Source: Verrucomicrobiales bacterium
GTDB taxonomy: Bacteria > Verrucomicrobiota > Verrucomicrobiia > Verrucomicrobiales > DEV007
Reading direction: 5' to 3'
Assembly (NCBI GenBank): GCA_029213195.1
Contig: JARGNI010000008.1
Coordinates: 1 to 64,000, forward strand
DNA length: 64,000 nucleotides
In this document: positions 1-64,000 of the stretch, in pieces
Layout: each line of letters opens with the position of its first letter
How positions within the stretch are numbered: the stretch's first letter is position 1
The notes under the pieces: generated by a model
The model's input: the letters and a program-made list of their open reading frames with translations, nothing else
What the model was told of the DNA's origin: nothing
The model's database searches: none
Position numbers and translations under genes: made by a program

Positions 1-2614
1 CTATAAGGTCCCAGACTATCATTCAAGACGGATCAGATTTCCGAGGCTCAACCACTTTTTTGCTAAATACGAATTTTGGTATCCTTGGCGCAAAATAGAC
101 GGCAGTGACTTAGTCGAAAAGGACGGGATTGAGAGCCTCTACACCATGATCCAGGGGCTGTTTCACCAGACGCGGCTCCTCGATGTCATCCGCAACTTCA
201 TTTACCTGCCCGACACTTCGCGTAAGGAGGAGAAGATCCTCTGCCGCTACCCACAATACTACGCGGCGACGAAGCTGTATCGGAACATCCTCCAGCACCG
301 GAAGCCGGAAGGCGACGGCAAGGGCGGCACCTACTTTGGCGCGACCGGCTGCGGCAAGAGCTTCACCATGCTCTTCCTGGCGCGCTTGCTGATGAGGAGC
401 GTGGATCTCTCCAGCCCGACCATTGTCCTGATCACCGACCGCACCGATCTGGACGATCAGCTTTCGGGAACCTTCACCAATGCCAAGGGCTACATCGGCG
501 ACGAGTCCATCATCAGCGTGGAGAGCCGCGAGCACCTGCGCGAACTACTGAAAGGCCGCAACAGCGGCGGGGTCTTTCTCACCACCATTCACAAGTTCAC
601 CGAGGACACCGAGCTGCTGACCGAGCGCAGCAACGTGATCTGCATTTCCGACGAGGCCCACCGCAGCCAGGTGAACCTGGATCAGAAGATCAAGGTCACC
701 GACGACGGCGTGAAGCGAACCTTTGGCTTCGCCAAATACCTCCATGATTCCCTGCCCAACGCGACCTACGTCGGCTTCACCGGCACGCCTATCGATGCGA
801 CCCTCGATGTCTTCGGCGAGGTGGTGGACAGCTACACCATGACCGAGTCGGTCGCCGACGAGATCACCGTGCCCATCGTTTACGAAGGCCGGGCCGCCAA
901 GGTCATCCTCGACAACAGCAAGCTGGAGGAGATCGAGAAATACTACGACGAATGCGCCGAGGCCGGTGCGAGCGACTACGCGATCGAGGACAGCAAGAAG
1001 ACCATGGCCAACATGGGCGCCATCCTCGGCGATCCCCAACGCATCGAGGCGCTGGCCGCCGATTTCGTGGAGCACTACGAGAAACGCGTCTCGGAAGGCT
1101 CCACCGTGGCAGGCAAGGCGATCTTCGTCAGCAGCAGCCGCCAGATCGCCTACGATTTCTACAAGCAGGTCATTGCCCTGCGCCCTGAGTGGGCCGAGGT
1201 GCGGGTCGCTGCCGAAGGCGTGGAGCTGACCGAGAAGCAGAAGAAGGAAATTCTCCCCATGGAGCGCCTCAAGATGGTGATGACGCGAGGCAAGGACGAC
1301 GAGAAGGCACTCTACGACCTGCTCGGCACCAAAGAGGACCGCAAGAAATTCGACACTCAGTTCAAGAAGGCCGAATCCAACTTCAAGATCGCCATCGTGG
1401 TGGACATGTGGCTGACGGGCTTTGACGTGCCCTTCCTCGATACCATCTACATCGACAAGCCCGTCCAGCGTCACAACCTGATCCAGACCATCTCCCGGGT
1501 GAACCGGAAGTTCGAGAACAAGAAGAAGGGCCTCGTCGTCGACTACATCGGCATCAAGAAGCAGATGAACCTCGCGCTGGCGCACTACTCCAAGGCGGAC
1601 AGCAGCAACATCGAAGAGATCGAGGCCTCCATCGTCGTGGTGCGCGATCACCTCGACCTGCTCGGGCGGATCTTCCATCAGTTCGACACCAAGCCCTATT
1701 TCAGCGGCTCCCCCGTCGAGCAGCTGGAGTGCCTGAACAAAGCCGCCGAGTTCGTCCAGCTCACCGACAAGATCGAGAAGCGGGTCATGTTCCTCGTGAA
1801 GCGTCTCAAAGCCGCCTACGACATCTGCAGCGGCAGCGATGTCTTCACCGAGAGCGAGCGCGACCACATCCACTTCTACCTCGCCGTCCGCTCCATCGTC
1901 GCGAAGCTGACCAAGGGAGAAGCCCCCGACAGCGCCCAGATGAATGCCAAGGTGCGCGAGATGATCGCCGACGCCCTCGCCAGCGACGGCATCGAGGAGA
2001 TCTTCAAACTCGGCGAAGACAGCGCCGCCGAGATCGACATTTTTGGAGACGACTACCTCGCCAAACTCGAAAAGGTCAAACTCCCCAACACCAAGATCAA
2101 GCTCCTGCAGCAGCTCCTCAAGCGCGCCATCGAGGACTTCCAAAAGGTCAACAAGATCAAGGCCGTCGATTTCACCAAGCAGTTCCAGGCCCTGGTCAAC
2201 AAATACAACGAGCGCAACGAGGACACTACGCTGGTCAGCGACGTCCTCGACGACTTCGCCGGTGAGATCGTCGACCTTTTCCACGCCCTGAAGAAAGAGA
2301 AGGAATCCTTCGGCGAGATGGGGATCGATCTGGAAGAAAAGTCCTTCTACGACATCCTCAAGTCCCTCGCCCACAAATACGACTTTACCTACCCCGAGGA
2401 CAACCTGATCGCCCTCGCCAAGGAGGTGAAAGAGGTCGTCGACGACAAAACCAAATACACCGACTGGAGCCAACGTGCCGACATCAAGGCCGAGCTCAAA
2501 GTCGACCTCATCCTCCTCCTCGGCAAACACGGCTACCCGCCCGTCGACCGCGACGAGGTCTACAAGGAGATCTTCGAGCAGGCGGAGAATTTCAAAAAAT
2601 ACAGCGCGGCGTAA
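1..2614 (+). CDS. hsdR: Type I restriction enzyme R subunit, 5' end outside window
   Basis: This is the ATP-dependent translocase/endonuclease subunit of a type I restriction-modification complex. The reading frame is open from base 2, so 870 residues are visible and the N-terminal nuclease domain lies outside. Superfamily 2 helicase motifs are clear: Walker A GATGCGKS at visible residues 113-120, DEAH at 217-220, TGTP at 260-263 and the motif VI-like QTISRVNR near 495-502. The C-terminal 300 residues are helical and charged, as in HsdR proteins that dock on HsdM. No hsdM or hsdS follows within the window, so they should lie upstream or be absent. The motifs are intact, so the visible part could be functional. 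Confidence 0.93.
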   Translation, partial: YKVPDYHSRRIRFPRLNHFFAKYEFWYPWRKIDGSDLVEKDGIESLYTMIQGLFHQTRLLDVIRNFIYLPDTSRKEEKILCRYPQYYAATKLYRNILQHRKPEGDGKGGTYFGATGCGKSFTMLFLARLLMRSVDLSSPTIVLITDRTDLDDQLSGTFTNAKGYIGDESIISVESREHLRELLKGRNSGGVFLTTIHKFTEDTELLTERSNVICISDEAHRSQVNLDQKIKVTDDGVKRTFGFAKYLHDSLPNATYVGFTGTPIDATLDVFGEVVDSYTMTESVADEITVPIVYEGRAAKVILDNSKLEEIEKYYDECAEAGASDYAIEDSKKTMANMGAILGDPQRIEALAADFVEHYEKRVSEGSTVAGKAIFVSSSRQIAYDFYKQVIALRPEWAEVRVAAEGVELTEKQKKEILPMERLKMVMTRGKDDEKALYDLLGTKEDRKKFDTQFKKAESNFKIAIVVDMWLTGFDVPFLDTIYIDKPVQRHNLIQTISRVNRKFENKKKGLVVDYIGIKKQMNLALAHYSKADSSNIEEIEASIVVVRDHLDLLGRIFHQFDTKPYFSGSPVEQLECLNKAAEFVQLTDKIEKRVMFLVKRLKAAYDICSGSDVFTESERDHIHFYLAVRSIVAKLTKGEAPDSAQMNAKVREMIADALASDGIEEIFKLGEDSAAEIDIFGDDYLAKLEKVKLPNTKIKLLQQLLKRAIEDFQKVNKIKAVDFTKQFQALVNKYNERNEDTTLVSDVLDDFAGEIVDLFHALKKEKESFGEMGIDLEEKSFYDILKSLAHKYDFTYPEDNLIALAKEVKEVVDDKTKYTDWSQRADIKAELKVDLILLLGKHGYPPVDRDEVYKEIFEQAENFKKYSAA

Positions 2615-2638
2615 AGCTGCTGTGATGATCTACAGGAA

Positions 2639-3199
2639 ATGGAGGGAGATTCTAATCAACTCGCAGTCCAATGGATCTGGGAAGGGGTCACCCTCGAGGC
2701 GCTTGAGGAGACAGCGACTTGGCTATCGGAATCTCGACAGCTCGGTTCCGGAGCGGCCCACTTTTTCAGCATGGCGGGGCGTCTCCTGATGCATGCCCGT
2801 TTCGACTATTTCCTGATCGAGCCGATGTTCTTTCAGGCGGTGATCGGATTGGAGCGGGCTTTGCGCATCCATTACAAGGCTCCCAGGGAGACCTACACGG
2901 AAATGAGCGAAGGAAACCTGGATTCTTTCCGAAACCTATTTAAGAGAGCGGTCGAGGAAAATATAATCGGGGACGAGATCTTCGGCGAGATTCGACCGTT
3001 GCCCAAGGAGTTGGTCAGCCTTTGCGTTGAAGAGCCGAAAACCTATTCCGAATTGCTGGCGTCTCTGGTACCTGAACTTCGAAACCGGTATTTTCACGGG
3101 AACTGGTTTCTTATCGGTGAGTTCTACCCCCTGACGATTCAGCTCCGTAAATGCGCCGACGTGCTGAAGTCCCAGGGGAGTAAATCGTTGGTGGAGTGA
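2639..3199 (+). CDS. Hypothetical protein with HEPN-like RNxxxH motif
   Basis: A 186-residue protein starts 24 bases after the hsdR stop on the same strand. I do not recognise a named family. It is predicted mostly alpha-helical and has LRNRYFHG at residues 147-154, giving R148, N149 and H153. That spacing fits the R-x4-6-H motif, often RNxxxH, of HEPN ribonucleases, and it sits late in the chain, between helices, as in HEPN folds. The start ATG follows AGGA by one base, which is tight. Neighbours are hsdR and an HNH nuclease, which suggests an RNase effector or accessory defence gene. Function is inference; a chance RNxxxH match is possible. Confidence 0.7.
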   Translation: MEGDSNQLAVQWIWEGVTLEALEETATWLSESRQLGSGAAHFFSMAGRLLMHARFDYFLIEPMFFQAVIGLERALRIHYKAPRETYTEMSEGNLDSFRNLFKRAVEENIIGDEIFGEIRPLPKELVSLCVEEPKTYSELLASLVPELRNRYFHGNWFLIGEFYPLTIQLRKCADVLKSQGSKSLVE

Positions 3200-3258
3200 G
3201 ACATTTCTCAGTTTCAAAGCCCAAGTGAAACCCGGCATCAAGATCAACATCATCACCC

Positions 3259-4104
3259 ATGCACCGCCCCGCCTACGCCGCCCACCTCAAGGCCACGACC
3301 CTCTCCGGCAGCAACAAGGGCACGTCCTACCTGCGCGCGCTGGACCTGCTCCAGCAAATGCTCGCGGCGGAACCGCTCGGTTTCGAGGACTGTCGCGATC
3401 TCTGGAACATCGAATCGATCGAGCGTCTCCACGCCCTCCGGAAGCGGGTGCGCGAAGAGCAACAGGCCGGTGACGCGAGTGCCTGGAACCTGGACGGTCT
3501 CCCCAAGAGCTACCTGCAGAACGGCTACTGCTCGGCAGCGCTCACGAGTTACCTCAACTTTCTCGTCGAGTCGCGGAATGCCGCCGCCCTTCTCGAAGCC
3601 TTTGATTCCCACGAGGGGAGCGAAGACGAGATCGTGGCGAAACTGGACCAGCCGCTGCAGTTCCCCGAAAACCTCCTCGAAGATCTCACCACAGCAGAGG
3701 GCAGGGAAGTGGTGCGCGAGGTCAAGACCCGGGTAAACCAGCGCGTCTTTCGCGACATCATTCTCAGGATCTACGATCAGCGTTGCTGCCTCACCGGACT
3801 CGACGTTTCGGAAGTGAACCGGGCCAGCCACATCATCCCCTGGGCTGAAAATGAGTCGCTCCGCCTCGATCCTCGAAACGGGCTCTGTCTCTCCGCGACC
3901 TACGATGCGGCCTTTGACCGCTACCTCATCACGCTCGATGATGACTTCCGCGTCATCCTCTCGAAGGATCTCAAGGATCACTACTCGAGTGCGAGTTTTC
4001 AGGAATACTTCCTCAAAAAGGAAGGACAGAAAATCGAATTGCCGAACGCCTATCTTCCGCTCCAGGCCTACCTGGAAAAGCATCGGGCGAATGGTCACTT
4101 TTAG
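3259..4104 (+). CDS. HNH endonuclease, HNH_2-like
   Basis: A 281-residue predicted DNA endonuclease. The C-terminal domain (about 175-220) has the HNH_2 layout: CCLTG, then ASHIIPW with H191, then DPRNGLCLS with N207 and YDAAFD ending at D220. The first 150 residues form a separate helical domain with no clear match; in such proteins this region usually handles specificity or partner binding. It may be co-transcribed with the upstream small protein (59-base gap). HNH_2 proteins occur as modification-dependent or stand-alone restriction nucleases, so a defence role fits the island, but the target is unknown. Confidence 0.85.
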   Translation: MHRPAYAAHLKATTLSGSNKGTSYLRALDLLQQMLAAEPLGFEDCRDLWNIESIERLHALRKRVREEQQAGDASAWNLDGLPKSYLQNGYCSAALTSYLNFLVESRNAAALLEAFDSHEGSEDEIVAKLDQPLQFPENLLEDLTTAEGREVVREVKTRVNQRVFRDIILRIYDQRCCLTGLDVSEVNRASHIIPWAENESLRLDPRNGLCLSATYDAAFDRYLITLDDDFRVILSKDLKDHYSSASFQEYFLKKEGQKIELPNAYLPLQAYLEKHRANGHF

Positions 4105-4139
4105 GGGCGTCGAGAGGATTTCCGAAGAAGCAGAAAACC

Positions 4140-4688
4140 ATGTCTCAATCAAAACCCTCCGGCTGTCTCGGCATCCTTCTCGCTCCCTTCCTCGGGCGCG
4201 GCAAGGAAGCGTCCATCGAATATCCCTACGGCAAACGGGATGCGTTTCTCTCGCCCGCTGAGATCTCGTTCTTTCACGTCCTTCGATCCATTCTCCCCGC
4301 GGAGTTTCATCTCTGCGTCAAAGTCCGCATCGGGGATCTCGTTTTCGTCCGGCAACCCCACAAGAACCAGGCGGCAAGGAATCGCATCGATCGGAAGCAC
4401 GTCGATATGATCCCCGCTTTGCAGGGCTCTGCAGCATGACTTCGTAGGGTGGTTCGCGCTAGCGCGCCGGGCAGTGCAATCTGCGATGCCAAGACGATGG
4501 AGCCGAAGCTGGCGATTGAGTTGGACGACAAGTCCCACCAGCGAAAGGGCCGGCAGGAACGCGATGCCTTTGTCGATGAAGTCTTTCGAGCGGCCGGGTT
4601 GCCGCTGGTGCACATTCCGGCGGCGAAAGGCTACCAAGTGGACGAGGTTCGCCAGTTGCTTCGGGCGGCTTGGCCGAAGGCTAAGTAG
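4140..4688 (+). pseudogene. DUF2726 nuclease-like gene interrupted by a short insertion
   Basis: Two halves of one DUF2726 protein lie in the same frame. The first half ends after RNRIDRKHVD (codon ending 4406) and the second resumes at ICDAKTMEPKL (4479 on), running through AIELDDKSHQ and a rDxFVDEVFRAAGLPLVHIP segment. Intact relatives carry HVDF followed almost directly by a CD segment, so about 66 bases from roughly 4407 to 4478 are extra. The extra DNA contains an in-frame TGA at 4437-4439 and a GTAG-headed palindrome. DUF2726 is related to restriction-endonuclease-like folds; the conserved ELDD/H residues are retained in the second half. A new internal start at 4449 would give only 79 residues. 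Likely inactive. Confidence 0.82.
4444..4468 (+). repeat. GTAG-headed REP-like palindrome inside the DUF2726 gene
   Basis: GTAG at 4444-4447 is followed by a perfect 12-base palindrome CGCGCTAGCGCG at 4455-4466, which extends by a GG/CC pair around a two-base bulge. It lies within the roughly 66-base insertion that splits the DUF2726 gene. The tetranucleotide head plus imperfect palindrome matches the general design of REP elements mobilised by RAYT (TnpA_REP) transposases. Confidence 0.6.
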
Positions 4689-4763
4689 AGGAACCGCAAC
4701 CTCCTGATCCACTGGTCTGAAACTTCTGCAGGCGATCGGTTCTTGCTTTCGAGTGGAGTTTCA

Positions 4764-4781
4764 ATAATGTTCATTTGAACT
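4764..4781 (+). promoter_or_regulatory. higBA promoter/operator candidate
   Basis: AATAAT at 4764-4769 matches five of six bases of a -10 box, and is followed immediately by the palindrome GTTCATTTGAAC at 4770-4781, seven bases before the higB start. A palindrome over the transcription start fits autorepression by HigA or the HigBA complex. No good -35 box is visible. Confidence 0.45.
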
Positions 4782-4787
4782 TATTTC

Positions 4788-5066
4788 ATGATCCAGTCCT
4801 TCGCTGATGCCGACACGGAGCAACTCTTCCACGAAGAGAGAAATCGGCGTTTCAACGCCATTGCCCGAGTTGCCCTGCGGAAACTCATTCAAATGAACCG
4901 GGCCGGACGACTCAACGATTTGAGCATTCCACCCGACAATCGCCTCGAGGCACTGAAAGGCGACCTCGCCGGACTTCATTCCATTCGGATCAACCAACAG
5001 TGGCGCATCGTCTTCCGTTGGACCGATCAGGGGCCTGCCGAAGTCCGCATCGCGGATTACCATTGA
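4788..5066 (+). CDS. higB: HigB-type toxin (RelE/ParE superfamily)
   Basis: A 92-residue toxin, the usual length for HigB proteins of the plasmid-maintenance killer family. It carries the N-terminal FHEERNRRF helix, the central [18 protein letters not shown] segment and the C-terminal WRIVFRW...VRIADYH strand typical of these mRNA interferases, which cleave mRNA on the ribosome. The toxin gene precedes the antitoxin, the normal higBA order, with a 31-base gap. Regulation is probably by palindromes before higB and before higA. The operon ends the defence-like island. Confidence 0.93.
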
Positions 5067-5075
5067 CTGCACACC

Positions 5076-5094
5076 TGTAACGTCATACGTTACA
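5076..5094 (+). promoter_or_regulatory. Inverted repeat before higA, probable HigA site
   Basis: TGTAACG at 5076-5082 and CGTTACA at 5088-5094 form a perfect 7-base inverted repeat with a 5-base spacer, ending three bases before the higA start. It could be an operator for HigA, whose helix-turn-helix dimer binds palindromes, or a hairpin limiting higA translation because it occupies the ribosome-binding region. Confidence 0.5.
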
Positions 5095-5097
5095 AGC

Positions 5098-5391
5098 ATG
5101 AATCTTCCCATCACCCCAGGAGAAATCCTTCTCGAGGAGTATCTCCAACCCATGGGCATCTCGCAAAACGCGATGGCCCGTGCGATCGGGGTAGCTCCGC
5201 GGGCGATCAACGAAATCGTGCTTGGAAAGCGGTCCATCACACCGCAGATGTCGATTCGTTTCGGGGCGTTCTTCGATCAGTCCGAAGACTTCTGGCATGG
5301 GATCCAGGTGGAGTGTGATTTCCGGGCGCTGCGTGAAAAGGCAAAGGAGCTGACCCGCGACATTCAACCTGCTTCGACCTTGCAGGATTGA
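5098..5391 (+). CDS. higA: HigA-type antitoxin, XRE helix-turn-helix
   Basis: A 97-residue antitoxin and DNA-binding repressor that pairs with the upstream HigB. The sequence begins [26 protein letters not shown], the start of an XRE-type helix-turn-helix (about residues 8-60), followed by the HigA-typical [17 protein letters not shown] segment. Length and order are normal for the family. It should neutralise HigB by direct binding and repress the operon, with operator candidates just upstream of both genes. Confidence 0.94.
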
Positions 5392-5503
5392 CGACCGGGG
5401 GGGAAAGGAGGCCGAAAATGGGGTCAGCAGGGAATGGCACTGCTTCCGAAAACGTAGATGGGCGCAGCCATCGTGATCGGGGACCAGTTGCCGAGACCAC
5501 GAC

Positions 5504-6487
5504 CTACTTCCCTGCCTCCGCGCCATCCGGATCGATGGCGAGGGCCTCTGCTGCTGTCTTGCGGAGGAAATCGGATTCGTGATCGAGGAAGGGAGCCAGA
5601 GCCTTCTTCACGCGAGGGTCTTCCGGAGCGATTTTTCCGAGAGCCTGGATCGCCTTCCCATCGAGCTCCTTTGACGAAAGTGCTTCGATCAGCACAGGCA
5701 CGGCGCCCTTTGCGGATTCGCCGAGTCGGCCGAGGCACTCGATCGCTCTTGTTCCGGTGTGCTCCGGGCCGATGGCATCGATCAGGGCCGGAACCGCCTT
5801 GGCGGCTTCCGGTCCGCCGAGGAACCCGATCGACTGCATCGCAGAGGTCGCCACTTCTGCATTCGTGTCGCTCACCAGCTGGACCAGTTCCGGGAGGGCA
5901 ATCCGGGCATCGTTGCCCATCCACCCCAGCGCTTCGGCGGACTGGGCGCGAACCCTGTGGTCGGGATTCTTCAAGCCCGCGAGGGCATCGGGGAGGGCTT
6001 GTTGGAAGCGCCATTTTTCCGAGGTGATCAGATCCCTCGGATCCGCGTCGAACGAGCTGGCTCCCGCTTCTGCAGGAGGCGGGTCGACGAACCCGGCCAC
6101 TTCCCAGTGGTATTCGCGATCCGGATGTTCGGAAAGAATGATCGCGACTCCGTCCTCGAACCTCTCGAGATCAAAGTCCTTGTCCAACACCTTCACATTC
6201 TCCCCGTAGCTTGGTTCTCCTGAAAAGTTGAACCTCGGTTGCGAGAGGAAGACGACCCAGCCAAAGTCCGTCTTCTTCGCTCCGAGAGAGCTGCGGAAAA
6301 TCGCGTAGCCAGTCTTGACCCGGCGCGACTGGAAGAAAGCCTCCGGATCTTTCGCCTCGGGGTGAATCAGGGTGAACCTCGGGAGCTGTTCCTTTTCCCT
6401 TTTCGGTTCGGCTCCCCCGGACGGGATGGACGTCAGCAGGAACCAGGTGGGAAGGACAAGAAGAAGGGAGAAGCGTTGTTTCATCAT
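5504..6487 (-). CDS. Secreted HEAT-repeat protein
   Basis: A 327-residue exported protein. The first 26 residues form a signal peptide (MKQRFSLLLVLPTWFLLTS core, possible cleavage near SGGA-E). Residues 30-160 are a soluble domain I do not recognise, with a sulfatase-neighbour-like FGWVVFLSQP segment. Residues 165-320 hold four to five HEAT/PBS-lyase-like repeats, each with a D-x-x-V/A-R ... A-x-x-A-L-G/A pattern, for example NPDHRVRAQSAEALGWMG. Such repeats serve as protein-binding scaffolds. It is a single gene convergent with higBA. Partner unknown. Confidence 0.8.
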   Translation of the reverse strand: MMKQRFSLLLVLPTWFLLTSIPSGGAEPKREKEQLPRFTLIHPEAKDPEAFFQSRRVKTGYAIFRSSLGAKKTDFGWVVFLSQPRFNFSGEPSYGENVKVLDKDFDLERFEDGVAIILSEHPDREYHWEVAGFVDPPPAEAGASSFDADPRDLITSEKWRFQQALPDALAGLKNPDHRVRAQSAEALGWMGNDARIALPELVQLVSDTNAEVATSAMQSIGFLGGPEAAKAVPALIDAIGPEHTGTRAIECLGRLGESAKGAVPVLIEALSSKELDGKAIQALGKIAPEDPRVKKALAPFLDHESDFLRKTAAEALAIDPDGAEAGK

Positions 6488-6595
6488 GGGATCAACCTGC
6501 CAGTGTTTGGGGGAAAAGAAAAATCAGGAAGATGTAAGAACATTGTCAGCGAAATGTCAGGGGGCGGGGGATGTTGGATGTTGGTCACGCATCAC

Positions 6596-7717
6596 TCACC
6601 CAAACCGCTCCATTCCGAGGAATCTCACATCCGCGATCGGTTTCTCGCCCGTGACGAGATCGACGAGCGCATGACCCAGGGCGGAGGCGTTCTTGAACCC
6701 GTGACCCGACAGGCCCGCGGCGAAGGCGACTCGCTCGCTCCCGGGGAGACGGTCGACGAGGTAGTGCTCGTCGGGTGAGTTCGTGTAGAAGCAGACTTCG
6801 TGGCGGATGCGCTTTCTCGAAGCCTGGGGGAAACAGCGGGCGAGGTAGTGCTCGATTCTCTCTGCGTCGGTGGGGTCGAGTTCGCGGGAGGCTTCGAGCG
6901 GATCCTCGATCTCGTCCCCGCCGGTGTGCTCGGCGAGCTTGAGCCCTGCGCCCGCCGAGGGGAAGCCGTAGAAACAATCCGATCCGAATTCGTGGGCGAA
7001 GCAGGGAAACCCGCTCGCCTCGCCGTAGAGTGACTCGTCGACCTCGAACCAGTGCAGGTGCTTGCGCAGGAGTTTCAGGGGGACACCCAGATCGGGCAGC
7101 AGCTGGCTCGCCCAGCACCCGGCGGTGACGATGAGACGATCGGCGTGGTAGCTTCCCCGGTCGGTTCGGACCTCGACTCCGTCACCGGATTCCTCCCACC
7201 CGAGAATGGTTTCGCCGTGCCGATGCTCGGCCCCGAGTCGGACGGCTTCGCGGAGATAAGCGGCGATGCAGTCCTCGACCCGGAGATATCCGGCATCGGG
7301 CTCGAAGAGGACCTCGTGGGAGTCGTCCTTCGCAAAGCCGGGCCAGCGGGTTTCGAAGTCGTCTGCGGAGACCGATTCGATGGCGATCCCGTGGGTCTCC
7401 GAGCTGGCCTGGACTCCGGAGAGCAAGCCGCCCTCGGGCCGGCCGAAGTAGGCGACGCCGGTGCGTTGGAAAAGAGCTTCTCCGGTCCGCTCGACAAGCT
7501 CATCCCAGAGCCGGTAGGAGGCGCGCAGCAGGGGGACGTATGCCGGGTTCTCGAAGTAGGATTGCCGGATCATCCGCGTTTCCCCGTGCGAACTGCCCCG
7601 ATCGTGCGCGGGCGGGAAGCGATCGAGCCCGAGAACGGAAAGGCCTCGCTCGGCCGCATGAAACAGGGCGGAGCTCCCAACGCCCCCGGTGCCGAGAATG
7701 ATCAGGTCGTGGCTCAT
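6596..7717 (-). CDS. FAD-dependent sarcosine oxidase/N-methyl amino acid oxidase family
   Basis: A 373-residue flavoprotein of the monomeric sarcosine oxidase family, which oxidises N-methylated or secondary amines to give an amine, formaldehyde and peroxide. The Rossmann motif GTGGVG is at residues 9-14 after MSHDLIIL, and the C-terminal VCFYTNSPDEHYLVD segment keeps the cysteine that binds FAD covalently in monomeric sarcosine oxidase. Length is typical. I chose the start at 7717 because the family begins just before the Rossmann strand; an in-frame start at 7762 would add 15 unconserved residues. AGGAG lies about 20 bases upstream, ahead of a tiny out-of-frame ATG whose TGA overlaps this start (ATGA). 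Substrate not predictable. Confidence 0.88.
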   Translation of the reverse strand: MSHDLIILGTGGVGSSALFHAAERGLSVLGLDRFPPAHDRGSSHGETRMIRQSYFENPAYVPLLRASYRLWDELVERTGEALFQRTGVAYFGRPEGGLLSGVQASSETHGIAIESVSADDFETRWPGFAKDDSHEVLFEPDAGYLRVEDCIAAYLREAVRLGAEHRHGETILGWEESGDGVEVRTDRGSYHADRLIVTAGCWASQLLPDLGVPLKLLRKHLHWFEVDESLYGEASGFPCFAHEFGSDCFYGFPSAGAGLKLAEHTGGDEIEDPLEASRELDPTDAERIEHYLARCFPQASRKRIRHEVCFYTNSPDEHYLVDRLPGSERVAFAAGLSGHGFKNASALGHALVDLVTGEKPIADVRFLGMERFG

Positions 7718-7825
7718 GACAGTGACTTCATTGGATCTCCTATTCCGTAGCGGAATCGGCAACGATTCCGACCATTGCTGACCGAGTTTCGGAATGTCTC
7801 GGGGAGAACGCCTCGGGCAGAATGC

Positions 7826-8173
7826 CTAGTCCTTGATCTTGACGAGGATATTCCCCGCAGGCATCGACACCGGTGGATTCGGAGCGACGATCCCGTGATC
7901 GGCGAGCGTGTCGGTCGCGGCAGGCGTTTTCCCGGCGACACGGAGTTCGAACTCCTGGCCGGAGAGTTGCAGGGCACCGAGTGCGAAGGCCTTGACCTCG
8001 CCGAAGGTGGTCTCCTCGGGCACCTCCATCTCGACTCGCTGGTTTCCACTGGTCTCGGAAAGGAAGACCCGGAACGCTCCATCTCCGGCGGCGGAGGGGG
8101 AGCTGTCCGAATCGGAATCACAGCCCGCGACGAAGATCGCGAGCCCCAACAGGAAGGCGGGAACGCATTTCAT
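7826..8173 (-). CDS. Small lipoprotein with ubiquitin-like (beta-grasp) pattern
   Basis: A 115-residue lipoprotein: the signal LLGLAIFVAGC gives a lipobox with the modified Cys at residue 18, followed by a Ser/Asp linker. The mature domain reads like a beta-grasp: two strands (FRVFLSET, VEMEVPEET), a helix (FGEVKAFALGALQL), a strand (EFELRVAG), a TDTLADHGI turn and a last strand ILVKIKD. Ubiquitin-like proteins share the ordered pattern of a TLADHGI-like loop followed by a final strand. No C-terminal GG is present. A fold assignment is inference; family and function are unknown. It is divergent from the gene at 8299. Confidence 0.72.
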   Translation of the reverse strand: MKCVPAFLLGLAIFVAGCDSDSDSSPSAAGDGAFRVFLSETSGNQRVEMEVPEETTFGEVKAFALGALQLSGQEFELRVAGKTPAATDTLADHGIVAPNPPVSMPAGNILVKIKD

Positions 8174-8298
8174 GGAGAGCAGGATACCTTAGTTCGGTCC
8201 CGTGGAACAGGCTCGGGTGAGAATTTTCGTCTCCCGGGACCGCTGCTGGTGGCATTGCCCCGCCGGATGTGCCACCGTTCTCCATGCAATTCTTTTCC

Positions 8299-9183
8299 AT
8301 GAAAACCATTGCCTCGTTGCTCCTGCTGGCGCTGATGACTTCATCCTGTGGGCAGCAGGGAGAGAAGGCGTCTCCCACGGATTCCAAGCTGAGAGTCCTG
8401 GCCTACAATGTCTGGTATGGATTTACGAAGGTTCCCGATCGAAAGGGCGCCTGGCTGGACTGGATGAAGGAGCAGGAAGCCGATGTGGTACTCCTCCAGG
8501 AGCTGAATGGATACAGCCCCGAGATGCTGGAAGAAGATGCGGCGTTCTGGGGGCACCCCCACACGGTTCTTCTGAAGGAGGAAGGGTTTCCCACGGGAAT
8601 CACCTCGAGGTATCCCCTCGAAGACATCCAGAAAAACCTCGAAGGATTTCATCACGGACTGATCCGGGCCAGGATCCAGGGGGTCTACTACTACTGCATC
8701 CACCTTCACCCGAGCAACTGGGAGGTCAGGAATCGCGAGATCCGATTGATTCTCGAAAATATCGAGGGATTGCCGAAGGATGCCGACATCGTCCTGGCGG
8801 GAGACTTCAATACTTTCAGCCCGCACGATGAAGCCTTCTACTCCCATGGCTTGCTGGAACCGTTTTTTGCGAAGCTGGACGAGAATCCCAAGGCCCGGAA
8901 CCTGAAAGACGGGAAGCTGGACTACTCCGTCCTGCAAACCCTCATGGACGCGGACTTTACCGATCTCGAAGCGAAGATGCGGGGCGAGGACTACACCTTC
9001 ACGGGAAGCTTTCCCACGCGGATCGAAAAGGCGGGCGAACATGGTGACCTCCGGAGACTGGACTACGTGTTCACGAATGAAAGGCTCACTCGCCAGGTTC
9101 GTCGCGCAGCCATCATTGCGGACGAAACGACCCAGATCCTGTCGGATCACTTGCCCGTCATCGTGGACTTCGACGTGGATTGA
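8299..9183 (+). CDS. Endonuclease/exonuclease/phosphatase-family lipoprotein
   Basis: A 294-residue exported enzyme of the EEP (DNase I-like) superfamily. MKTIASLLLLALMTSSC is a lipoprotein signal, so the chosen start is 8299 rather than the in-frame ATG at 8269. Family landmarks occur in order: LRVLAYNVWYGF (Asn), DVVLLQELN (metal-binding Glu), VLAGDFNTFS (Asp/Asn) and SDHLPVIVDFDVD (catalytic Asp-His). These residues support a phosphodiesterase or phosphatase reaction on a nucleic acid, lipid or sugar phosphate outside the cytoplasm. Substrate unclear. Confidence 0.88.
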   Translation: MKTIASLLLLALMTSSCGQQGEKASPTDSKLRVLAYNVWYGFTKVPDRKGAWLDWMKEQEADVVLLQELNGYSPEMLEEDAAFWGHPHTVLLKEEGFPTGITSRYPLEDIQKNLEGFHHGLIRARIQGVYYYCIHLHPSNWEVRNREIRLILENIEGLPKDADIVLAGDFNTFSPHDEAFYSHGLLEPFFAKLDENPKARNLKDGKLDYSVLQTLMDADFTDLEAKMRGEDYTFTGSFPTRIEKAGEHGDLRRLDYVFTNERLTRQVRRAAIIADETTQILSDHLPVIVDFDVD

Positions 9184-9258
9184 TCAACTCCTCACCGAGG
9201 CAAGCAGACTGTCTCATAAGAAGCTTTCGGAGCCGGCGTCGGATTTTTCCAGGTCCCG

Positions 9259-10815
9259 TCACCGCAGCCACTCCGCCAGGACCCTGTCGACGATTTCTTC
9301 CACGGGCGCTTCGGCGGGGCGGGGGACGAGAAGACGATGGACCTCGGTCGCGGATGGGGCTTCGAACTCGGCGACGAGTCTGCGATAGACGGTGAGATCG
9401 GCGTCGCTCTCGGTGTCGGTTCGTCCGGACCGCTCTCGAATCCGGGAGGCGACGACTTCGGGGGTGGGATCGAGATTAAGGAGGGCGGCTTTGGCTCCGG
9501 CTTGCCGCGCCGCCTCGACCGCCGCCTCGCGCCGAGCCGAGGAGCGGAAGTTGGCGTCGAGCTGCACTACCGGGCATCCTGCACGGGTCCGCTCGGAGGC
9601 TTCGCGGCAGAGTTCGGCGTAGACCTGGTCGGAGACGTCGGGCCCGTAGAAGCGGTCGGGAAGGGAATCAGTCGGGGCGACTCCGGCGAGCGTCTTCCGG
9701 ATGCGGTCGCTCGCGAGGACCGGCCACGAAGCGATCTCCCCGAGGGCGGCTGCGAGGGTCGATTTTCCGCTCCCGGGAAGCCCACAAGAGAGAATCCACC
9801 AGGGGCCGGATTCCTCGATGGCGAGGGCCGCGGCGAGACGGAAGTACCCGCGGGCGCGCTTTCTTGCCTCCTCGCGTTCGGGGAGCGAGATCTCTTCTTC
9901 TCCCGCGGTGATCGCCGCCACCTTGGCCCGCACCAGAGCGCGATATCGCATCAGCATGGGGAGAAGTTGCGGGAGTTCCCCGTCTTCGGTGAGGGCGACG
10001 ACGCGGTCGAGGTAGAGACGCGCCCATTCGGGATGGCCGCGGAAGCGCAGGTCCATGAGGAAGAAGGCGTGTTCGGTCGCGACGTCGGCGCAGCGAAAGG
10101 CGGGTTCGAACTCGATGCAGTCGTAGATCGTGACAGGATCGGTCAGGCAGATGTTGCGGGCGTGGAGATCACCATGCCCGTCGACGAGGCGGCCTGCCTC
10201 CCTCCGTCGTTCGAGGACCGGGAGCCAACGCGCAAAGTCGGCCTTGGTCATCCGATGCAAAGCAGCGTGGAGGTTCGCGGAAAAGAGGTCTCCGCAATGG
10301 CCGAGCGTCTCGGAGAAATTTTCGAGGGCGAAGCGCTCAAGGCGATGCGGCGAACCGAGGGCATCAATCTCGTCGCCACGATCGGCGGTCCGGTGGAAAG
10401 CAGCCACGGTCTCCGCGATTTCGACGATGTGCGAGGCGTTCACCTGGTCGGCTTCGAGCATGCGATCCATCATGCACTCGGCGGGAAGTCGTTGCATCTT
10501 GACCGCGTAATCGACCGGCTCACCGTCACCGCCGATCTTGAGAGAACCGTCCGGGTTCTCGACGAGCGGAACGACCTCCACGTAGATGGTCGGGGCGAGG
10601 CGGCGGTTCAGCCGGAGCTCCTCCTCGCAGAAATGTCGCCGAGCCGACAGCTCCGTGAAGTCCGCGAAGGGCAGGTGAATTGCCTTCTTGAACTTGTAGG
10701 CATGATCCCCGGAGAGGCAGACGGCGGAGAGATGGGTCTGGAGAACCTCGATCGATCCCGCTCCCTCGGGGAAAACGGCGGGGTTCTCGAGTTGTGCGAT
10801 GCGTTGCGGATCCAT
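9259..10815 (-). CDS. Aminoglycoside phosphotransferase-like/AAA ATPase fusion
   Basis: A 518-residue two-domain protein. Residues about 20-330 are kinase-like: THLSAVCLSGDHAYKFKKAIHLPF near the N-terminus and VDGHGDLHARNICL with the catalytic HGD. Residues about 345-515 are a P-loop kinase domain with GLPGSGKST and an RxxRxxL-type start. This is the widespread bifunctional family seen next to varied genes; its substrate is not known. I chose the start at 10815 because relatives begin shortly before the THLS motif; 10851 is an alternative. It is a single gene, convergent with the EEP lipoprotein. Confidence 0.85.
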   Translation of the reverse strand: MDPQRIAQLENPAVFPEGAGSIEVLQTHLSAVCLSGDHAYKFKKAIHLPFADFTELSARRHFCEEELRLNRRLAPTIYVEVVPLVENPDGSLKIGGDGEPVDYAVKMQRLPAECMMDRMLEADQVNASHIVEIAETVAAFHRTADRGDEIDALGSPHRLERFALENFSETLGHCGDLFSANLHAALHRMTKADFARWLPVLERRREAGRLVDGHGDLHARNICLTDPVTIYDCIEFEPAFRCADVATEHAFFLMDLRFRGHPEWARLYLDRVVALTEDGELPQLLPMLMRYRALVRAKVAAITAGEEEISLPEREEARKRARGYFRLAAALAIEESGPWWILSCGLPGSGKSTLAAALGEIASWPVLASDRIRKTLAGVAPTDSLPDRFYGPDVSDQVYAELCREASERTRAGCPVVQLDANFRSSARREAAVEAARQAGAKAALLNLDPTPEVVASRIRERSGRTDTESDADLTVYRRLVAEFEAPSATEVHRLLVPRPAEAPVEEIVDRVLAEWLR

Positions 10816-11060
10816 TCCGAAGCGGGGCGTTGCGATCCAAGCCCCTCCCATTCTATTCTAGCCGACGGGAGTTCTCAGCACCAGTCGGCAGATGGGAAAC
10901 GAGGGGATGCGGTTCCAACGGCAAAACCTGAGAATCTCGAAGAGCGGATTCCGGTGGCCCGGTTCGCTGGAGACGCGAAACGAGTCACTGCGGGTCCCGG
11001 CTCCGCACAACCGGTCAGCACCGGGGCCTGAACCGATCGAACCAAGACGATTCACTCCGC

Positions 11061-11675
11061 TCACTCGCGGCCTTCACCCCCACCGGGCCTTCCCCCGGGG
11101 CCACCAAACCGCCTTCCCGGACCCCCGGGCCCGAATCTCGGTCCGCCCTCGGGCGCTTCTCCGCTGAGTTCCCGGATCAACCGATCCGCCTCGCGCTCGG
11201 CGCGGGCTTCCTCGCGTTCTTCGGTGGTGACCTTGTTGTCCCCGTTCTTGTCCGCCTGGGAAATGAAGCTCCACATGCGCTCGTCGACTTCGTCCTTGCC
11301 GAGGGCGCCGTCATTGTTGGTGTCCATTTCCTGGATGCGTTTTTCCCGCTCCGCTCTCATCTCGGCCATGCGGGCTTCGCGTTCTTCGTCGGTCATGTTC
11401 TCCCATTCTTCCCGCCGTTTCTGCCAGGCGGCCCGCCGTTCTTCGTCGGTCATGTTCTGGAAATCGGGACGCTCTCGTTTGGGCTCTTCTGACTCCTCAT
11501 CGGAGTCGTCTTGGAATGCTGGCTTGGCCTTGGGTGCCGCCTTCGTGACTTCTTGTGTCGCGGGCTTTTCTTCCTCCGGTTCAGGCTCGGGTTCCTCGGT
11601 GCATCCGGTAAAGAACAGCATGCCGAGTAGGGCGGACATCAAGGCGGTTGGTTGGAAGAAAAGTTTCATTGTCAT
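11061..11675 (-). CDS. EF-hand calcium-binding lipoprotein
   Basis: A 204-residue lipoprotein. The start at 11675 (or 11669) places MKLFFQPTALMSALLGMLFFTGC as the signal with a lipobox Cys. An acidic Glu/Pro linker follows, then a highly charged helical region with repeated MTDEER-type units, then two EF-hand loops: DTNNDGALGKDE and DKNGDNKVTTEE. The tail is rich in Gly, Pro and Arg. EF-hand lipoproteins of this layout are common in Verrucomicrobiota and Planctomycetes. A calcium-dependent structural or binding role is likely; no enzyme domain is seen. Confidence 0.85.
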   Translation of the reverse strand: MTMKLFFQPTALMSALLGMLFFTGCTEEPEPEPEEEKPATQEVTKAAPKAKPAFQDDSDEESEEPKRERPDFQNMTDEERRAAWQKRREEWENMTDEEREARMAEMRAEREKRIQEMDTNNDGALGKDEVDERMWSFISQADKNGDNKVTTEEREEARAEREADRLIRELSGEAPEGGPRFGPGGPGRRFGGPGGRPGGGEGRE

Positions 11676-11829
11676 CGGGTCGTAGGTTGGAAACGGTTTG
11701 AATCCCTGCCAATCAACCCCGGATGACCGGCTGGAGTTTCGTTTTTTCTTTGCGAGCCAGCATCTCATGCCGAGATGGATGGTGGCAAGTTTGGAATGCG
11801 AGGCTGCGCCAGATGCTTGTTCGGAACGT

Positions 11830-11854
11830 CGGAACGGGTAGCCCGTTCCGCTCC
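11830..11854 (-). repeat. GGAG-headed REP-like palindrome
   Basis: On the minus strand GGAG (11854-11851) is followed by a perfect 9-base stem, CGGAACGGG and CCCGTTCCG, around a CTA loop. It lies in the gap between the EF-hand lipoprotein gene and the PhoD gene end. The stem CGGAAC/GTTCCG is shared with the element at 16802-16826, indicating a family. Confidence 0.6.
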
Positions 11855-11918
11855 TGAGTTGGAAGGAGTGAGAGGAGAAAGCCGCCCGAACTCACCAGGG
11901 CATTCTGCTTTCGCCTTT

Positions 11919-14105
11919 TCACTCCACTCCGGTATCCACCTCCACGGGAAAGCCCTCGAACTGATCTTCGCGCTGTGGATGGGCGGCGTCGTAGAGGTAG
12001 CGCCAGTTTTCGAAACGGAGTTTCCGGCGGGTGGGATCGATGTGGAGGAGACCGTGACCGGATCCTTTGCGGTGAGCGGTCTCTTCGGGATCGTCGATGC
12101 GGGTCGGCTTCAGGGTGTGGCTCCCTTTTTCGGGATTGGCCACGGCGAGGACCGTGAACTTGTTTCCAAAGGCATCGCTGGTATCGCCGGTGGTGGCTCC
12201 ATTCTCCGGCCACCAGGCTCGGGGGAAGCCGTTGGCAGTTCCCTGGACCATGAAGGACCAGGGGCCATCGCCGTGCTGGTCGATACCCTGCCGGGCGAGC
12301 ATCCCGAGGTGCTGGTCACCAGCGAGCATGACGGTGTTGTTTCCCCGCAGGGGTTCCAAGGCGCGGCGGCGACCGGACTGGGGCCAGCCGTTGCTGTCGA
12401 GGTCGTGGCTGCTGGGCTTGAGCTCACGGCCGGTGTGGGTGCTGCCACGGCAGAAAATGGTCTGGGAAAAAACGAGGCGCAGGGGCGCTGCGGCCGTTCT
12501 CGTGCTCCAATCCCGGAGGAAGGTTTCCTGGCGGGGGCCGAGGAGTTCTGCGCCCTCGATGTCGAGCTCGGTGGGTTTCATCGTCCGGCGATGGTTTTTG
12601 GGCAGGATCCCGTCGGGCCCGCTCTTCCATTTCCGGTCTTCGAGAATCACGAGGGGAACTCCTCCCCAGCTCCACTCGGTGAAGTAGACGCCGATGCCCT
12701 GCTCCACGGGGCTCGGGTCGACGGGGTCGGGAAGGTTGGCCGTCTGCGTGCGCTGGACGGCATTGACCCATTCCGGATCCATGACGTAGCCGCCGTCTGT
12801 GAATTCCTCGGCCTTGCGACCCCCATGTCCCCAGAGGTTGCCCTGGAAGACATCGTGGTCGTCGGGGATGATGATGCTGGGGATGTCCTTGAGCAATTCC
12901 CGCCAGGTCCAGCCGAACTGGTAGTATTTGCGCAGGTAGTCGAGCATCGCGATCTCGACCGGTTCGCGGACGATCCCGAAACCCCCGTAGCTCTCGTAGA
13001 TCTGGTCGCCGGCGAAAAAGAGGAGGTCGGGTTCCTGGAGCGCGACGTTTCGAACCAGGGTGGGCAGTGGAAAGGCGTAGCCGTTGTCGCAGGAAAACGC
13101 CGCCACTTTCAATGGGGCTTCGGCTCCGGGATCGGCAGCGAAGGTGCCGTTCCAGAAGTGGACCTCGCCTCTCCACGGATAGCGGACGCGATAGGAGACG
13201 TCTTCGTCGCCGACATCGGCTCGAAGCAGGGCGGTGCGGGAGAGCGGATCGATCGGAGCGCGGCCGACTTCCTGCCATTCGCCATTCCGGTCGATCTCCA
13301 GCGTCACCTCGGAGGCGTCGGACTTTCCTAGCGGGGGCATCTGCACGTTGAGCTTCGCCGCGCTTCCGCTGCGGGTGTAGGTCGTCCAGAGAATTGGCCC
13401 GAAGGTGAGGGAGGGATCGTGGACGAGACCTTCCCCCTGACCCGACCACTCGGTGAATCGCACTCGGATGGGGCTCCGTGGGTCGTTCCACCGACGTGGT
13501 GAGACGGCGGTGAGTCCGATGTTTCCAACCTGTTGCTCGATGGGGAGGACGATCACGACCGAGGTGGTATCGGCACCCCGCTTGGCTCGGAGAGTGAGCT
13601 TCTCTCCATCGCCTTCGAGAACGAGTTCCACTTCGGCGCCCTGGGAAAGGGGAGGGCTTGCGAGAGGTTTCTCGGAAACGGTTTCTCCGAGTATGAGATA
13701 GCCGTCCGATCGAACCACGGCATCGATCTGGCGTTTCGGCCACACCGCGGCGTGTCGGGGATCCTTCATCATGCCCTGGATCCCGATGACAAGTCCGGCA
13801 TGGGTTTTCTCCGGCATCGAGAGTTTGTCTTCCAGAAGGAAGGAAACCCGGGTCCGAATTCGGAAGCCCTGGGTCGGATCTTCGATCCGCTCGGTAGGAC
13901 GTTGGAGGAGGCCGTCTTTGATGGCGGTTGCGAGGAGGGTATCGTCTGCCACTTCCCAGCAATAGATGGGCGCGGCCCAGTGTTCGGGACCGGTCCAGCG
14001 ACGATCGCCCTGCCAGTTGGCTTCGAACTCGGCTGCCTGGATTGCAGCAGGAGCAAAGCCGGCGAGGATGAGAAAGAGAATGAACAGGGGGCGTAGCGAG
14101 GTCAT
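11919..14105 (-). CDS. PhoD-family alkaline phosphatase/phosphodiesterase
   Basis: A 728-residue exported metallophosphoesterase. The start at 14105 puts a clean signal peptide first (MTSLRPLFILFLILAG, cleavage near IQAA-E); the in-frame start at 14207 would bury it behind 34 residues. Residues about 35-330 form a beta-rich region of unknown role. The PhoD catalytic part follows: KVAAFSCDNG, LLFFAGDQIYE, IIPDDHDVF and VMLAGDQHLGML supply the Asp, Asn/His metal ligands. The reaction would be phosphomono- or diester cleavage for phosphorus scavenging. No Shine-Dalgarno is visible at either start. The upstream gene is divergent. Confidence 0.88.
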   Translation of the reverse strand: MTSLRPLFILFLILAGFAPAAIQAAEFEANWQGDRRWTGPEHWAAPIYCWEVADDTLLATAIKDGLLQRPTERIEDPTQGFRIRTRVSFLLEDKLSMPEKTHAGLVIGIQGMMKDPRHAAVWPKRQIDAVVRSDGYLILGETVSEKPLASPPLSQGAEVELVLEGDGEKLTLRAKRGADTTSVVIVLPIEQQVGNIGLTAVSPRRWNDPRSPIRVRFTEWSGQGEGLVHDPSLTFGPILWTTYTRSGSAAKLNVQMPPLGKSDASEVTLEIDRNGEWQEVGRAPIDPLSRTALLRADVGDEDVSYRVRYPWRGEVHFWNGTFAADPGAEAPLKVAAFSCDNGYAFPLPTLVRNVALQEPDLLFFAGDQIYESYGGFGIVREPVEIAMLDYLRKYYQFGWTWRELLKDIPSIIIPDDHDVFQGNLWGHGGRKAEEFTDGGYVMDPEWVNAVQRTQTANLPDPVDPSPVEQGIGVYFTEWSWGGVPLVILEDRKWKSGPDGILPKNHRRTMKPTELDIEGAELLGPRQETFLRDWSTRTAAAPLRLVFSQTIFCRGSTHTGRELKPSSHDLDSNGWPQSGRRRALEPLRGNNTVMLAGDQHLGMLARQGIDQHGDGPWSFMVQGTANGFPRAWWPENGATTGDTSDAFGNKFTVLAVANPEKGSHTLKPTRIDDPEETAHRKGSGHGLLHIDPTRRKLRFENWRYLYDAAHPQREDQFEGFPVEVDTGVE

Positions 14106-14253
14106 GAGGAGACCACTTGCATAATCGATTTCGGCGGGGAAATCCATCGGAAGCGATAGCGACTGGATCTCACCGTTGGCTTCACTCGGGGTCTTTTCAG
14201 GGTTCATGCTAGGAATGAGAGGAGATCAGGTCCATGCTTGGGGTTAATTTATT

Positions 14254-15321
14254 ATGAAGGGTTCTACTGCGACTGTTTTCTTGCTTCTCGTTTCTGCGTT
14301 TCTTCTTCCTGGTTGCTCTGAGAAGCCGGTGGAGAAGGAGGACCCGGAACCGGCGGCTGAAGTGGAACCGGAACAGGATCCCGACAGGATCGTTTTGAAA
14401 GATCAAAGCGGAGCGACCTTGATCCTGGATTGTGGCTCACGACTCGATGCCTTTCTCGTGGCGGGAACTACGGAAGATTTTTCGGTTCCCGTGCGTATCC
14501 GATTCCAGGGAGGGGAGTCGGAGGCTCGATTTCGGGAAATGACCGAGATGGGGCCAGACGAGGAGGACTACTGGGATTTCGATGAAGAGAACGGTCGTTT
14601 CGATGTGGGCTGGACAATTGCGTTCCTGAGATCACTCGCTCTCGCGGATCGCCTTTTTCTCGAACTCAAGTTGTCGGAGGAGGATCGACGTGCGCTGGTC
14701 TTCATCATAGCCGATGAAGAACGCGCCACCCTGGAAGCTGCCTTGGAACGAAATCGTGTAAGGGTGGACAATGAGATGAGGACACTGGGTCTTGGGAAAT
14801 ACGCTCCAGCCAATGCCATTTCCCCTGCAAAGTCCGATCCGCTGAAGGTCGACCTGGACGACGAAGCCCTGTTCTTTCTGTACGATGAATACATCATCCT
14901 CGTATCAAAATTGAGATCGGAATCCATCCTTCCCGCTACGACCGCGGAGGACAGAAACGCGGTCAATGCGATGATTTTGAGTGACAAGATCCATCCGTTT
15001 TCCTCCGCATTCCGATATTTCCAGAATGCGTATCCCGATTCCATGGAAGGTGCGGAAGGTCTTCTCCTGGATGCGGGCTTCGAATCCACCGATCAGTTCC
15101 TGAGGATTGGGGATCGCGTTCAGATCGGGATGGCGATGATTGCCATCGACAACGAAGTCCCCGGAACCCTGGAGCAGATGCGTTCTCAAACTGATGAGAA
15201 TCTCGGAAAGCTTCCTGAGGGTACGCGGGACTATATCAGGGTGATCCAGGCTTTCCGCGAAAGGGAGTGGGAGTGGTTTTCCGAGAACCTCGCGAGGTTT
15301 CAGCGGGCTTCCGGGGGGTGA
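14254..15321 (+). CDS. Lipoprotein of unknown function
   Basis: A 355-residue lipoprotein that I do not recognise. MKGSTATVFLLLVSAFLLPGC gives a lipobox Cys at residue 21, then a Glu/Pro-rich linker and a mostly helical, acidic body with no metal or nucleotide motif. The ATG is preceded by an AT-rich stretch (TTAATTTATT) with no Shine-Dalgarno. It is divergent from the PhoD gene. Confidence 0.8.
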   Translation: MKGSTATVFLLLVSAFLLPGCSEKPVEKEDPEPAAEVEPEQDPDRIVLKDQSGATLILDCGSRLDAFLVAGTTEDFSVPVRIRFQGGESEARFREMTEMGPDEEDYWDFDEENGRFDVGWTIAFLRSLALADRLFLELKLSEEDRRALVFIIADEERATLEAALERNRVRVDNEMRTLGLGKYAPANAISPAKSDPLKVDLDDEALFFLYDEYIILVSKLRSESILPATTAEDRNAVNAMILSDKIHPFSSAFRYFQNAYPDSMEGAEGLLLDAGFESTDQFLRIGDRVQIGMAMIAIDNEVPGTLEQMRSQTDENLGKLPEGTRDYIRVIQAFREREWEWFSENLARFQRASGG

Positions 15322-15455
15322 GCCGAGGGATCAGATCGAAACACCCGGCACGTTCCGCTGCGGTTTGAGCGGGGGAAACCGAGACAGGTCGAAGAATTCC
15401 GGTTGGACTTGGGTGGGGAGGGGTGAAAGACTCGTGCTCTGCTGCCGCTTGTCTC

Positions 15456-15833
15456 ATGAGTGATCTTGAACACCTGACCGAAAAGATTCGCCGATTCCGT
15501 GATGCCCGCGACTGGGCCCAGTTTCACAATCCCAAGGATATGGCGATCGCGCTTTCTCTCGAGGCGGGAGAATTGCTCGAGCATTTTCTGTGGAAAGCCC
15601 CCGATGAGGTGGAGGCGCGTGTGGAAAGTCATCGCGAGGAGATCACGGACGAGGTCGCCGACATTGCAATCTACCTGTTCGAACTGGCTGACAATCTCGG
15701 AATCGATCTCGCGACTGCGATCGAGCAGAAAATCGAGAAGAACGACGCGAAGTATCCGGCGGAGCAGGTGCGGGGCTCATCGAAGAAATATACGGAATAC
15801 CCGGCCGATCCTGCGGAGGAAGCAGGAGGCTGA
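15456..15833 (+). CDS. MazG-like nucleotide pyrophosphohydrolase
   Basis: A 125-residue all-alpha NTP pyrophosphatase. ALSLEAGELLEHFLW and then EEITDEVADIAIYLFELAD give the ExxE and ExxD metal-binding sets of the MazG/RS21-C6 group, with the usual C-terminal NDAKYP segment. It would hydrolyse a (d)NTP such as dCTP to the monophosphate for housecleaning. I chose the ATG at 15456; a GTG at 15423 would add 11 unconserved residues. Length matches single-domain members. Confidence 0.9.
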   Translation: MSDLEHLTEKIRRFRDARDWAQFHNPKDMAIALSLEAGELLEHFLWKAPDEVEARVESHREEITDEVADIAIYLFELADNLGIDLATAIEQKIEKNDAKYPAEQVRGSSKKYTEYPADPAEEAGG

Positions 15834-15855
15834 GTGGCCCCTGGGACTCTTTTCT

Positions 15856-16656
15856 TCAGTCGAGCCGCTTCACGCGGAGATCTTTCCAGTAGATCCGCCA
15901 GCCGGATTTCCAGTTTTTTCCTCCGTGGACCTGGAGGCCGATCGAGCCGGACGACGAAACCACTTCTCGAGCTCGTTGAGCATCGTAGCCGGGATGAGTC
16001 GTTTTCGAAAGATCGATGCGGCAGACTTTGAGCTGGTTGACCCAGGTTTCGATGACGGGGAGGGCGCCTCCGGTGACCCGGATCCGCATGCGGTTCCAGT
16101 CGTCGGTTTTCCAGACGGCAAGCCACTCTTCCTGGGTGCAGGATTCTTCATAGACTCCCTCGGGCCAGTTCGCAGTTCGCGAGTCGATCTTCATGGCGAG
16201 TTCGGGTTGGTCGGGATCGATTCGGGAGAAGCCGAAGGGACGAAAGGGCACGCTGTAGGGGCGGGTCTCGAGACGGACGTGCCCGACATTGCCGCGGTCG
16301 TGATGATCGACATAGATCTGCCAGCCGCCGCCCTTCTCGTCGGTCCGGACAAAGACTCCGCTGTCGGGTCCCCAGTCGGGGCGGAGGGAAAGTTCGAGTT
16401 CGAATTCCGAGAAGGTTTCGTCGGTGAGGAGGAGGCCGCCATTTCCGGAACCGGGGGGATCCTGTTCGCCAAAAAGGAGTCCCTCATCGGTGACTCCCCA
16501 ATTCCCGCCCGTGCCATGCTGTCCCCGCTCGCCTTGTCGATGCCAGCCGGTCAGGTCGCGCCCATTGAAAAGTGAGATCCAGGGGGAATCCGCCGCCATT
16601 CCCAGGGTGAGGAAGACGCCGCTCGCTGCAAAGAGAATCCGGGGGAGAGATTTCAT
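15856..16656 (-). CDS. Secreted DUF1080 (3-keto-disaccharide hydrolase-like) protein
   Basis: A 266-residue exported protein with the DUF1080 hallmark ISLFNGRDLTGWH at residues 25-37, followed by the beta-jelly-roll pattern GGLLLTDETFSEFELELSLR, GPDSGVFVR and the terminal GSIGLQVHGGKNWKSGWRIYWKDLRVK. Signal peptide: MKSLPRILFAASGVFLTLGMA. DUF1080 proteins include 3-keto-glucoside hydrolases and are abundant in Verrucomicrobiota and Planctomycetes. The sulfatase gene upstream on the same strand suggests shared polysaccharide use, though a 190-base gap with a REP-like element separates them. Confidence 0.9.
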   Translation of the reverse strand: MKSLPRILFAASGVFLTLGMAADSPWISLFNGRDLTGWHRQGERGQHGTGGNWGVTDEGLLFGEQDPPGSGNGGLLLTDETFSEFELELSLRPDWGPDSGVFVRTDEKGGGWQIYVDHHDRGNVGHVRLETRPYSVPFRPFGFSRIDPDQPELAMKIDSRTANWPEGVYEESCTQEEWLAVWKTDDWNRMRIRVTGGALPVIETWVNQLKVCRIDLSKTTHPGYDAQRAREVVSSSGSIGLQVHGGKNWKSGWRIYWKDLRVKRLD

Positions 16657-16801
16657 CCTGCCAGTTTGCAATGAGAGGCGCGGTTCGGGAAGGACGCGAT
16701 GCGGGAGGGGGCACCGTGCTCCGACAAAAAGGCGGTCGGAAGATTGGCAGGTTGCCTGCGGCGAGCTCCACTCCGTCCCGGTGTCGCTACAGGGCGCAGG
16801 A

Positions 16802-16826
16802 GTAGCGGAACGAGCCTGATGTTCCG
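16802..16826 (+). repeat. GTAG-headed REP-like palindrome
   Basis: GTAG at 16802-16805 is followed by CGGAAC (16806-16811) and GTTCCG (16821-16826) around a 9-base loop. It sits just after the sulfatase stop codon and before the DUF1080 gene. The CAGGAG-(TA)-GCGGAAC lead-in is almost the same as in the element at 11830-11854 on the other strand. Confidence 0.55.
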
Positions 16827-16847
16827 ATGTTTGCGAACAAAAGCCCG

Positions 16848-18233
16848 TCACTTCAGCTTGGGCCAATCGGGATAGACCGGGCGATCGGTAGCTTCGCGGC
16901 CTGCCTTTTCGTCCTTGGGCGCGGGTGGCGCAGAATCGAGCAACTCCTGGAGAACACCCTGCATCACAAGGGCGGCTTTGCTTCCGATCGGCCCCGAGAG
17001 ATCATTCTCTTCCTTGAGGTCTTTCGCCGGCTGCACGAACCTGCCGTTTCGGTAGAGCTTGAACTCGGCGGTTCGCACCCACTGTCCGGGCTGCTTGTTC
17101 CAGTAGGGTTGGTAGTGGCAGAGAACCCACTCGCGGGGCGTGCCTTTTTCTCCTCGGAGCTGGGGAAGAAAACTGACTCCATCGATGGGATCGCTCTTCC
17201 CGAGATTCACCCCCGCGGCCTGCGCCAGGGTTGGATAGAGATCGGTGAAATCGACGAGGTCGGCGAGAACTTTCCCCTCGGGTGTCTTTCCTTTCTGGTA
17301 GGCGACCAAGGGCACGTGGGTGCCCATGTCGGTCATGTTCGCTTTGCCCCCTCGGATCTGTTGCCCATTCCAGCTGGAGGTGATGCTGGTATGAGTTCCG
17401 TTGTCGGCGGTGAAAAGGATGAGCGTGTTCTCCGCGACCCCGAGTTGCTCGGTTTTCTCGATGAGCTGGCCTACGAGCTTGTCCATGTAGGCGACCATGG
17501 CCTGGAAGTTCTCCTTCGTTTTTCCTTTCTGCTGCTTGTTGGCCTGGGGACCTCGGGAGCCATCACCGATGGTGTCGGGGGTGGGCACGAACGGGCTGTG
17601 CACGAGCACCATGGGGTAGTAGAGAAAGAAGGGCTCGTCCTGGTTCCGCTCCATGAAGTCGCAGAGGAAGTTGCAGAAGAGATCGGGGCCATAGAGATCG
17701 GCGTTCTCTTCCGCAGTGATGAACTTCCCATTCTGCTCGATGGCCGGACTCCAGAAACGCTCGCCACCTTCTTTCTTTTCCTTGGTCAGCTGCCAGAGGC
17801 TGTATTCGTCGAAGCCCGCCTGAATCGGACGAGTGTCGTCGTCGTGGCCGGGCAGCTTGTTGTAGAGACCGTTGAGCTGCCACTTGCCGGCGATGGCGGT
17901 TTTGTATCCGGCATCCTGCAGGAGATGGCCGAAGGTCTTCTCGTCGGAACTGAGATAGCCGAAGTGGGTGTAGTTCCGGAAGTTGTATTTCCCGGTCATG
18001 ATCATCACCCGCGACGGCGTGCAGATCGGGGTCGAGTAGCAGTGTTCGAAGCGAACTCCCTTCTCGGCCATCCGATCGATATTGGGCGTTTGGTAGTCTT
18101 CGGCGCCATAGCAGCCAAACGCTTCCCACCCGACATCGTCGGCCATGATGAGGATGACGTTGGTCTTTTCGTCCGCCGATGCGGAGAGGGCGAGGAAGCA
18201 GAGCGAGGCAAGGGTGGTGAAAAGGGATTTCAT
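16848..18233 (-). CDS. Secreted sulfatase (formylglycine-dependent)
   Basis: A 461-residue exported sulfatase of the alkaline-phosphatase superfamily. Signal peptide MKSLFTTLASLCFLALSASA precedes NVILIMADDVG (metal Asp-Asp at 32-33). C71-T-P-S-R75 is the CxPSR signature in which Cys becomes formylglycine, so an anaerobic- or FGE-type maturase elsewhere is needed. TGKYNFRNY, AGKWQLNG and ILFTADNGTH are further family landmarks. It would hydrolyse sulfate esters, probably on algal or host glycans. Length is typical of short sulfatases. Confidence 0.93.
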   Translation of the reverse strand: MKSLFTTLASLCFLALSASADEKTNVILIMADDVGWEAFGCYGAEDYQTPNIDRMAEKGVRFEHCYSTPICTPSRVMIMTGKYNFRNYTHFGYLSSDEKTFGHLLQDAGYKTAIAGKWQLNGLYNKLPGHDDDTRPIQAGFDEYSLWQLTKEKKEGGERFWSPAIEQNGKFITAEENADLYGPDLFCNFLCDFMERNQDEPFFLYYPMVLVHSPFVPTPDTIGDGSRGPQANKQQKGKTKENFQAMVAYMDKLVGQLIEKTEQLGVAENTLILFTADNGTHTSITSSWNGQQIRGGKANMTDMGTHVPLVAYQKGKTPEGKVLADLVDFTDLYPTLAQAAGVNLGKSDPIDGVSFLPQLRGEKGTPREWVLCHYQPYWNKQPGQWVRTAEFKLYRNGRFVQPAKDLKEENDLSGPIGSKAALVMQGVLQELLDSAPPAPKDEKAGREATDRPVYPDWPKLK

Positions 18234-18266
18234 CGAGGAATCAATAGGGTTGGATGGGGGAGGGAA

Positions 18267-18342
18267 CAGGGGCGAACGGGAGAGGGGTTCTATCGCTCGG
18301 CAGTCAGGGGCGAACGGGAGAGGGGTTCTATCGCTCGGCAGT
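18267..18342. repeat. Tandem duplication of 38 bases at a gene 3' end
   Basis: Two exact 38-base copies lie head to tail, 18267-18304 and 18305-18342. The second copy includes the stop codon and last codons (MTAER) of the minus-strand gene ending at 18328; the first copy repeats them downstream as noncoding sequence. This is a recent tandem duplication, without change to the reading frame. Confidence 0.92.
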
Positions 18343-19056
18343 CATCGCTTCCCGATCTTCTGCCGTCAGCTCTCGTGTCCGCAGATACTTCCCGTCGAAG
18401 TAGGCGCGAGCGCCGTGAAAATACTGGGTGTTTTCGCCGATGATCTGGATTCGTCCGTCGCCCTCCTTGAGAAAGGTGAGCCAGGTTTCGGGCTCTTCAT
18501 CATCGATCTTTGTCGCGAACCGGGCGGTCGATCGATTCGCCTGAGCAACGCCTCCGATCTCGCCGAGGTGATAGGTGGGCCCTCGAACGACCGAGCAGGT
18601 GAAAGTGAGGGATCCAGCGTCTTCTTCAGAGATCCGGAGGATGCCTCCGTAGCCATCGATCCAGACGCCCTCCCAGGTCTTGGCGAAGGAATCCGTCTTG
18701 AGCCAGGCTTCGAGAATCTCGACCCGGGTCTCGGTGAGGTAGGCCATCGCATTCCAGTATTCGGGGTTGGCCTCCTCTGTCCCTTCTTCGGCACCTCCAT
18801 CAAAACGAGCCGCTGCTTCGGATCGGCGATCGCGGTATTCGATCCAGTCGCGTTGTTCCTGCTGAATCTGTTCGAACCGATACTCGCTCATCTCGGTCTT
18901 GGCTTTTTGATAGGTGGTATTGAGCGCTTTGTCTGCGGCCGCAAATTCCTGCCTGGCTTGGGAAAGGGATTTCTCCTGGGAAAATCCAGCGCTCGGGAAG
19001 AGCAGCAAATGGATGGTGGTCAGCGAGGTCAGGAGGGCGACGTGGCGGTGAGTCAT
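18328..19056 (-). CDS. LprI-like (DUF1311) secreted protein
   Basis: A 242-residue exported protein with signal MTHRHVALLTSLTTIHLLLFPSAGFS. Residues about 30-85 match the LprI/DUF1311 pattern: LSQARQEFAAADKALNTTYQ, then a helix with QQEQRDWIEYRDRR. Members are often lysozyme inhibitors or of unknown role. The two cysteines of classic LprI are not both present here. The C-terminal half is a beta-rich domain I do not recognise. Start at 19056 chosen for the signal peptide. Confidence 0.78.
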   Translation of the reverse strand: MTHRHVALLTSLTTIHLLLFPSAGFSQEKSLSQARQEFAAADKALNTTYQKAKTEMSEYRFEQIQQEQRDWIEYRDRRSEAAARFDGGAEEGTEEANPEYWNAMAYLTETRVEILEAWLKTDSFAKTWEGVWIDGYGGILRISEEDAGSLTFTCSVVRGPTYHLGEIGGVAQANRSTARFATKIDDEEPETWLTFLKEGDGRIQIIGENTQYFHGARAYFDGKYLRTRELTAEDREAMTAER

Positions 19057-19151
19057 GCGAAGAAGGATACCCGAAAGGGCTCGCCAGGGGAAGAACCAGT
19101 CCCCCTTCGTTGGTGAGCTTTCCGTTCCATTGACGGATGCGCCGGAGGCAG

Positions 19152-19186
19152 GCAACAGGGTTGGATTGGGGGTCTGACCCTGTTGC
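19152..19186. repeat. 10-base-pair inverted repeat in a gene gap
   Basis: GCAACAGGGT (19152-19161) and ACCCTGTTGC (19177-19186) form a perfect 10-base stem with a 15-base loop. It lies between the LprI-like gene and the SGNH hydrolase stop codon. It could end SGNH transcription, but no T tract follows on the minus strand, so a mobile palindrome is equally possible. Confidence 0.6.
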
Positions 19187-19200
19187 ATCGCGAGATCGAA

Positions 19201-20214
19201 CTACTGAGCCTGGGCTTTCTCGTCGAAGGCCTGAACCGCTTCGAAGGCCATTCGCTGGAGATAGTTCCTGGTCTTGCCTTCGAACACGACCTTCGGATCG
19301 CCACCGTCGGGGTCCTTCCTATTCTTGACCTTGTTTTCAATGATGGTGTCGAAGTCGAGGCCTTCGGGACTCTTCCCGGTGAAGGCGGCGTAGAACAGGT
19401 TGGTCGTGAGAAAAGCGCAGGTCTGATTGGGGTGGCCGTCGTTGTGATAGCGAAAGACCAGGTCGGTCCCGTTCTCCTGGATTTTCTGGATCGCGAGGGG
19501 GACGGGAACAATCGCCTTGGGCTGGAGGGATTTTCGCAGGGCGAGACCGACGGCGGTGTCGCGTTCGGCGGACTCGGGGTGGAGGGGCTCGGTGACGGGA
19601 TCTTCGTTCTGGGTCTCAGGCGATGTCATGTAGAGGATGACTTCGGTGCCTTGCTTCTTTGCGATCCTGGCGAGGCGGGTGGCATACTTGGCGTAGGCCT
19701 GGTTGGGCTCCGAGGCGACATCCCGCCAGCTCTGGAGAACAACATAGTCCCATTCCGTCTTGGGATTGTCCTTGAGAAGGGCTTCGTGATTGGCGATCGC
19801 CTTCTCGATGTGACGATGGATCTCGGCGAAGGGAACCTTGGTTTTTCCCAGGGAAGCCCAGTGGTTGTCCCATTCCTCCTTGTCGGGAGCGGTATCGGAT
19901 TGGAGAAAGGTCTTCATCTTTGCGATGCGCGCCTGGATCTCGGCTTCCGTGATCGTGCTCTGTTCGAGGAAAGTCTGGCTGAAGTAGTAGGTCGAATGCT
20001 TGAACATATTCTGACCGCCGTAGATGACCCGGCTGGTGTGTATGTCGGTCTCCGGGTCGCCCTCTTCGAGGATGGTTTCCACGAGATCGGGAATATTGTG
20101 TCGCTGGGTGTAGCTGTTTCCGAGGAAGAGGATGTGGATGTCCTCTTTCGCTTGAACGGGGGGAGCGAGCAGGAAGGATCCACAGAGAATGAGCAGGGGA
20201 CGAAGGCGGGGCAT
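19201..20214 (-). CDS. Secreted SGNH/GDSL-like hydrolase
   Basis: A 337-residue exported protein. Signal peptide MPRLRPLLILCGSFLLAPPVQA supports the start at 20214. Block I ILFLGNSYT supplies the presumed catalytic Ser, and YHNDGHPNQTCAFL near residue 275 supplies the presumed Asp-His pair. The middle DYVVLQSWRDVA segment fits block III. Such proteins are usually carbohydrate or lipid esterases. Its place beside DUF1080 and sulfatase genes suggests glycan deacetylation, but the target is not known. Confidence 0.82.
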   Translation of the reverse strand: MPRLRPLLILCGSFLLAPPVQAKEDIHILFLGNSYTQRHNIPDLVETILEEGDPETDIHTSRVIYGGQNMFKHSTYYFSQTFLEQSTITEAEIQARIAKMKTFLQSDTAPDKEEWDNHWASLGKTKVPFAEIHRHIEKAIANHEALLKDNPKTEWDYVVLQSWRDVASEPNQAYAKYATRLARIAKKQGTEVILYMTSPETQNEDPVTEPLHPESAERDTAVGLALRKSLQPKAIVPVPLAIQKIQENGTDLVFRYHNDGHPNQTCAFLTTNLFYAAFTGKSPEGLDFDTIIENKVKNRKDPDGGDPKVVFEGKTRNYLQRMAFEAVQAFDEKAQAQ

Positions 20215-20317
20215 TTCAACAGAATGGATGATTTGCTGTCTGCCTGCCAAGCGAATAGCGGGCGAGAGAGAGGCTGAAATACGGGAGGCTCTTGATACCG
20301 CAAAGAGCTCCCCAAAG

Positions 20318-20391
20318 CATGCCCTGCTGGATTCGAACCAGCGACCGCCGGATTAGAAATCCGGTGCTCTATCCAGCTGAGCTAAGGGCAC
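20318..20391 (-). tRNA. tRNA-Arg (anticodon TCT)
   Basis: The minus strand folds into a full cloverleaf: acceptor GTGCCCT with AGGGCAT (one G-U), D arm GCTC/GAGC, anticodon stem CCGGA/TCCGG around TTTCTAA, and a T arm with GGTTCGAATCC. The anticodon TCT reads AGA. CCA is not encoded. A promoter lies at 20409-20436. Confidence 0.95.
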
Positions 20392-20408
20392 TTTCTGGAA
20401 GGGCGAAA

Positions 20409-20436
20409 AGTATCGGCGAGGATTGGAAAATCGCAA
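20409..20436 (-). promoter_or_regulatory. tRNA-Arg promoter
   Basis: On the minus strand TTGCGA (20436-20431) and GATACT (20414-20409), each matching four of six consensus bases, are 16 bases apart and about 20 bases before the tRNA. The same promoter is duplicated at 20568-20595 ahead of the broken copy. Confidence 0.55.
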
Positions 20437-20477
20437 GCCCTCAGCGGGTTGGCCGAGTTGATGCGTCCGCTTGAATC

Positions 20478-20550
20478 TGGAGCGCGATCGCCGGATTAGA
20501 AAGTCGATGGCGACCCCCGCCGGTGCTCTATCCAGCTGAGCTAAGGGCAC
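20478..20550 (-). pseudogene. Broken tRNA-Arg copy
   Basis: The 5' half of the tRNA-Arg gene plus its upstream promoter is repeated: bases 20520-20599 match 20361-20440 at 79 of 80 positions. After the 5' anticodon-stem strand about 17 unrelated bases replace the loop edge, then TTTCTAA-TCCGG resumes and the T arm is degraded. The copy cannot fold as a normal tRNA. It lies upstream of the intact gene and carries its own promoter. Confidence 0.88.
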
Positions 20551-20605
20551 TTTCTGGAAGGGCGGAAAGTATCGGCGAGGATTGGAAAATCGCAAGCCCG
20601 TGACG

Positions 20606-23600
20606 CTAGACCTTGCTGAGCTGTTTCTTGAGGCTGAGCCTGAGGAAGAGGAAAGCGACGAGGATGAAAGTTCCCATCGCGAGGAGGTTGAGCCGCAGGG
20701 TCTCGATCCGAAGGGAGAAGAGCGGTTTCTCGCTGTTGGGCGGGAAGCGGAACTGACGCTCTTTTCCAAAAAAGACGTTGGGAGGATTGGTCTCTCGCCG
20801 GTAGTCCTGTCGTTCGACTTCCGCTCGGTTGAAGAGATCCTGGACCTTCTCGTTCAGGTAGAGGTCTCCGGCGGTGTAGGCTTCTTCGCCTTCGGGGACG
20901 GGCTCGAAATACGGCTCGGGATCGAAGGTTCCTCTTTCGAGAGACTTCCGGATATCGGAAACTTTTTTCGCTACGGAAGAGGGGGAGGTGCCCTCGAGAC
21001 CGTGGACGACAGCGAGCGCCTGCTTGAACTGGTAGAGGCGCTCCTCCTCCTCTTCGGTGAGCTCCTGATCGAGAGGGATCTCACTGAACTTCTGGATCTC
21101 GGTCTCGATGAAGTTGGTCAGCAGGCTCGCAGGATTGCGGTCGGCATGTTCGATGATGATGGACTCGTAGCTCCAGCGAAGAGGCATGAAATGGCAGACT
21201 GCGGGCACCTTGAGTCGGCTCGCTTCGTCGTTCTCCGACTCGCTCACAAACCACTGTCGGATGCTCTGGATGATGTCGAGGCTGCGGTTCATCTCGTCGT
21301 ATTTGATGAGCGCCCCGCCGAGAATGATGTTCGGGATGAGAATCAGGGGGATGATGTTGATTGCGGTCTTGGGACTGCGGACCATGCTCGAGATGAAGAG
21401 TCCGGCGGCGATTCCGACAAAGGCGGTCATCGACATCCAGAGGACATTAGAGAAGAACATCGATCGGATCCCGAGGATGGCATTTCCGATCAGGAGATAG
21501 ATGACGCACTGGATCAGGGCAAAGAACCCGAGCGAGATGTATTTCCCGGTGATGTATCCGCCGATTCGGAATCCGTGATGACGTTCTCGCTGGAGTAGAT
21601 TGCGATCTCGGATGATCTCCTCCGCCGAGTTCGTCATGCCCAGGAAAAGCGCGGTGACCAGGGAGAGGAAGAGGTAGGTCGGGATGTGAAAGGCGTTCGC
21701 GAAGTTGTAGGTGCCATCCTCGGTGTAGCGCATCACCACCGCGATGAGGATCGCGAGGGCCGGGGCTTCGAGAAGCGTGGTGGCGAGGTTGGCCCGGTTT
21801 CGCAATTTGCTGAAGAAGGCCCGCTTGAACTGGTTGGAAAAGCGGACCCAGTCGTGTCGCAGGCGGCGAGGGGGGGCTTGCGGAGTCTTCTGTAAGGAAA
21901 CCGTGGGCGAGGTATCGGCCTCGATTTCCCGCAGGTTGACCTCTTCGAGCAGTCGATAGGTCTGGAATCGGTCGGCCCAGAAAGACGAATTGAAGCGCCG
22001 CGCCGGGATCAGGTTTCCCCGGGCGTCCCGCTCGTAGATGACATCGCCACCGAGATCCCGAAGTGGCGTCTCGAGAACATCGAAGATGAAATCGGGAGTG
22101 AAACTGAGGGCATCGTCGGAAATTTCACCGCTGGTGAACGTGGTCGTGTGGATGCCTTCCTGCTCTCGGGCCTTGTTGAAGTAGTCCAGCATCTGGGCCG
22201 GGGTGCCGAAGAAGGCGAGCTTTCCTCCGTTGTCGAGAAGGATGGCCTTGTCGAACATGTGGAAGAGTCGGCTGCTCGGCTGGTGGATGGAAACGAGAGT
22301 GATCTTGTTGTGGGTCAGCCCCCGGATCATCTCGAGGACATGCTCCGAATCCTTGGACGAAAGCCCGGAGGTGGGCTCGTCGAAAAGATAGATGTCGGCG
22401 ATCCCGATCATGTCCATCCCGGCGTTGAGCCGACGGCGTTGGCCCCCACTGAGGCTCTTGGTTTCCTGGTCGCCCGCGAGACGGTGTCGGATCTCGTTGA
22501 GTCCCAGCTCGATCAGCTTGGAGTCGACACGACGACGACGCTCGGCGATGGGAAAATGCGGGGCCCGGATCGCTGCGGCGGTGTCGAGGTTTTCCTCCAC
22601 CGTGAGGAGGGGGTCGAAAGTCTCGTCCTGGGGGATCAGGGCGATGTAGGAACTGAGGTCGTCGTGGGCATCGTAGAGATTGACGCTGTTGAGATCGACG
22701 CGGCCGTGGCGCGGCTTGAGCTGGGCGCCGAGGGTCTTCAACAGGGTGCTTTTCCCGCATCCGCTGGGTCCCATGACGCAGACCATTTCGCCTCGCTGAA
22801 TCGAGAAGGTGATACCATCGAGGGCCGGGGTCTTGCGGTCGTAGGAATGGCTGATGTCCCGGACCTTGAGTGTGTTGATGACATTGCGCTCCTCTTCGAT
22901 GATGCCTTCCGAAAAGTGACAACGGAGATACTGTCCGCCTCCGAGAGCAATGACGCTGCCGTCCTTCAGGGGAGCAATTCCTTTGACGGGGTCTCCCTCG
23001 ACCGCGACAGGGCGCTCGGATTCGAGGACTTCGACGGTGCCGGTTTTGTTGGCATAGTCGCACTTGATCCGGAGAAGGATTTTTCCTGCGGCACCCGGAG
23101 TGAGCAGGATGTCTCCTGCGGAGAGCTCGCTCGGGTCGTTGGATACGAGGTAGGCCGTCCGGTTCGGTGGAAGGCTGAATCGTCCTCCCAGTTCCCGGGC
23201 TTTTCGTCGCAGGTCGTCAAAGGCAATCTCGGAGTGATCCGGGAAATTGATCGTGTCGTGAGAGGAGACTTCGAATGTTGCTCCCTGCTTGAGAGGGCGA
23301 TCTCCGATGACCGCTTCTACGGACTTGAGCACTTCGACTTCGATATGGAGTCCAAAAGAAGCCTTGAGGTAACTCTGCTTCGTCCTGGTTTTCTCGATGA
23401 ACTGATTTCCGTTGCTGTCCTGCGCGAGATAGATCTGGACCGAGGAGACGTTTTTCTTCGAGTTGAAATAGAAGACGAGGTCTTCAAAAGCGAGGACCTC
23501 TTCTCCGATGAGGATCCGCTGACCTTCGTAAACCCGGCAGAACTCTCCGGCGTTGATCTTCCGACCCCGGGCGAGAATGGCACCGGGTCCGAGATTTTTC

Positions 23601-24304
23601 AGAAGGATAAGATTGAGAAACCGGAAGGCGACGACGGAGTGTTCCTGGTCGGACGGGGCGATCGCAATATCGGCGGCGTGGGAGGTCGAGAGCACGATGG
23701 ACTCGAGCTGGTTTCCGTCGCCCTGCTGACCCGGGAGCTTCTCGGGAGGCGAGAGCCGACGTTCCTCGACCTGGGAAAGCTCGCTCGTGTTGAGCTGGTA
23801 GACGATGTTGATCGCTTCGGATGCGACCCCGAGGGTCGTCATGAACTGGTAGAAGGTGATGAGGTTTTCCTTCGGCAGTCCTGCCCGAGAGATCAGAACG
23901 TAGAGCTGCATCCCGAGGAGCACCTTCTCCTCCAGGGAAAGTCGATCGGCGAGATCGTCGGCGATCGCCTCGAGGTCCTGGCGCTCTCGCAGGGATCGAA
24001 TGAAAAGTTGTCGGAGCTCGGTATAGACCGTCTCGGGAAAGTCGTAGCGGAGAAAGCCGAGGATGGAGTCGATTTCCGCCTCGACAACCTGGCCGTCGAG
24101 CTTGGTGAAGCCAGCGAAGACCTGGATCAACATCGGCAGCATGGACTCCTCGGTGCGAGGCGTCTCGCTGCGAAAGAAGGTGCGCTGGATGCGATCCCAG
24201 AATCGACGGCGGCTCCGGGAAAGCCCGGATTCGTTCTTCTTTTTCTTTCCGGAACCTCCGGGCTCGGTCGCCGGATCCCGAAGGGTAGAGGGTGCGTTCG
24301 CCAT
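20606..24304 (-). CDS. Giant ABC transporter: TerB-like domain, NBD and ABC-2 membrane domain in one chain
   Basis: A 1232-residue protein. Residues about 45-200 look like a TerB/DjlA-type helical domain (LPMLIQVFAGFTKLDGQVVE start). Residues about 210-500 are a mixed region of unknown fold. The ATPase has MGPSGCGKSTLLKTL, LSGGQRRRLNAG, YLFDEPTSGLSS and SIHQPS, an ABCG/White-type arrangement. The last 450 residues hold about six membrane segments of the ABC-2 type plus a soluble loop. A half-transporter with NBD before TMD implies a dimeric exporter. The ATG at 24304 is chosen over a TTG at 24412 because upstream residues are unconserved. It is divergent from the C39-like-domain gene at 24462; the shared promoter suggests linked function. 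Substrate unknown. Confidence 0.85.
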   Translation of the reverse strand: MANAPSTLRDPATEPGGSGKKKKNESGLSRSRRRFWDRIQRTFFRSETPRTEESMLPMLIQVFAGFTKLDGQVVEAEIDSILGFLRYDFPETVYTELRQLFIRSLRERQDLEAIADDLADRLSLEEKVLLGMQLYVLISRAGLPKENLITFYQFMTTLGVASEAINIVYQLNTSELSQVEERRLSPPEKLPGQQGDGNQLESIVLSTSHAADIAIAPSDQEHSVVAFRFLNLILLKNLGPGAILARGRKINAGEFCRVYEGQRILIGEEVLAFEDLVFYFNSKKNVSSVQIYLAQDSNGNQFIEKTRTKQSYLKASFGLHIEVEVLKSVEAVIGDRPLKQGATFEVSSHDTINFPDHSEIAFDDLRRKARELGGRFSLPPNRTAYLVSNDPSELSAGDILLTPGAAGKILLRIKCDYANKTGTVEVLESERPVAVEGDPVKGIAPLKDGSVIALGGGQYLRCHFSEGIIEEERNVINTLKVRDISHSYDRKTPALDGITFSIQRGEMVCVMGPSGCGKSTLLKTLGAQLKPRHGRVDLNSVNLYDAHDDLSSYIALIPQDETFDPLLTVEENLDTAAAIRAPHFPIAERRRRVDSKLIELGLNEIRHRLAGDQETKSLSGGQRRRLNAGMDMIGIADIYLFDEPTSGLSSKDSEHVLEMIRGLTHNKITLVSIHQPSSRLFHMFDKAILLDNGGKLAFFGTPAQMLDYFNKAREQEGIHTTTFTSGEISDDALSFTPDFIFDVLETPLRDLGGDVIYERDARGNLIPARRFNSSFWADRFQTYRLLEEVNLREIEADTSPTVSLQKTPQAPPRRLRHDWVRFSNQFKRAFFSKLRNRANLATTLLEAPALAILIAVVMRYTEDGTYNFANAFHIPTYLFLSLVTALFLGMTNSAEEIIRDRNLLQRERHHGFRIGGYITGKYISLGFFALIQCVIYLLIGNAILGIRSMFFSNVLWMSMTAFVGIAAGLFISSMVRSPKTAINIIPLILIPNIILGGALIKYDEMNRSLDIIQSIRQWFVSESENDEASRLKVPAVCHFMPLRWSYESIIIEHADRNPASLLTNFIETEIQKFSEIPLDQELTEEEEERLYQFKQALAVVHGLEGTSPSSVAKKVSDIRKSLERGTFDPEPYFEPVPEGEEAYTAGDLYLNEKVQDLFNRAEVERQDYRRETNPPNVFFGKERQFRFPPNSEKPLFSLRIETLRLNLLAMGTFILVAFLFLRLSLKKQLSKV

Positions 24305-24431
24305 CGTGCTGGTGGGAGAGACTCTATACCATCGATGCTCTTCTTGGAAACCCGTGATCGAAAGGAAGCTGAGTTCCTGATGGCCCTTTTCTCCCAGTTT
24401 CCTAAATAACAATCAAAATTTTACTTTTATT

Positions 24432-24446
24432 TATAATTTTTATAAT
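24432..24446 (+). promoter_or_regulatory. AT-rich promoter with two TATAAT boxes
   Basis: Two perfect TATAAT boxes, at 24432-24437 and 24441-24446, lie in a nearly GC-free tract just before the ATG at 24462. No clear -35 is visible. The 5' leader would be very short. A similar tract precedes the gene at 44554. Confidence 0.45.
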
Positions 24447-24461
24447 TATAATAATAAAGAT

Positions 24462-25466
24462 ATGAGTGCTTTTCGTGATCCTTCTCTTCCAGCTTCGACT
24501 CGGGCTGTCCAGCTTGTGAGTCAGCATCATGGTCTTCCGGAAGGAGAAGATGTCTCCATTCTCCTTGCTGCCAGTGCGGCGACCGGTTCCTTGCGAAAGG
24601 TTTGGAAGCGCGAGGCCAAGGCCCATCATCTCAGGGCTCGTCGGCGGACGATTCGTCTCGAGGAGATTCCCGAAGCACAGTTCCCTGTCATCCTGGAGAT
24701 CGATGGCGCGACCAATTTTGTGGTGCTTCTCGAGCGCGAGAGTGAAAGCGAGTATCGCATTCAGTTTCCTGACTCTCGTGAAGCCATCGTTTCCAAAGAC
24801 CGGATTGCGGAAGTCTATGACGGCACCTGTGTTTTCTTCACTCCGCTGAAAAAGACCGACTCGTCCTCGGATGATTCCGGATCTGGCGGTTCGGGTGGCG
24901 GGCTCAAGCGATTGTTGGGTCCCAAATCCAGCTCGGCAAAACTCTCGCTCTTTTTCAATGCGGGTTTGATTGCAGCTGCCGGGATCATGATGGTGGGTCA
25001 GCAGGAATTTCTTTCCCGCTTCGAGTCTTCCTCGCTTTTGATGGTGGCGCTTTCGGTCGTCGCAGGCGTGATGTTCTCGCTCGGTGCGATCCTGCTTCGC
25101 CGGGAATTCTTTCGTGCAAATGGAGCGGCTGACGGAGTTGATCTGCTCTGTGCGGCAGCGATCCTGCCCCTGACGGTTCTTCTCGCCGGACCGGTTGCGA
25201 TTCCCTTGCTCGTCGTGGGACTCGTGGTGGCGGCCTACTTGTTTCTTTCCCGTCGCCTTGGTTCCGTGGACTCGCGTTTGTCCTCTCTGCGTCGTCCTCT
25301 CCTTTTCTCCGCTCTGCTCTTTGCCATGTTGGGCGTGATCTTCGGGGGAGCGACCCAGGATCCTGTCGGAATCGTCGGAGTCTTCGGGCTCGGGATCTAC
25401 GCGCTCTATCTCCTGATGCGGGCGGATCGGGCCTGTCAGGAAAGTCGACTGATCGCGATTTCCTGA
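24462..25466 (+). CDS. C39-like-domain membrane protein without ATPase
   Basis: A 334-residue protein. Residues 10-130 resemble the catalytically dead C39-like domain at the start of LapB-type type I secretion transporters: ILLAASAATGSLRKVWKREAK, EIPEAQFPVILEIDGATNFVVLLE and YDGTCVFFTP follow the expected order, and no active-site Cys is present. A Ser/Gly linker (130-150) leads to about seven hydrophobic segments (160-325). No nucleotide-binding domain follows, unlike normal secretion ABC proteins. The divergent ABC gene at 20606 has an ATPase but no C39-like domain, so the two could form a split exporter; this is inference. Confidence 0.7.
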   Translation: MSAFRDPSLPASTRAVQLVSQHHGLPEGEDVSILLAASAATGSLRKVWKREAKAHHLRARRRTIRLEEIPEAQFPVILEIDGATNFVVLLERESESEYRIQFPDSREAIVSKDRIAEVYDGTCVFFTPLKKTDSSSDDSGSGGSGGGLKRLLGPKSSSAKLSLFFNAGLIAAAGIMMVGQQEFLSRFESSSLLMVALSVVAGVMFSLGAILLRREFFRANGAADGVDLLCAAAILPLTVLLAGPVAIPLLVVGLVVAAYLFLSRRLGSVDSRLSSLRRPLLFSALLFAMLGVIFGGATQDPVGIVGVFGLGIYALYLLMRADRACQESRLIAIS

Positions 25467-25580
25467 TCGTTTTCGAATTCTGATTTTTCTCTCCCTTCCT
25501 GTGCGAGTCTGCAGGGTGTCGGAGAACCCCTTTCGATTTTTGGTGGCAAGAGTCGGGAGGAGCCGCTAGCCTCGCAGGCC

Positions 25581-26825
25581 ATGGATGCGGTGACACTTCG
25601 CGAACTCAAACAGCAGGCGGGCGCGGTAAGTGCTCACTGCCGTTTTCATGCCCAGCTCGAGAAGTGTCGCCAGAAGACGACCAAGACGGGGAATCCGTTC
25701 TACGAGGTGATCTTCGCCGATGCCGAGGAGAACCTGGTGCTTCGAGTCTGGAACAATACACCGATGTTCGATACCTGTGCGCAGCTCAGTGCACGGACTT
25801 TTTATGAAGTAAGCGGCGAATTCGGATTGGGAAATGATGGTCGCTCGATCGATGGAAAGAACTGGACCGTTCGAGCCCTCGACGAGACGGAATCCGCGGA
25901 AGTACTGGCGGGATCCGGTGCGCTTCGGGAGAAGCAGGAGGTCGACTATCAATTTCTTGTCGACAGTATCGATCAACTTGGCGATCCGAGACTGAATGCC
26001 CTCGGGAAACTCTTTCTCGAACAATTTGGAGATCGACTCCGTCGAACCGGTGCGGCGCGGGATTATCATCATGCTCGACGAGGCGGGCTGGTCGAGCATG
26101 TTGCGCAGATGATGCGGACGGCCATCCAGGTTTGCGAGGCTTACCCGATGCTGAATCGAGATTTGCTCGTGACGGGGGTTCTTTTCCACGACGTCGGGAA
26201 ACTTTGGGAAAACGCCTACCAGGAGAGTGGTTTCACGATGCCCTACACGGAGATCAGTGAGCTGATCGGTCACATTCCGCTGGGCATGGAAATCGTGAAC
26301 AAGCTGTGGCGGACCCTGCAGGAGGACGAGGAGAGATCTGCGGCATGGGCTCACCTCGAGCCTGCTTCGGATCGCGTGAGGCTGCATCTCCTTCACCTCA
26401 TTGTCTCGCATCACGGAGAATTGGAGTTCGGTTCTCCGGTCGTGCCCAAGACACCGGAGGCCCAGGCGTTGCACTACATCGACAATCTCGACGCCAAGAT
26501 GGAAATGTTCGACCGAGGCTACCAGGTCGCGGGCGAGCTGGCCCGCAATGTGTATGAGAGGGTGCGTCCGCTCCCGGGGCGTCTTGTGGCGCCGCTTCCG
26601 AAATGGGAGGGCTCGTGGGGCGCAGGTGCGAGTTCCGAAGCTGCCGAAGAACCGGTGCCCTTGGCGGAAGCGGATCCCGTCCCCGTCCCCGAGCCAGAAG
26701 ATCGGGCGGCAAATTCACCGGAGGTTTCGGAAGCAACGGATCCGCCGGATGCTCCGCCCACTTCTCCCGAAGAGTCTCGGGCGGAGGAGCCACGCGCCGA
26801 CGAACCGCGTCCCGACCCTTTCTAG
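25581..26825 (+). CDS. YhaM-like 3'-5' exoribonuclease (OB fold plus HD domain)
   Basis: A 414-residue protein. Residues 1-105 are an OB-fold nucleic-acid-binding domain (CRFHAQLEKC...FYEVIFADAEENLVLRVW). The HD domain spans about 160-310: GGLVEHVAQM, VLFHDVGKLWE (the HD pair) and LIVSHHGELEFGSP are the metal-binding steps of YhaM/CBF1-type HD nucleases. Residues 340-414 form a Pro/Glu/Ala-rich tail. It would trim RNA or DNA from the 3' end. It is convergent with the ACT gene, whose stop is one base beyond. Confidence 0.88.
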   Translation: MDAVTLRELKQQAGAVSAHCRFHAQLEKCRQKTTKTGNPFYEVIFADAEENLVLRVWNNTPMFDTCAQLSARTFYEVSGEFGLGNDGRSIDGKNWTVRALDETESAEVLAGSGALREKQEVDYQFLVDSIDQLGDPRLNALGKLFLEQFGDRLRRTGAARDYHHARRGGLVEHVAQMMRTAIQVCEAYPMLNRDLLVTGVLFHDVGKLWENAYQESGFTMPYTEISELIGHIPLGMEIVNKLWRTLQEDEERSAAWAHLEPASDRVRLHLLHLIVSHHGELEFGSPVVPKTPEAQALHYIDNLDAKMEMFDRGYQVAGELARNVYERVRPLPGRLVAPLPKWEGSWGAGASSEAAEEPVPLAEADPVPVPEPEDRAANSPEVSEATDPPDAPPTSPEESRAEEPRADEPRPDPF

Positions 26826-26826
26826 G

Positions 26827-27360
26827 TCAGGAGATCTCCGGTTTGATCTCGACCATAAGATCCCCCGCAATCTCTTCGATTTGCTCGCGCAATCGGTCGA
26901 GGAGAAGATCGGATTCGTCCGGGATTTCCAGCACGGCATTGGTCTGGAAAACCTTGTCCCCGGACCAGGGGGCGTTGCGACAGTCGGTGGCAAGTTCGAC
27001 CACATTGACTCCCAGTCCGGCGAGGGTCTGGGAAATTGCCGCGACGATGCCGTGGCGATCTTGTCCCACGACTTCGAGAAGGATGCGTTGCGAAGAGGGC
27101 GCCGCCTCGCGTTCGGACTCGCCCGCATGGATTACGGAGACCTTGAAGTCTTCCGTTTCCAGGTGACCGAGGGCATTTCGCAACTCGGATTCTCTCTCGG
27201 CTGGGAGGACGACCTGCACCATTCCAGCGAACTGCTCGGAGAGTTGCATCATGCGACTGCCCTCCCAGTTTCCTCCTGCCGAGGCAACAGTCGCAGAGAG
27301 TTGCTCGACGAGTCCGGGGCGATCGGGACCGATTACGCTGACGATCAGGGAAATATTCAT
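26827..27360 (-). CDS. GcvR-like double ACT-domain protein
   Basis: A 177-residue regulator with two ACT domains: NISLIVSVIGPDRPGLVEQLS (residues 2-22) and QRILLEVVGQDRHGIVAAIS (about 92-111), separated by an acidic linker. The second carries the QDRHGIV ligand-binding turn. This is the glycine cleavage system transcriptional repressor/ACT family, which binds an amino acid and acts through a protein partner. It starts 10 bases after the prenyltransferase stop, so the two are probably one operon. Confidence 0.88.
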   Translation of the reverse strand: MNISLIVSVIGPDRPGLVEQLSATVASAGGNWEGSRMMQLSEQFAGMVQVVLPAERESELRNALGHLETEDFKVSVIHAGESEREAAPSSQRILLEVVGQDRHGIVAAISQTLAGLGVNVVELATDCRNAPWSGDKVFQTNAVLEIPDESDLLLDRLREQIEEIAGDLMVEIKPEIS

Positions 27361-27370
27361 GAGGTGAAAA

Positions 27371-28255
27371 TCAGGTGGCAGGAATGCGTTTCTGTCCAAG
27401 CAGGGTGATCAGAAAACACCCCATCGCGAAGACGGCTGCCCGCCAGTCCGCAAAGGCGACAACGGCCGCATCAAAGAGGGCGATGCCCGCGATTGAATAA
27501 GCAATTCCCAGAGGGAGTTTCTTCCGGAAAGCGGCACGAGTGATCACAATCCAGGCCCAGATCCCGAGGACGCCGGCGACGACGAGCCCAGTAGAGGTCA
27601 GGCTGTGGGGCTGGGTTCGGGAGCCGAGAAGAGGGAAGAGCACGGGCAAGGTAAGAAGGATGCGGGGTAGGAATCCAGGGCCGGCCGGGGATTCGAGATG
27701 CTCACTTCGAGCGGCCAGGGTGATTCCTGCGATGTAGAGCATGACCCCGATCGAGACGAGGACTGCGGCGGGAGAGACCGAGATCTGCGAAGTTTGGGCG
27801 ACGACGGCGCTGGCGGCCCCGAGGTAAACCATGGCCCGGCACAACCCCATGATCAGTACTGAGCCAGCCCATTTCTTATGGAGCCAATTGTAGAGCAGAA
27901 TGAAGAGGACGAGCAGTCCGAGAAAGAGCGGATGCACCGTGCTCAGGAGAAAGAGGATCGCGATGCCAGCCAGCATCTGGATGACCCCGAGAATCCAGAC
28001 GAACTTCTCCGTGATTTTTCCGGAAGCGATGGGGCGATCCGGCGAGTTCTCCCGATCCCAACTTGCGTCGACAGCGTCGTTCAGCGTCATGCCCGCAATG
28101 TAGAGGAGACTCATCCCGAAAAGGATCCAGGCGAACTCGGCATTCCATGAACCCCCACTGAGAAACCAACCCACGGCGACATTGGTCCAGATCGTGGGGA
28201 GATTCGAAACACGTCCCAGGACGAGGACGGTGCGGAAGTCGGAGGCGAAGCTCAT
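27371..28255 (-). CDS. UbiA-family prenyltransferase
   Basis: A 294-residue integral membrane enzyme with eight or nine membrane segments. NDAVDASWDRENSPDRPIASG near residue 60 is the first Asp-rich motif that binds Mg-prenyl diphosphate. The second motif is a weaker LAARSEHLE-type segment. It transfers a polyprenyl chain onto an aromatic or other acceptor, as in quinone or lipid synthesis; no ubi/men partner is in view. Start at 28255 chosen because the family begins just before the first helix. Confidence 0.88.
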   Translation of the reverse strand: MSFASDFRTVLVLGRVSNLPTIWTNVAVGWFLSGGSWNAEFAWILFGMSLLYIAGMTLNDAVDASWDRENSPDRPIASGKITEKFVWILGVIQMLAGIAILFLLSTVHPLFLGLLVLFILLYNWLHKKWAGSVLIMGLCRAMVYLGAASAVVAQTSQISVSPAAVLVSIGVMLYIAGITLAARSEHLESPAGPGFLPRILLTLPVLFPLLGSRTQPHSLTSTGLVVAGVLGIWAWIVITRAAFRKKLPLGIAYSIAGIALFDAAVVAFADWRAAVFAMGCFLITLLGQKRIPAT

Positions 28256-28307
28256 GCCGGAAGAGGCGGGGAAGGTCGAAAGGGGGGGGCTTCGACGAGA
28301 GAAGTGG

Positions 28308-28378
28308 CAACTCCGCAAGGATTCGAACCTTGACAAACAGAACCAAAATCTGTTGTGCTACCGTTACACCACGGAGTT
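28308..28378 (-). tRNA. tRNA-Gln (anticodon TTG)
   Basis: The minus strand has acceptor AACTCCG paired with CGGAGTT, D arm GTGT/GCAC, anticodon stem ACAGA/TCTGT around TTTTGGT, and a T arm with GGTTCGAATCC. The anticodon TTG reads CAA. CCA is not encoded. Confidence 0.95.
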
Positions 28379-28391
28379 ACACGGGACGGCG

Positions 28392-28419
28392 ACTTTACGC
28401 GAATTCTGGGTTGAATCAA
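28392..28419 (-). promoter_or_regulatory. tRNA-Gln promoter
   Basis: TTGATT (28419-28414) and TAAAGT (28397-28392) on the minus strand are 16 bases apart and end 14 bases before the tRNA, a good sigma70 layout. Confidence 0.55.
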
Positions 28420-28501
28420 GTCGTCAGGGTGAGAAAATTTTGCTCACGATACCGTTGCGAAATGAAGTTGGAATCCCGGTAGGGACACCGAGCTACCTCG
28501 G

Positions 28502-28699
28502 CTGACCAACCCGCACACGCACTCCATCGTCACGACTCCTGGCTTGATCTGGGGCTATCGCGACACTTGTTCCTTTGGCCTGAAGGATTTCGATACCACG
28601 GCAGAGAATCCTTCGGCTCGATTTCGCTGTATCGATATCGAGGGCAAAGAGCATCACGATTTCGTGTTGGAGTTGGAGGAAATTACTCACTCCGAGTGA
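28502..28699 (+). pseudogene. Decayed gene fragment, C-terminal end only
   Basis: A 65-codon open stretch ends in TGA and reads as protein-like sequence (LTNPHTHSIVTTPGLIWGYR, then DTCSFGLKDFDTTAENPSAR and FRCIDIEGKEHHDFVLELEE) with codon use like nearby genes. There is no start codon; the same frame is blocked by a TGA about 40 bases upstream. I do not recognise the family. It looks like the C-terminal remnant of a larger protein left in the gap after tRNA-Gln. Confidence 0.5.
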
Positions 28700-28722
28700 G
28701 TTTGTCTGGGAAGACGTAACCT

Positions 28723-28805
28723 GGAGGGACATCGTCCCCGATGTCCGCGGGCGACGAGTTCAAATTCCGCGCAGAGCGAACGGACATCGGGGACGATGTC
28801 CCTCC
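28723..28805. repeat. Inverted pair of GGAG-headed REP-like elements (REPIN-like)
   Basis: Two exact 25-base arms in opposite orientation, 28723-28747 and 28781-28805, are separated by 33 bases. Each arm starts GGAG and is itself a hairpin: GGACATC and GATGTCC around GTCCCC. The whole unit forms one long cruciform. It lies between the gene fragment and the L,D-transpeptidase gene. This is the design of a REP doublet. Confidence 0.85.
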
Positions 28806-28909
28806 GGCCAGGGGTTTGCGAGATGACAACCAGGACCATTCCGGTTAGATTCAGACCCCTGCGATGGAGGTATCCGCCTTTTTCGCAGATGAAACGTAAC
28901 ACAGACACG

Positions 28910-29848
28910 ATGAAATCCATTTCCCTGCCCCACCTGTTCCTGGCGCTTATCGCCTGCAGCTCCATTGCACTCGCCGAAGAGCGAGTCAACGACCCGACAT
29001 CCTTTACCTGGAATCCCGCGCTTTCCCCGACGGGACCGGTCGTGGTTTCCGTAAACCTGAAGTCCCAGACCGCGGCAGTTTATCGCAACGGGGTGCAGAT
29101 CGGATCCTGTATCGTCAGCACCGGCAAGCCGGGTCACGAAACTCCGACCGGGGTGTTTCATATTCTCGAAAAGGATGCGGATCACCATTCCAGCACTTAC
29201 AACAATGCCTCGATGCCTTTCACGGAACGACTGACTTGGGGTGGCGTCGCACTGCATGCGGGAAGTTTGCCTGGCTATCCTTCCTCCCACGGTTGCATCC
29301 ACCTGCCGTATGAGTTCTCGAAGCGCCTCTTCCAGATCACGGAATTGGGCGGAACCGTGATTGTCACCGATGACGCGCCGACGGGTGGCGTTTCCCGAGG
29401 ACACCGGATCGAATTCCAGGAGGCAGAGTCCTCCGAAATCCAGTGGACACCTCATGATTCTCCTGCCGGCCCTGTGTCCATTTTGTTCAGTTCGACCGAC
29501 AAGGAAGTCATCGTCGTCCGGAATGGAGTCCTTATTGGTAAAGGAGAGGCCCATCTGAAAGCTTTCGCTCCCAAGCCGAAGGGAACCTACGCCTATGTCT
29601 TCGATGGCTGGCAGCGCGATGAGAAATCGAACGATCCTTATGCCCATTGGCACCAGATTGGTGGTCCGGCCGACAGTCACCAGTTGAAGGCGTTCAAGCA
29701 TCTGCAGACGGATCCCCGGCTCAAGCACATTCTCGACACGGTGCTGACTCCAGGAACCAACCTGGTCATCACAAACGACTCGCTCACGAATGCGACCCGC
29801 AGCCAACCCGGATTTCACATCATGAGGGGTACCTTGGCGAAAAACTGA
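28910..29848 (+). CDS. L,D-transpeptidase (YkuD domain)
   Basis: A 312-residue exported enzyme. Signal peptide MKSISLPHLFLALIACSSIALA supports the ATG at 28910; 28889 is the alternative. The YkuD domain spans about 40-165 with HAGSLPGYPSSHGCIHLP, where SHGC holds the catalytic Cys and paired His residues. It would make 3-3 peptidoglycan cross-links or attach proteins to the wall. The C-terminal half (170-312) repeats a similar beta fold (VSILFSSTDKEVIVVRNGVL) without a catalytic Cys, possibly a degenerate second copy. Confidence 0.88.
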   Translation: MKSISLPHLFLALIACSSIALAEERVNDPTSFTWNPALSPTGPVVVSVNLKSQTAAVYRNGVQIGSCIVSTGKPGHETPTGVFHILEKDADHHSSTYNNASMPFTERLTWGGVALHAGSLPGYPSSHGCIHLPYEFSKRLFQITELGGTVIVTDDAPTGGVSRGHRIEFQEAESSEIQWTPHDSPAGPVSILFSSTDKEVIVVRNGVLIGKGEAHLKAFAPKPKGTYAYVFDGWQRDEKSNDPYAHWHQIGGPADSHQLKAFKHLQTDPRLKHILDTVLTPGTNLVITNDSLTNATRSQPGFHIMRGTLAKN

Positions 29849-29906
29849 GGAAGCCATCGGCCGGTCCCAACTGGTCTGCCATTCGTGGCCTTCCCCGGGT
29901 GCTTCC

Positions 29907-31518
29907 ATGAACCGAGCGATTCGACAGTCTCTCCGGCTCCTTCGAATCGGGCATGCGCTCGTGATCCTGTTCGCCGCTTCGTCCTGTGCGATTCCGGCGA
30001 AGCTGGAGCGGGCGCATTCTCTCGGGCAGCCTCAGTGCCCCTTCTCGCAGCAATCCCTCCACGCCCTTCTCGAACTCGCCCTGGAAGATCCGAATCGAGG
30101 GGAGTCCGCCCACGCGCTGGGACACGTCCTCGAGGAGTGGCGTGCCGAAATGGGGGGGGGCTCGTGCCGGAACGGTCGATCCTGCTTCCGATTCTGCGGG
30201 AAAGCTTTCGTTTCGGGTTCAATTTCGGGCCCCCGGCCCCGCGACCTTTTATCCGGATTATTTCGACGTCTTGCAACCGGCTGTCGATTTCCGGGTCAAG
30301 AAGCTCCCGCGTTTTACCGAGGATGGACTGGGCGCGCCGATGCGAGCCTATCGAGAAAATCTCCTGCGGGAGCCGGTCGAGCAGCATTACCCTCCTGAGG
30401 GAATCACCCGGGAAATCACGGCCGTGATTCATCCCGGAAAGAAAAGTCGCGGAGTCCAGCAAGTCGAGATCGAACTGCGATGCGCGCTCTACTACGATGA
30501 AGTCGTAGTTTCCGGAAAGGTCGAACCGCTGGCTGCTGATTATTCCGTCGCCCTCGCGTCGCTGCTCGAGAAAGCGAAGCGGCTCAAGAAATCCGAAGTC
30601 GCGGACCTCTTGACGCCGTCTCCGGCGCGGGATTTCAAGCTCTACCTGATGGAGCCTTATGACCCTGGGAAAGAACCCTTGATCATGATCCACGGTCTGC
30701 TCGACTCGCCTCTCTCCTGGGCCGAACTGACCAACGAGCTGAGAAGTGTCGATTCGATTCGGAGTCGCTACCAGATCTGGCATTTTCTCTACAATACCTC
30801 GGCTCCCCCTCTGTATGCGGGACGGATTTTGCGAACTCAATTTCGGGAGATGCGAAAAGAATTCGATCCCGATGGAGGAGACCGGGCCTTTCAGGATGTG
30901 ACTTTGTTGACGCACAGCATGGGCGGGCTGGTCGCTCGAGGACTGATCACCGATCCGGGGGATGCTTTCTGGAAGGTGGGTTTCACTCGCCCGATGTCGT
31001 CGCTTCAGCTCAGCGCGGAAGATCGAGCGACTCTCGAGGAGGCGTTTCTCTGGAAGCCTGTTTCGGCAGTCGGGCGAGTCATCTTTGTTTGTGTTCCCCA
31101 TCGAGGGAGCGAATTTGCTGACAATCCGATCGGGCGTTTCGGGAGGAGTATCGTCCGACCTCCCAATCAATTTGAGACTTTCTATCGCCGGATCTCGGAG
31201 GCCAATCCCGGTGCCTTTACCGAGGCGTATGCGGAGTTGGGAGAAGGGAAACTCGACAGCGTCAGTTCCCTCTCTCCGCAGCAGCCCACTCTGAAGATTC
31301 TCGCCGATCTACCGATCGGGAATCATGTCCGGCTCCACAGCATCATTGCGAACCAGGGAAAGGAAGGACCGATCGAAGAGAGTTCCGATGGGATTGTCGA
31401 ATACTGGAGTAGCCACCTTCCCAATGTCGAGTCGGAGCACATCATCGGAAGCGGTCACAGTTCCCTCGACCATCCTGAGACGATTGAGGAGGTCATACGG
31501 ATTCTCAAATTGCCCTGA
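29907..31518 (+). pseudogene. Alpha/beta-hydrolase (lipase-like) lipoprotein, frameshifted at a G tract
   Basis: The coding sequence begins at ATG 29907 with a lipoprotein signal (ALVILFAASSC) and reads on to RAEMGG, then meets nine G bases at 30152-30160. Reading continues in the +1 frame as ARAGTVDPASD... to the stop at 31518. With eight Gs one 537-residue frame would result. The second frame has a lipase-like fold: IMIHGLLDSPLSW, LLTHSMGGLVARG (nucleophile Ser) and GSGHSSLDHPE (catalytic His). A length change in the tract would switch the protein on or off; a sequencing error would look the same. Neighbours are single genes in the same orientation. Confidence 0.8.
30152..30160 (+). repeat. 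G9 homopolymer at the frameshift site
   Basis: Nine consecutive G bases lie inside the lipoprotein coding region at the exact point where the reading frame changes. Losing one G would restore the frame. Such tracts can slip during replication. Confidence 0.9.
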
Positions 31519-31644
31519 GAGGGTTCCGGCATCGTGGTTTGAGGGAGGCCAAAAAGCGGTTGCCTGCAGGCCTGTTTTTCTCTACCTTCCCGACCCCTCG
31601 GGAAGCGTATCGGTTTCTCGAAAGGAAGACAACGGACAGTCACC

Positions 31645-33186
31645 ATGCTTACCCAGATTCGCCACATTCAGAAAGGCACCCTTATCGTCGTAACCGTGAT
31701 CATCGTGATCGCGTTTGCGTTTCTCTACTCGGACTTCGATTTTGTTTCCAAGACCGTTGGCGCGCAGGACTGTGTCGTCAAAGTCTACGACCGCTGCTAT
31801 CGCCAGAAAGAGGCTCAGAAGCTCGCCTCCAATTACGAAGTCGCATTCCGACTCGGCATGTATGATTTTGCGACGACTCTTTTCGGAGAGAGTCGTCAGG
31901 ACAACGACCGCACGGACTTCATCATGAGTCTGATCATTCTGAGGAAGGAGGCGGAGAAAATGGGGATCGAACCGACGGCCGAGGAAATCAAGGAAGCCAT
32001 TCCCAAGCTGCCCGTTTTCCAGCAGCCCTGGATGACGGCAGATCTTGTGAAGAACACGATCCTGGGACCGAATGGCTTCACGGAAGGCGATCTCGCCCAG
32101 CTGGTGAAGGACTATCTGTCCTACCAAAAGATGCGAGAGCTCATCGGTACGGGCGTGGTTGCCGTCCCCAGCGAGGTGGAGCGGATCTACACCAAGGCGA
32201 ACCAGCGTTTCGAAGCTTCCCTGGTCAATTTCGATCGAAAGAAGGTGCTCGACTCCATCAAGGTCACGGATGAGGAGATCAAAGAGTATTTCGACGAGAA
32301 TCAGGGGGATGGGAAAAGCCTCATGTCGGAACCCAAGCGAGGTTTCGAATATGCCAAGTTCACTCCCAAGGAAGTCGCAGAAGACGCTACAAACGAGGCC
32401 AAGGCCAAGGCAGACTTCGATTATCGAAACGCGGTCAATCGAGCCTATGCCGATCTCGCCGACGACGAATCCGACTTTGCCGGGATCGCCAAGCAATACG
32501 AGGGCGACAAGGCCAGCTTTTCAATGAGCTACGGGACCTACGAGCCCTTTGCAATGCAGTCTCCTCCGGAAGAACTGGCAGGCAATGAAGAGATTCTCAG
32601 CGCCCTTTTCAGCAGTCTTCTCCAGAACGACGAGGTCACCGTGCCTCTCCCTACCGCTGAGGGTGGCGGCTACTACGTTTTCCATGTCACTTCGGAGGTC
32701 GAGCCGAAGCCACTCACCCTCGAGCAGGCCACCCCTGTGATTCGGGAGGCTCTTCTCGCCCGCAAGTCGGACCGCGCCGTCAACGATGCGGCCAATGCGG
32801 CCCGTGCCAAGATCGCGGAAGCGCTCGAGGCTGGGAAAAGCTTTGCCGAAGCGAGCAAGTCCGCCGAGTTGGAAATCACCCCGCTGCCCAATTTTTCCCA
32901 GCAGGAACCGCCCGCTGATATCGATGATGCGGGCTTGATTCTTTCTGCTGTCGAGAGCCTGGGACCTCAGAGTGTCTCCGAAGTGATGAAGCGTCCTGAA
33001 GATGGTGGATACTTTCTCGTCTACGTCGACAAGATCGAAATCTACAAGGACGAGGAAAAATCCTCTGCCGAGCGATCGATCTCCGCTGCATTGGAAGGAG
33101 AGCTGAAACGCCGGCTCTTTTCTGCCTGGTTCAACCAGCGTCGGATGGAGTCTTCCTCGGAGCGCTCCGCCGTTCCCACCACCTGA
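31645..33186 (+). CDS. PpiD/SurA-like periplasmic chaperone
   Basis: A 513-residue envelope protein with a single N-terminal membrane anchor (LIVVTVIIVIAFAFLYSDF, residues 13-31) and a long periplasmic part. SurA_N-like helices (residues 50-200) include FRLGMYDFAT and TAEEIKEAIPKLPVFQQ. A PpiC/parvulin-like domain is expected around 230-360 (FEYAKFTPKEVAED...YYVFHVTSEVEPKPLTLEQA), and a second weaker copy follows. PpiD-type proteins assist folding of exported proteins. It may be followed by the TPR gene after 6 bases. Confidence 0.82.
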   Translation: MLTQIRHIQKGTLIVVTVIIVIAFAFLYSDFDFVSKTVGAQDCVVKVYDRCYRQKEAQKLASNYEVAFRLGMYDFATTLFGESRQDNDRTDFIMSLIILRKEAEKMGIEPTAEEIKEAIPKLPVFQQPWMTADLVKNTILGPNGFTEGDLAQLVKDYLSYQKMRELIGTGVVAVPSEVERIYTKANQRFEASLVNFDRKKVLDSIKVTDEEIKEYFDENQGDGKSLMSEPKRGFEYAKFTPKEVAEDATNEAKAKADFDYRNAVNRAYADLADDESDFAGIAKQYEGDKASFSMSYGTYEPFAMQSPPEELAGNEEILSALFSSLLQNDEVTVPLPTAEGGGYYVFHVTSEVEPKPLTLEQATPVIREALLARKSDRAVNDAANAARAKIAEALEAGKSFAEASKSAELEITPLPNFSQQEPPADIDDAGLILSAVESLGPQSVSEVMKRPEDGGYFLVYVDKIEIYKDEEKSSAERSISAALEGELKRRLFSAWFNQRRMESSSERSAVPTT

Positions 33187-33192
33187 TTTTCT

Positions 33193-33534
33193 GTGAGCGA
33201 AGAACTCGACGATCTCTTCGACGATGCCAATGGCGATCTTGCCATTGGCGATCTCGAATCAGCAGTTGAGAAATATCGGGCCTGTGTCGCTCTCGACGAC
33301 CAGTTTTTTGACGGTTGGCATGCCCTCGCGATGGCATTGATGAAGACCGGCAAACTGAAGGAAGCCATTGGAGCCGGATTGCAGGCGACGACCCTGCGTC
33401 CCAATGACCTTCTCGCCTGGACGGCGCTCTCCCAGATGTATGTTCAGGATGGGCAGATTGCCGAGGCGGAGGACGCCAAGGGCAAGGCCCGGATTCTTTC
33501 CCTGGGCGGGAAAGTGGTTAGGGAAGAGAGCTGA
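33193..33534 (+). CDS. Small TPR protein
   Basis: A 113-residue protein starting at GTG 33193, six bases after the PpiD-like stop. Residues about 10-100 form two or three TPR repeats (GDLESAVEKYRACVALDDQF, WHALAMALMKTGKLKEAIGA, WTALSQMYVQDGQIAEAEDA). No signal peptide. Likely a scaffold for a protein complex; the partner is not evident, though tight spacing suggests translation with the upstream chaperone. Confidence 0.85.
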   Translation: MSEELDDLFDDANGDLAIGDLESAVEKYRACVALDDQFFDGWHALAMALMKTGKLKEAIGAGLQATTLRPNDLLAWTALSQMYVQDGQIAEAEDAKGKARILSLGGKVVREES

Positions 33535-33869
33535 GCAGCTCTCTCTTCGAAACTGTTGCAGCGAATGGCGGTTTCTCATTCCTGCGGTGTTCCTCAGTAT
33601 TGAGATTCACGATTGCGACCTCGTGATCGTCGAAAGCGAGCAGGAGAAAACTCCTTTTCGCCGTCCGATCTCGCTTACTACAAGGAGGTTAGCCAGCTTT
33701 TGTGCAAAAAATGGGAACGCGATGAGCCCAGTAACAACGGGGCTTGTAGCGAATTATTGGAAAAAAAACGACAAATTTTCCAAGTTGGCACGGGGGGTGC
33801 TCTAATGGATCTCAACCGGTGAACAGTGGCCTTATCCTGAGCTACTTGTGAACTATCTAAAAAAGAAAT
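33535..33869. other. Gap upstream of amt
   Basis: A 335-base noncoding stretch. A hairpin over the TPR stop codon (AGAGAGCT 33525-33532, AGCTCTCT 33537-33544) may limit read-through. The far end holds the sigma54-like promoter. A 69-codon TTG-start frame at 33613-33822 runs through that promoter and is not accepted. Confidence 0.6.
33786..33801 (+). promoter_or_regulatory. Sigma54-type promoter for amt
   Basis: TGGCACGGGGGGTGCT keeps the -24 GG and -12 GC with the required spacing and differs from the TGGCACG-N4-TTGCW consensus at one core base. It predicts a start near 33812 and a leader of about 58 bases. Ammonium transporter genes are classic NtrC/sigma54 targets, so this fits nitrogen-limited induction. 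Confidence 0.65.
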
Positions 33870-35303
33870 ATGAGATATACATTCAACCTGAAAACACTGT
33901 TGTTGGCCACTTGTCTGGTAGTGCCGCTCCTGTTTGGATCCATCGCTCCTGTCTTTGCTCAGGACGAGGCTCCCGCTGCTGAAGCTGCACCTGCCGAAGA
34001 GGCCGCTGAACCCGAAGCTGGCTCGATCGAAGAGTATAACGCTTTCGTTGAAGGAGCCGCTGGTGAGGGCCTTGTTCCCACCTTCGACTTCTTCACCGTT
34101 TCCATGCTCTGGACCGTCATCGCTGCCGCGATGGTGTTTATTATGCACCTTGGCTTCGCAACGCTCGAGGCCGGTCTGACCCAGTCGAAGAACACGGTTA
34201 ATATCCTGTTCAAGAACGTCTGGATCATCAGTATCGGACTCCTGACCTACGCATTGCTTGGATTCAATACCCACTATCCGGTGGATTCCTGGCAAATCGA
34301 GGGATGGTTGGGCATCAACGGCCCGATCACTGATCTCAGTGGACCTGGCAATGACGACTGGAGCTATGGTGGTCTCAGCCTCGCCATGACCGCCTACGGT
34401 GACTTTATCTTCCAGGCGATGTTCGCCGCTACCGCTGCAACCATCGTTTCTGGTGCGGTTGCTGAGCGGGTCAAGCTCTCCAGCTTCATGGTTTTCTCCA
34501 CGATTCTCGTGGCCTTTGGATACACGATCGCCGGCTCCTGGCACTGGGGTGGTGGTTGGCTCGGAAGCCTTCCTACGGGAGGATTCTACGACTTCGCCGG
34601 TTCTACGGTGGTGCACGGCTTCGGTGGTGCGGCAGCTCTTGCCTGTGTCATGATTCTCGGGCCTCGTAAGGGCAAGTATACGAAGGATGGCATCAAGCCA
34701 ATCCTCGGACACAGCATGCCTCTGGCAGCGATCGGTGTTTTCCTTCTCTTCTTCGGATGGTTTGGATTCAACGGTGGATCGGTTCTCTCTGCGAATCCTG
34801 GTCCTCTCGGTCTTGTCTTCACCACGACGGCACTTGCTGCTGCTGCTGGTGCGGTGGCCTCGATCTTCACCTCGTTCATCGTTCTCAAGAAGCCTGACCT
34901 TTCCATGGCGCTGAACGGAATCCTTGCCGGTCTCGTGAGTATCACGGCTGGTGCTGACTCCGTTCTTCCCTGGGAGGCAGTCCTCATGGGTGCCGTCGGT
35001 GGTGTGATCGTTGTCTTCTCGATCCTCTTCTTCGACAAGATCAAGATCGACGATCCAGTGGGTGCGATCTCCGTCCACGGAACCTGCGGTATCTGGGGAA
35101 CCCTTGCTGTCGGTATCTTCGGAGGCGTCAGCATCGTTTCCCAAGCCATCGGTGTCGTAGCGGTCTACCTGTTCGCCTTCGTCTTCGCCTTCGCCTTCTT
35201 CTACCTCATCAAGCTCGTCATGGGCGTTCGCGTCAGCGAAGAGGAAGAGGCCGAGGGACTCGATGTTGCCGAGCACGGTTCTCCTGCCTACCACATCAAC
35301 TAG
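33870..35303 (+). CDS. amt: Ammonium transporter
   Basis: A 477-residue Amt/Rh protein with an N-terminal signal peptide (TLLLATCLVVPLLFGSIAPVFA) and an Ala/Glu/Pro-rich linker before the first of eleven membrane helices. Landmarks include GFATLEAGLTQSKNTVN, FGYTIAGSWHWGGGWL and AISVHGTCGIWGTL, with the twin-His pore residues in HGFGG and VHGTCG. It imports NH4+/NH3 under nitrogen limitation. No glnB/glnK follows; the next gene is a cyclic-nucleotide-binding protein behind a terminator. A sigma54-like promoter precedes it. Confidence 0.95.
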   Translation: MRYTFNLKTLLLATCLVVPLLFGSIAPVFAQDEAPAAEAAPAEEAAEPEAGSIEEYNAFVEGAAGEGLVPTFDFFTVSMLWTVIAAAMVFIMHLGFATLEAGLTQSKNTVNILFKNVWIISIGLLTYALLGFNTHYPVDSWQIEGWLGINGPITDLSGPGNDDWSYGGLSLAMTAYGDFIFQAMFAATAATIVSGAVAERVKLSSFMVFSTILVAFGYTIAGSWHWGGGWLGSLPTGGFYDFAGSTVVHGFGGAAALACVMILGPRKGKYTKDGIKPILGHSMPLAAIGVFLLFFGWFGFNGGSVLSANPGPLGLVFTTTALAAAAGAVASIFTSFIVLKKPDLSMALNGILAGLVSITAGADSVLPWEAVLMGAVGGVIVVFSILFFDKIKIDDPVGAISVHGTCGIWGTLAVGIFGGVSIVSQAIGVVAVYLFAFVFAFAFFYLIKLVMGVRVSEEEEAEGLDVAEHGSPAYHIN

Positions 35304-35338
35304 TTCTTAATCTTTAGAGTCTTTTAGTGAGACCAGCG

Positions 35339-35369
35339 AGAGCGGTAGGGTTTTTCCCTGCCGCTCTTT
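35339..35369 (+). terminator. Intrinsic terminator after amt
   Basis: AGAGCGGTAGGG (35339-35350) pairs with CCCTGCCGCTCT (35356-35367) in a 12-base stem with one G-T pair and a T5 loop, followed by TTT. It ends amt transcription 36 bases after the stop. Confidence 0.8.
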
Positions 35370-35483
35370 CGCGTACTGGGGCGGCGGTTTTGGCAGGGCC
35401 GTTTCCTGGTTCAGCCTGACAAATGAGCTAAGACGTTGCTTTCCGGACTCGACAGGTAAGCTCAAAAATCCTATATTTCCCGC

Positions 35484-35990
35484 GTGCAAGAATACGCCTA
35501 CATCCACGACGAAGACGATGTCCCGGAAACCCTCATGGAGGTTCCTTTCCTGGAAGCGTTTACCAAGGAACATCTCGACCAGGTGTTGCATGCTGCCGCC
35601 TTTATCGAATGCGAGCCCGGCGATGTGATTATCGCAGAAGGGGATGCCGCTTCGCGAATCTTCATCCTCCTCGCAGGAGAGGTGGGGGTCGTCAAGGGAG
35701 GGGAGCAGCTTGTGACGATGGATCAGACCGGAGACATCTTCGGGGAGCTGGCTGCGCTGGAAGACGAGGTTCGCTCTGCCTCCGTGGTGTCGGTGCAGGA
35801 ATCCTTCTGCCTCGCGATCGATCAGAAATTCCTCGAGCACGTCATGCCCAAGGAAGACAACGCACCCTTTTACGCAGCGCTCTACGAGTTTATCGCCAAG
35901 CTGACGACCAAGCGTCTCAAGGCGACATCTGATTATCTTGCCACTGTCGATATGGAACTGCGTTCGCTGAAGGCAGTTCAGGCAGGCTAG
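35484..35990 (+). CDS. Cyclic-nucleotide-binding-domain protein
   Basis: A 168-residue cytoplasmic protein beginning at GTG 35484. Residues 25-135 are a CRP/CAP-type cNMP-binding fold: PGDVIIAEGDAASRIFILLAGEVGVV, DIFGELAALEDEVRSASVVS (the FGE...AxR phosphate-binding cassette, here with a Ser/Ala before the Arg-type position). No helix-turn-helix follows, so it is a stand-alone sensor rather than a transcription factor. The C-terminal helix may dimerise. Partner unknown. Confidence 0.85.
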   Translation: MQEYAYIHDEDDVPETLMEVPFLEAFTKEHLDQVLHAAAFIECEPGDVIIAEGDAASRIFILLAGEVGVVKGGEQLVTMDQTGDIFGELAALEDEVRSASVVSVQESFCLAIDQKFLEHVMPKEDNAPFYAALYEFIAKLTTKRLKATSDYLATVDMELRSLKAVQAG

Positions 35991-36139
35991 TCTCGCGAGC
36001 CTACTTCGGAGTGCACCAAGCCCCGGATTCCTCTGCCGGGCCGGGGAAAGGGGCTCCGGACGGCAACCGGACACCGAGCGATTCTCGGATCACCGGGTTT
36101 CGCCCCGGTTTCCCTGCTGCGACTCTTTGCGGAAAGGGA

Positions 36140-39100
36140 CTACTTTCTCGCTTTGGCCGTCTTCTTCTTGGGCTTTTCGTCCTCGGGTGAGACGTGGCCG
36201 GCGTTGAAGAGGAACTTGAGATCGTCCATCTCGAGATTGCGGGTGAACCCTTCCTCTCCGAGGACGCTGGTCATCATCGCGCTCTTCTGTTGCTGGAGAA
36301 CCCGGATCTTTTCTTCGACACTTTCGCGGACGAGGAGACGGTAGGCGTTGACCTTGCTCTCCTGCCCGATTCGGTGGCATCGGTCGATAGCCTGATTCTC
36401 AACCGCCGGGTTCCACCAGGGATCGTAAAGAACGACATAGCTCGCCGAGGTCAGGTTGAGACCGCTACCCCCGGCCTTGAGTGAGAGAAGGAAGGTCTTC
36501 GGATCCGGGCTTTCCTGGAAGTCACTGATGACTTCATGACGGTTCTTTGTCTGACCCGTGAGGTAGCTGATGGGGCGATCTCGCTCTTCGAGCTGTTCCT
36601 TGATGATATCCAGCATCGAGACGAACTGGCTGAAAACGAGCACTTTGTGGCCTTCTTCGTGCAGCTGGTCGAGCAGGTAGAAGAGAGCGTTGAGCTTGGA
36701 ACTCGGCTCGTGGAGATACTTGGGATCGAGAAGACCGGGGTGACAGCAGATCTGACGGAGGCGCATCAGCCCCTGAAGAATGACAAAGCTGTTCTTCCGC
36801 AGGCTGTCGTCGTTCTCGATGCCGAGAAGCACTTTCTGGATGCGTTCCAGCTCTTCCTGGTAGAGTTGCTTCTGGACGTCTTCCATTTCGCTGAAGACGT
36901 CTTCCTCGATCTTGGGAGGAAGGTCGAGCGCCACTTCTCCCTTGGTTCGGCGAAGGAGAAACGGGCGCAGCCGCGCCGTGAGTCGAGTCTGCGACTGGCC
37001 GTCCTTGCGCCGATCGAAGTGTTCCCGGAAATACTTCCGGTCTCCGAGAATCCCGGGCATGGCAAATCCCATGAGACTCCAGACATCGAGAAGACGGTTC
37101 TCGATCGGTGTTCCGGTCAGGACCAATCGGTTCTTGGCCTTGAGGCTGCGAGCGGATTTCGCGGCCTTGGAATCCGGATTCTTGATTTGCTGGCCCTCAT
37201 CGAGAATGATGCCGAGCCACTCGATGCCGGTCAGCTCTTCGGCGCAAGTGCGAAGCTGGCTGTAGTTGATGACGAGGAGGTCGACATCCTTGCCGAGGCG
37301 TTCGACGTCGAGTTCGGTCTTGTTTCGAAGCACCTGCACGCGGATCGCAGGAGCTGCCTTGATCACCTCGTCTCCCCAGACATCCAGGACGGACTTCGGA
37401 CAGACGACCAGGCTGGGGGGAGGATTCTCCGACCATTGGTCTCGCATCCAGAGCAGCCAGGTGAGTGACTGAATCGTTTTTCCGAGACCCATGTCGTCGG
37501 CGAGAATTCCCCCAAATTGGTTCGTCGCGAGGTAGGCGAGGAAGTGAAAACCTTCGACCTGGTAAGGCCGGAGATTGACGTTGAGTCCTGGAGGAACATC
37601 GGGGCGCACCTGCAGCTTCAGGTTGTTGGCGCGATCGGAGATCTTCTTCCATGCCGCAGCGTCGAAGACTTCCTTGGCGAGTGGTTCGGCCAATTGCAGG
37701 GCGTGCATGCGATGGACCTCGCCCGTGAGGTCGAAAGGATCGAGACCGATGCGGGAAACAGCTTCCTGCTGCTCCTCGCTGAGATTCATCTTGAGTCGGA
37801 GCCATCCGCCCCGTTCCATGCGGACAAACTCGCCGCGAGCCTGGACCAGTGCTCGGATTTCGTCCTGGGAAAGGTCCATGCCTTCCACTTTCACGACGAC
37901 CTTGAGATCGAACCAGTCGATATCCTCATCGACGACCTCGAAAGAGACTTGGGCTTCGACGGGATCCGCCTCGAGAGTGGCCAGGTCCTTGTCGGCTTCG
38001 ATCTGGATTGCCTCAGGGAGCGAGTCCAACCATTCGGCGTATTTCTCGGGGAAGTTCTTCGTCACTCGGGCGCGATAACATCCCAGGTTGCCGTCGTAGG
38101 TGGGCTGCATGGGAGCAATCAGGGCTCCGACCTTTCGCTGCAGCGTTCGGTCGTAGCGATAGAGGATTTCTCCTCCGGCCTCCGGCTTGTTCGTGACGTC
38201 CCATCCTTCGCGTCCCAGGATTTCTTCGCGTGAGCCATCACTGCTCCTCGCGATGATCTTCATCAGCATGTGCTCGCTGCTGGCGCCGGTTGCGCTGGAG
38301 GAAATACTGAGATCGAAAACAACGGAGAGATCTTCGCCCTGGATTCGTTTTTCGAGAGGTGCGGGAATATCGGCACCGAGACGATACAAAAAGGCAACCC
38401 CTGCTTCGCTCTCGACGACGGACGTCGGGATGACGACCCTCGGATCGATGAGCGTTTCGTTTTTGACCCAATGATCGGGACCTGGGAAAACCCACTCGTC
38501 GCTGAGATAGAGCGATTCGTCTCCGGGGAGCAAGCGAACGGTGTGGGAGACGTCGCGGTCATCACCCGTCACCAGTTGCAGCTCGTAGTCGTCCGTGCCC
38601 ATGGTGTCGGTGCGACAGACCCAGCGGAGAGGGAGCTGGCTCAGCTGGAAGGGGTGCTCGTCGAGATTGACGATGCGACCTTCGAGCTCGGGTTGATGAA
38701 AGAGGCGGTTGAGAAACCGGCAGTTGTCGATGCGATCGAGGCTGAGCCCGCCTTCGGTGCTCTCTTCGTGATGGGCCGCATAGAGAAATTTGCTCCAGAG
38801 AATTTCGGAGGCGGCATCCATGCGGAGCCCTCCGTTGGAATAGCGTTCCTGGAGATTTTCGAAATCGTCTTCTTCCGTGACTCGTTCGAAGGCCTGGTTG
38901 TCTCCGCGACGCACCATGAGACGTGCCTCACGCGTGCTGATACGCAGGCGAAACTCAACTGCTTCCACGCCTTCATCGGAGGGGCGCTTTTCGAAGACTT
39001 CGACCTGGTAGCGCCACTCGCTTTCCTCGCGACGGCGTTCCCATTCGGCAATGCGCTGGTGAGTCCACTCGCGGTCGGTGACGACTTCGAGAAACTCGGG

Positions 39101-39664
39101 GTAGTCGTAGTTCCCTTTCTCGAAGGCGTGGGCGATATAGTTCCAGAACTCGAGAATATTGTTCGGAGGGGTCGGCCAGAGGATGAGTGGATCGAAGGTT
39201 TCGACGGGCCAGCGAGGATTGAGACGAACCAGGTCGGAGTCGAAGATCTCCCGTTCCAGTTCGAAACGGCGGAAACGCCGCTCGAGTTTTCCGAGAAATT
39301 CATCCTCTTCCCCGGTGAGCGCTCGTCCCAGTTTTTCCTCGATCACTTCGGTGAGGGACTGCTCGCCGACTTCGTTGGGTGCTTCGGGGAGTTCTCCTTT
39401 TCGCGCGATCTTCTCCAGCATGGTCGCGTAGAGCGCCGCCTTGCCGGATTCACTTTTTTCGTCTGCCTCGCCGGTCCACTCGTTTCCCTGGAGCTGCAAC
39501 TTGGTGCGGCAGGACCAGTCTCCGTCCTCGATTTTTCCCTGGATGAGAAGGTGATTTCCGAAAATCTGGGTAACAGCACCTTCGTCGTGGAGGCGCTGTC
39601 CCTCATTTTTCTGATCGTCGGAGAAGGAGTTGAGGAAGTCGAGCGTCGCGCGATCAACATTCAT
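36140..39664 (-). CDS. SNF2/SWI2-family helicase
   Basis: A 1174-residue protein. The C-terminal half is a SNF2 double RecA engine: GILADDMGLGKTIQSLTWLL (Walker A), LDEGQQIKN (a DEGQ variant of the usual DEAQ/DEAH box), LTGTPIENRL, then RLRQICCHPGLL, VLVFSQFVSMLDII and QAIDRCHRIGQ. The first 650 residues form a long, acidic, possibly SNF2-N-type region with no zinc SWIM motif seen. Bacterial SNF2 proteins remodel protein-DNA contacts or act with RNA polymerase. Start at 39664 chosen over an upstream start at 39760 with unlikely sequence. Confidence 0.9.
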   Translation of the reverse strand: MNVDRATLDFLNSFSDDQKNEGQRLHDEGAVTQIFGNHLLIQGKIEDGDWSCRTKLQLQGNEWTGEADEKSESGKAALYATMLEKIARKGELPEAPNEVGEQSLTEVIEEKLGRALTGEEDEFLGKLERRFRRFELEREIFDSDLVRLNPRWPVETFDPLILWPTPPNNILEFWNYIAHAFEKGNYDYPEFLEVVTDREWTHQRIAEWERRREESEWRYQVEVFEKRPSDEGVEAVEFRLRISTREARLMVRRGDNQAFERVTEEDDFENLQERYSNGGLRMDAASEILWSKFLYAAHHEESTEGGLSLDRIDNCRFLNRLFHQPELEGRIVNLDEHPFQLSQLPLRWVCRTDTMGTDDYELQLVTGDDRDVSHTVRLLPGDESLYLSDEWVFPGPDHWVKNETLIDPRVVIPTSVVESEAGVAFLYRLGADIPAPLEKRIQGEDLSVVFDLSISSSATGASSEHMLMKIIARSSDGSREEILGREGWDVTNKPEAGGEILYRYDRTLQRKVGALIAPMQPTYDGNLGCYRARVTKNFPEKYAEWLDSLPEAIQIEADKDLATLEADPVEAQVSFEVVDEDIDWFDLKVVVKVEGMDLSQDEIRALVQARGEFVRMERGGWLRLKMNLSEEQQEAVSRIGLDPFDLTGEVHRMHALQLAEPLAKEVFDAAAWKKISDRANNLKLQVRPDVPPGLNVNLRPYQVEGFHFLAYLATNQFGGILADDMGLGKTIQSLTWLLWMRDQWSENPPPSLVVCPKSVLDVWGDEVIKAAPAIRVQVLRNKTELDVERLGKDVDLLVINYSQLRTCAEELTGIEWLGIILDEGQQIKNPDSKAAKSARSLKAKNRLVLTGTPIENRLLDVWSLMGFAMPGILGDRKYFREHFDRRKDGQSQTRLTARLRPFLLRRTKGEVALDLPPKIEEDVFSEMEDVQKQLYQEELERIQKVLLGIENDDSLRKNSFVILQGLMRLRQICCHPGLLDPKYLHEPSSKLNALFYLLDQLHEEGHKVLVFSQFVSMLDIIKEQLEERDRPISYLTGQTKNRHEVISDFQESPDPKTFLLSLKAGGSGLNLTSASYVVLYDPWWNPAVENQAIDRCHRIGQESKVNAYRLLVRESVEEKIRVLQQQKSAMMTSVLGEEGFTRNLEMDDLKFLFNAGHVSPEDEKPKKKTAKARK

Positions 39665-39971
39665 AAATAGCAGAGAAAATCGGGGAAGGGGATGATGGAA
39701 GCTGTGAGAAACAGCGAGGGGATGAGAACGGAAGCGTTCTACGAACGGATCCCCCGGCACAGGGCAGGGGGTCGGAAGTGTACGGCCTTGAAGGTCTCAA
39801 GGCAAACCCCTTTCGCAAGAGGTCGTGTCGAGGGGAGATCCGGGTCTCCTTGCAGAGAAACGATGCTCAAGAATCACCGGTGAGGAGCGGCGACAAAGTG
39901 CATCCCCGGCGAGATCGCCCGATCAGGAAAAGAGCGGCCTTTCGCGGAGGGATGCAATTTCCCGTCGAGCC
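39665..39971. other. Gap between SNF2 gene and rpsF
   Basis: A 307-base gap without a supported gene. It contains a minus-strand GTAG-headed hairpin (39725-39742), a 7-base stem GCCTTGA/TCAAGGC at about 39784-39802 and a perfect TCACCGGTGA at 39874-39883. No promoter or terminator is convincing. Confidence 0.6.
39725..39742 (-). repeat. Short GTAG-headed hairpin
   Basis: On the minus strand GTAG (39742-39739) overlaps a 6-base stem AGAACG/CGTTCT with a CTTC tetraloop. It is shorter than the other REP-like elements, but keeps the head-plus-hairpin design. Confidence 0.4.
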
Positions 39972-40259
39972 CTAGCGGCGACGGTAATGCTGAAGCATCA
40001 CCTGGTCGCTGAGCTTGAGGTGCGTCTCGACCGTGTCGACGACGGCAGGTTCGGCTTCGAACTGAAACTGGACGTAGTAGCCGTGCTTCTGCTTGGCGAA
40101 ATTGGTGTGGGCAAACTCCTTGCGACCGATCCGGTCGATCTGCTCGAGAGTGGCTCCGCTGGATTCCAGCTCTTTCGTGATGTTACCCACCATTTCTTCG
40201 ATGCCCTCTTCCTGACCCTGCATTTTGAGGACATAGACTCCTTCGTACTTCCGTTTCAT
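39972..40259 (-). CDS. rpsF: 30S ribosomal protein S6
   Basis: A 95-residue S6 protein, MKRKYEGVYVLKMQGQEEGI onward, with the family's YVQFQFEAEPAVVDTVETHL segment and normal length. Start at 40259; residues upstream are not conserved. It follows pth in the same direction (63-base gap). The usual downstream ssb and rpsR are missing; a SNF2 helicase gene comes next instead. It binds 16S rRNA with S18 in the small subunit. Confidence 0.95.
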   Translation of the reverse strand: MKRKYEGVYVLKMQGQEEGIEEMVGNITKELESSGATLEQIDRIGRKEFAHTNFAKQKHGYYVQFQFEAEPAVVDTVETHLKLSDQVMLQHYRRR

Positions 40260-40322
40260 GAACTGTAGATTTTGTATCAATCAAAAGGGGAATCTTCCCC
40301 CATAAATGAAGAAATTCCAGGG

Positions 40323-40937
40323 TCAGTTGAACCGGTTCATTGCCGTATCGAGACCACTGGAAACCGCACAATTTACTCCATCCTCAGCAATCGCTAGAAC
40401 TTTTTCCAATTCCTTCCACTCTTCTTCCTCAAATCGACCGAGTACGTGGTCGACCATTCCTGCGGTTTCGTTCGCGCTTCCGATGCCAATCTTGAGCCGG
40501 GGGAAGTCTTTGGTGCCGAGATATTCGATGATGGATTTGATCCCGTTGTGCCCTCCTGCCGAGCCCGTGGCGCGAAATCGAATCTTTCCGATCGGGAGAT
40601 CGACATCATCGTAGACGATCAGGATTTGCTCGGGTTTCAGCTTGTGGAGACGGGCGATCCTCGAGACGGCGTTCCCGCTGAGATTCATGTAGGTGAGCGG
40701 TTTGGCGAGGATGGTGCGCGGGGAGTCCGAGGCGATCTTGGCGCGGAGCTTCCTTTCGCGACTCCACTTCCAGCCTTCCTTTTTCGCGATCTGGTCGACC
40801 AGGGCGAAACCGATATTGTGGCGGGTTCCTTCGTATTCCAGTCCGGGGTTTCCCAGGCCTACGATCAGACGAATCCCAGACGAGGGATCGTCCGGCGCAG
40901 GGGGATCAGAGGAGAAGATTCGATTCAAAAGGCTCAC
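40323..40937 (-). CDS. pth: Peptidyl-tRNA hydrolase
   Basis: A roughly 204-residue enzyme that frees stalled peptidyl-tRNA. LIVGLGNPGLEYEGTRHNIGFALVD (His in RHNIG), KPLTYMNLSGNAV and DDVDLPIGKIRFRATGSAGGHNGIKS hold the catalytic Asn, Asp and His. The start is uncertain: the frame has a GTG at 40937 and a TTG at 41033, with no ATG before the conserved core. I favour GTG 40937. The order pth-rpsF suggests one operon. Confidence 0.93.
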   Translation of the reverse strand: MSLLNRIFSSDPPAPDDPSSGIRLIVGLGNPGLEYEGTRHNIGFALVDQIAKKEGWKWSRERKLRAKIASDSPRTILAKPLTYMNLSGNAVSRIARLHKLKPEQILIVYDDVDLPIGKIRFRATGSAGGHNGIKSIIEYLGTKDFPRLKIGIGSANETAGMVDHVLGRFEEEEWKELEKVLAIAEDGVNCAVSSGLDTAMNRFN

Positions 40938-41157
40938 CTGGGAAGAATATCGTGACCTGTCGGAAATTCCTCTGAAATCCTCGTTTTGTTCGGGATCGCC
41001 TGGGTAGCCTTGGTCAATAAGCGAGTGAGTCAACAGGGTTCGATGAGAGACTCAACTCTGTCGGATTTTCGATAAGACCTGGGGATCGGCCCTTTTGTAA
41101 GACACGCAAAGCGGTAGCGCCGTCCAGATTTTGCGTTTAGCCTGTGCGCCCTTTCTC

Positions 41158-42324
41158 ATGAGCGAAATAGGTCAGGTCGAAACTCAATTTCAAACTATCG
41201 CCACCCCCGAGGATCCGTTTCTCTTTCGGGATGGGGCGAAGCTCGATCATGTCGAGATCGCCTACGAGACCTACGGCACGCTCAACGAGGATGGTTCGAA
41301 TGCGATCCTCCTCTTCCATGCCTTTTCCGGGAGTCAGCATGCCGCAGGGACCAACCCCGGGGTCGAGAAAACGGAGTTCTGGACTCCAGAATGCGAACCC
41401 GGATGGTGGGATCTTTTCATCGGCCCCGGCAAAGCGCTGGATACGGATCGCTATTTCATCATCTGTGCCAACTACCTGGGGGGATGCTACGGCACGACGG
41501 GTCCTGCCTCGATCGATCCGGCGACCGGGAAGAGATATGGGTCGGCTTTTCCCAGTGTCACGGTGCAGGATGTGGTCAAGAGCCAGGCAAAATTGCTTGA
41601 TGTGCTTGGTGTCGAGCAGCTGGTCGCGGTGATCGGCCCTTCGACGGGAGGGCTGAGTTGCGTGACGTTTGCGACCTTGTTCCCGGAGCGAGTTCGACTC
41701 GTCATTCCCATCGCGACGGGAGTGCGGACGACCGTCCTGAACCGGATCATTCTTCTCGAGCAGATCCTCGCGATCGAGAATGACCCGATGTTTCGGTCGG
41801 GAGAATACTACGAATCCGGTGCTCCCGAGACAGGATTGGGACTCGCCCGAATGATCAGTCACAAGACCTTTGTCCACCTCAACGCGATCGAGCGGCGGGC
41901 GAGCAAGGATGTGGTCCAGCCCGAGGACCGGTTTTCCTGGTACCGGGCGCACGACCATGTCGAGAGCTACATGCTCCACCAGGGAAAGAAGTTCACCGAC
42001 CGATTCGATGCGAATACCTATCTCCGCATCTGCGAGATGTGGAGTCGCTATGATCCTGTGATCGAGGCGAATGCAAGAAACCCGCTCGATTTGTTCCAGC
42101 GTTCGCAGGAAGCGGGACACCAGTATCTCGTTTTCAGTATCGACGAGGATTACTGCTTCTATCCCGAGGAGCAGGCGGCGTTGGTCGAGGCCTTGAAGGA
42201 GGCCGAGGTGTCGCATCTTTTCCTCACGGTGCATTCCGAGAAAGGACACGATTCCTTTCTCCTCGAACCCGACCTCTACACCCCGCATATCCAGGTGATG
42301 CTTCAGAATGCGACCCTGGATTGA
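41158..42324 (+). CDS. metX: Homoserine O-acetyltransferase family (MetX-like)
   Basis: A 388-residue alpha/beta hydrolase-fold acyltransferase for methionine synthesis. GWWDLFIGPGKALDTDRYFI, LGGCYGTTGPASIDP and SAFPSVTVQDVV match MetX. The nucleophile elbow reads GPSTGG rather than GGSMGG; the Asp and His of the triad sit in FSIDEDYCFYP and EKGHDSFLLE. The variant elbow leaves open a related acyltransferase. Start at 41158 rather than TTG 41131. No methionine riboswitch is evident in the 220-base leader. Confidence 0.85.
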   Translation: MSEIGQVETQFQTIATPEDPFLFRDGAKLDHVEIAYETYGTLNEDGSNAILLFHAFSGSQHAAGTNPGVEKTEFWTPECEPGWWDLFIGPGKALDTDRYFIICANYLGGCYGTTGPASIDPATGKRYGSAFPSVTVQDVVKSQAKLLDVLGVEQLVAVIGPSTGGLSCVTFATLFPERVRLVIPIATGVRTTVLNRIILLEQILAIENDPMFRSGEYYESGAPETGLGLARMISHKTFVHLNAIERRASKDVVQPEDRFSWYRAHDHVESYMLHQGKKFTDRFDANTYLRICEMWSRYDPVIEANARNPLDLFQRSQEAGHQYLVFSIDEDYCFYPEEQAALVEALKEAEVSHLFLTVHSEKGHDSFLLEPDLYTPHIQVMLQNATLD

Positions 42325-42338
42325 TGTGGCGGTCCCCA

Positions 42339-42356
42339 CGTGAAAAATTCTTCACG
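42339..42356 (+). terminator. Weak hairpin after metX
   Basis: CGTGAA (42339-42344) and TTCACG (42351-42356) form a 6-base stem with an AAATTC loop 15 bases after the metX stop. The tail lacks a T tract, so the call is tentative. Confidence 0.3.
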
Positions 42357-42405
42357 CCAAGAGAGACCGTTTGATTATTCGAAATCGCTCCGGTAATCTC
42401 GCCTC

Positions 42406-42708
42406 ATGGTGAGACACAATGTATTTTTCTGGTTGGACGAGTCCCTGACCGATGAGCAGAAGCTCTCTTTCGAAGAAGGGCTCAAAGCGCTTTTCGAGAT
42501 CGATGTCGTGGCGAACGGAAGCTTCGGAAAGCCTGCGGGGACTCCTGAACGCCCCGTGACCCAGAACACTTTCGACTACGCCCTCGTTCTCGAGTTCGAC
42601 TCCGTGGAGCAGCACAACGCCTACCAGGTTCACGACGAGCACACGGTTTTTGTGGATCAGTTCAGCCAGTGGTTCAAGCAAGTCCGAGTCTACGACACCC
42701 AGTTCTGA
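42406..42708 (+). CDS. Dabb-family stress-responsive protein
   Basis: A 100-residue alpha/beta-barrel protein: MVRHNVFFWLDESLTDEQKLSF at the start and VLEFDSVEQHNAYQVHDEHTVFVDQF near the end are the Dabb pattern. Members dimerise and include cyclases and stress proteins. A role is not predictable from context. Confidence 0.88.
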   Translation: MVRHNVFFWLDESLTDEQKLSFEEGLKALFEIDVVANGSFGKPAGTPERPVTQNTFDYALVLEFDSVEQHNAYQVHDEHTVFVDQFSQWFKQVRVYDTQF

Positions 42709-42802
42709 AATCGGCACCACTGCGGGCATCCGAGTGGAGAGCGAAAGATCGGTTATTTTGCCTTAGACATTTCGAAACACTCCCCCACATTACGACAACG
42801 CT

Positions 42803-43537
42803 ATGCACCTCGAAATTCTCAACTCTTCGAAAGAAGTCCTCGATTACGAATTCCACGGAGACCCTTCGGACACTTCCCTGCTGGTGATCATCGGTCACGG
42901 CGTTACGGGAAACAAGGCTCGTCCCTGGGCGGAAGGACTCGCGAAAGCGATTGAGGCGGCGGGGATCAACGCGCTGCGATTCTCTTTCGCAGGAAACGGC
43001 GATTCGGAAGGAAAGTTCGAAGACTGCACGATCTCGAAAGAGGTCAAGGATCTCAAGTCTGTCGTGAATGCCGCCGAAGACGAGGGGTATCACCGGATCT
43101 GCTACATCGGTCATAGCATGGGGGCGGCCGTCGGAGTGCTTTCTGCCTCAAAGGACGAACGCATTGAACTGCTGGTCTCTCTCTCCGGAATGGTCTACAC
43201 CAAGAAATTCTGTGAGACCGAGTTTGGCGATCAGAAGCCGGGCAAAGGCTGCATGTGGGAAGACGAGGAGTGCCCGCTCTCCCAGGCTTTTGTCGACGAC
43301 ATGAACAAGATCGATAACGTTCTCGCGAAGACGGAAAAGATCGAGGTTCCCTGGTTGATTGTCCACGGAGATGCCGACGACGTCGTTCCCGTCGAAGAAG
43401 GGCGTGAAATTTTTGCTGCTGCCTACGAGCCGAAGGAGTTGGAAATCCTCGAGGGAGTGGATCATGTCTACAGCGGTGACGGGCTCGACAAGATGATCGA
43501 TGTCGTGGTCTCGTGGCTGAAGACGCATCACAATTGA
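42803..43537 (+). CDS. Alpha/beta hydrolase
   Basis: A 244-residue cytoplasmic hydrolase. IIGHGVTGNKARPWAEGLA forms the oxyanion loop, YIGHSMGAAVG contains the nucleophile Ser, and the C-terminal IVHGDADDVVP and GVDHVYSG supply Asp and His. It is most like dienelactone-hydrolase/serine aminopeptidase-type esterases. The next gene begins inside its last codons, so the two are probably co-translated. Confidence 0.87.
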   Translation: MHLEILNSSKEVLDYEFHGDPSDTSLLVIIGHGVTGNKARPWAEGLAKAIEAAGINALRFSFAGNGDSEGKFEDCTISKEVKDLKSVVNAAEDEGYHRICYIGHSMGAAVGVLSASKDERIELLVSLSGMVYTKKFCETEFGDQKPGKGCMWEDEECPLSQAFVDDMNKIDNVLAKTEKIEVPWLIVHGDADDVVPVEEGREIFAAAYEPKELEILEGVDHVYSGDGLDKMIDVVVSWLKTHHN

Positions 43538-44466
43538 TCCCGGCCCCATCGGATCCGATCTGCGACATCCTCGGTCTCGGGATGTCGATGATGGACACGA
43601 TCCAGCGGATCGAAGAATTCCCGGTGACCACCGGGGTGACCGAAGTTTCGGAATCTGCCTTGATGGGCGGAGGGCCGGTTCCTACGGCACTTTGCTCGGC
43701 GGCCAGACTTGGGGCCTCCGCGGCCATCCTCGATCGGGTGGGCGACGACTGGAGAGGCGAACTGATCCAGCGTGACTATGAGAAGTTCGGAGTCGATACC
43801 CGATTTCTCGAGTTGCAGGCCGGGAGAACGAGCAGCCTCGGGATTGTTCTCGTTCGTGAGCGGGACGGAGAGCGCCACATCGTCTTTCAGCGGGGGAATT
43901 TCGACGAGTTGGTTCCCGAAGAGCTTCCGATGGAGTTGCTGAAGCAATGTCGATTTCTCCATCTCAATGGTCGGCACTGGCCGGCAGCTCTGAAAGCCGC
44001 GGAACTCGTGAAAGAGGCAGGGGGCGTGACCTCCTTCGACGGAGGAGCCCATCGCTATGAGGAAAAGTTCGAGCCCCTGCTCGAAAAGATCGATCTGCTC
44101 ATCGTGGCGAGGGAGTTTGCCTGTCGATTGGCAAAGAGCGAAGATCACGAGGAGCAACTGAAGCAGTTGCTCCGAAGAGGGGGCGAGATCGTGGGAATCA
44201 CTGATGGCGTGAGAGGAAGCTGGTTTCAGACCCGCGAGGGAGAAGTCTTTCACCAGCCCGCCTTTTGCGTCCCCCATGTCGTCGACACCACGGGTTGCGG
44301 GGATGTCTTCCATGGCGCCTTCCTCTTTTCTCGGAGCCGAGGAGATTCCTGGTCTTCCTGTGCCAGGTTTGCGAGCGCAGCTGCCGCAATCAATGCGACC
44401 GGCCTGGGTGGCAGGGGGCATCTGGCGACCTGCGAGGAAGTCGAAGCCTTTCTCCGATCTGCCTGA
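43513..44466 (+). CDS. PfkB-family sugar kinase
   Basis: A roughly 310-residue ribokinase-type kinase. GGGPVPTALCSAARLG near residue 52 is the substrate-binding region and DTTGCGDVFHGAFL near 259 is the ATP/anion-hole motif with catalytic Asp. The start may be GTG 43513, 25 bases inside the hydrolase gene, or TTG 43534, whose codon overlaps that gene's TGA. It phosphorylates a sugar or nucleoside; the substrate is unknown. Confidence 0.86.
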   Translation: MAEDASQLIPAPSDPICDILGLGMSMMDTIQRIEEFPVTTGVTEVSESALMGGGPVPTALCSAARLGASAAILDRVGDDWRGELIQRDYEKFGVDTRFLELQAGRTSSLGIVLVRERDGERHIVFQRGNFDELVPEELPMELLKQCRFLHLNGRHWPAALKAAELVKEAGGVTSFDGGAHRYEEKFEPLLEKIDLLIVAREFACRLAKSEDHEEQLKQLLRRGGEIVGITDGVRGSWFQTREGEVFHQPAFCVPHVVDTTGCGDVFHGAFLFSRSRGDSWSSCARFASAAAAINATGLGGRGHLATCEEVEAFLRSA

Positions 44467-44553
44467 GGAGAGGGAAGTATTTCGACAGATGGGCAAGATT
44501 ATCAATTATTCTTTATTTATTGTAATTTTCATAATATTGAGTAATTTTAGGGC

Positions 44554-46113
44554 ATGAGTCGTGTCCCCACGCTTTCCCAACAAGGTCTCACTGTTCCCGG
44601 AGTCTCCGGGCTGCTTCTTTCCGCCGCCGATCTTCATCCTGATGCTCCCTTTCTCCGGGATCGATTCGGGTCGGCATGCACCTACCTTGAGGCCGCGGAA
44701 CAGGTGCGATCTTTGGCCGGTTGGTTGGCGGATCAGGGGGTCCAGCGAGGGGATCGAGTCGCGATCCATCTCCGAAATCGCTCGGAACTGGCGATCGCGC
44801 TTTTTGCGACCTCGTTGGTGGGGGGCATCTATGTCGTGCTCAATTCCAAGCTGAAGGAAAAGGGGCTTCACAAAATTCTCGACCAGGCAGAACCGGTCGT
44901 CATGGTCTCCGACGAAGAAACGGCTGGTCTTTTTCCGGAGGAAGGAGAAATCTCGTCCCGCCTTTTCGTCGGGGAATCGCCCCGCGAAGGATGGAGTTCC
45001 TGGAGCGATGCGGTCCAGCACACGCCTTTTTCTGAGAATTGGAGCGGGATCAGCGTCGATCCGGCCTGCCTCGTTTTCACTTCAGGATCTACCGGTACAC
45101 CCCGCGGCGTCACCCTTTCTCACGACAACATCCGGTTCGTCGTCGGGGCGATCCAGGAGCGACTTCGATACCGTCCCGAGGATACGATTGGCTGCTTTCT
45201 TCCCCTCGCTTTCGACTACGGCCTCTACCAGATCTTTCTCGCGGCCCAGTCCGGGGCTTGTCTCTACATCGGCGACCCCGACCAAGTCGGTCCTCGTCTC
45301 CCCAAGGTCATGAAGGAGGCGGAAGTTTCGGTCCTTCCGGGTGTTCCCTCTGTCTACGCTGCCCTCATCGCTCTCGGGCGCAGACGGCCGCTCGATCTTC
45401 CCCGTCTTCGGGCCATCACCAACACGGGGGAGCGACTTCCCTTGTCCTACATCGAAGAGCTGCGCAGCGCTTTTCCTGCACTGGAGGTCTTCGTCATGTA
45501 TGGGCTCACGGAGTGCAAACGAGTGTCGATCATGACTCCCCAGGAGTTCGAATTTCACATGGAGTCCGTCGGCCGGGCACTCGACGATACAGAGGTCTAT
45601 GCCGTTTCGGAAACCGGGGAACGTCTCGCTCCTGGGGAGGTTGGAGAACTGGTCGTTCGGGGGCGCCATGTCGCGCATGGCTACTGGAGAGCTCCGGAAG
45701 AAACCGAGAAGAGATTCCGCAAGAGAGCTCCCGAGGCGGCGGTCGAACTGTTCACCGGAGACTCGGGGTCGGTCGACGAAGAGGGCTACATTTATTTCTC
45801 GGCACGGAGTGATGACTGGCTCAAGCATCGGGGCAATCGAATCAGTCCGGTCGAGATCGAGAACGAAGCCTGCTCTCTCCCTTCCGTTGTCGAAGCCAGT
45901 CTGCATTGGCGCGAGGCCGACGACACGCTACACCTTTTCGTGACCGTTTCCGAAGAAATCGAAAGCGAGGTGATTCTTTCGGCCCTGAACGAATCCCTCG
46001 AGCCTGCCAAGGTGCCGGAATACATCCTGGTGCTCGACGAAATGCCGAAGTCGGTGAATGGCAAGATCGATCGAAAATCACTCGCGGCCAAGATTCCGGT
46101 GTTGGGCTCCTGA
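44554..46113 (+). CDS. AMP-forming acyl-CoA ligase, exosortase-associated-like
   Basis: A 519-residue adenylating enzyme. LVFTSGSTGTPRGVTLSHDN is the A3 motif, YGLTECKR the A5 region and NGKIDRKSL holds the catalytic Lys. The linear order and the FLPLAFDYGLYQIFLAAQSGA segment resemble ligases found with exosortase/polysaccharide loci, though no exosortase gene is visible. It starts the co-directional trio ligase-GNAT-glycosyltransferase (gaps of 9 and 16 bases) and follows a strikingly AT-rich leader. It likely activates a fatty or amino acid for glycan or lipid tailoring. Confidence 0.85.
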   Translation: MSRVPTLSQQGLTVPGVSGLLLSAADLHPDAPFLRDRFGSACTYLEAAEQVRSLAGWLADQGVQRGDRVAIHLRNRSELAIALFATSLVGGIYVVLNSKLKEKGLHKILDQAEPVVMVSDEETAGLFPEEGEISSRLFVGESPREGWSSWSDAVQHTPFSENWSGISVDPACLVFTSGSTGTPRGVTLSHDNIRFVVGAIQERLRYRPEDTIGCFLPLAFDYGLYQIFLAAQSGACLYIGDPDQVGPRLPKVMKEAEVSVLPGVPSVYAALIALGRRRPLDLPRLRAITNTGERLPLSYIEELRSAFPALEVFVMYGLTECKRVSIMTPQEFEFHMESVGRALDDTEVYAVSETGERLAPGEVGELVVRGRHVAHGYWRAPEETEKRFRKRAPEAAVELFTGDSGSVDEEGYIYFSARSDDWLKHRGNRISPVEIENEACSLPSVVEASLHWREADDTLHLFVTVSEEIESEVILSALNESLEPAKVPEYILVLDEMPKSVNGKIDRKSLAAKIPVLGS

Positions 46114-46122
46114 GGCAGAAAG

Positions 46123-47145
46123 ATGGCAGGTACGATCAAGGAATTCCAGGGGACCGGGGAAGAAAGGCGGGAGGTAGCCCGCTTTCTCGCCGACTTCGTG
46201 CGGCGCGGCGAGCTGTCGAATCCCCGCCATGGGGACGATGAGGAGGCCCACTGGGAACAGCGATTTCGATGGTGGTGGGATGAGAATCCCATGTGCCGTC
46301 CGGAATCTCCGCTCGGATTTCTCCTTTATGCAGGAGAACAAATCGTGGGCTTCAACGGGTTCATTCCCCTCGATTATGCGATCGATGATGAGACGGTGCC
46401 CACCCTTCTCGCCACGACCTTTTTTGTCGAAGAAAAGCATCGAGACTCCGTCCTCGGCATGCTCGCCCGATTGCGACGCCTCGGGAACGAATACCAGATC
46501 ATCGACGGGTCTCCTTCGGAGCCGATGAGGGAGATTCTCGGCAAGATGGGTTTCGAGAAAGAAGACGAGCGGTATCAGTATTTCTTCCCCTTGAAGACCC
46601 TGGGAGGTCAAGTAACGCAGCCTATCCTTCATCAATTTGGCCTTTCCCTTCCGTTGGGGCACTCGCTGGCTCCGGGAAGCTACCTGGCCGTTACTCCCGA
46701 GGAAGTGGAGAGCTTTCCCAAGATTCGAGATGGAAAGTTGCGGCGCAGTCTGTCCGTCGAGTCTTTGCAATGGCTCATCTCGGTGGGGAGCGAACCCAGG
46801 AGCTTCTTCGGTCTCTGTGATGCGCAGGGGCAGTTGCAATCCTATGCCATCGGGGTCTACAAGGAACGTTTCGGCTTGAAGGCCTGTATGCTTCTCGATT
46901 CATGTGATTTCACCCCGGAGCAAAACGGGCTGGAGAATCTGCTGAGTTTCCTCACGAAAGATCCTGAATCGGCAGGCGTTCTTTCGGGAACCGATCTCAT
47001 CACCTGGTCGGTCTTGGACTCGGGCGAGCGACCAAAGCCTGCCGGGCTCCGGCGCGGATCGATTCTCCATTACTCATTGCCACGTCATCGCTCGGCTTGT
47101 CGCCGGGCCAGCGTTCCTTTCGAAAGCGATATCCCGCTACTCTAA
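46123..47145 (+). CDS. GNAT-like acyltransferase
   Basis: A 340-residue protein. Residues about 40-150 have a GNAT-like fold (LGFLLYAGEQIVGFNGFIPLDY, TFFVEEKHRDSVLGMLARLRR), followed by a second domain I do not recognise. Related proteins sit in polysaccharide loci where they acylate an amino sugar or lipid. It may use the acyl product of the ligase 9 bases upstream. No signal or membrane segment. Confidence 0.7.
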   Translation: MAGTIKEFQGTGEERREVARFLADFVRRGELSNPRHGDDEEAHWEQRFRWWWDENPMCRPESPLGFLLYAGEQIVGFNGFIPLDYAIDDETVPTLLATTFFVEEKHRDSVLGMLARLRRLGNEYQIIDGSPSEPMREILGKMGFEKEDERYQYFFPLKTLGGQVTQPILHQFGLSLPLGHSLAPGSYLAVTPEEVESFPKIRDGKLRRSLSVESLQWLISVGSEPRSFFGLCDAQGQLQSYAIGVYKERFGLKACMLLDSCDFTPEQNGLENLLSFLTKDPESAGVLSGTDLITWSVLDSGERPKPAGLRRGSILHYSLPRHRSACRRASVPFESDIPLL

Positions 47146-47161
47146 CTCGACTCGATCATCC

Positions 47162-48397
47162 ATGAAGTGTCTCTGGCTTACCCGAAAATATCCTCGTCCC
47201 ACCAACAGTGGGGAGCTGATCTATTCCAATGGCTTGATCCGTGCGGTGGCAGGCACCGGGATCGACCTCACGGTGCTCGCACACGACAACGACGAGCAAC
47301 CCATCGGAGACGGCACCCAAAGGAGTTCCTATGTGGATGAGGACAAGGTTGAGTGGAGACTCGGATCACCGGAACTCGGAAGTCGCGCCGGGAGTCTCTT
47401 CACCCGATACCCGAGCGACTCGTGGCGACTGAAAAATGGTGGCCCCCAGAGAGCACTCGAAGAGGCGCTGCGTGAAGAGGCGTGGGACGCAATTGTGATC
47501 GATCATGCGGCGATTGGCTGGGCTCTCGGACCGATTCGTGCGCAGAGAAAGCTCTCCGGTATCAAGAGCGACCCCGTCCTCGTCTATGTGTCTCACAATC
47601 ACGAGGCAAAGATTCGAAGGGAGATCGCGAAGAACTCTTCCGCAGCGTTTCCGAAGAAGCTGGCTCTACGATACGACGCCGAGAAGTATGCCCGTCAGGA
47701 GGAAGAACTCTGCCGCGAAGTCGATCTGGTCACGGCAATCACCGAGTTGGAGGTAGAAGCCTACCGGGAGCAATTTCCAAGGCAGCGGTATCTCAACCTC
47801 ACACCCGGCTACGAAGGCGCGATCCACCGGCAGCGTGAGATTACTGCCGAGACGCCGCGACGTGTCGTCATGTCAGGTTCTTTTGAGTGGATTGCGAAGC
47901 GGATCAACCTCGAGTGGTTTCTCGAGAACAGTGCCGAGGCCTTTGCCAGGGCGGGGATTGAAGTGCAGATCGTCGGCAAGACGGAAGAAGGATTTCGCAG
48001 GGAGATGCAGGACCGCTTCCCCATGGTCGACTTCGTCGGTCGAGTTCCCGAGATGGAGCCCTATCTGCTCGATGCCCGCATGGGGCTGATCGTCGAGGAA
48101 CTGGGAGGTGGTTTCAAACTCAAGACCCTCGAGTATATCTTTCATGGCCTCCCTCTCGCAGGGCTGCGCCATGCCGTGGAAGGTCTGCCGCTGGAGAGCC
48201 CGCGGGACATTCTCCTGACCACAGATCTCTCTTCCCTGATCGAGGGGATTTCAAAAACCATCGACGATTTCGAGGCATTGAACCGAATGCGAGAGAACTC
48301 CCTCACGACCTGTGACTCGGCCTTCCGCTGGGAAGATCGAGGAAGGAAGCTGGTCGAGGCGATCCAAGAGATGCGTTCGATCGCACTCCCCAGCTAG
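47162..48397 (+). CDS. Glycosyltransferase, GT4-like (GT-B)
   Basis: A 411-residue nucleotide-sugar transferase. The start LWLTRKYPRPTNSGELIYSNGL is typical of GT4 N-terminal domains. The C-terminal domain has GRVPEMEPYLLDARMGLIVEELGGGFKLKTLEYIFHGLPLAG, with the donor-binding E-x7-E-like region (E at the EELGGG and LE positions). It likely adds one sugar during envelope-glycan synthesis. It ends the operon and is convergent with the ABC exporter (17-base gap). Confidence 0.87.
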   Translation: MKCLWLTRKYPRPTNSGELIYSNGLIRAVAGTGIDLTVLAHDNDEQPIGDGTQRSSYVDEDKVEWRLGSPELGSRAGSLFTRYPSDSWRLKNGGPQRALEEALREEAWDAIVIDHAAIGWALGPIRAQRKLSGIKSDPVLVYVSHNHEAKIRREIAKNSSAAFPKKLALRYDAEKYARQEEELCREVDLVTAITELEVEAYREQFPRQRYLNLTPGYEGAIHRQREITAETPRRVVMSGSFEWIAKRINLEWFLENSAEAFARAGIEVQIVGKTEEGFRREMQDRFPMVDFVGRVPEMEPYLLDARMGLIVEELGGGFKLKTLEYIFHGLPLAGLRHAVEGLPLESPRDILLTTDLSSLIEGISKTIDDFEALNRMRENSLTTCDSAFRWEDRGRKLVEAIQEMRSIALPS

Positions 48398-48414
48398 GGC
48401 GAGACCGGACTCGA

Positions 48415-50358
48415 TCAGGTTTCGAACTGGAGTTGGTAGAGCTGCTGGTATTCCGGGCAGCGTTCGAGCAGGACCTCGTGGGTAGCCACGTCGATGACCC
48501 TGCCTTCCTTCATCACGACGATGCCATCGGAGTCGAGAACCGTCGAGAGTCGATGGGCGATCGCAATGACGGTTTTCCCTCGGGAAAGCTCTTCGATCGC
48601 ATCCTGGATGGCCTTCTCGGATTCCGAGTCGAGCGCGGACATGGCTTCGTCGAGAAGTAGAATGGGAGCATCGCGGAGAATCGCACGCGCGATCGAAAGC
48701 CGCTGCTGCTGACCACCCGAGAGCGTGCAGCCCTTGTCTCCGAGGACGGTATCGTAGCCGTCCGATTGCTGCTCGATGAACTCGTGGGCATGGGCGAGTT
48801 TCGCGGCGGCCACGACTTCTTCTCGCGTCGCGTCGAGACGACCGTAGCGGATGTTGTCTAGGATGGTGTCGTGGAAAAGAAATGTCTCCTGACTGACGAT
48901 CCCAATCTGGTCTCGCAGCGATTGTTGGGTGTACTCGCGGATATCGCGATCGTCGAGTCGAATGCTCCCCTTGTCAGGATCGTAGAAGCGGAGAATGAGC
49001 GAGAGGATGGTCGATTTTCCCGACCCGCTCTGACCGACAAGAGCATAGCGTTTCCCGGACTCGAAGGTCAGCGAGACGCCCTGCAGTGCTGTGCGATCCT
49101 CGGTGTAGGAGAACTCGACATCGTCGATCTCGATTTTTCCCTTCGAGTTCTCGATCTCGATCGCTTTGGGGGCATCCTTCACGTCGGGTTCCGCATCGAT
49201 GTAGGAAAACACTTTCAAGGCAGCGACGAAGCATTTCTGCATCGAAATATTCATGCGGCTCAGGGCTTTGGCATGGGGGTAGATGCTGATCAGCCCGAGG
49301 TTGATGGCCGTGAACGTATCGACATTGACCTCCATCATCCATGCGTAGACCAGCCCGATCGAAATCCCCAGGGCGCCGACGATCTCGACCATGGGACTCG
49401 AGATCTCCATCGCCTTTCTCCAACGCATGATGAACTTGATGATGCTCCGGCTACCCTCGTTGAATCGATTTCGCTGGTAATCCTCCCGACTGTGAGCTTT
49501 GACGAGTCGAACCCCACCAAAGCTCTCGTGGAGAGTGACCATGAGTCCTTCGGATTCCTGCTCTTCTTTTCCTCCTGCTTTCCGAACCTTTCGGCTGACG
49601 AGTGCGACCGGAACGATGCAGAGAGGGAACACGATGAGGGCTCCGAAAGTGTAGAGCGGGTCCATGATCACCACCATGACGATGATGGACAAGATGGCGG
49701 CAGGGTGGGTAATGAGCGCACTGAGGAGTTGGCTCCCGGCATCCGCCGAAGTTCGGGTCTGGTTCGATACCGTCTGAATCAGTTCCCCCTGCTTGACCCG
49801 GTTGAAGAAAGCGAGCGGTTGGGAAATCAGGCTGGAGAAGGATTCGTCGCGCAGGCGGTAGAGGACCTTCATGTTGATCCACAGCATGCAATAGGCGTGC
49901 AGATACTGAAAGAGGCCTCGGATCAGGAGGAGCACTGGAATGGAAAGGCAGACTGCGAGAACGAAAATCCACTCGTATTCATCGGGCAACTTGGGTGGTC
50001 GGATCGCAAAATCAGTTAGAAAGGGGAGATCCTCGAAAGGATAGTAGGCTTCCTGCAGCGGGATGCCTTCACTGCCTTCGCTCACCGAATCGACGGGAGG
50101 TTCAGCCGCGTCTCCGTCTTCTTTCGGTCGAGGCAATACGACAGCAAACACGGTCTTGATGACGAGGAGAAAGACTCCGTTGATCAGCCCGGCAAGCACG
50201 CCGAAGAGGATGCCCCAGAACAATCTCATCCGAAAGGGGGTGATATAGCCGAGGAGCCTGCGGAAAACATTTCTCCGTACTTCGGCCAATTCCTCCGGAG
50301 AAGCCGTGGCGATGTCGACTGCACGAATTGGCGTCGAGTTGTCTTGGGGAGATGCCAT
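48415..50358 (-). CDS. MsbA-type lipid/glycan ABC exporter
   Basis: A 647-residue fused exporter: about six membrane helices (residues 30-370) and a C-terminal ATPase with VGQSGSGKSTILSLIL, LSGGQQQRLSIARAIL and LLLDEAMSALDSESE (H-loop AHRLSTV). The order TMD-NBD and size match MsbA and related flippases for lipid A, lipid-linked glycans or peptides. It is divergent from the NusG-like gene, with both close to heptose genes, so lipid A-core export is likely. Confidence 0.88.
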   Translation of the reverse strand: MASPQDNSTPIRAVDIATASPEELAEVRRNVFRRLLGYITPFRMRLFWGILFGVLAGLINGVFLLVIKTVFAVVLPRPKEDGDAAEPPVDSVSEGSEGIPLQEAYYPFEDLPFLTDFAIRPPKLPDEYEWIFVLAVCLSIPVLLLIRGLFQYLHAYCMLWINMKVLYRLRDESFSSLISQPLAFFNRVKQGELIQTVSNQTRTSADAGSQLLSALITHPAAILSIIVMVVIMDPLYTFGALIVFPLCIVPVALVSRKVRKAGGKEEQESEGLMVTLHESFGGVRLVKAHSREDYQRNRFNEGSRSIIKFIMRWRKAMEISSPMVEIVGALGISIGLVYAWMMEVNVDTFTAINLGLISIYPHAKALSRMNISMQKCFVAALKVFSYIDAEPDVKDAPKAIEIENSKGKIEIDDVEFSYTEDRTALQGVSLTFESGKRYALVGQSGSGKSTILSLILRFYDPDKGSIRLDDRDIREYTQQSLRDQIGIVSQETFLFHDTILDNIRYGRLDATREEVVAAAKLAHAHEFIEQQSDGYDTVLGDKGCTLSGGQQQRLSIARAILRDAPILLLDEAMSALDSESEKAIQDAIEELSRGKTVIAIAHRLSTVLDSDGIVVMKEGRVIDVATHEVLLERCPEYQQLYQLQFET

Positions 50359-50482
50359 AGGAATAAGTCGCGAGACGACGGATCGGACACGTAAAGGTAA
50401 ATCCCGATTTCCGCAAGAGTTCGTCGTCGGAGAGTCGGGAGGGGAAGCTTCTTATGGGGGAGGGAACGAATCAGATCTTTTC

Positions 50483-50511
50483 TTTCCAGAAGGCGGTGGC
50501 GAACCTATACT
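50483..50511 (+). promoter_or_regulatory. Promoter for the NusG-like/heptose operon
   Basis: TTTCCA (50483-50488) and TATACT (50506-50511) with a 17-base spacer predict a start near 50518 and a leader of about 62 bases. The -10 matches five of six consensus bases. Confidence 0.55.
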
Positions 50512-50579
50512 TTCCGCCCTTCCGAAGTTGCCGGCTTTGCTCTCGGGGGAATCAAGTTCGAGAAACGAAAATCAGGAAA

Positions 50580-51146
50580 ATGGAATCGCCTCAATCCGAC
50601 CCAGAGCCCGGCTGGTATTGCGTCCGCACCAAGCCCAAGAGCGAGCATCTCGCGGCTCGAAACCTGATGGGGTTTGCCAATCTCGATGAGGTCTTCTGTC
50701 CGCGCATTCGATACGAGAAGTCGACTCGTCGAGGAAATGTCTGGTTCGTCGAGGCCCTCTTCCCGGGCTATATTTTCGCCCGGTTTGACCTGACGAATGA
50801 TCTTCGGGCCGTCAATGCTGCCACTGGCGTCCTCGGAATCCTTCGATTTTCGGACGAGTATCCGCAGATCGAGCATGCCTACATCCAGGAATTGAAGGAC
50901 GAATTTCCGGAAGAGGAAGGGGCGATTCGGATCATCGAGCCCGAGATTTCGGAGGGCGACGATGTCATCATTACTGAAGGCGCACTGAAAGGTCTCGAGA
51001 CGGTGGTGACTCGTTTGGTATCGGGACAGGACCGGGTCCGTGTCCTCATCGAATGGCTCGGGGAAGAGCGGGAGGCAGAAGTTTCCCTGAAATCGTTGAA
51101 CCGACCGGGGGAAATCCGGACTGAAATTCGGCCTTCAAATCCCTGA
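50580..51146 (+). CDS. NusG-like transcription elongation factor (RfaH/LoaP type)
   Basis: A 188-residue protein: NGN domain (residues 10-105, WYCVRTKPKSEHLAARNLMG and FVEALFPGYIFARFDL) and a KOW-like C-terminal domain (EISEGDDVIITEGALKGLE). Paralogues of NusG such as RfaH, TaA and LoaP assist transcription of long polysaccharide operons. It precedes heptose genes, so it probably serves this or a nearby locus. ATG 50580 with AGGA four bases upstream was chosen over an earlier in-frame start at 50454. Confidence 0.88.
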   Translation: MESPQSDPEPGWYCVRTKPKSEHLAARNLMGFANLDEVFCPRIRYEKSTRRGNVWFVEALFPGYIFARFDLTNDLRAVNAATGVLGILRFSDEYPQIEHAYIQELKDEFPEEEGAIRIIEPEISEGDDVIITEGALKGLETVVTRLVSGQDRVRVLIEWLGEEREAEVSLKSLNRPGEIRTEIRPSNP

Positions 51147-51217
51147 AGCGATATCATGGGAGGAACCATTTCCTGCAGCAACTGCGATAGTTGCAATCCG
51201 AGAGTCGAGACCGTAGC

Positions 51218-52270
51218 ATGAGCCGCACCATGGGGGAAGAGACCTTGCAACCCGAAGCTTTGCTGAGCCGATTTGGCGATCAACGAATTCTCGTGATCGG
51301 CGATGTCATGCTGGATTGGTTTATCTGGGGAGGAGTGTCCCGGATTTCTCCGGAGGCACCGGTTCCCGTGGTGGAGGTCCAGAAGGAGTCCCGGTATCCG
51401 GGAGGCGCGGCCAACGTGGCGCGAAACATCACTCCGTTTGGGACGACGGTCGATCTTTCAGGACTCTACGGAACGGATCCCAACGGCGAATTGCTTTCTA
51501 CAACTCTCGCTGAATGTGGAATCGGTACTCGGTTTTGCGTGCAGGACCCGGATCTGCAGACCATTACGAAAACCCGGGTGGTCGCTCAGCATCAACAGGT
51601 CGTGAGAATTGATCGGGAGAAACGTCAGCCTATTTCGGATCGACTTGTCCATGCTCTCGTCGACCAGATCATTCCCGTTCTTCCCGAGATCGATGGGATC
51701 ATCATCGAAGACTATGGCAAGGGGCTGATCACGCCGACTCTCGTCGCGTCCCTGCTCGAGGCCTCTCGGGGTCAGGATCATTTGACCATCACGGTAGATC
51801 CCAAGCCGGGTAATCCGATCGAATGGAGAGGCGTCACCACGGTAAAGCCGAACCGTCCCGAAGCCTTCGCCTGCGCCGGGATCGAAGATCTGCATCGGGA
51901 TGAAGGTGTCGATCCGCTCAAGGACGAGCCTCTCCTCGCCGTGGGGACGCAGTTGCTCGAGGAGTGGTCCTGCGAGCAGGTTCTCCTGACCCTCGGGGAG
52001 CAGGGCATGCTGGTTTTTCGTCGAGATCTGTCGCCTGTCCATCTCAAGGCGCGAGCACGCGAGGTCTTCGACGTTTCCGGAGCCGGGGATACGGCGATCG
52101 CCATTTACACCCTCGGGCTTTGCTCGGGACTGGCTGCGGAGGTTTCTGCCACCGTTTCCAATCTCGCCAGCAGCATCGTGGTCGGCAAACTCGGAACCTC
52201 TCCTATCGAAAGAGACGAATTGCTGGAGGCGCTCGAGCGAGAGTTTTCGCAGGGCGTCCCCCTAGCCTGA
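51218..52270 (+). CDS. rfaE1: D-glycero-beta-D-manno-heptose-7-phosphate kinase
   Basis: A 350-residue PfkB-fold kinase without the C-terminal nucleotidyltransferase part found in HldE. ILVIGDVMLDWFIWGGVSRI opens the domain, RYPGGAANVARNI binds the sugar and SGAGDT (Asp catalytic) closes it. It phosphorylates heptose-7-phosphate at C1 in ADP-heptose synthesis. It lies 71 bases after the NusG-like gene and 12 bases before gmhA, the preceding pathway step, so one operon is likely. Start ATG 51218 preferred over TTG 51191. Confidence 0.92.
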   Translation: MSRTMGEETLQPEALLSRFGDQRILVIGDVMLDWFIWGGVSRISPEAPVPVVEVQKESRYPGGAANVARNITPFGTTVDLSGLYGTDPNGELLSTTLAECGIGTRFCVQDPDLQTITKTRVVAQHQQVVRIDREKRQPISDRLVHALVDQIIPVLPEIDGIIIEDYGKGLITPTLVASLLEASRGQDHLTITVDPKPGNPIEWRGVTTVKPNRPEAFACAGIEDLHRDEGVDPLKDEPLLAVGTQLLEEWSCEQVLLTLGEQGMLVFRRDLSPVHLKARAREVFDVSGAGDTAIAIYTLGLCSGLAAEVSATVSNLASSIVVGKLGTSPIERDELLEALEREFSQGVPLA

Positions 52271-52282
52271 ATCATTTTCCCT

Positions 52283-52882
52283 ATGTCCTTCTCCTCAGTT
52301 ATCCAGGAAACCATCGCGGAACACACCGTGACTGTCGCTCGATTCGAAGAATCCTGTTCTTCCACCATCGGTGAGATGGCCCAGCGCTGCATCGAGGCAC
52401 TCGAAGCCGGTGGAAAAGTTTGCTTTTGTGGGAACGGAGGCAGTGCTGCGGATGCCCAGCACTTTGCGGCCGAGTTCGTGGTCCGGTTCGTGCGCAATCG
52501 GAAAGGGCTTCCTTCGATTGCGTTCTCAACCGATACCTCCATCCTCACGGCCTGTGCCAACGATTTCGGCTACGAAGCGGTCTTTGCTCGCCAGGTCGAG
52601 GCCATGTGTGGACCGGAAGATGTCGTCGTGGGGATTTCGACCTCGGGAAACAGCGCGAATGTCGTGAAGGCCCTGGAGTTTGCCCAGTCCATCGGAGTGA
52701 CCACCTTCGCCTTCACGGGCGAGCAGGGAGGGCGTTGCGGGGACGTTGCTGACCTTTGTCTCGCAGTTCCTTCTCCCATCACGGCGCGGGTCCAGGAGTG
52801 TCATCTCATCGCAGGCCACCTGATCTGCGACTTGGTCGAATCCCACTTTGCCGACCAGGCCTCGGCTATTTCCGGGAGTTGA
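52283..52882 (+). CDS. gmhA: Phosphoheptose isomerase
   Basis: A 199-residue SIS-domain enzyme converting sedoheptulose-7-phosphate to heptose-7-phosphate. CFCGNGGSAADAQHFAAEFV and GISTSGNSANVVKAL are the substrate-binding loops, and the length matches the family. It supplies the substrate for the kinase encoded just upstream. Its last 17 bases overlap the end of the opposite-strand dynamin-like gene. Confidence 0.95.
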   Translation: MSFSSVIQETIAEHTVTVARFEESCSSTIGEMAQRCIEALEAGGKVCFCGNGGSAADAQHFAAEFVVRFVRNRKGLPSIAFSTDTSILTACANDFGYEAVFARQVEAMCGPEDVVVGISTSGNSANVVKALEFAQSIGVTTFAFTGEQGGRCGDVADLCLAVPSPITARVQECHLIAGHLICDLVESHFADQASAISGS

Positions 52883-54626
52883 GAGCCTTCTCGACCGGGG
52901 AAAGGATGCGCTCCAGCTCGGAGAGATTCTTTTCCGTCGACTGGATCACTTCGAGCTGCGGCTCGTATTTCGAGCGGTGCTTTCGGCAGACTTCTCGCAG
53001 GGGCTCGAAAAGCGCCACGAAGTCGTGATAGAAAGACGCGGTGGCTTTGGCGAAGGCGTCCCTTTGGGTCTTCGCGACGGTTTCCCGGTGTTCCTCGATC
53101 ACACCCGTGTAGAAACTACGAATCTTTTTCACGGATCGAGCTCCGACGAATGCTCCCAGCGCGAGAAAAACCGCGGCCAATCCAAAAGAGACGGCATTCC
53201 AGGGAGAAATGGAAAGCATGGAAAGAATGACACCCGCGAGGATGGAGAGAATCGCGGAAAAGATGAATCCCCAGATGGCTCGGCTCCGATTTACGAAAAG
53301 TCGAGCTAGCTCATCCTTGAGATGCAGATTCCGCAGGGCCTCTGCCGTAGAGGATTCGACGGTATCCTGGATTCGCTGATGAGAGGTGCTCCAGTCCGGG
53401 CTGCCATCTTCGCCCACGCTGAGTTCGAGATTGAAATGCTGCTGCATTTCTTCCGAAACCCTTTCCCAGAGATGCTGGACATCCTCTTCGACGGCGTTGG
53501 CTCCGGCACCGACACTCCGCCGGACAGCTTTCATCGTCGTCGCAAAGATGAGCCCCTCGATTTCTTCGGCGCTCTTTCGCTGGGGAAGAAGCGCGGAAAT
53601 GATGCGAAACTCCGAGTCGAGCAGCGGCTCGGCCTGCAGTCCCGCCGCCATGAAACTCTGGTCGAAGGCTTCGAAAAGCGGTTCGCACTTCTTGAGGGTG
53701 CGGGCCTGCTGAGTCTTGCTGGCGGGTTCCAACTCGCTGAGCAGTTCGTCATCAGCTCGAATGATCTCCGAGGCCGCCCCGAGACGTTCCTTGATCTCCC
53801 CGAGAACAAAACAGGACGCTCGCCAGGCGTGGATCAGCTTGACGAGTCGAGGCTCGGAGGACTCGACGACTCCGGAGATATAGCGTTCGAGACCGGCAAT
53901 CTGGCTCCCGGTGGAAAGCTCTTCATTCCCCGACTCCGACGTCTTGGCGAGAAAGGCCTGTTTCGCCGAGACCGCAAAGGTCGGAAAGTGCTGGCCGAAA
54001 CGATGATGGGCCGTCTTCTGCAGGTGCTCGAGGATGGCGGTGACTTCTTCTTCGGTTCGAAGATCGCATTGTTGCAGGGCGAAGATGATCTTCTTCTTCC
54101 ACTGGTGATGAATCCGATCGAGAAAGTCCCAGGTCGTCGCCCCCCAGGGATTCGTCACCGAGAAGACAAAGATCGCCAGATCCGCCATGGGGAGAAACTG
54201 CTCGGTGATTTCCTGGTGTCCGGCCTCGATCGAGTTGGTGCCCGGGGTATCGACGATGTTGAAGTCCTTGAGAAATTCGTTCGGTCGAAAGACCTCGACG
54301 ATGCTCTCGGAGAAATCGAATTCGTGAGCCTCCTTACCGTGTTTGAAAAAGGCGATCCGGTCGGTCGTAGGGATCACGTCTGCGGTGCAGAAATCCTCAC
54401 CGAAGAGGGCGTTGAGCAGCGATGATTTTCCCGCATTGACCTCTCCCACGACCACGAAGAGAAAAGGATCCTCGAGGTTGGCGATGAGGTTTTCGAGAAG
54501 AGCGATGCGAGCGGGGTCAATTCCCGCCTCTTTCCCCAGTTCGGCCAGCGACTCGATGGCTTCTCCCAGCTTCTCCCGGGTCTGGAAGTAGTTTTTGCCC
54601 AGAAGTTCTGTAGATGACTCGGACAC
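52866..54626 (-). CDS. Dynamin-like GTPase with membrane anchor
   Basis: A 586-residue bacterial dynamin-family protein. G1 GEVNAGKSSLLNALFG (residues about 57-72), a G2 Thr in VIPTTDRI, G3 VDTPGTNS and a G4-like QQCDL are present. The C-terminal part is helical with two adjacent membrane segments (about 430-480). Such proteins remodel or protect membranes. The start is uncertain; I choose GTG 54626 because upstream codons are AT-rich and do not look coding. It overlaps gmhA tail to tail by 17 bases. Confidence 0.85.
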   Translation of the reverse strand: MSESSTELLGKNYFQTREKLGEAIESLAELGKEAGIDPARIALLENLIANLEDPFLFVVVGEVNAGKSSLLNALFGEDFCTADVIPTTDRIAFFKHGKEAHEFDFSESIVEVFRPNEFLKDFNIVDTPGTNSIEAGHQEITEQFLPMADLAIFVFSVTNPWGATTWDFLDRIHHQWKKKIIFALQQCDLRTEEEVTAILEHLQKTAHHRFGQHFPTFAVSAKQAFLAKTSESGNEELSTGSQIAGLERYISGVVESSEPRLVKLIHAWRASCFVLGEIKERLGAASEIIRADDELLSELEPASKTQQARTLKKCEPLFEAFDQSFMAAGLQAEPLLDSEFRIISALLPQRKSAEEIEGLIFATTMKAVRRSVGAGANAVEEDVQHLWERVSEEMQQHFNLELSVGEDGSPDWSTSHQRIQDTVESSTAEALRNLHLKDELARLFVNRSRAIWGFIFSAILSILAGVILSMLSISPWNAVSFGLAAVFLALGAFVGARSVKKIRSFYTGVIEEHRETVAKTQRDAFAKATASFYHDFVALFEPLREVCRKHRSKYEPQLEVIQSTEKNLSELERILSPVEKALNSRK

Positions 54627-54811
54627 GATGGAAGTTGTTGCGGTGGCGTAGGGGAAAATACGAGCCGATGTGCGCGCTTTCCGGTTTATCAATGGAAGCG
54701 AATTATTTCGGTTTGCCAAATTAAATATGAAGGAGAATTCCGGGAATGAATTCCCATCATTCCGTTCCCACGATCCGCTAATCTGAGCAGACTTCGGGCC
54801 GGACTCCCTCC

Positions 54812-55414
54812 CTAATCGGGCCGTGTCATCGAAAACCGATCCTCCGTGCGGCAGTATCCTGACGGAACCTCCATTCGTCCGATCGGAGCAAAGTTGTCGG
54901 GATTCACGAGGAGCGTTTCCGGATCCAGAATGCCGTCGCGCGTGTGAATGCGATCGATCAGACCGATCACGAGCCGATTTTTCCCGATCTCCATGGTCGA
55001 CCATTCGCGGCATTCGAGGGAGACGGGTGCTTCCGCAATTCGCGGAGGAGTAATTCCGGTGCTCTCGGTTGCCGTCAATCCTGCCAATTCGAGCTCGTTG
55101 ACCCCAAATTCGACTTCTGCAGAGGTCTCGTTCATGGCCGCGGCCAGTTCTTCATCGACAAGGTTGACGACGAATTCCCCGGTCCGGCGGATATTTCTCG
55201 CGGTGTCCTTGGGGATGCCGGGTTGCTTGTCTCCAGGAGCAAACCCGAGGATGGGAGGGCGAGTTCCGAAGACGTTGAAAAAGGAAAAGGGGGCGGCGTT
55301 GATTCGCCCCTCCTCGTCACAAGTGGTTACCCAGGCGATCGGGCGTGGGGTGACGAGCCCAGCGAGCAGGCGATAGGAGTAGCGAGCATGCTCGCCCGCC
55401 AGGTCAAACTCCAT
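54812..55414 (-). CDS. Flavin reductase/FMN-binding split-barrel protein
   Basis: A 200-residue flavoprotein with LAGLVTPRPIAWVTTCDEEG (FMN-binding), NAAPFSFFNVFGTRPPILGF and TARNIRRTGEFVVNLVDEEL, the order of the flavoredoxin-like family. It reduces flavin or uses FMN in electron transfer. A GTAG-headed 12-base palindrome lies within its first codons. It is followed downstream by the dynamin gene. Confidence 0.9.
   Translation of the reverse strand: MEFDLAGEHARYSYRLLAGLVTPRPIAWVTTCDEEGRINAAPFSFFNVFGTRPPILGFAPGDKQPGIPKDTARNIRRTGEFVVNLVDEELAAAMNETSAEVEFGVNELELAGLTATESTGITPPRIAEAPVSLECREWSTMEIGKNRLVIGLIDRIHTRDGILDPETLLVNPDNFAPIGRMEVPSGYCRTEDRFSMTRPD
55379..55394 (+). repeat. GTAG-headed palindrome inside coding sequence
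   Basis: GTAG at 55379-55382 is directly followed by CGAGCATGCTCG, a perfect 12-base palindrome, within codons 7-12 of the flavin reductase gene. It resembles the other REP-like elements but may be a chance match because it is coding. Confidence 0.35.
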
Positions 55415-55435
55415 CCGAGAGCGGAAGGGGCCTGG

Positions 55436-55831
55436 TTACTTCACAACACCCTTGCCAAGAACGGCTGGGGTGATCAGCGTGGGTTCCTTGCGATAGGTCC
55501 GCTGGAACTTCTTGCCCCAGCCACCGTTTGCATAGACTGGACGATAGGTGATCACGACTGCCTCGTAGGTGCTGTAGTTTCCACAGTCATCGCGCTCTGT
55601 GATCGTGACATCCTCTCGGCACCACTCGATGTGACCGAGCATTGCGGGCTGAGGGCTGCAGATATTGCGGCGAAGAGCAATGTTCGGAAACTTGCGGCAG
55701 AAGCCTTTCTTGTCGACGCGGTGATGGCACTTGTACTCCGGAGCGATGTTTGCGTATTGCTCGGCAGAAACCAGCGAAGTGGTTCCCAAGGCTACGGAAA
55801 CGAGAGCGAGGCACAGTGTCAGTCGATTCAT
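55436..55831 (-). CDS. Small secreted protein with five mature cysteines
   Basis: A 131-residue exported protein I do not recognise. Signal MNRLTLCLALVSVALGTTSLVSA; the mature part has cysteines in KCHH, GFCRK, NICSP, EWCRE and DDCGN and a basic C-terminus. An odd cysteine number suggests a free thiol or dimerisation. It lies 21 bases ahead of the flavin reductase gene in the same direction. Confidence 0.78.
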   Translation of the reverse strand: MNRLTLCLALVSVALGTTSLVSAEQYANIAPEYKCHHRVDKKGFCRKFPNIALRRNICSPQPAMLGHIEWCREDVTITERDDCGNYSTYEAVVITYRPVYANGGWGKKFQRTYRKEPTLITPAVLGKGVVK

Positions 55832-55995
55832 GTCAGATCAGAAGTGGTCACGTTATACTTGAAAGAATTCAGACGGATTTCAAGTGCTTTCTCAAAATCG
55901 AGACTACGTCATCCTGATACTCGAGAAAAACTGGTTTCCTCCGTTGCGCTGGGCCGCGCGAGATGCAAGAGGTGATCAATTTAATAGGGAATTTC

Positions 55996-59196
<3,201 letters not shown>

Positions 59197-59351
59197 GAGA
59201 GCACGTCGGGGCTTTCCGTTTCAAGATTGCTTCCGCCCTGCCGGAGCCAGGGACATTTGTGCCCTTTCAGGCTATTGGAATTGTCGATGCAACCTGTTGA
59301 ACAAGCAGGTGAATTTTGGTATGGGATAGCGGTCGACTGACTGAACTCCCA

Positions 59352-61070
59352 ATGACCGCTCCCGAATCAGCCCTGAGAAAGGCGCTGGAAGAATTTCCCT
59401 ATGACTGGGCGATGCGTCTGCTCATTGCCGACAAGGCATTGGCTAGGGGGGCCAAAGATGAAGCGGTCGAACTGCTGTTGGATGCCCCTCTGCCCCCGGA
59501 GAGCGAGGCAGATCTGCAACGATTTGTCGAGTTCACGGAGGAAGCGGGTCTCGAACTCGTCAGTCAGTTTGTCTTGAAATACCCAAGAAGCGTCTACGGT
59601 CACCAGCTGCTGGGAACGATTCTGGAGTGGGTGGGGAAAGAAGAAGAGTCGAAAGAGCATTTTGCGGCAGCGAAAGCCTTGGGGGCCGCCCCTCCCGAAT
59701 TGCAGCCGATTCATGAAGGGAGCGGGTTGAACATTCCTGTGGTGGAAGAGCAGGGGGAAGGAGATGCATCCTCTCCTGCGCCGCACACGGAGCCTTTCCA
59801 TGAACCCGGGCAAGTCGTGGCGCCTCCCCTGGTTGCCGAAGACTTTGGCACAATCGAGGAAAACACTGCACCGCCTGCGCCATCCGTCCAAGGGGCTCAT
59901 GGGCAATCTGTTCCCCCGGTCGGAATCCCTTCGGTTCACGCAACGGGAGCTCCAGGGGTTCCGGGAATGGAGGCCTTTACGCTCGAAGATCTGGCTCCCG
60001 TTGAACTGCCGAAACAGCGGGGGAAAAAGGCAACCGCGGTCATGGCGGCCCTGGTTTTTCATTTCGTCCTCTTCCTGATCGCGGCCCTTGTCGTGATTCT
60101 TCCTCCGATCAAGGACGATCCTGAGATTGTTGCGGCGATCGCTCCTACGATTCGGAAGAAGCAGGAAATGCAGAAGAAGAACGTGGTGAAGCAGACGAAG
60201 AAGACCTCGGCGTCAGCCGCAGCGGCGGCTCCGCTGGCGCAGTTGATGCGCGCTAACGCAGTTGCCAAGATTTCTCTTCCCAACGTCACCAAGACCAGCA
60301 AGGGACCTCTAGGGATCGGAGACGCCGACTTCGGAGGAGGAGGATTCGGTTCCGGTGGAGGAGGAATGGGGAGCGGGGCATCCTTTTTTGGCGGTTCCTC
60401 AACGGGGCGTCGATTTCTCTTCGTGCTCGACCATTCGATTTCGATGAAACCGAATCAGATCAAGCTGAGGAATGATGAGTTGGAGAAAACTCTCAAGGGA
60501 CTGAAAGGCGTGGATTACCACGTCATGCTCTTTGCCGGGGGTGCCTACTATGTGGACAAAGGGTGGCAGGCCGCAAGACAGCAACCTACCCGGTATCCGA
60601 CCGTTTTTGAGAGTCCGGGGGGCGAATATCGATTCAAGAGCAATGGGCTTTTCGATTTTAAACTGGTGGGAGATGAAGGGAAATTTCGGTCCCCGAAGTG
60701 GCTCTCAGCGAACTCGTCGAATATTCGTCGTTCAATCGACCAGGTGAATCAGGCACCCCAGTTCGGCGGGACCGACTGGGATACGGCCCTGCAGATCGCT
60801 CACCTGATGAATCCGTCTCCCGATGTTATCTTTTTCATGACGGATGGGATTGATAAGGAGATCAATGTTTCGGAGATCCTTCGTCACAGCCAACGGAATG
60901 GCCGACCGAAAATCAATTGCATCGCAATGCAGACATCGGCTGCCCAGGAAGAGTTCGCCGAAATCGCCAAGGGGACGGGCGGGGAATACTTCATTGTCGA
61001 CAAGGATGGGAAACCGATCAACGGAGTCGATTTCATGAAGAATCCCGGCAAATACAGAGGACGTCTCTAG
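59352..61070 (+). CDS. Membrane-anchored VWA-domain protein with TPR-like N-terminus
   Basis: A 572-residue protein in five parts: a helical TPR-like region (1-115), a Pro/Ala/Glu linker, one membrane helix (about 225-250, MAALVFHFVLFLIAALVVIL), a basic/Ala and Gly-rich stretch, and a VWA domain (about 345-570). The metal-ion site is FVLDHSISM (DxSxS), with MTDG later. VWA domains bind proteins via a metal. No MoxR or other partner gene is adjacent. Start ATG 59352 chosen over TTG 59316. Confidence 0.82.
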   Translation: MTAPESALRKALEEFPYDWAMRLLIADKALARGAKDEAVELLLDAPLPPESEADLQRFVEFTEEAGLELVSQFVLKYPRSVYGHQLLGTILEWVGKEEESKEHFAAAKALGAAPPELQPIHEGSGLNIPVVEEQGEGDASSPAPHTEPFHEPGQVVAPPLVAEDFGTIEENTAPPAPSVQGAHGQSVPPVGIPSVHATGAPGVPGMEAFTLEDLAPVELPKQRGKKATAVMAALVFHFVLFLIAALVVILPPIKDDPEIVAAIAPTIRKKQEMQKKNVVKQTKKTSASAAAAAPLAQLMRANAVAKISLPNVTKTSKGPLGIGDADFGGGGFGSGGGGMGSGASFFGGSSTGRRFLFVLDHSISMKPNQIKLRNDELEKTLKGLKGVDYHVMLFAGGAYYVDKGWQAARQQPTRYPTVFESPGGEYRFKSNGLFDFKLVGDEGKFRSPKWLSANSSNIRRSIDQVNQAPQFGGTDWDTALQIAHLMNPSPDVIFFMTDGIDKEINVSEILRHSQRNGRPKINCIAMQTSAAQEEFAEIAKGTGGEYFIVDKDGKPINGVDFMKNPGKYRGRL

Positions 61071-61143
61071 GGCCGTGTTTCAGTAGTTCGAAAGGGCTTT
61101 CTTTGTTGTCATGAAGAGAAAGGATTGTGAGTCGTTCTGCGGT

Positions 61144-61192
61144 CTCAGCTGCCTCGAAAGAGGCTGAGGTCACGGATCCTTGATCCGGGTGA
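61144..61192 (+). ncRNA. Two adjacent hairpins, possible small RNA
   Basis: Hairpin one (61144-61168): CTCA, a GCT bulge, GCCTC, a GAAA tetraloop, GAGGC and TGAG. Hairpin two (61170-61192): TCAC, GGATC, a CTT loop, GATCC, a GG bulge and GTGA. A GNRA tetraloop and near-perfect paired stems suggest a real RNA structure, but no promoter or terminator is clear. Confidence 0.35.
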
Positions 61193-61260
61193 CAGTGGGG
61201 AATGGCGCTGCATTAAGCCGATTGTTCGATGACCCCGGTTTGATCGGCATTGTTCCCAAC

Positions 61261-61303
61261 GCCGCTACTAGCCCTGAATGTAGCGGCACTTGGAAAAGTG
61301 CCG
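61261..61303 (+). repeat. Mutually exclusive hairpins with REP-like GTAG element
   Basis: GCCGCTAC (61261-61268) pairs with GTAGCGGC (61280-61287); alternatively CGGCACTT (61284-61291) pairs with AAGTGCCG (61296-61303) around GGAA. The second, preceded by GTAG at 61280-61283, matches the head-plus-hairpin design of REP-like elements seen elsewhere in the window. Confidence 0.55.
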
Positions 61304-61450
61304 ACCATGACGTGCCCTTTTGATGTTCCGCTAAACGCAGTGCCATTCAGGACAGCAGGTTTTTTCTTGTGGTGCAGGGGAGCCATTCAAGAATCTACTT
61401 GGCAGGGCGAAATTGAGAGGTATGATCATACTGTTCAAACGAGTATATTC

Positions 61451-61951
61451 ATGTTTTTCAATCAGAGTGAAGTCGAGTTTCCCAATTGGTGGGACAATCT
61501 GGGTGCAAGAAATGACGACGACGACGAATCCGGAGAGATCGAATTTTCGGAAACGGGCGAAAACGGACTTCCCGAGCGGGAAGAGAATCGAGGAGATTCA
61601 CCCGATCCTCCCTCTTGGTCGAATGGGGCAAATGGGGGTAGTGGAACTGGGGGGGGACGAGTTGGCGAGGGGGATCTCGCTCCCTACTCCGTAAAGTCAC
61701 GAAGCTTTGACCAGGAAATTCTCCGAAGTGTATGGGAGTACGGCGAGATCATTCCGGGGAATGATTCCGATCTTTGGCGGAAGGACGAAGGCGGGAACTG
61801 GATCTACCGCCTTGATTATGGCAATCGAAACTCGGAATTCGGCTGGGAAGTTTTCGACCCCGGAGTCGGTCGGCAGAGGCAGGGAATCTTCGTGATGCGC
61901 CCGCTGCAGTGGCAGAGCTACCTGCGGTCCTGCGATTATTTGGGATCCTAG
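61451..61951 (+). CDS. Degenerate HNH-like protein
   Basis: A 166-residue protein with an acidic, Gly/Ser/Asp-rich N-terminal half and a C-terminal module reading GNDSDLWRKDEGGNWIYRLD, then YGNRNSEFGWEVFD and MRPLQWQSY. This follows the order of HNH modules where GWEIDHI and NLQPLHW normally sit, but the DH pair and the N before the PLxW part are missing. It is thus probably nuclease-dead. Start ATG 61451 is preferred to a TTG at 61250. I infer the family from the motif order only. Confidence 0.6.
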   Translation: MFFNQSEVEFPNWWDNLGARNDDDDESGEIEFSETGENGLPEREENRGDSPDPPSWSNGANGGSGTGGGRVGEGDLAPYSVKSRSFDQEILRSVWEYGEIIPGNDSDLWRKDEGGNWIYRLDYGNRNSEFGWEVFDPGVGRQRQGIFVMRPLQWQSYLRSCDYLGS

Positions 61952-62347
61952 TGGTATACCCTGATTCGTGCAGCGACGTCATGATTTCAATCGGGCGGGC
62001 AGCCGGAGGCTTCTGCCTCATTCCGCAGTGCAAGTGGGGAGCGAATAAGAAACCTTAAGCCAAGCAGAAACCTACCCTGGCGTGTCATTTCGCTCCGAGT
62101 GTATGCACACTGGGATCCGTCAGTCTGACTGTGGCCCCTTTTCGTCATCGGGATGCGGCTCGATTCTACGGCAAGGGTGGAGGGACGCTTTCGATGAGTT
62201 TGAGGTGCCATTCAAGCGCCTTTGATGGTATCCATTCATTCGTGCTTCTCTTCGATGAGGAGGACCAAGCGGATCGTATTCAGGAAGCTGGCTCAGACTG
62301 GAACGCCCGTACTACGAAATCGGAATTTCTATTTCAGGGGAGAAAGC
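61952..62347. other. Gap before lysophospholipase gene
   Basis: A 396-base stretch without a supported gene. A small GAGGC/GCCTC hairpin with a TTCT loop is near 62006-62020. A long frame over the region continues in the wrong frame through the downstream gene and is rejected. Confidence 0.55.
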
Positions 62348-63184
62348 ATGTTAGAAACCGCTTTGAATTGGTCTGCCAAGGATGGCCTCGAATTTTCCGG
62401 AACGATCTGGAGACCCGAGGAACAAGCTGTCGCTACCGTTTACCTTGTTCACGGGTTCGGCGAGCATCATGGGCGTTACCAGGAGATGGCGGAGTTGTTT
62501 GTTCAGTCAGGGTTTTCTGTGGCTGCCTACGACCAGCGAGGGCACGGAAAGTCGGGAGGTCCCAGGGGGCATACGCCGGACTACGAAACGATGTTGGCGG
62601 ATCTTCGACAGTTTCTCGAACTGGCGGAGATTCAAACCGAGGGCCCACAGTTTCTTTACGGACACAGCTTTGGCGGAGGATTGGTCCTCAACTATCTCCT
62701 GCGTGAAAAGCCCGATCTCGATGGCGCTGTGGTCAGTTCTCCACTGATCGAACCGGCCTTCAAGCCTTCATCATGGAAAAGCGGTCTCGCGAAGGGCTTC
62801 AGCCGATTATTTCCCGCGGTTTCTGTCGATCCCGGGATCGATCCCAAAGGAATGTCGAGGGATCCAAGGGAAGTGGAGCAATACGAAACGGATGAGCTCA
62901 ATCATCATCGTATTTCGTTGAAACTCGCCAGCGCCATCTTCGAGTCGGGGAGCTACATCCTTGAAAATGCAGGTGAACTGAACTTGCCGCTCCTGCTGAT
63001 GCATGGTGATGCCGATCCCGTGACATCCTGCGAATCCAGTAAGGAGTTTGCGGCAAAGGTCGGGTCTCTTTGCGAGATTCGGATCTGGGAAGAATGTCTC
63101 CACGAACTTCACCATGAGGTGAATCGCGAAGAAGTCATGAACTGGGCCTTGAGTTGGATGAAAGACCGGATCAAAGCGCAATAG
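62348..63184 (+). CDS. Lysophospholipase/monoacylglycerol lipase-like hydrolase
   Basis: A 278-residue serine hydrolase. YLVHGFGEHHGRY is the oxyanion motif, LYGHSFGGGLVLNY holds the nucleophile Ser, MHGDADPVT the Asp and CLHELHHEV the His. This is the Hydrolase_4/MGL family acting on lysophospholipids or monoglycerides. AGGGGAG lies five bases before ATG 62348, a strong ribosome-binding site that decides this start against an upstream frame extension to 62222. Confidence 0.92.
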   Translation: MLETALNWSAKDGLEFSGTIWRPEEQAVATVYLVHGFGEHHGRYQEMAELFVQSGFSVAAYDQRGHGKSGGPRGHTPDYETMLADLRQFLELAEIQTEGPQFLYGHSFGGGLVLNYLLREKPDLDGAVVSSPLIEPAFKPSSWKSGLAKGFSRLFPAVSVDPGIDPKGMSRDPREVEQYETDELNHHRISLKLASAIFESGSYILENAGELNLPLLLMHGDADPVTSCESSKEFAAKVGSLCEIRIWEECLHELHHEVNREEVMNWALSWMKDRIKAQ

Positions 63185-63246
63185 CCAATTCTTCCGGAAT
63201 TGGGAGAAACCCTTCGAGGAAAAAACTTCAAGACCTCGACGTCAGG

Positions 63247-63270
63247 GACACTTTTTGATCGGTGTCTTTT
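63247..63270 (+). terminator. Weak terminator-like hairpin between convergent genes
   Basis: GACAC (63247-63251) and GTGTC (63262-63266) form a 5-base stem followed by TTTT. It lies between the lipase and dxs genes. The stem is short, and a mobile palindrome is an alternative. Confidence 0.35.
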
Positions 63271-63285
63271 CGGCGGTTCGAACCC

Positions 63286-64000
63286 TCAGCCGGCAAGAGC
63301 CTTCTCCTGGCGAGCCGGGAGATGTTTGAGCGCCTTCTTGACCGCGTCTTCGACGGTCAGTCCGTGGTTTTCCCGGAGGATGGGAACCTTGCCGTGCTCG
63401 ACGAATTGATCGGGCCACCCGATACGCTCGACGGGAGTCTGGATTCCGGCATCGTTGAGGTGCTCGATGATCGCTGCTCCGAAACCGTTGTGGAGGACAT
63501 GGTCCTCGAAGCTCAAGAGGACCGGGCATTGTTTCGCATACTTTTCGATACAGACGGTATCGAGAGGCTTGATCCAGCGAGGATTGATCAGGGCGACGGA
63601 ATATCCCATTTCCTCCAGGCGAGCCTTGGTTTCTTCGGCCATTTCGAAGAGGTGACCCAATCCAAAGAGAGCGATGTCGGTTCCATCCGAGAGAACCTCG
63701 GCTTTTCCAATTTCGAGAAGCTTGGGCTCGGCTTTGGGAGTGGCTCCGGTGCCGGCCCCGCGAGGGTAGCGAATCGCGATCGGACCCTCGTCATAGTTCG
63801 CCATGGTCCAGAGCATGTCGACGAACTCGTCCTCGTCCTTCGGCTGCATGAAGACCCAGTTGGGAATATGACGCATATAGCCGATATCGAAGAGGCCGTG
63901 GTGGGTTGGTCCATCATCTCCACTGAGTCCGGCTCGGTCCATGCAGAGACGCACGGGAAGATTCTGGATCCCGATGTCGTGCACGGCCATATCGTAGGCC
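63286..64000 (-). CDS. dxs: 1-deoxy-D-xylulose-5-phosphate synthase, 3' part only
   Basis: The C-terminal 238 or so residues of Dxs are visible; the gene runs off the right edge. AYDMAVHDIGIQNLPVRLCM, DRAGLSGDDGPTHHGLFDIG and IAIRYPRGAG are diagnostic pyrimidine-binding/transketolase-C segments, and LLSFEDHVLHNGFG belongs to the C-terminal domain. The enzyme condenses pyruvate and glyceraldehyde-3-phosphate to DXP with ThDP, the first step of MEP isoprenoid and thiamine synthesis. It could feed the UbiA-type enzyme elsewhere in this genome. Confidence 0.95.
   Translation of the reverse strand, partial: AYDMAVHDIGIQNLPVRLCMDRAGLSGDDGPTHHGLFDIGYMRHIPNWVFMQPKDEDEFVDMLWTMANYDEGPIAIRYPRGAGTGATPKAEPKLLEIGKAEVLSDGTDIALFGLGHLFEMAEETKARLEEMGYSVALINPRWIKPLDTVCIEKYAKQCPVLLSFEDHVLHNGFGAAIIEHLNDAGIQTPVERIGWPDQFVEHGKVPILRENHGLTVEDAVKKALKHLPARQEKALAG

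Follow-up and report, generated by a model that had tools for sequence, protein, structure and literature searches.

The question raised by this locus is what an ABC transporter and a C39-like membrane protein without an ATPase, encoded by two divergent genes, may have to do with one another. In the window, i.e. the whole stretch of 64,000 nucleotides of Verrucomicrobiales contig JARGNI010000008.1 that was analysed, gene A occupies positions 20606..24304 of the minus strand and gene B positions 24462..25466 of the plus strand. The original prediction saw in them either a split exporter or a sensor-exporter pair. We thus asked what each protein is made of, how widely it occurs and how closely the two genes are kept together.

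Gene A joins a putative TerB-like domain and degenerate FHA domains to an ABCG-like transporter

Gene A begins with the ATG at 24304 and stops at 20606, encoding exactly 1232 amino acids. An alternative TTG start at 24412 would make the protein longer; homologs align from about the ATG. The domains and coordinates originally assigned to this protein were borne out, with its 1232 residues, an ABC_tran domain, an ABC2_membrane domain and a weak TerB match. The part described as an unknown region was found to hold two degenerate FHA folds, on the basis of Pfam matches in homologs, a profile match and a predicted model.

The putative TerB-like helical domain (23788..24115, minus strand, about residues 56-173) has seven helices in the model. 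Its Pfam TerB match is weak, with E of 0.0035-0.0097 over residues 64-129, under the Pfam cut-off; 21 of 35 homologs matched at E up to 0.1, the best at 6e-4. The first FHA fold (23462..23722, minus strand, about residues 195-281) was recognised by structural matching of the predicted N-terminal model, which covers residues 44-478 with a mean pLDDT of 81.6 and whose positions 152-238, counted within the model, matched the Rad53 FHA domain with VIA Z 9.4. The second, degenerate one (22907..23200, minus strand, about residues 369-466) was recognised by structure (VIA Z 10.0 with 3gqs and 10.3 with 1wv3) and by Pfam FHA, found in seven of 35 homologs with a best E of 8e-6. The gene A profile also gave a weak match to 3gqs, the structure of the Chlamydia CT664 FHA domain, and the FHA-2 structure of Rv1747 (6cah) was among the matches of the model (Z 8.3, rmsd 5.0). 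The phosphothreonine-binding Ser-Arg-x-His motif was present in none of 71 gene A homologs, and we therefore regard the FHA domains as degenerate.

The nucleotide-binding domain (NBD) spans residues 477-718 (22150..22874, minus strand) and matches Pfam ABC_tran at 1.7e-28 (residues 495-646). All four catalytic motifs (Walker A at 512, LSGGQ at 618, Walker B at 640, H-loop at 674), including the Walker B Glu, are intact and conserved. The best NCBIfam match of the protein was TIGR00955, the ABCG "pigment precursor permease" (6.5e-63, under that model's own cut-off). The ABC-2 membrane domain (20621..21829, minus strand), delimited by Pfam and hydrophobicity, matches ABC2_membrane at 3e-21 (residues 826-1010). 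It has six hydrophobic peaks, at 849, 881, 937, 963, 991 and 1216, the last preceded by about 200 extracytoplasmic residues, and this pattern is ABCG-like. Gene A is a complete ABCG-type (ABC-2) half-transporter, probably working as a homodimeric exporter, and by analogy with ABCG proteins and Rv1747 we infer that it may carry a lipid-like or cell-envelope compound. Its cytoplasmic TerB-like and degenerate FHA-FHA module would be a regulatory or scaffolding arm.

Distribution of gene A in Verrucomicrobiota

All 75 genomes examined from the source family were counted as having a relative of gene A, a few fragmentary ones matching other ABC ATPases only. Its N-terminal part was found in 42 of 288 genomes of a phylum-wide sample, one of the 42 being weak, and a scan of genome contigs yielded 328 relatives; the 80 that were retrieved all belong to Verrucomicrobiota, Chthoniobacterales included. 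Outside the source genus the usual divergent neighbour of gene A is FtsH, identified in one representative by Peptidase_M41 (1.5e-69) and AAA matches. In G327-G336 (genus g156) and G321-G324 (genus g153), the TerB-FHA module is missing or shortened and gene A is a plain ABCG-type transporter of only 700-830 residues, with ftsH still adjoining in those examined, as would be expected if the module were regulatory and not essential. Four genomes that lost gene B keep gene A at about 76-80% identity, and gene A is kept as well throughout the other genera, in which no gene B was seen. Gene A belongs to the core genes of Verrucomicrobiales and their relatives. As it has an NBD and a membrane domain of its own and is maintained in such genomes, it probably functions without gene B. 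A pump of this kind, with two degenerate FHA domains in a row, is widespread in Verrucomicrobiota and apparently has yet to be characterised.

Gene B is a reduced LssB/LapB-type protein without an NBD

Gene B encodes 334 amino acids, beginning with a C39-like domain (CLD; 24462..24851, plus strand, residues 1-130). The originally proposed C39-like N-terminus was confirmed on two grounds: NCBIfam TIGR03375 (LssB) matched at E 3.2e-11 over residues 41-139, and the model of the CLD matched the solved C39-like domain 3b79 with Z 16.7 (2.6 A, 120 residues). A match to the CLD structure of HlyB (3zua) followed at Z 14.2, while Pfam Peptidase_C39 scored 21.3 bits, just below its cut-off of 22.0. Identity to solved CLDs is only 11-18%. 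The catalytic Cys of C39 is absent; the position of the catalytic His holds Asn in the window's gene B, Asn, Gln or Arg in most members of the family and His in two. Judged from these residues, gene B is not an active C39 peptidase and its CLD is protease-dead.

Six short transmembrane (TM) helices, seen in the model and in a profile alignment, follow at residues 154-333 (24921..25463, plus strand), the intracellular loops being missing. The whole predicted model (mean pLDDT 83.5) matched HlyB (7SGR) over residues 7-323 with Z 14.4; the large rmsd of 17.6 A probably reflects a different placement of the domains in the model. When the gene B family was compared with real LssB proteins of the same genus by HHalign, the probability was 98 and E 1.7e-13, which upholds the proposed LapB/LssB relationship, and residues 15-251 of gene B were aligned with 24-314 of LssB, TM2 and TM3 being set apart by a gap of some 48 residues. 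In ABC exporters, the stretch between TM2 and TM3 carries the first intracellular coupling region. The alignment to the LssB profile and the HlyB-like fold both identify the membrane part of gene B as a shortened six-helix type IV exporter domain. No NBD was detected in gene B by Pfam ABC_tran or NCBIfam scans, so that both the lack of an NBD and the presence of membrane segments agree with what had been predicted. Gene B is thus a reduced type I secretion ABC transporter of the LssB/LapB type, and it cannot pump because it has lost the NBD and the loops that couple to it.

Other assignments of gene B were rejected. A VKOR-type fusion was dismissed as there was neither a VKOR match nor conserved Cys pairs, and a DUF3318 match (E 2.6e-4) was taken as chance, being absent in four other members scanned. 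A PDB sequence search with the gene B profile returned chance matches only.

Gene B occurs in genomes where LssB was not detected, e.g. G292, G298, G300, G302 and G318, and therefore it does not serve a local type I system as a subunit. HlyD/TolC partner genes were not found among the nine proteins scanned at 16.8-29.8 kb of the window. The source genome itself carries a normal LssB/LapB-type transporter (G000:C5:26487-28010, L250), its open frame of 524 residues being cut inside the NBD, apparently by the contig end.

Reduced forms of gene B and the selection acting on them

Proteins of this type form a series of decreasing size: LssB with 746 residues, a relative with a broken NBD (614), gene B (about 334), the CLD alone (152-170) and, finally, absence. 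The 614-residue CLD-TMD-NBD protein is encoded in G305 (L169:7127-8971), away from gene A. Its alignment with LssB extends over almost the full protein (E 6e-35) and that with gene B has E 1.4e-16, and it keeps a recognisable NBD (ABC_tran 3.6e-17), in which LSGGQ reads LKLLQ, the Walker B Glu is replaced by Asp and the switch (H-loop) His is missing. This form could be a separate, parallel reduction and not an intermediate toward gene B. Most members of the genus that bear gene B have the form of about 330 residues; in G309, G297 and G320 only the CLD is left and the membrane part is gone, with just 23 bp between the CLD stop and the next gene in G309. Four members of the clade (G289, G295, G296 and G291) have no gene B, one of them with a possible 89-residue remnant.

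In the closest pairs, omega was 0.10-0.31 for gene B and 0.025-0.09 for gene A; values for more distant pairs reached 0.46, near saturation. Mean pairwise identity of gene B was 0.58 in the CLD (residues 57-130) and 0.30-0.35 in the membrane part. The conservation of homologs and this purifying selection mean that genes A and B are more than chance open reading frames. Low omega and conservation of the CLD therefore suggest that gene B is most likely functional and that the CLD, where selection is strongest, is the part being retained. Within the genus, consecutive stages in the loss of an ABC exporter's motor are preserved, the substrate-recognition domain still being under selection, and with this series it can be tested if a C39-like domain is able to function in the absence of transport.

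Gene order and neighbourhood of the A-B pair

The starts of genes A and B lie 157 bp apart, separated by a divergent intergenic region (24305..24461) that is AT-rich beside gene B and in which a consensus promoter scan revealed no sigma-70-like site. In 23 of the 24 testable genomes gene B adjoins gene A divergently; the predicted divergent pairing is therefore real within the genus. G311, whose contig ends at the locus, falls outside the testable set, and in G320 a CLD-only copy of gene B is found at a place unlinked to gene A. As most genomes are draft MAGs, incomplete assembly may explain some of the cases in which gene B is missing or unlinked. In the tree of gene A, the genomes bearing gene B group in a single clade of 28 rows, in which losses are scattered. 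When 289 genomes of the order were searched with a profile, the gene B family turned up in one genus only; in this search and in single-sequence searches no B-type protein was seen outside the genus, the other matches being LssB cross-hits or weak. The original idea that the two genes belong together and that gene B starts with a C39-like domain thus stands as to the domain, but as to the pairing it does not extend to most relatives of gene A, which are without gene B.

Downstream of gene B lies a conserved neighbour, a gene for a YhaM-like HD 3'-5' exoribonuclease (25581..26825, plus strand). Evolutionary distances of A and B remained correlated after removing HD (0.67), while those of B and HD were uncorrelated once A was removed (-0.05). 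With CarB as the control, the correlation was 0.81 for A and HD and 0.80 for A and B. These values give no ground for a specific coevolution of A and B, as A-B and A-HD come out alike and the control is itself split by identity. In genus g1, CarB, the large subunit of carbamoyl phosphate synthase (window 55963-59193; loci L318-L345), forms two groups of about 85-91% and 70-79% identity, and G320 has two copies; these groups are possible paralogs or the result of transfer.

On the other side of the pair, an 80-nt direct repeat, 99% identical, occurs at window positions 20520-20599 and 20361-20440. It consists of the first part of the tRNA-Arg(tct) gene (20317-20391, minus strand) with its upstream flank, copied directly past the gene A stop, and this arrangement resembles a tRNA-associated insertion or duplication site.

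What might gene B do beside gene A?

A split exporter, in which the ATPase of gene A would drive the membrane domain of gene B, is suggested by the mere position of an NBD-less membrane domain beside an ABC protein. Of the two readings originally predicted, a sensor-exporter pair is possible, but the split exporter is not supported and we consider it highly improbable: the NBD of gene A is intact and already has its own ABC-2 domain, most relatives keep gene A without gene B, and the membrane domain of gene B not only belongs to another fold family (type IV exporter as opposed to ABC-2, type V) but also lacks the intracellular loops that contact an NBD. It is also improbable, though less so, that gene B partners the downstream HD gene instead of gene A. 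The two are neighbours on the same strand with a short gap in most of the genus, but HD stays beside gene A where gene B was lost (G289, G295, G296), the residual distance correlation is nil and such a partnership is without known functional logic. About equally improbable is that gene B is degenerating and no longer has any function. Its repeated loss and truncation, and its fast evolution (identity mostly 32-40%, while that of gene A is 72-83%), would agree with decay; on the other hand, omega is well under 1 in the closest pairs, about 20 genomes have intact open reading frames, and there are invariant positions in the CLD.

The remaining alternative, a sensor or adaptor, deserves more attention, although we consider it doubtful. 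Here the CLD of gene B would dock on the TerB/FHA arm of gene A and recruit a substrate or regulate the pump, as a genus-specific add-on to an old transporter. Adjacency has been kept in nearly all testable genomes even though identity between B proteins is just about 35%, the cytoplasmic modules of both proteins would lie at the inner membrane face, and the A-B distances stay correlated without HD. However, four clade members do without gene B, the CLD-only copy of G320 is unlinked to gene A, and A correlates equally well with HD, so that the distances do not point to a coevolution specific to the pair. That a stripped type I secretion transporter has become a client-binding adaptor feeding or gating an unrelated ABCG-type exporter is, in our opinion, somewhat less likely still. 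If it were true, the CLD of one ABC fold class would feed or gate a pump of another class.

We thus favour, with a probability of roughly 60%, a complete and self-sufficient ABCG-type exporter (gene A) accompanied by a genus-specific motor-less LssB/LapB descendant (gene B) that is likely a membrane-tethered, client-binding CLD. This reading is grounded in data as regards domain make-up, ancestry, the reduction ladder, gene order and selection. Gene B keeps a protease-dead CLD on a compact six-helix membrane anchor. The CLD of HlyB tethers, binds and shields unfolded substrate (PMC8277102), and by this analogy we infer that the CLD of gene B most likely serves, at the cytoplasmic face, to bind a peptide or an unfolded client. 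Gene B possibly acts near gene A, with which it has the divergent intergenic region in common. A physical A-B link is possible, and the conserved divergent placement makes it plausible; gene B could dimerise with gene A or regulate it.

Comparison with known systems

Both proteins are built from parts of known kinds. The variants for which we found no description are an LssB derivative without a motor and the joining of TerB, FHA-FHA and ABCG in one chain: searches of the open-access literature returned no report of an NBD-less LssB and none of a TerB-FHA-ABCG protein. The closest described architecture to gene A is that of Rv1747 of Mycobacterium tuberculosis, which is FHA-FHA-NBD-TMD (PMC5549992). 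Both have tandem FHA folds before an ABCG-like NBD and an ABC-2 domain, whereas gene A adds a putative TerB-like domain and its FHA folds are devoid of phospho-binding residues; of the neighbouring genes scanned, none was recognised as coding for a Ser/Thr kinase.

As for gene B, it shares with LssB/LapB (TIGR03375) the order of a protease-dead C39-like domain followed by six TM helices, with sequence kinship detectable over the CLD and TM1-TM4, but it is without the NBD and the intracellular coupling loops. With HlyB (PDB 3ZUA, 7SGR) it has in common the CLD fold and the position of the CLD before the TM helices; HlyB, however, is a full ABC transporter, while gene B is motor-less. A C39 fold taken apart from its motor is also known from stand-alone C39 proteases such as LahT150, the active protease domain of a transporter (PMC6363468). 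Gene B and its CLD-only relatives differ from these proteases in being devoid of the catalytic Cys.
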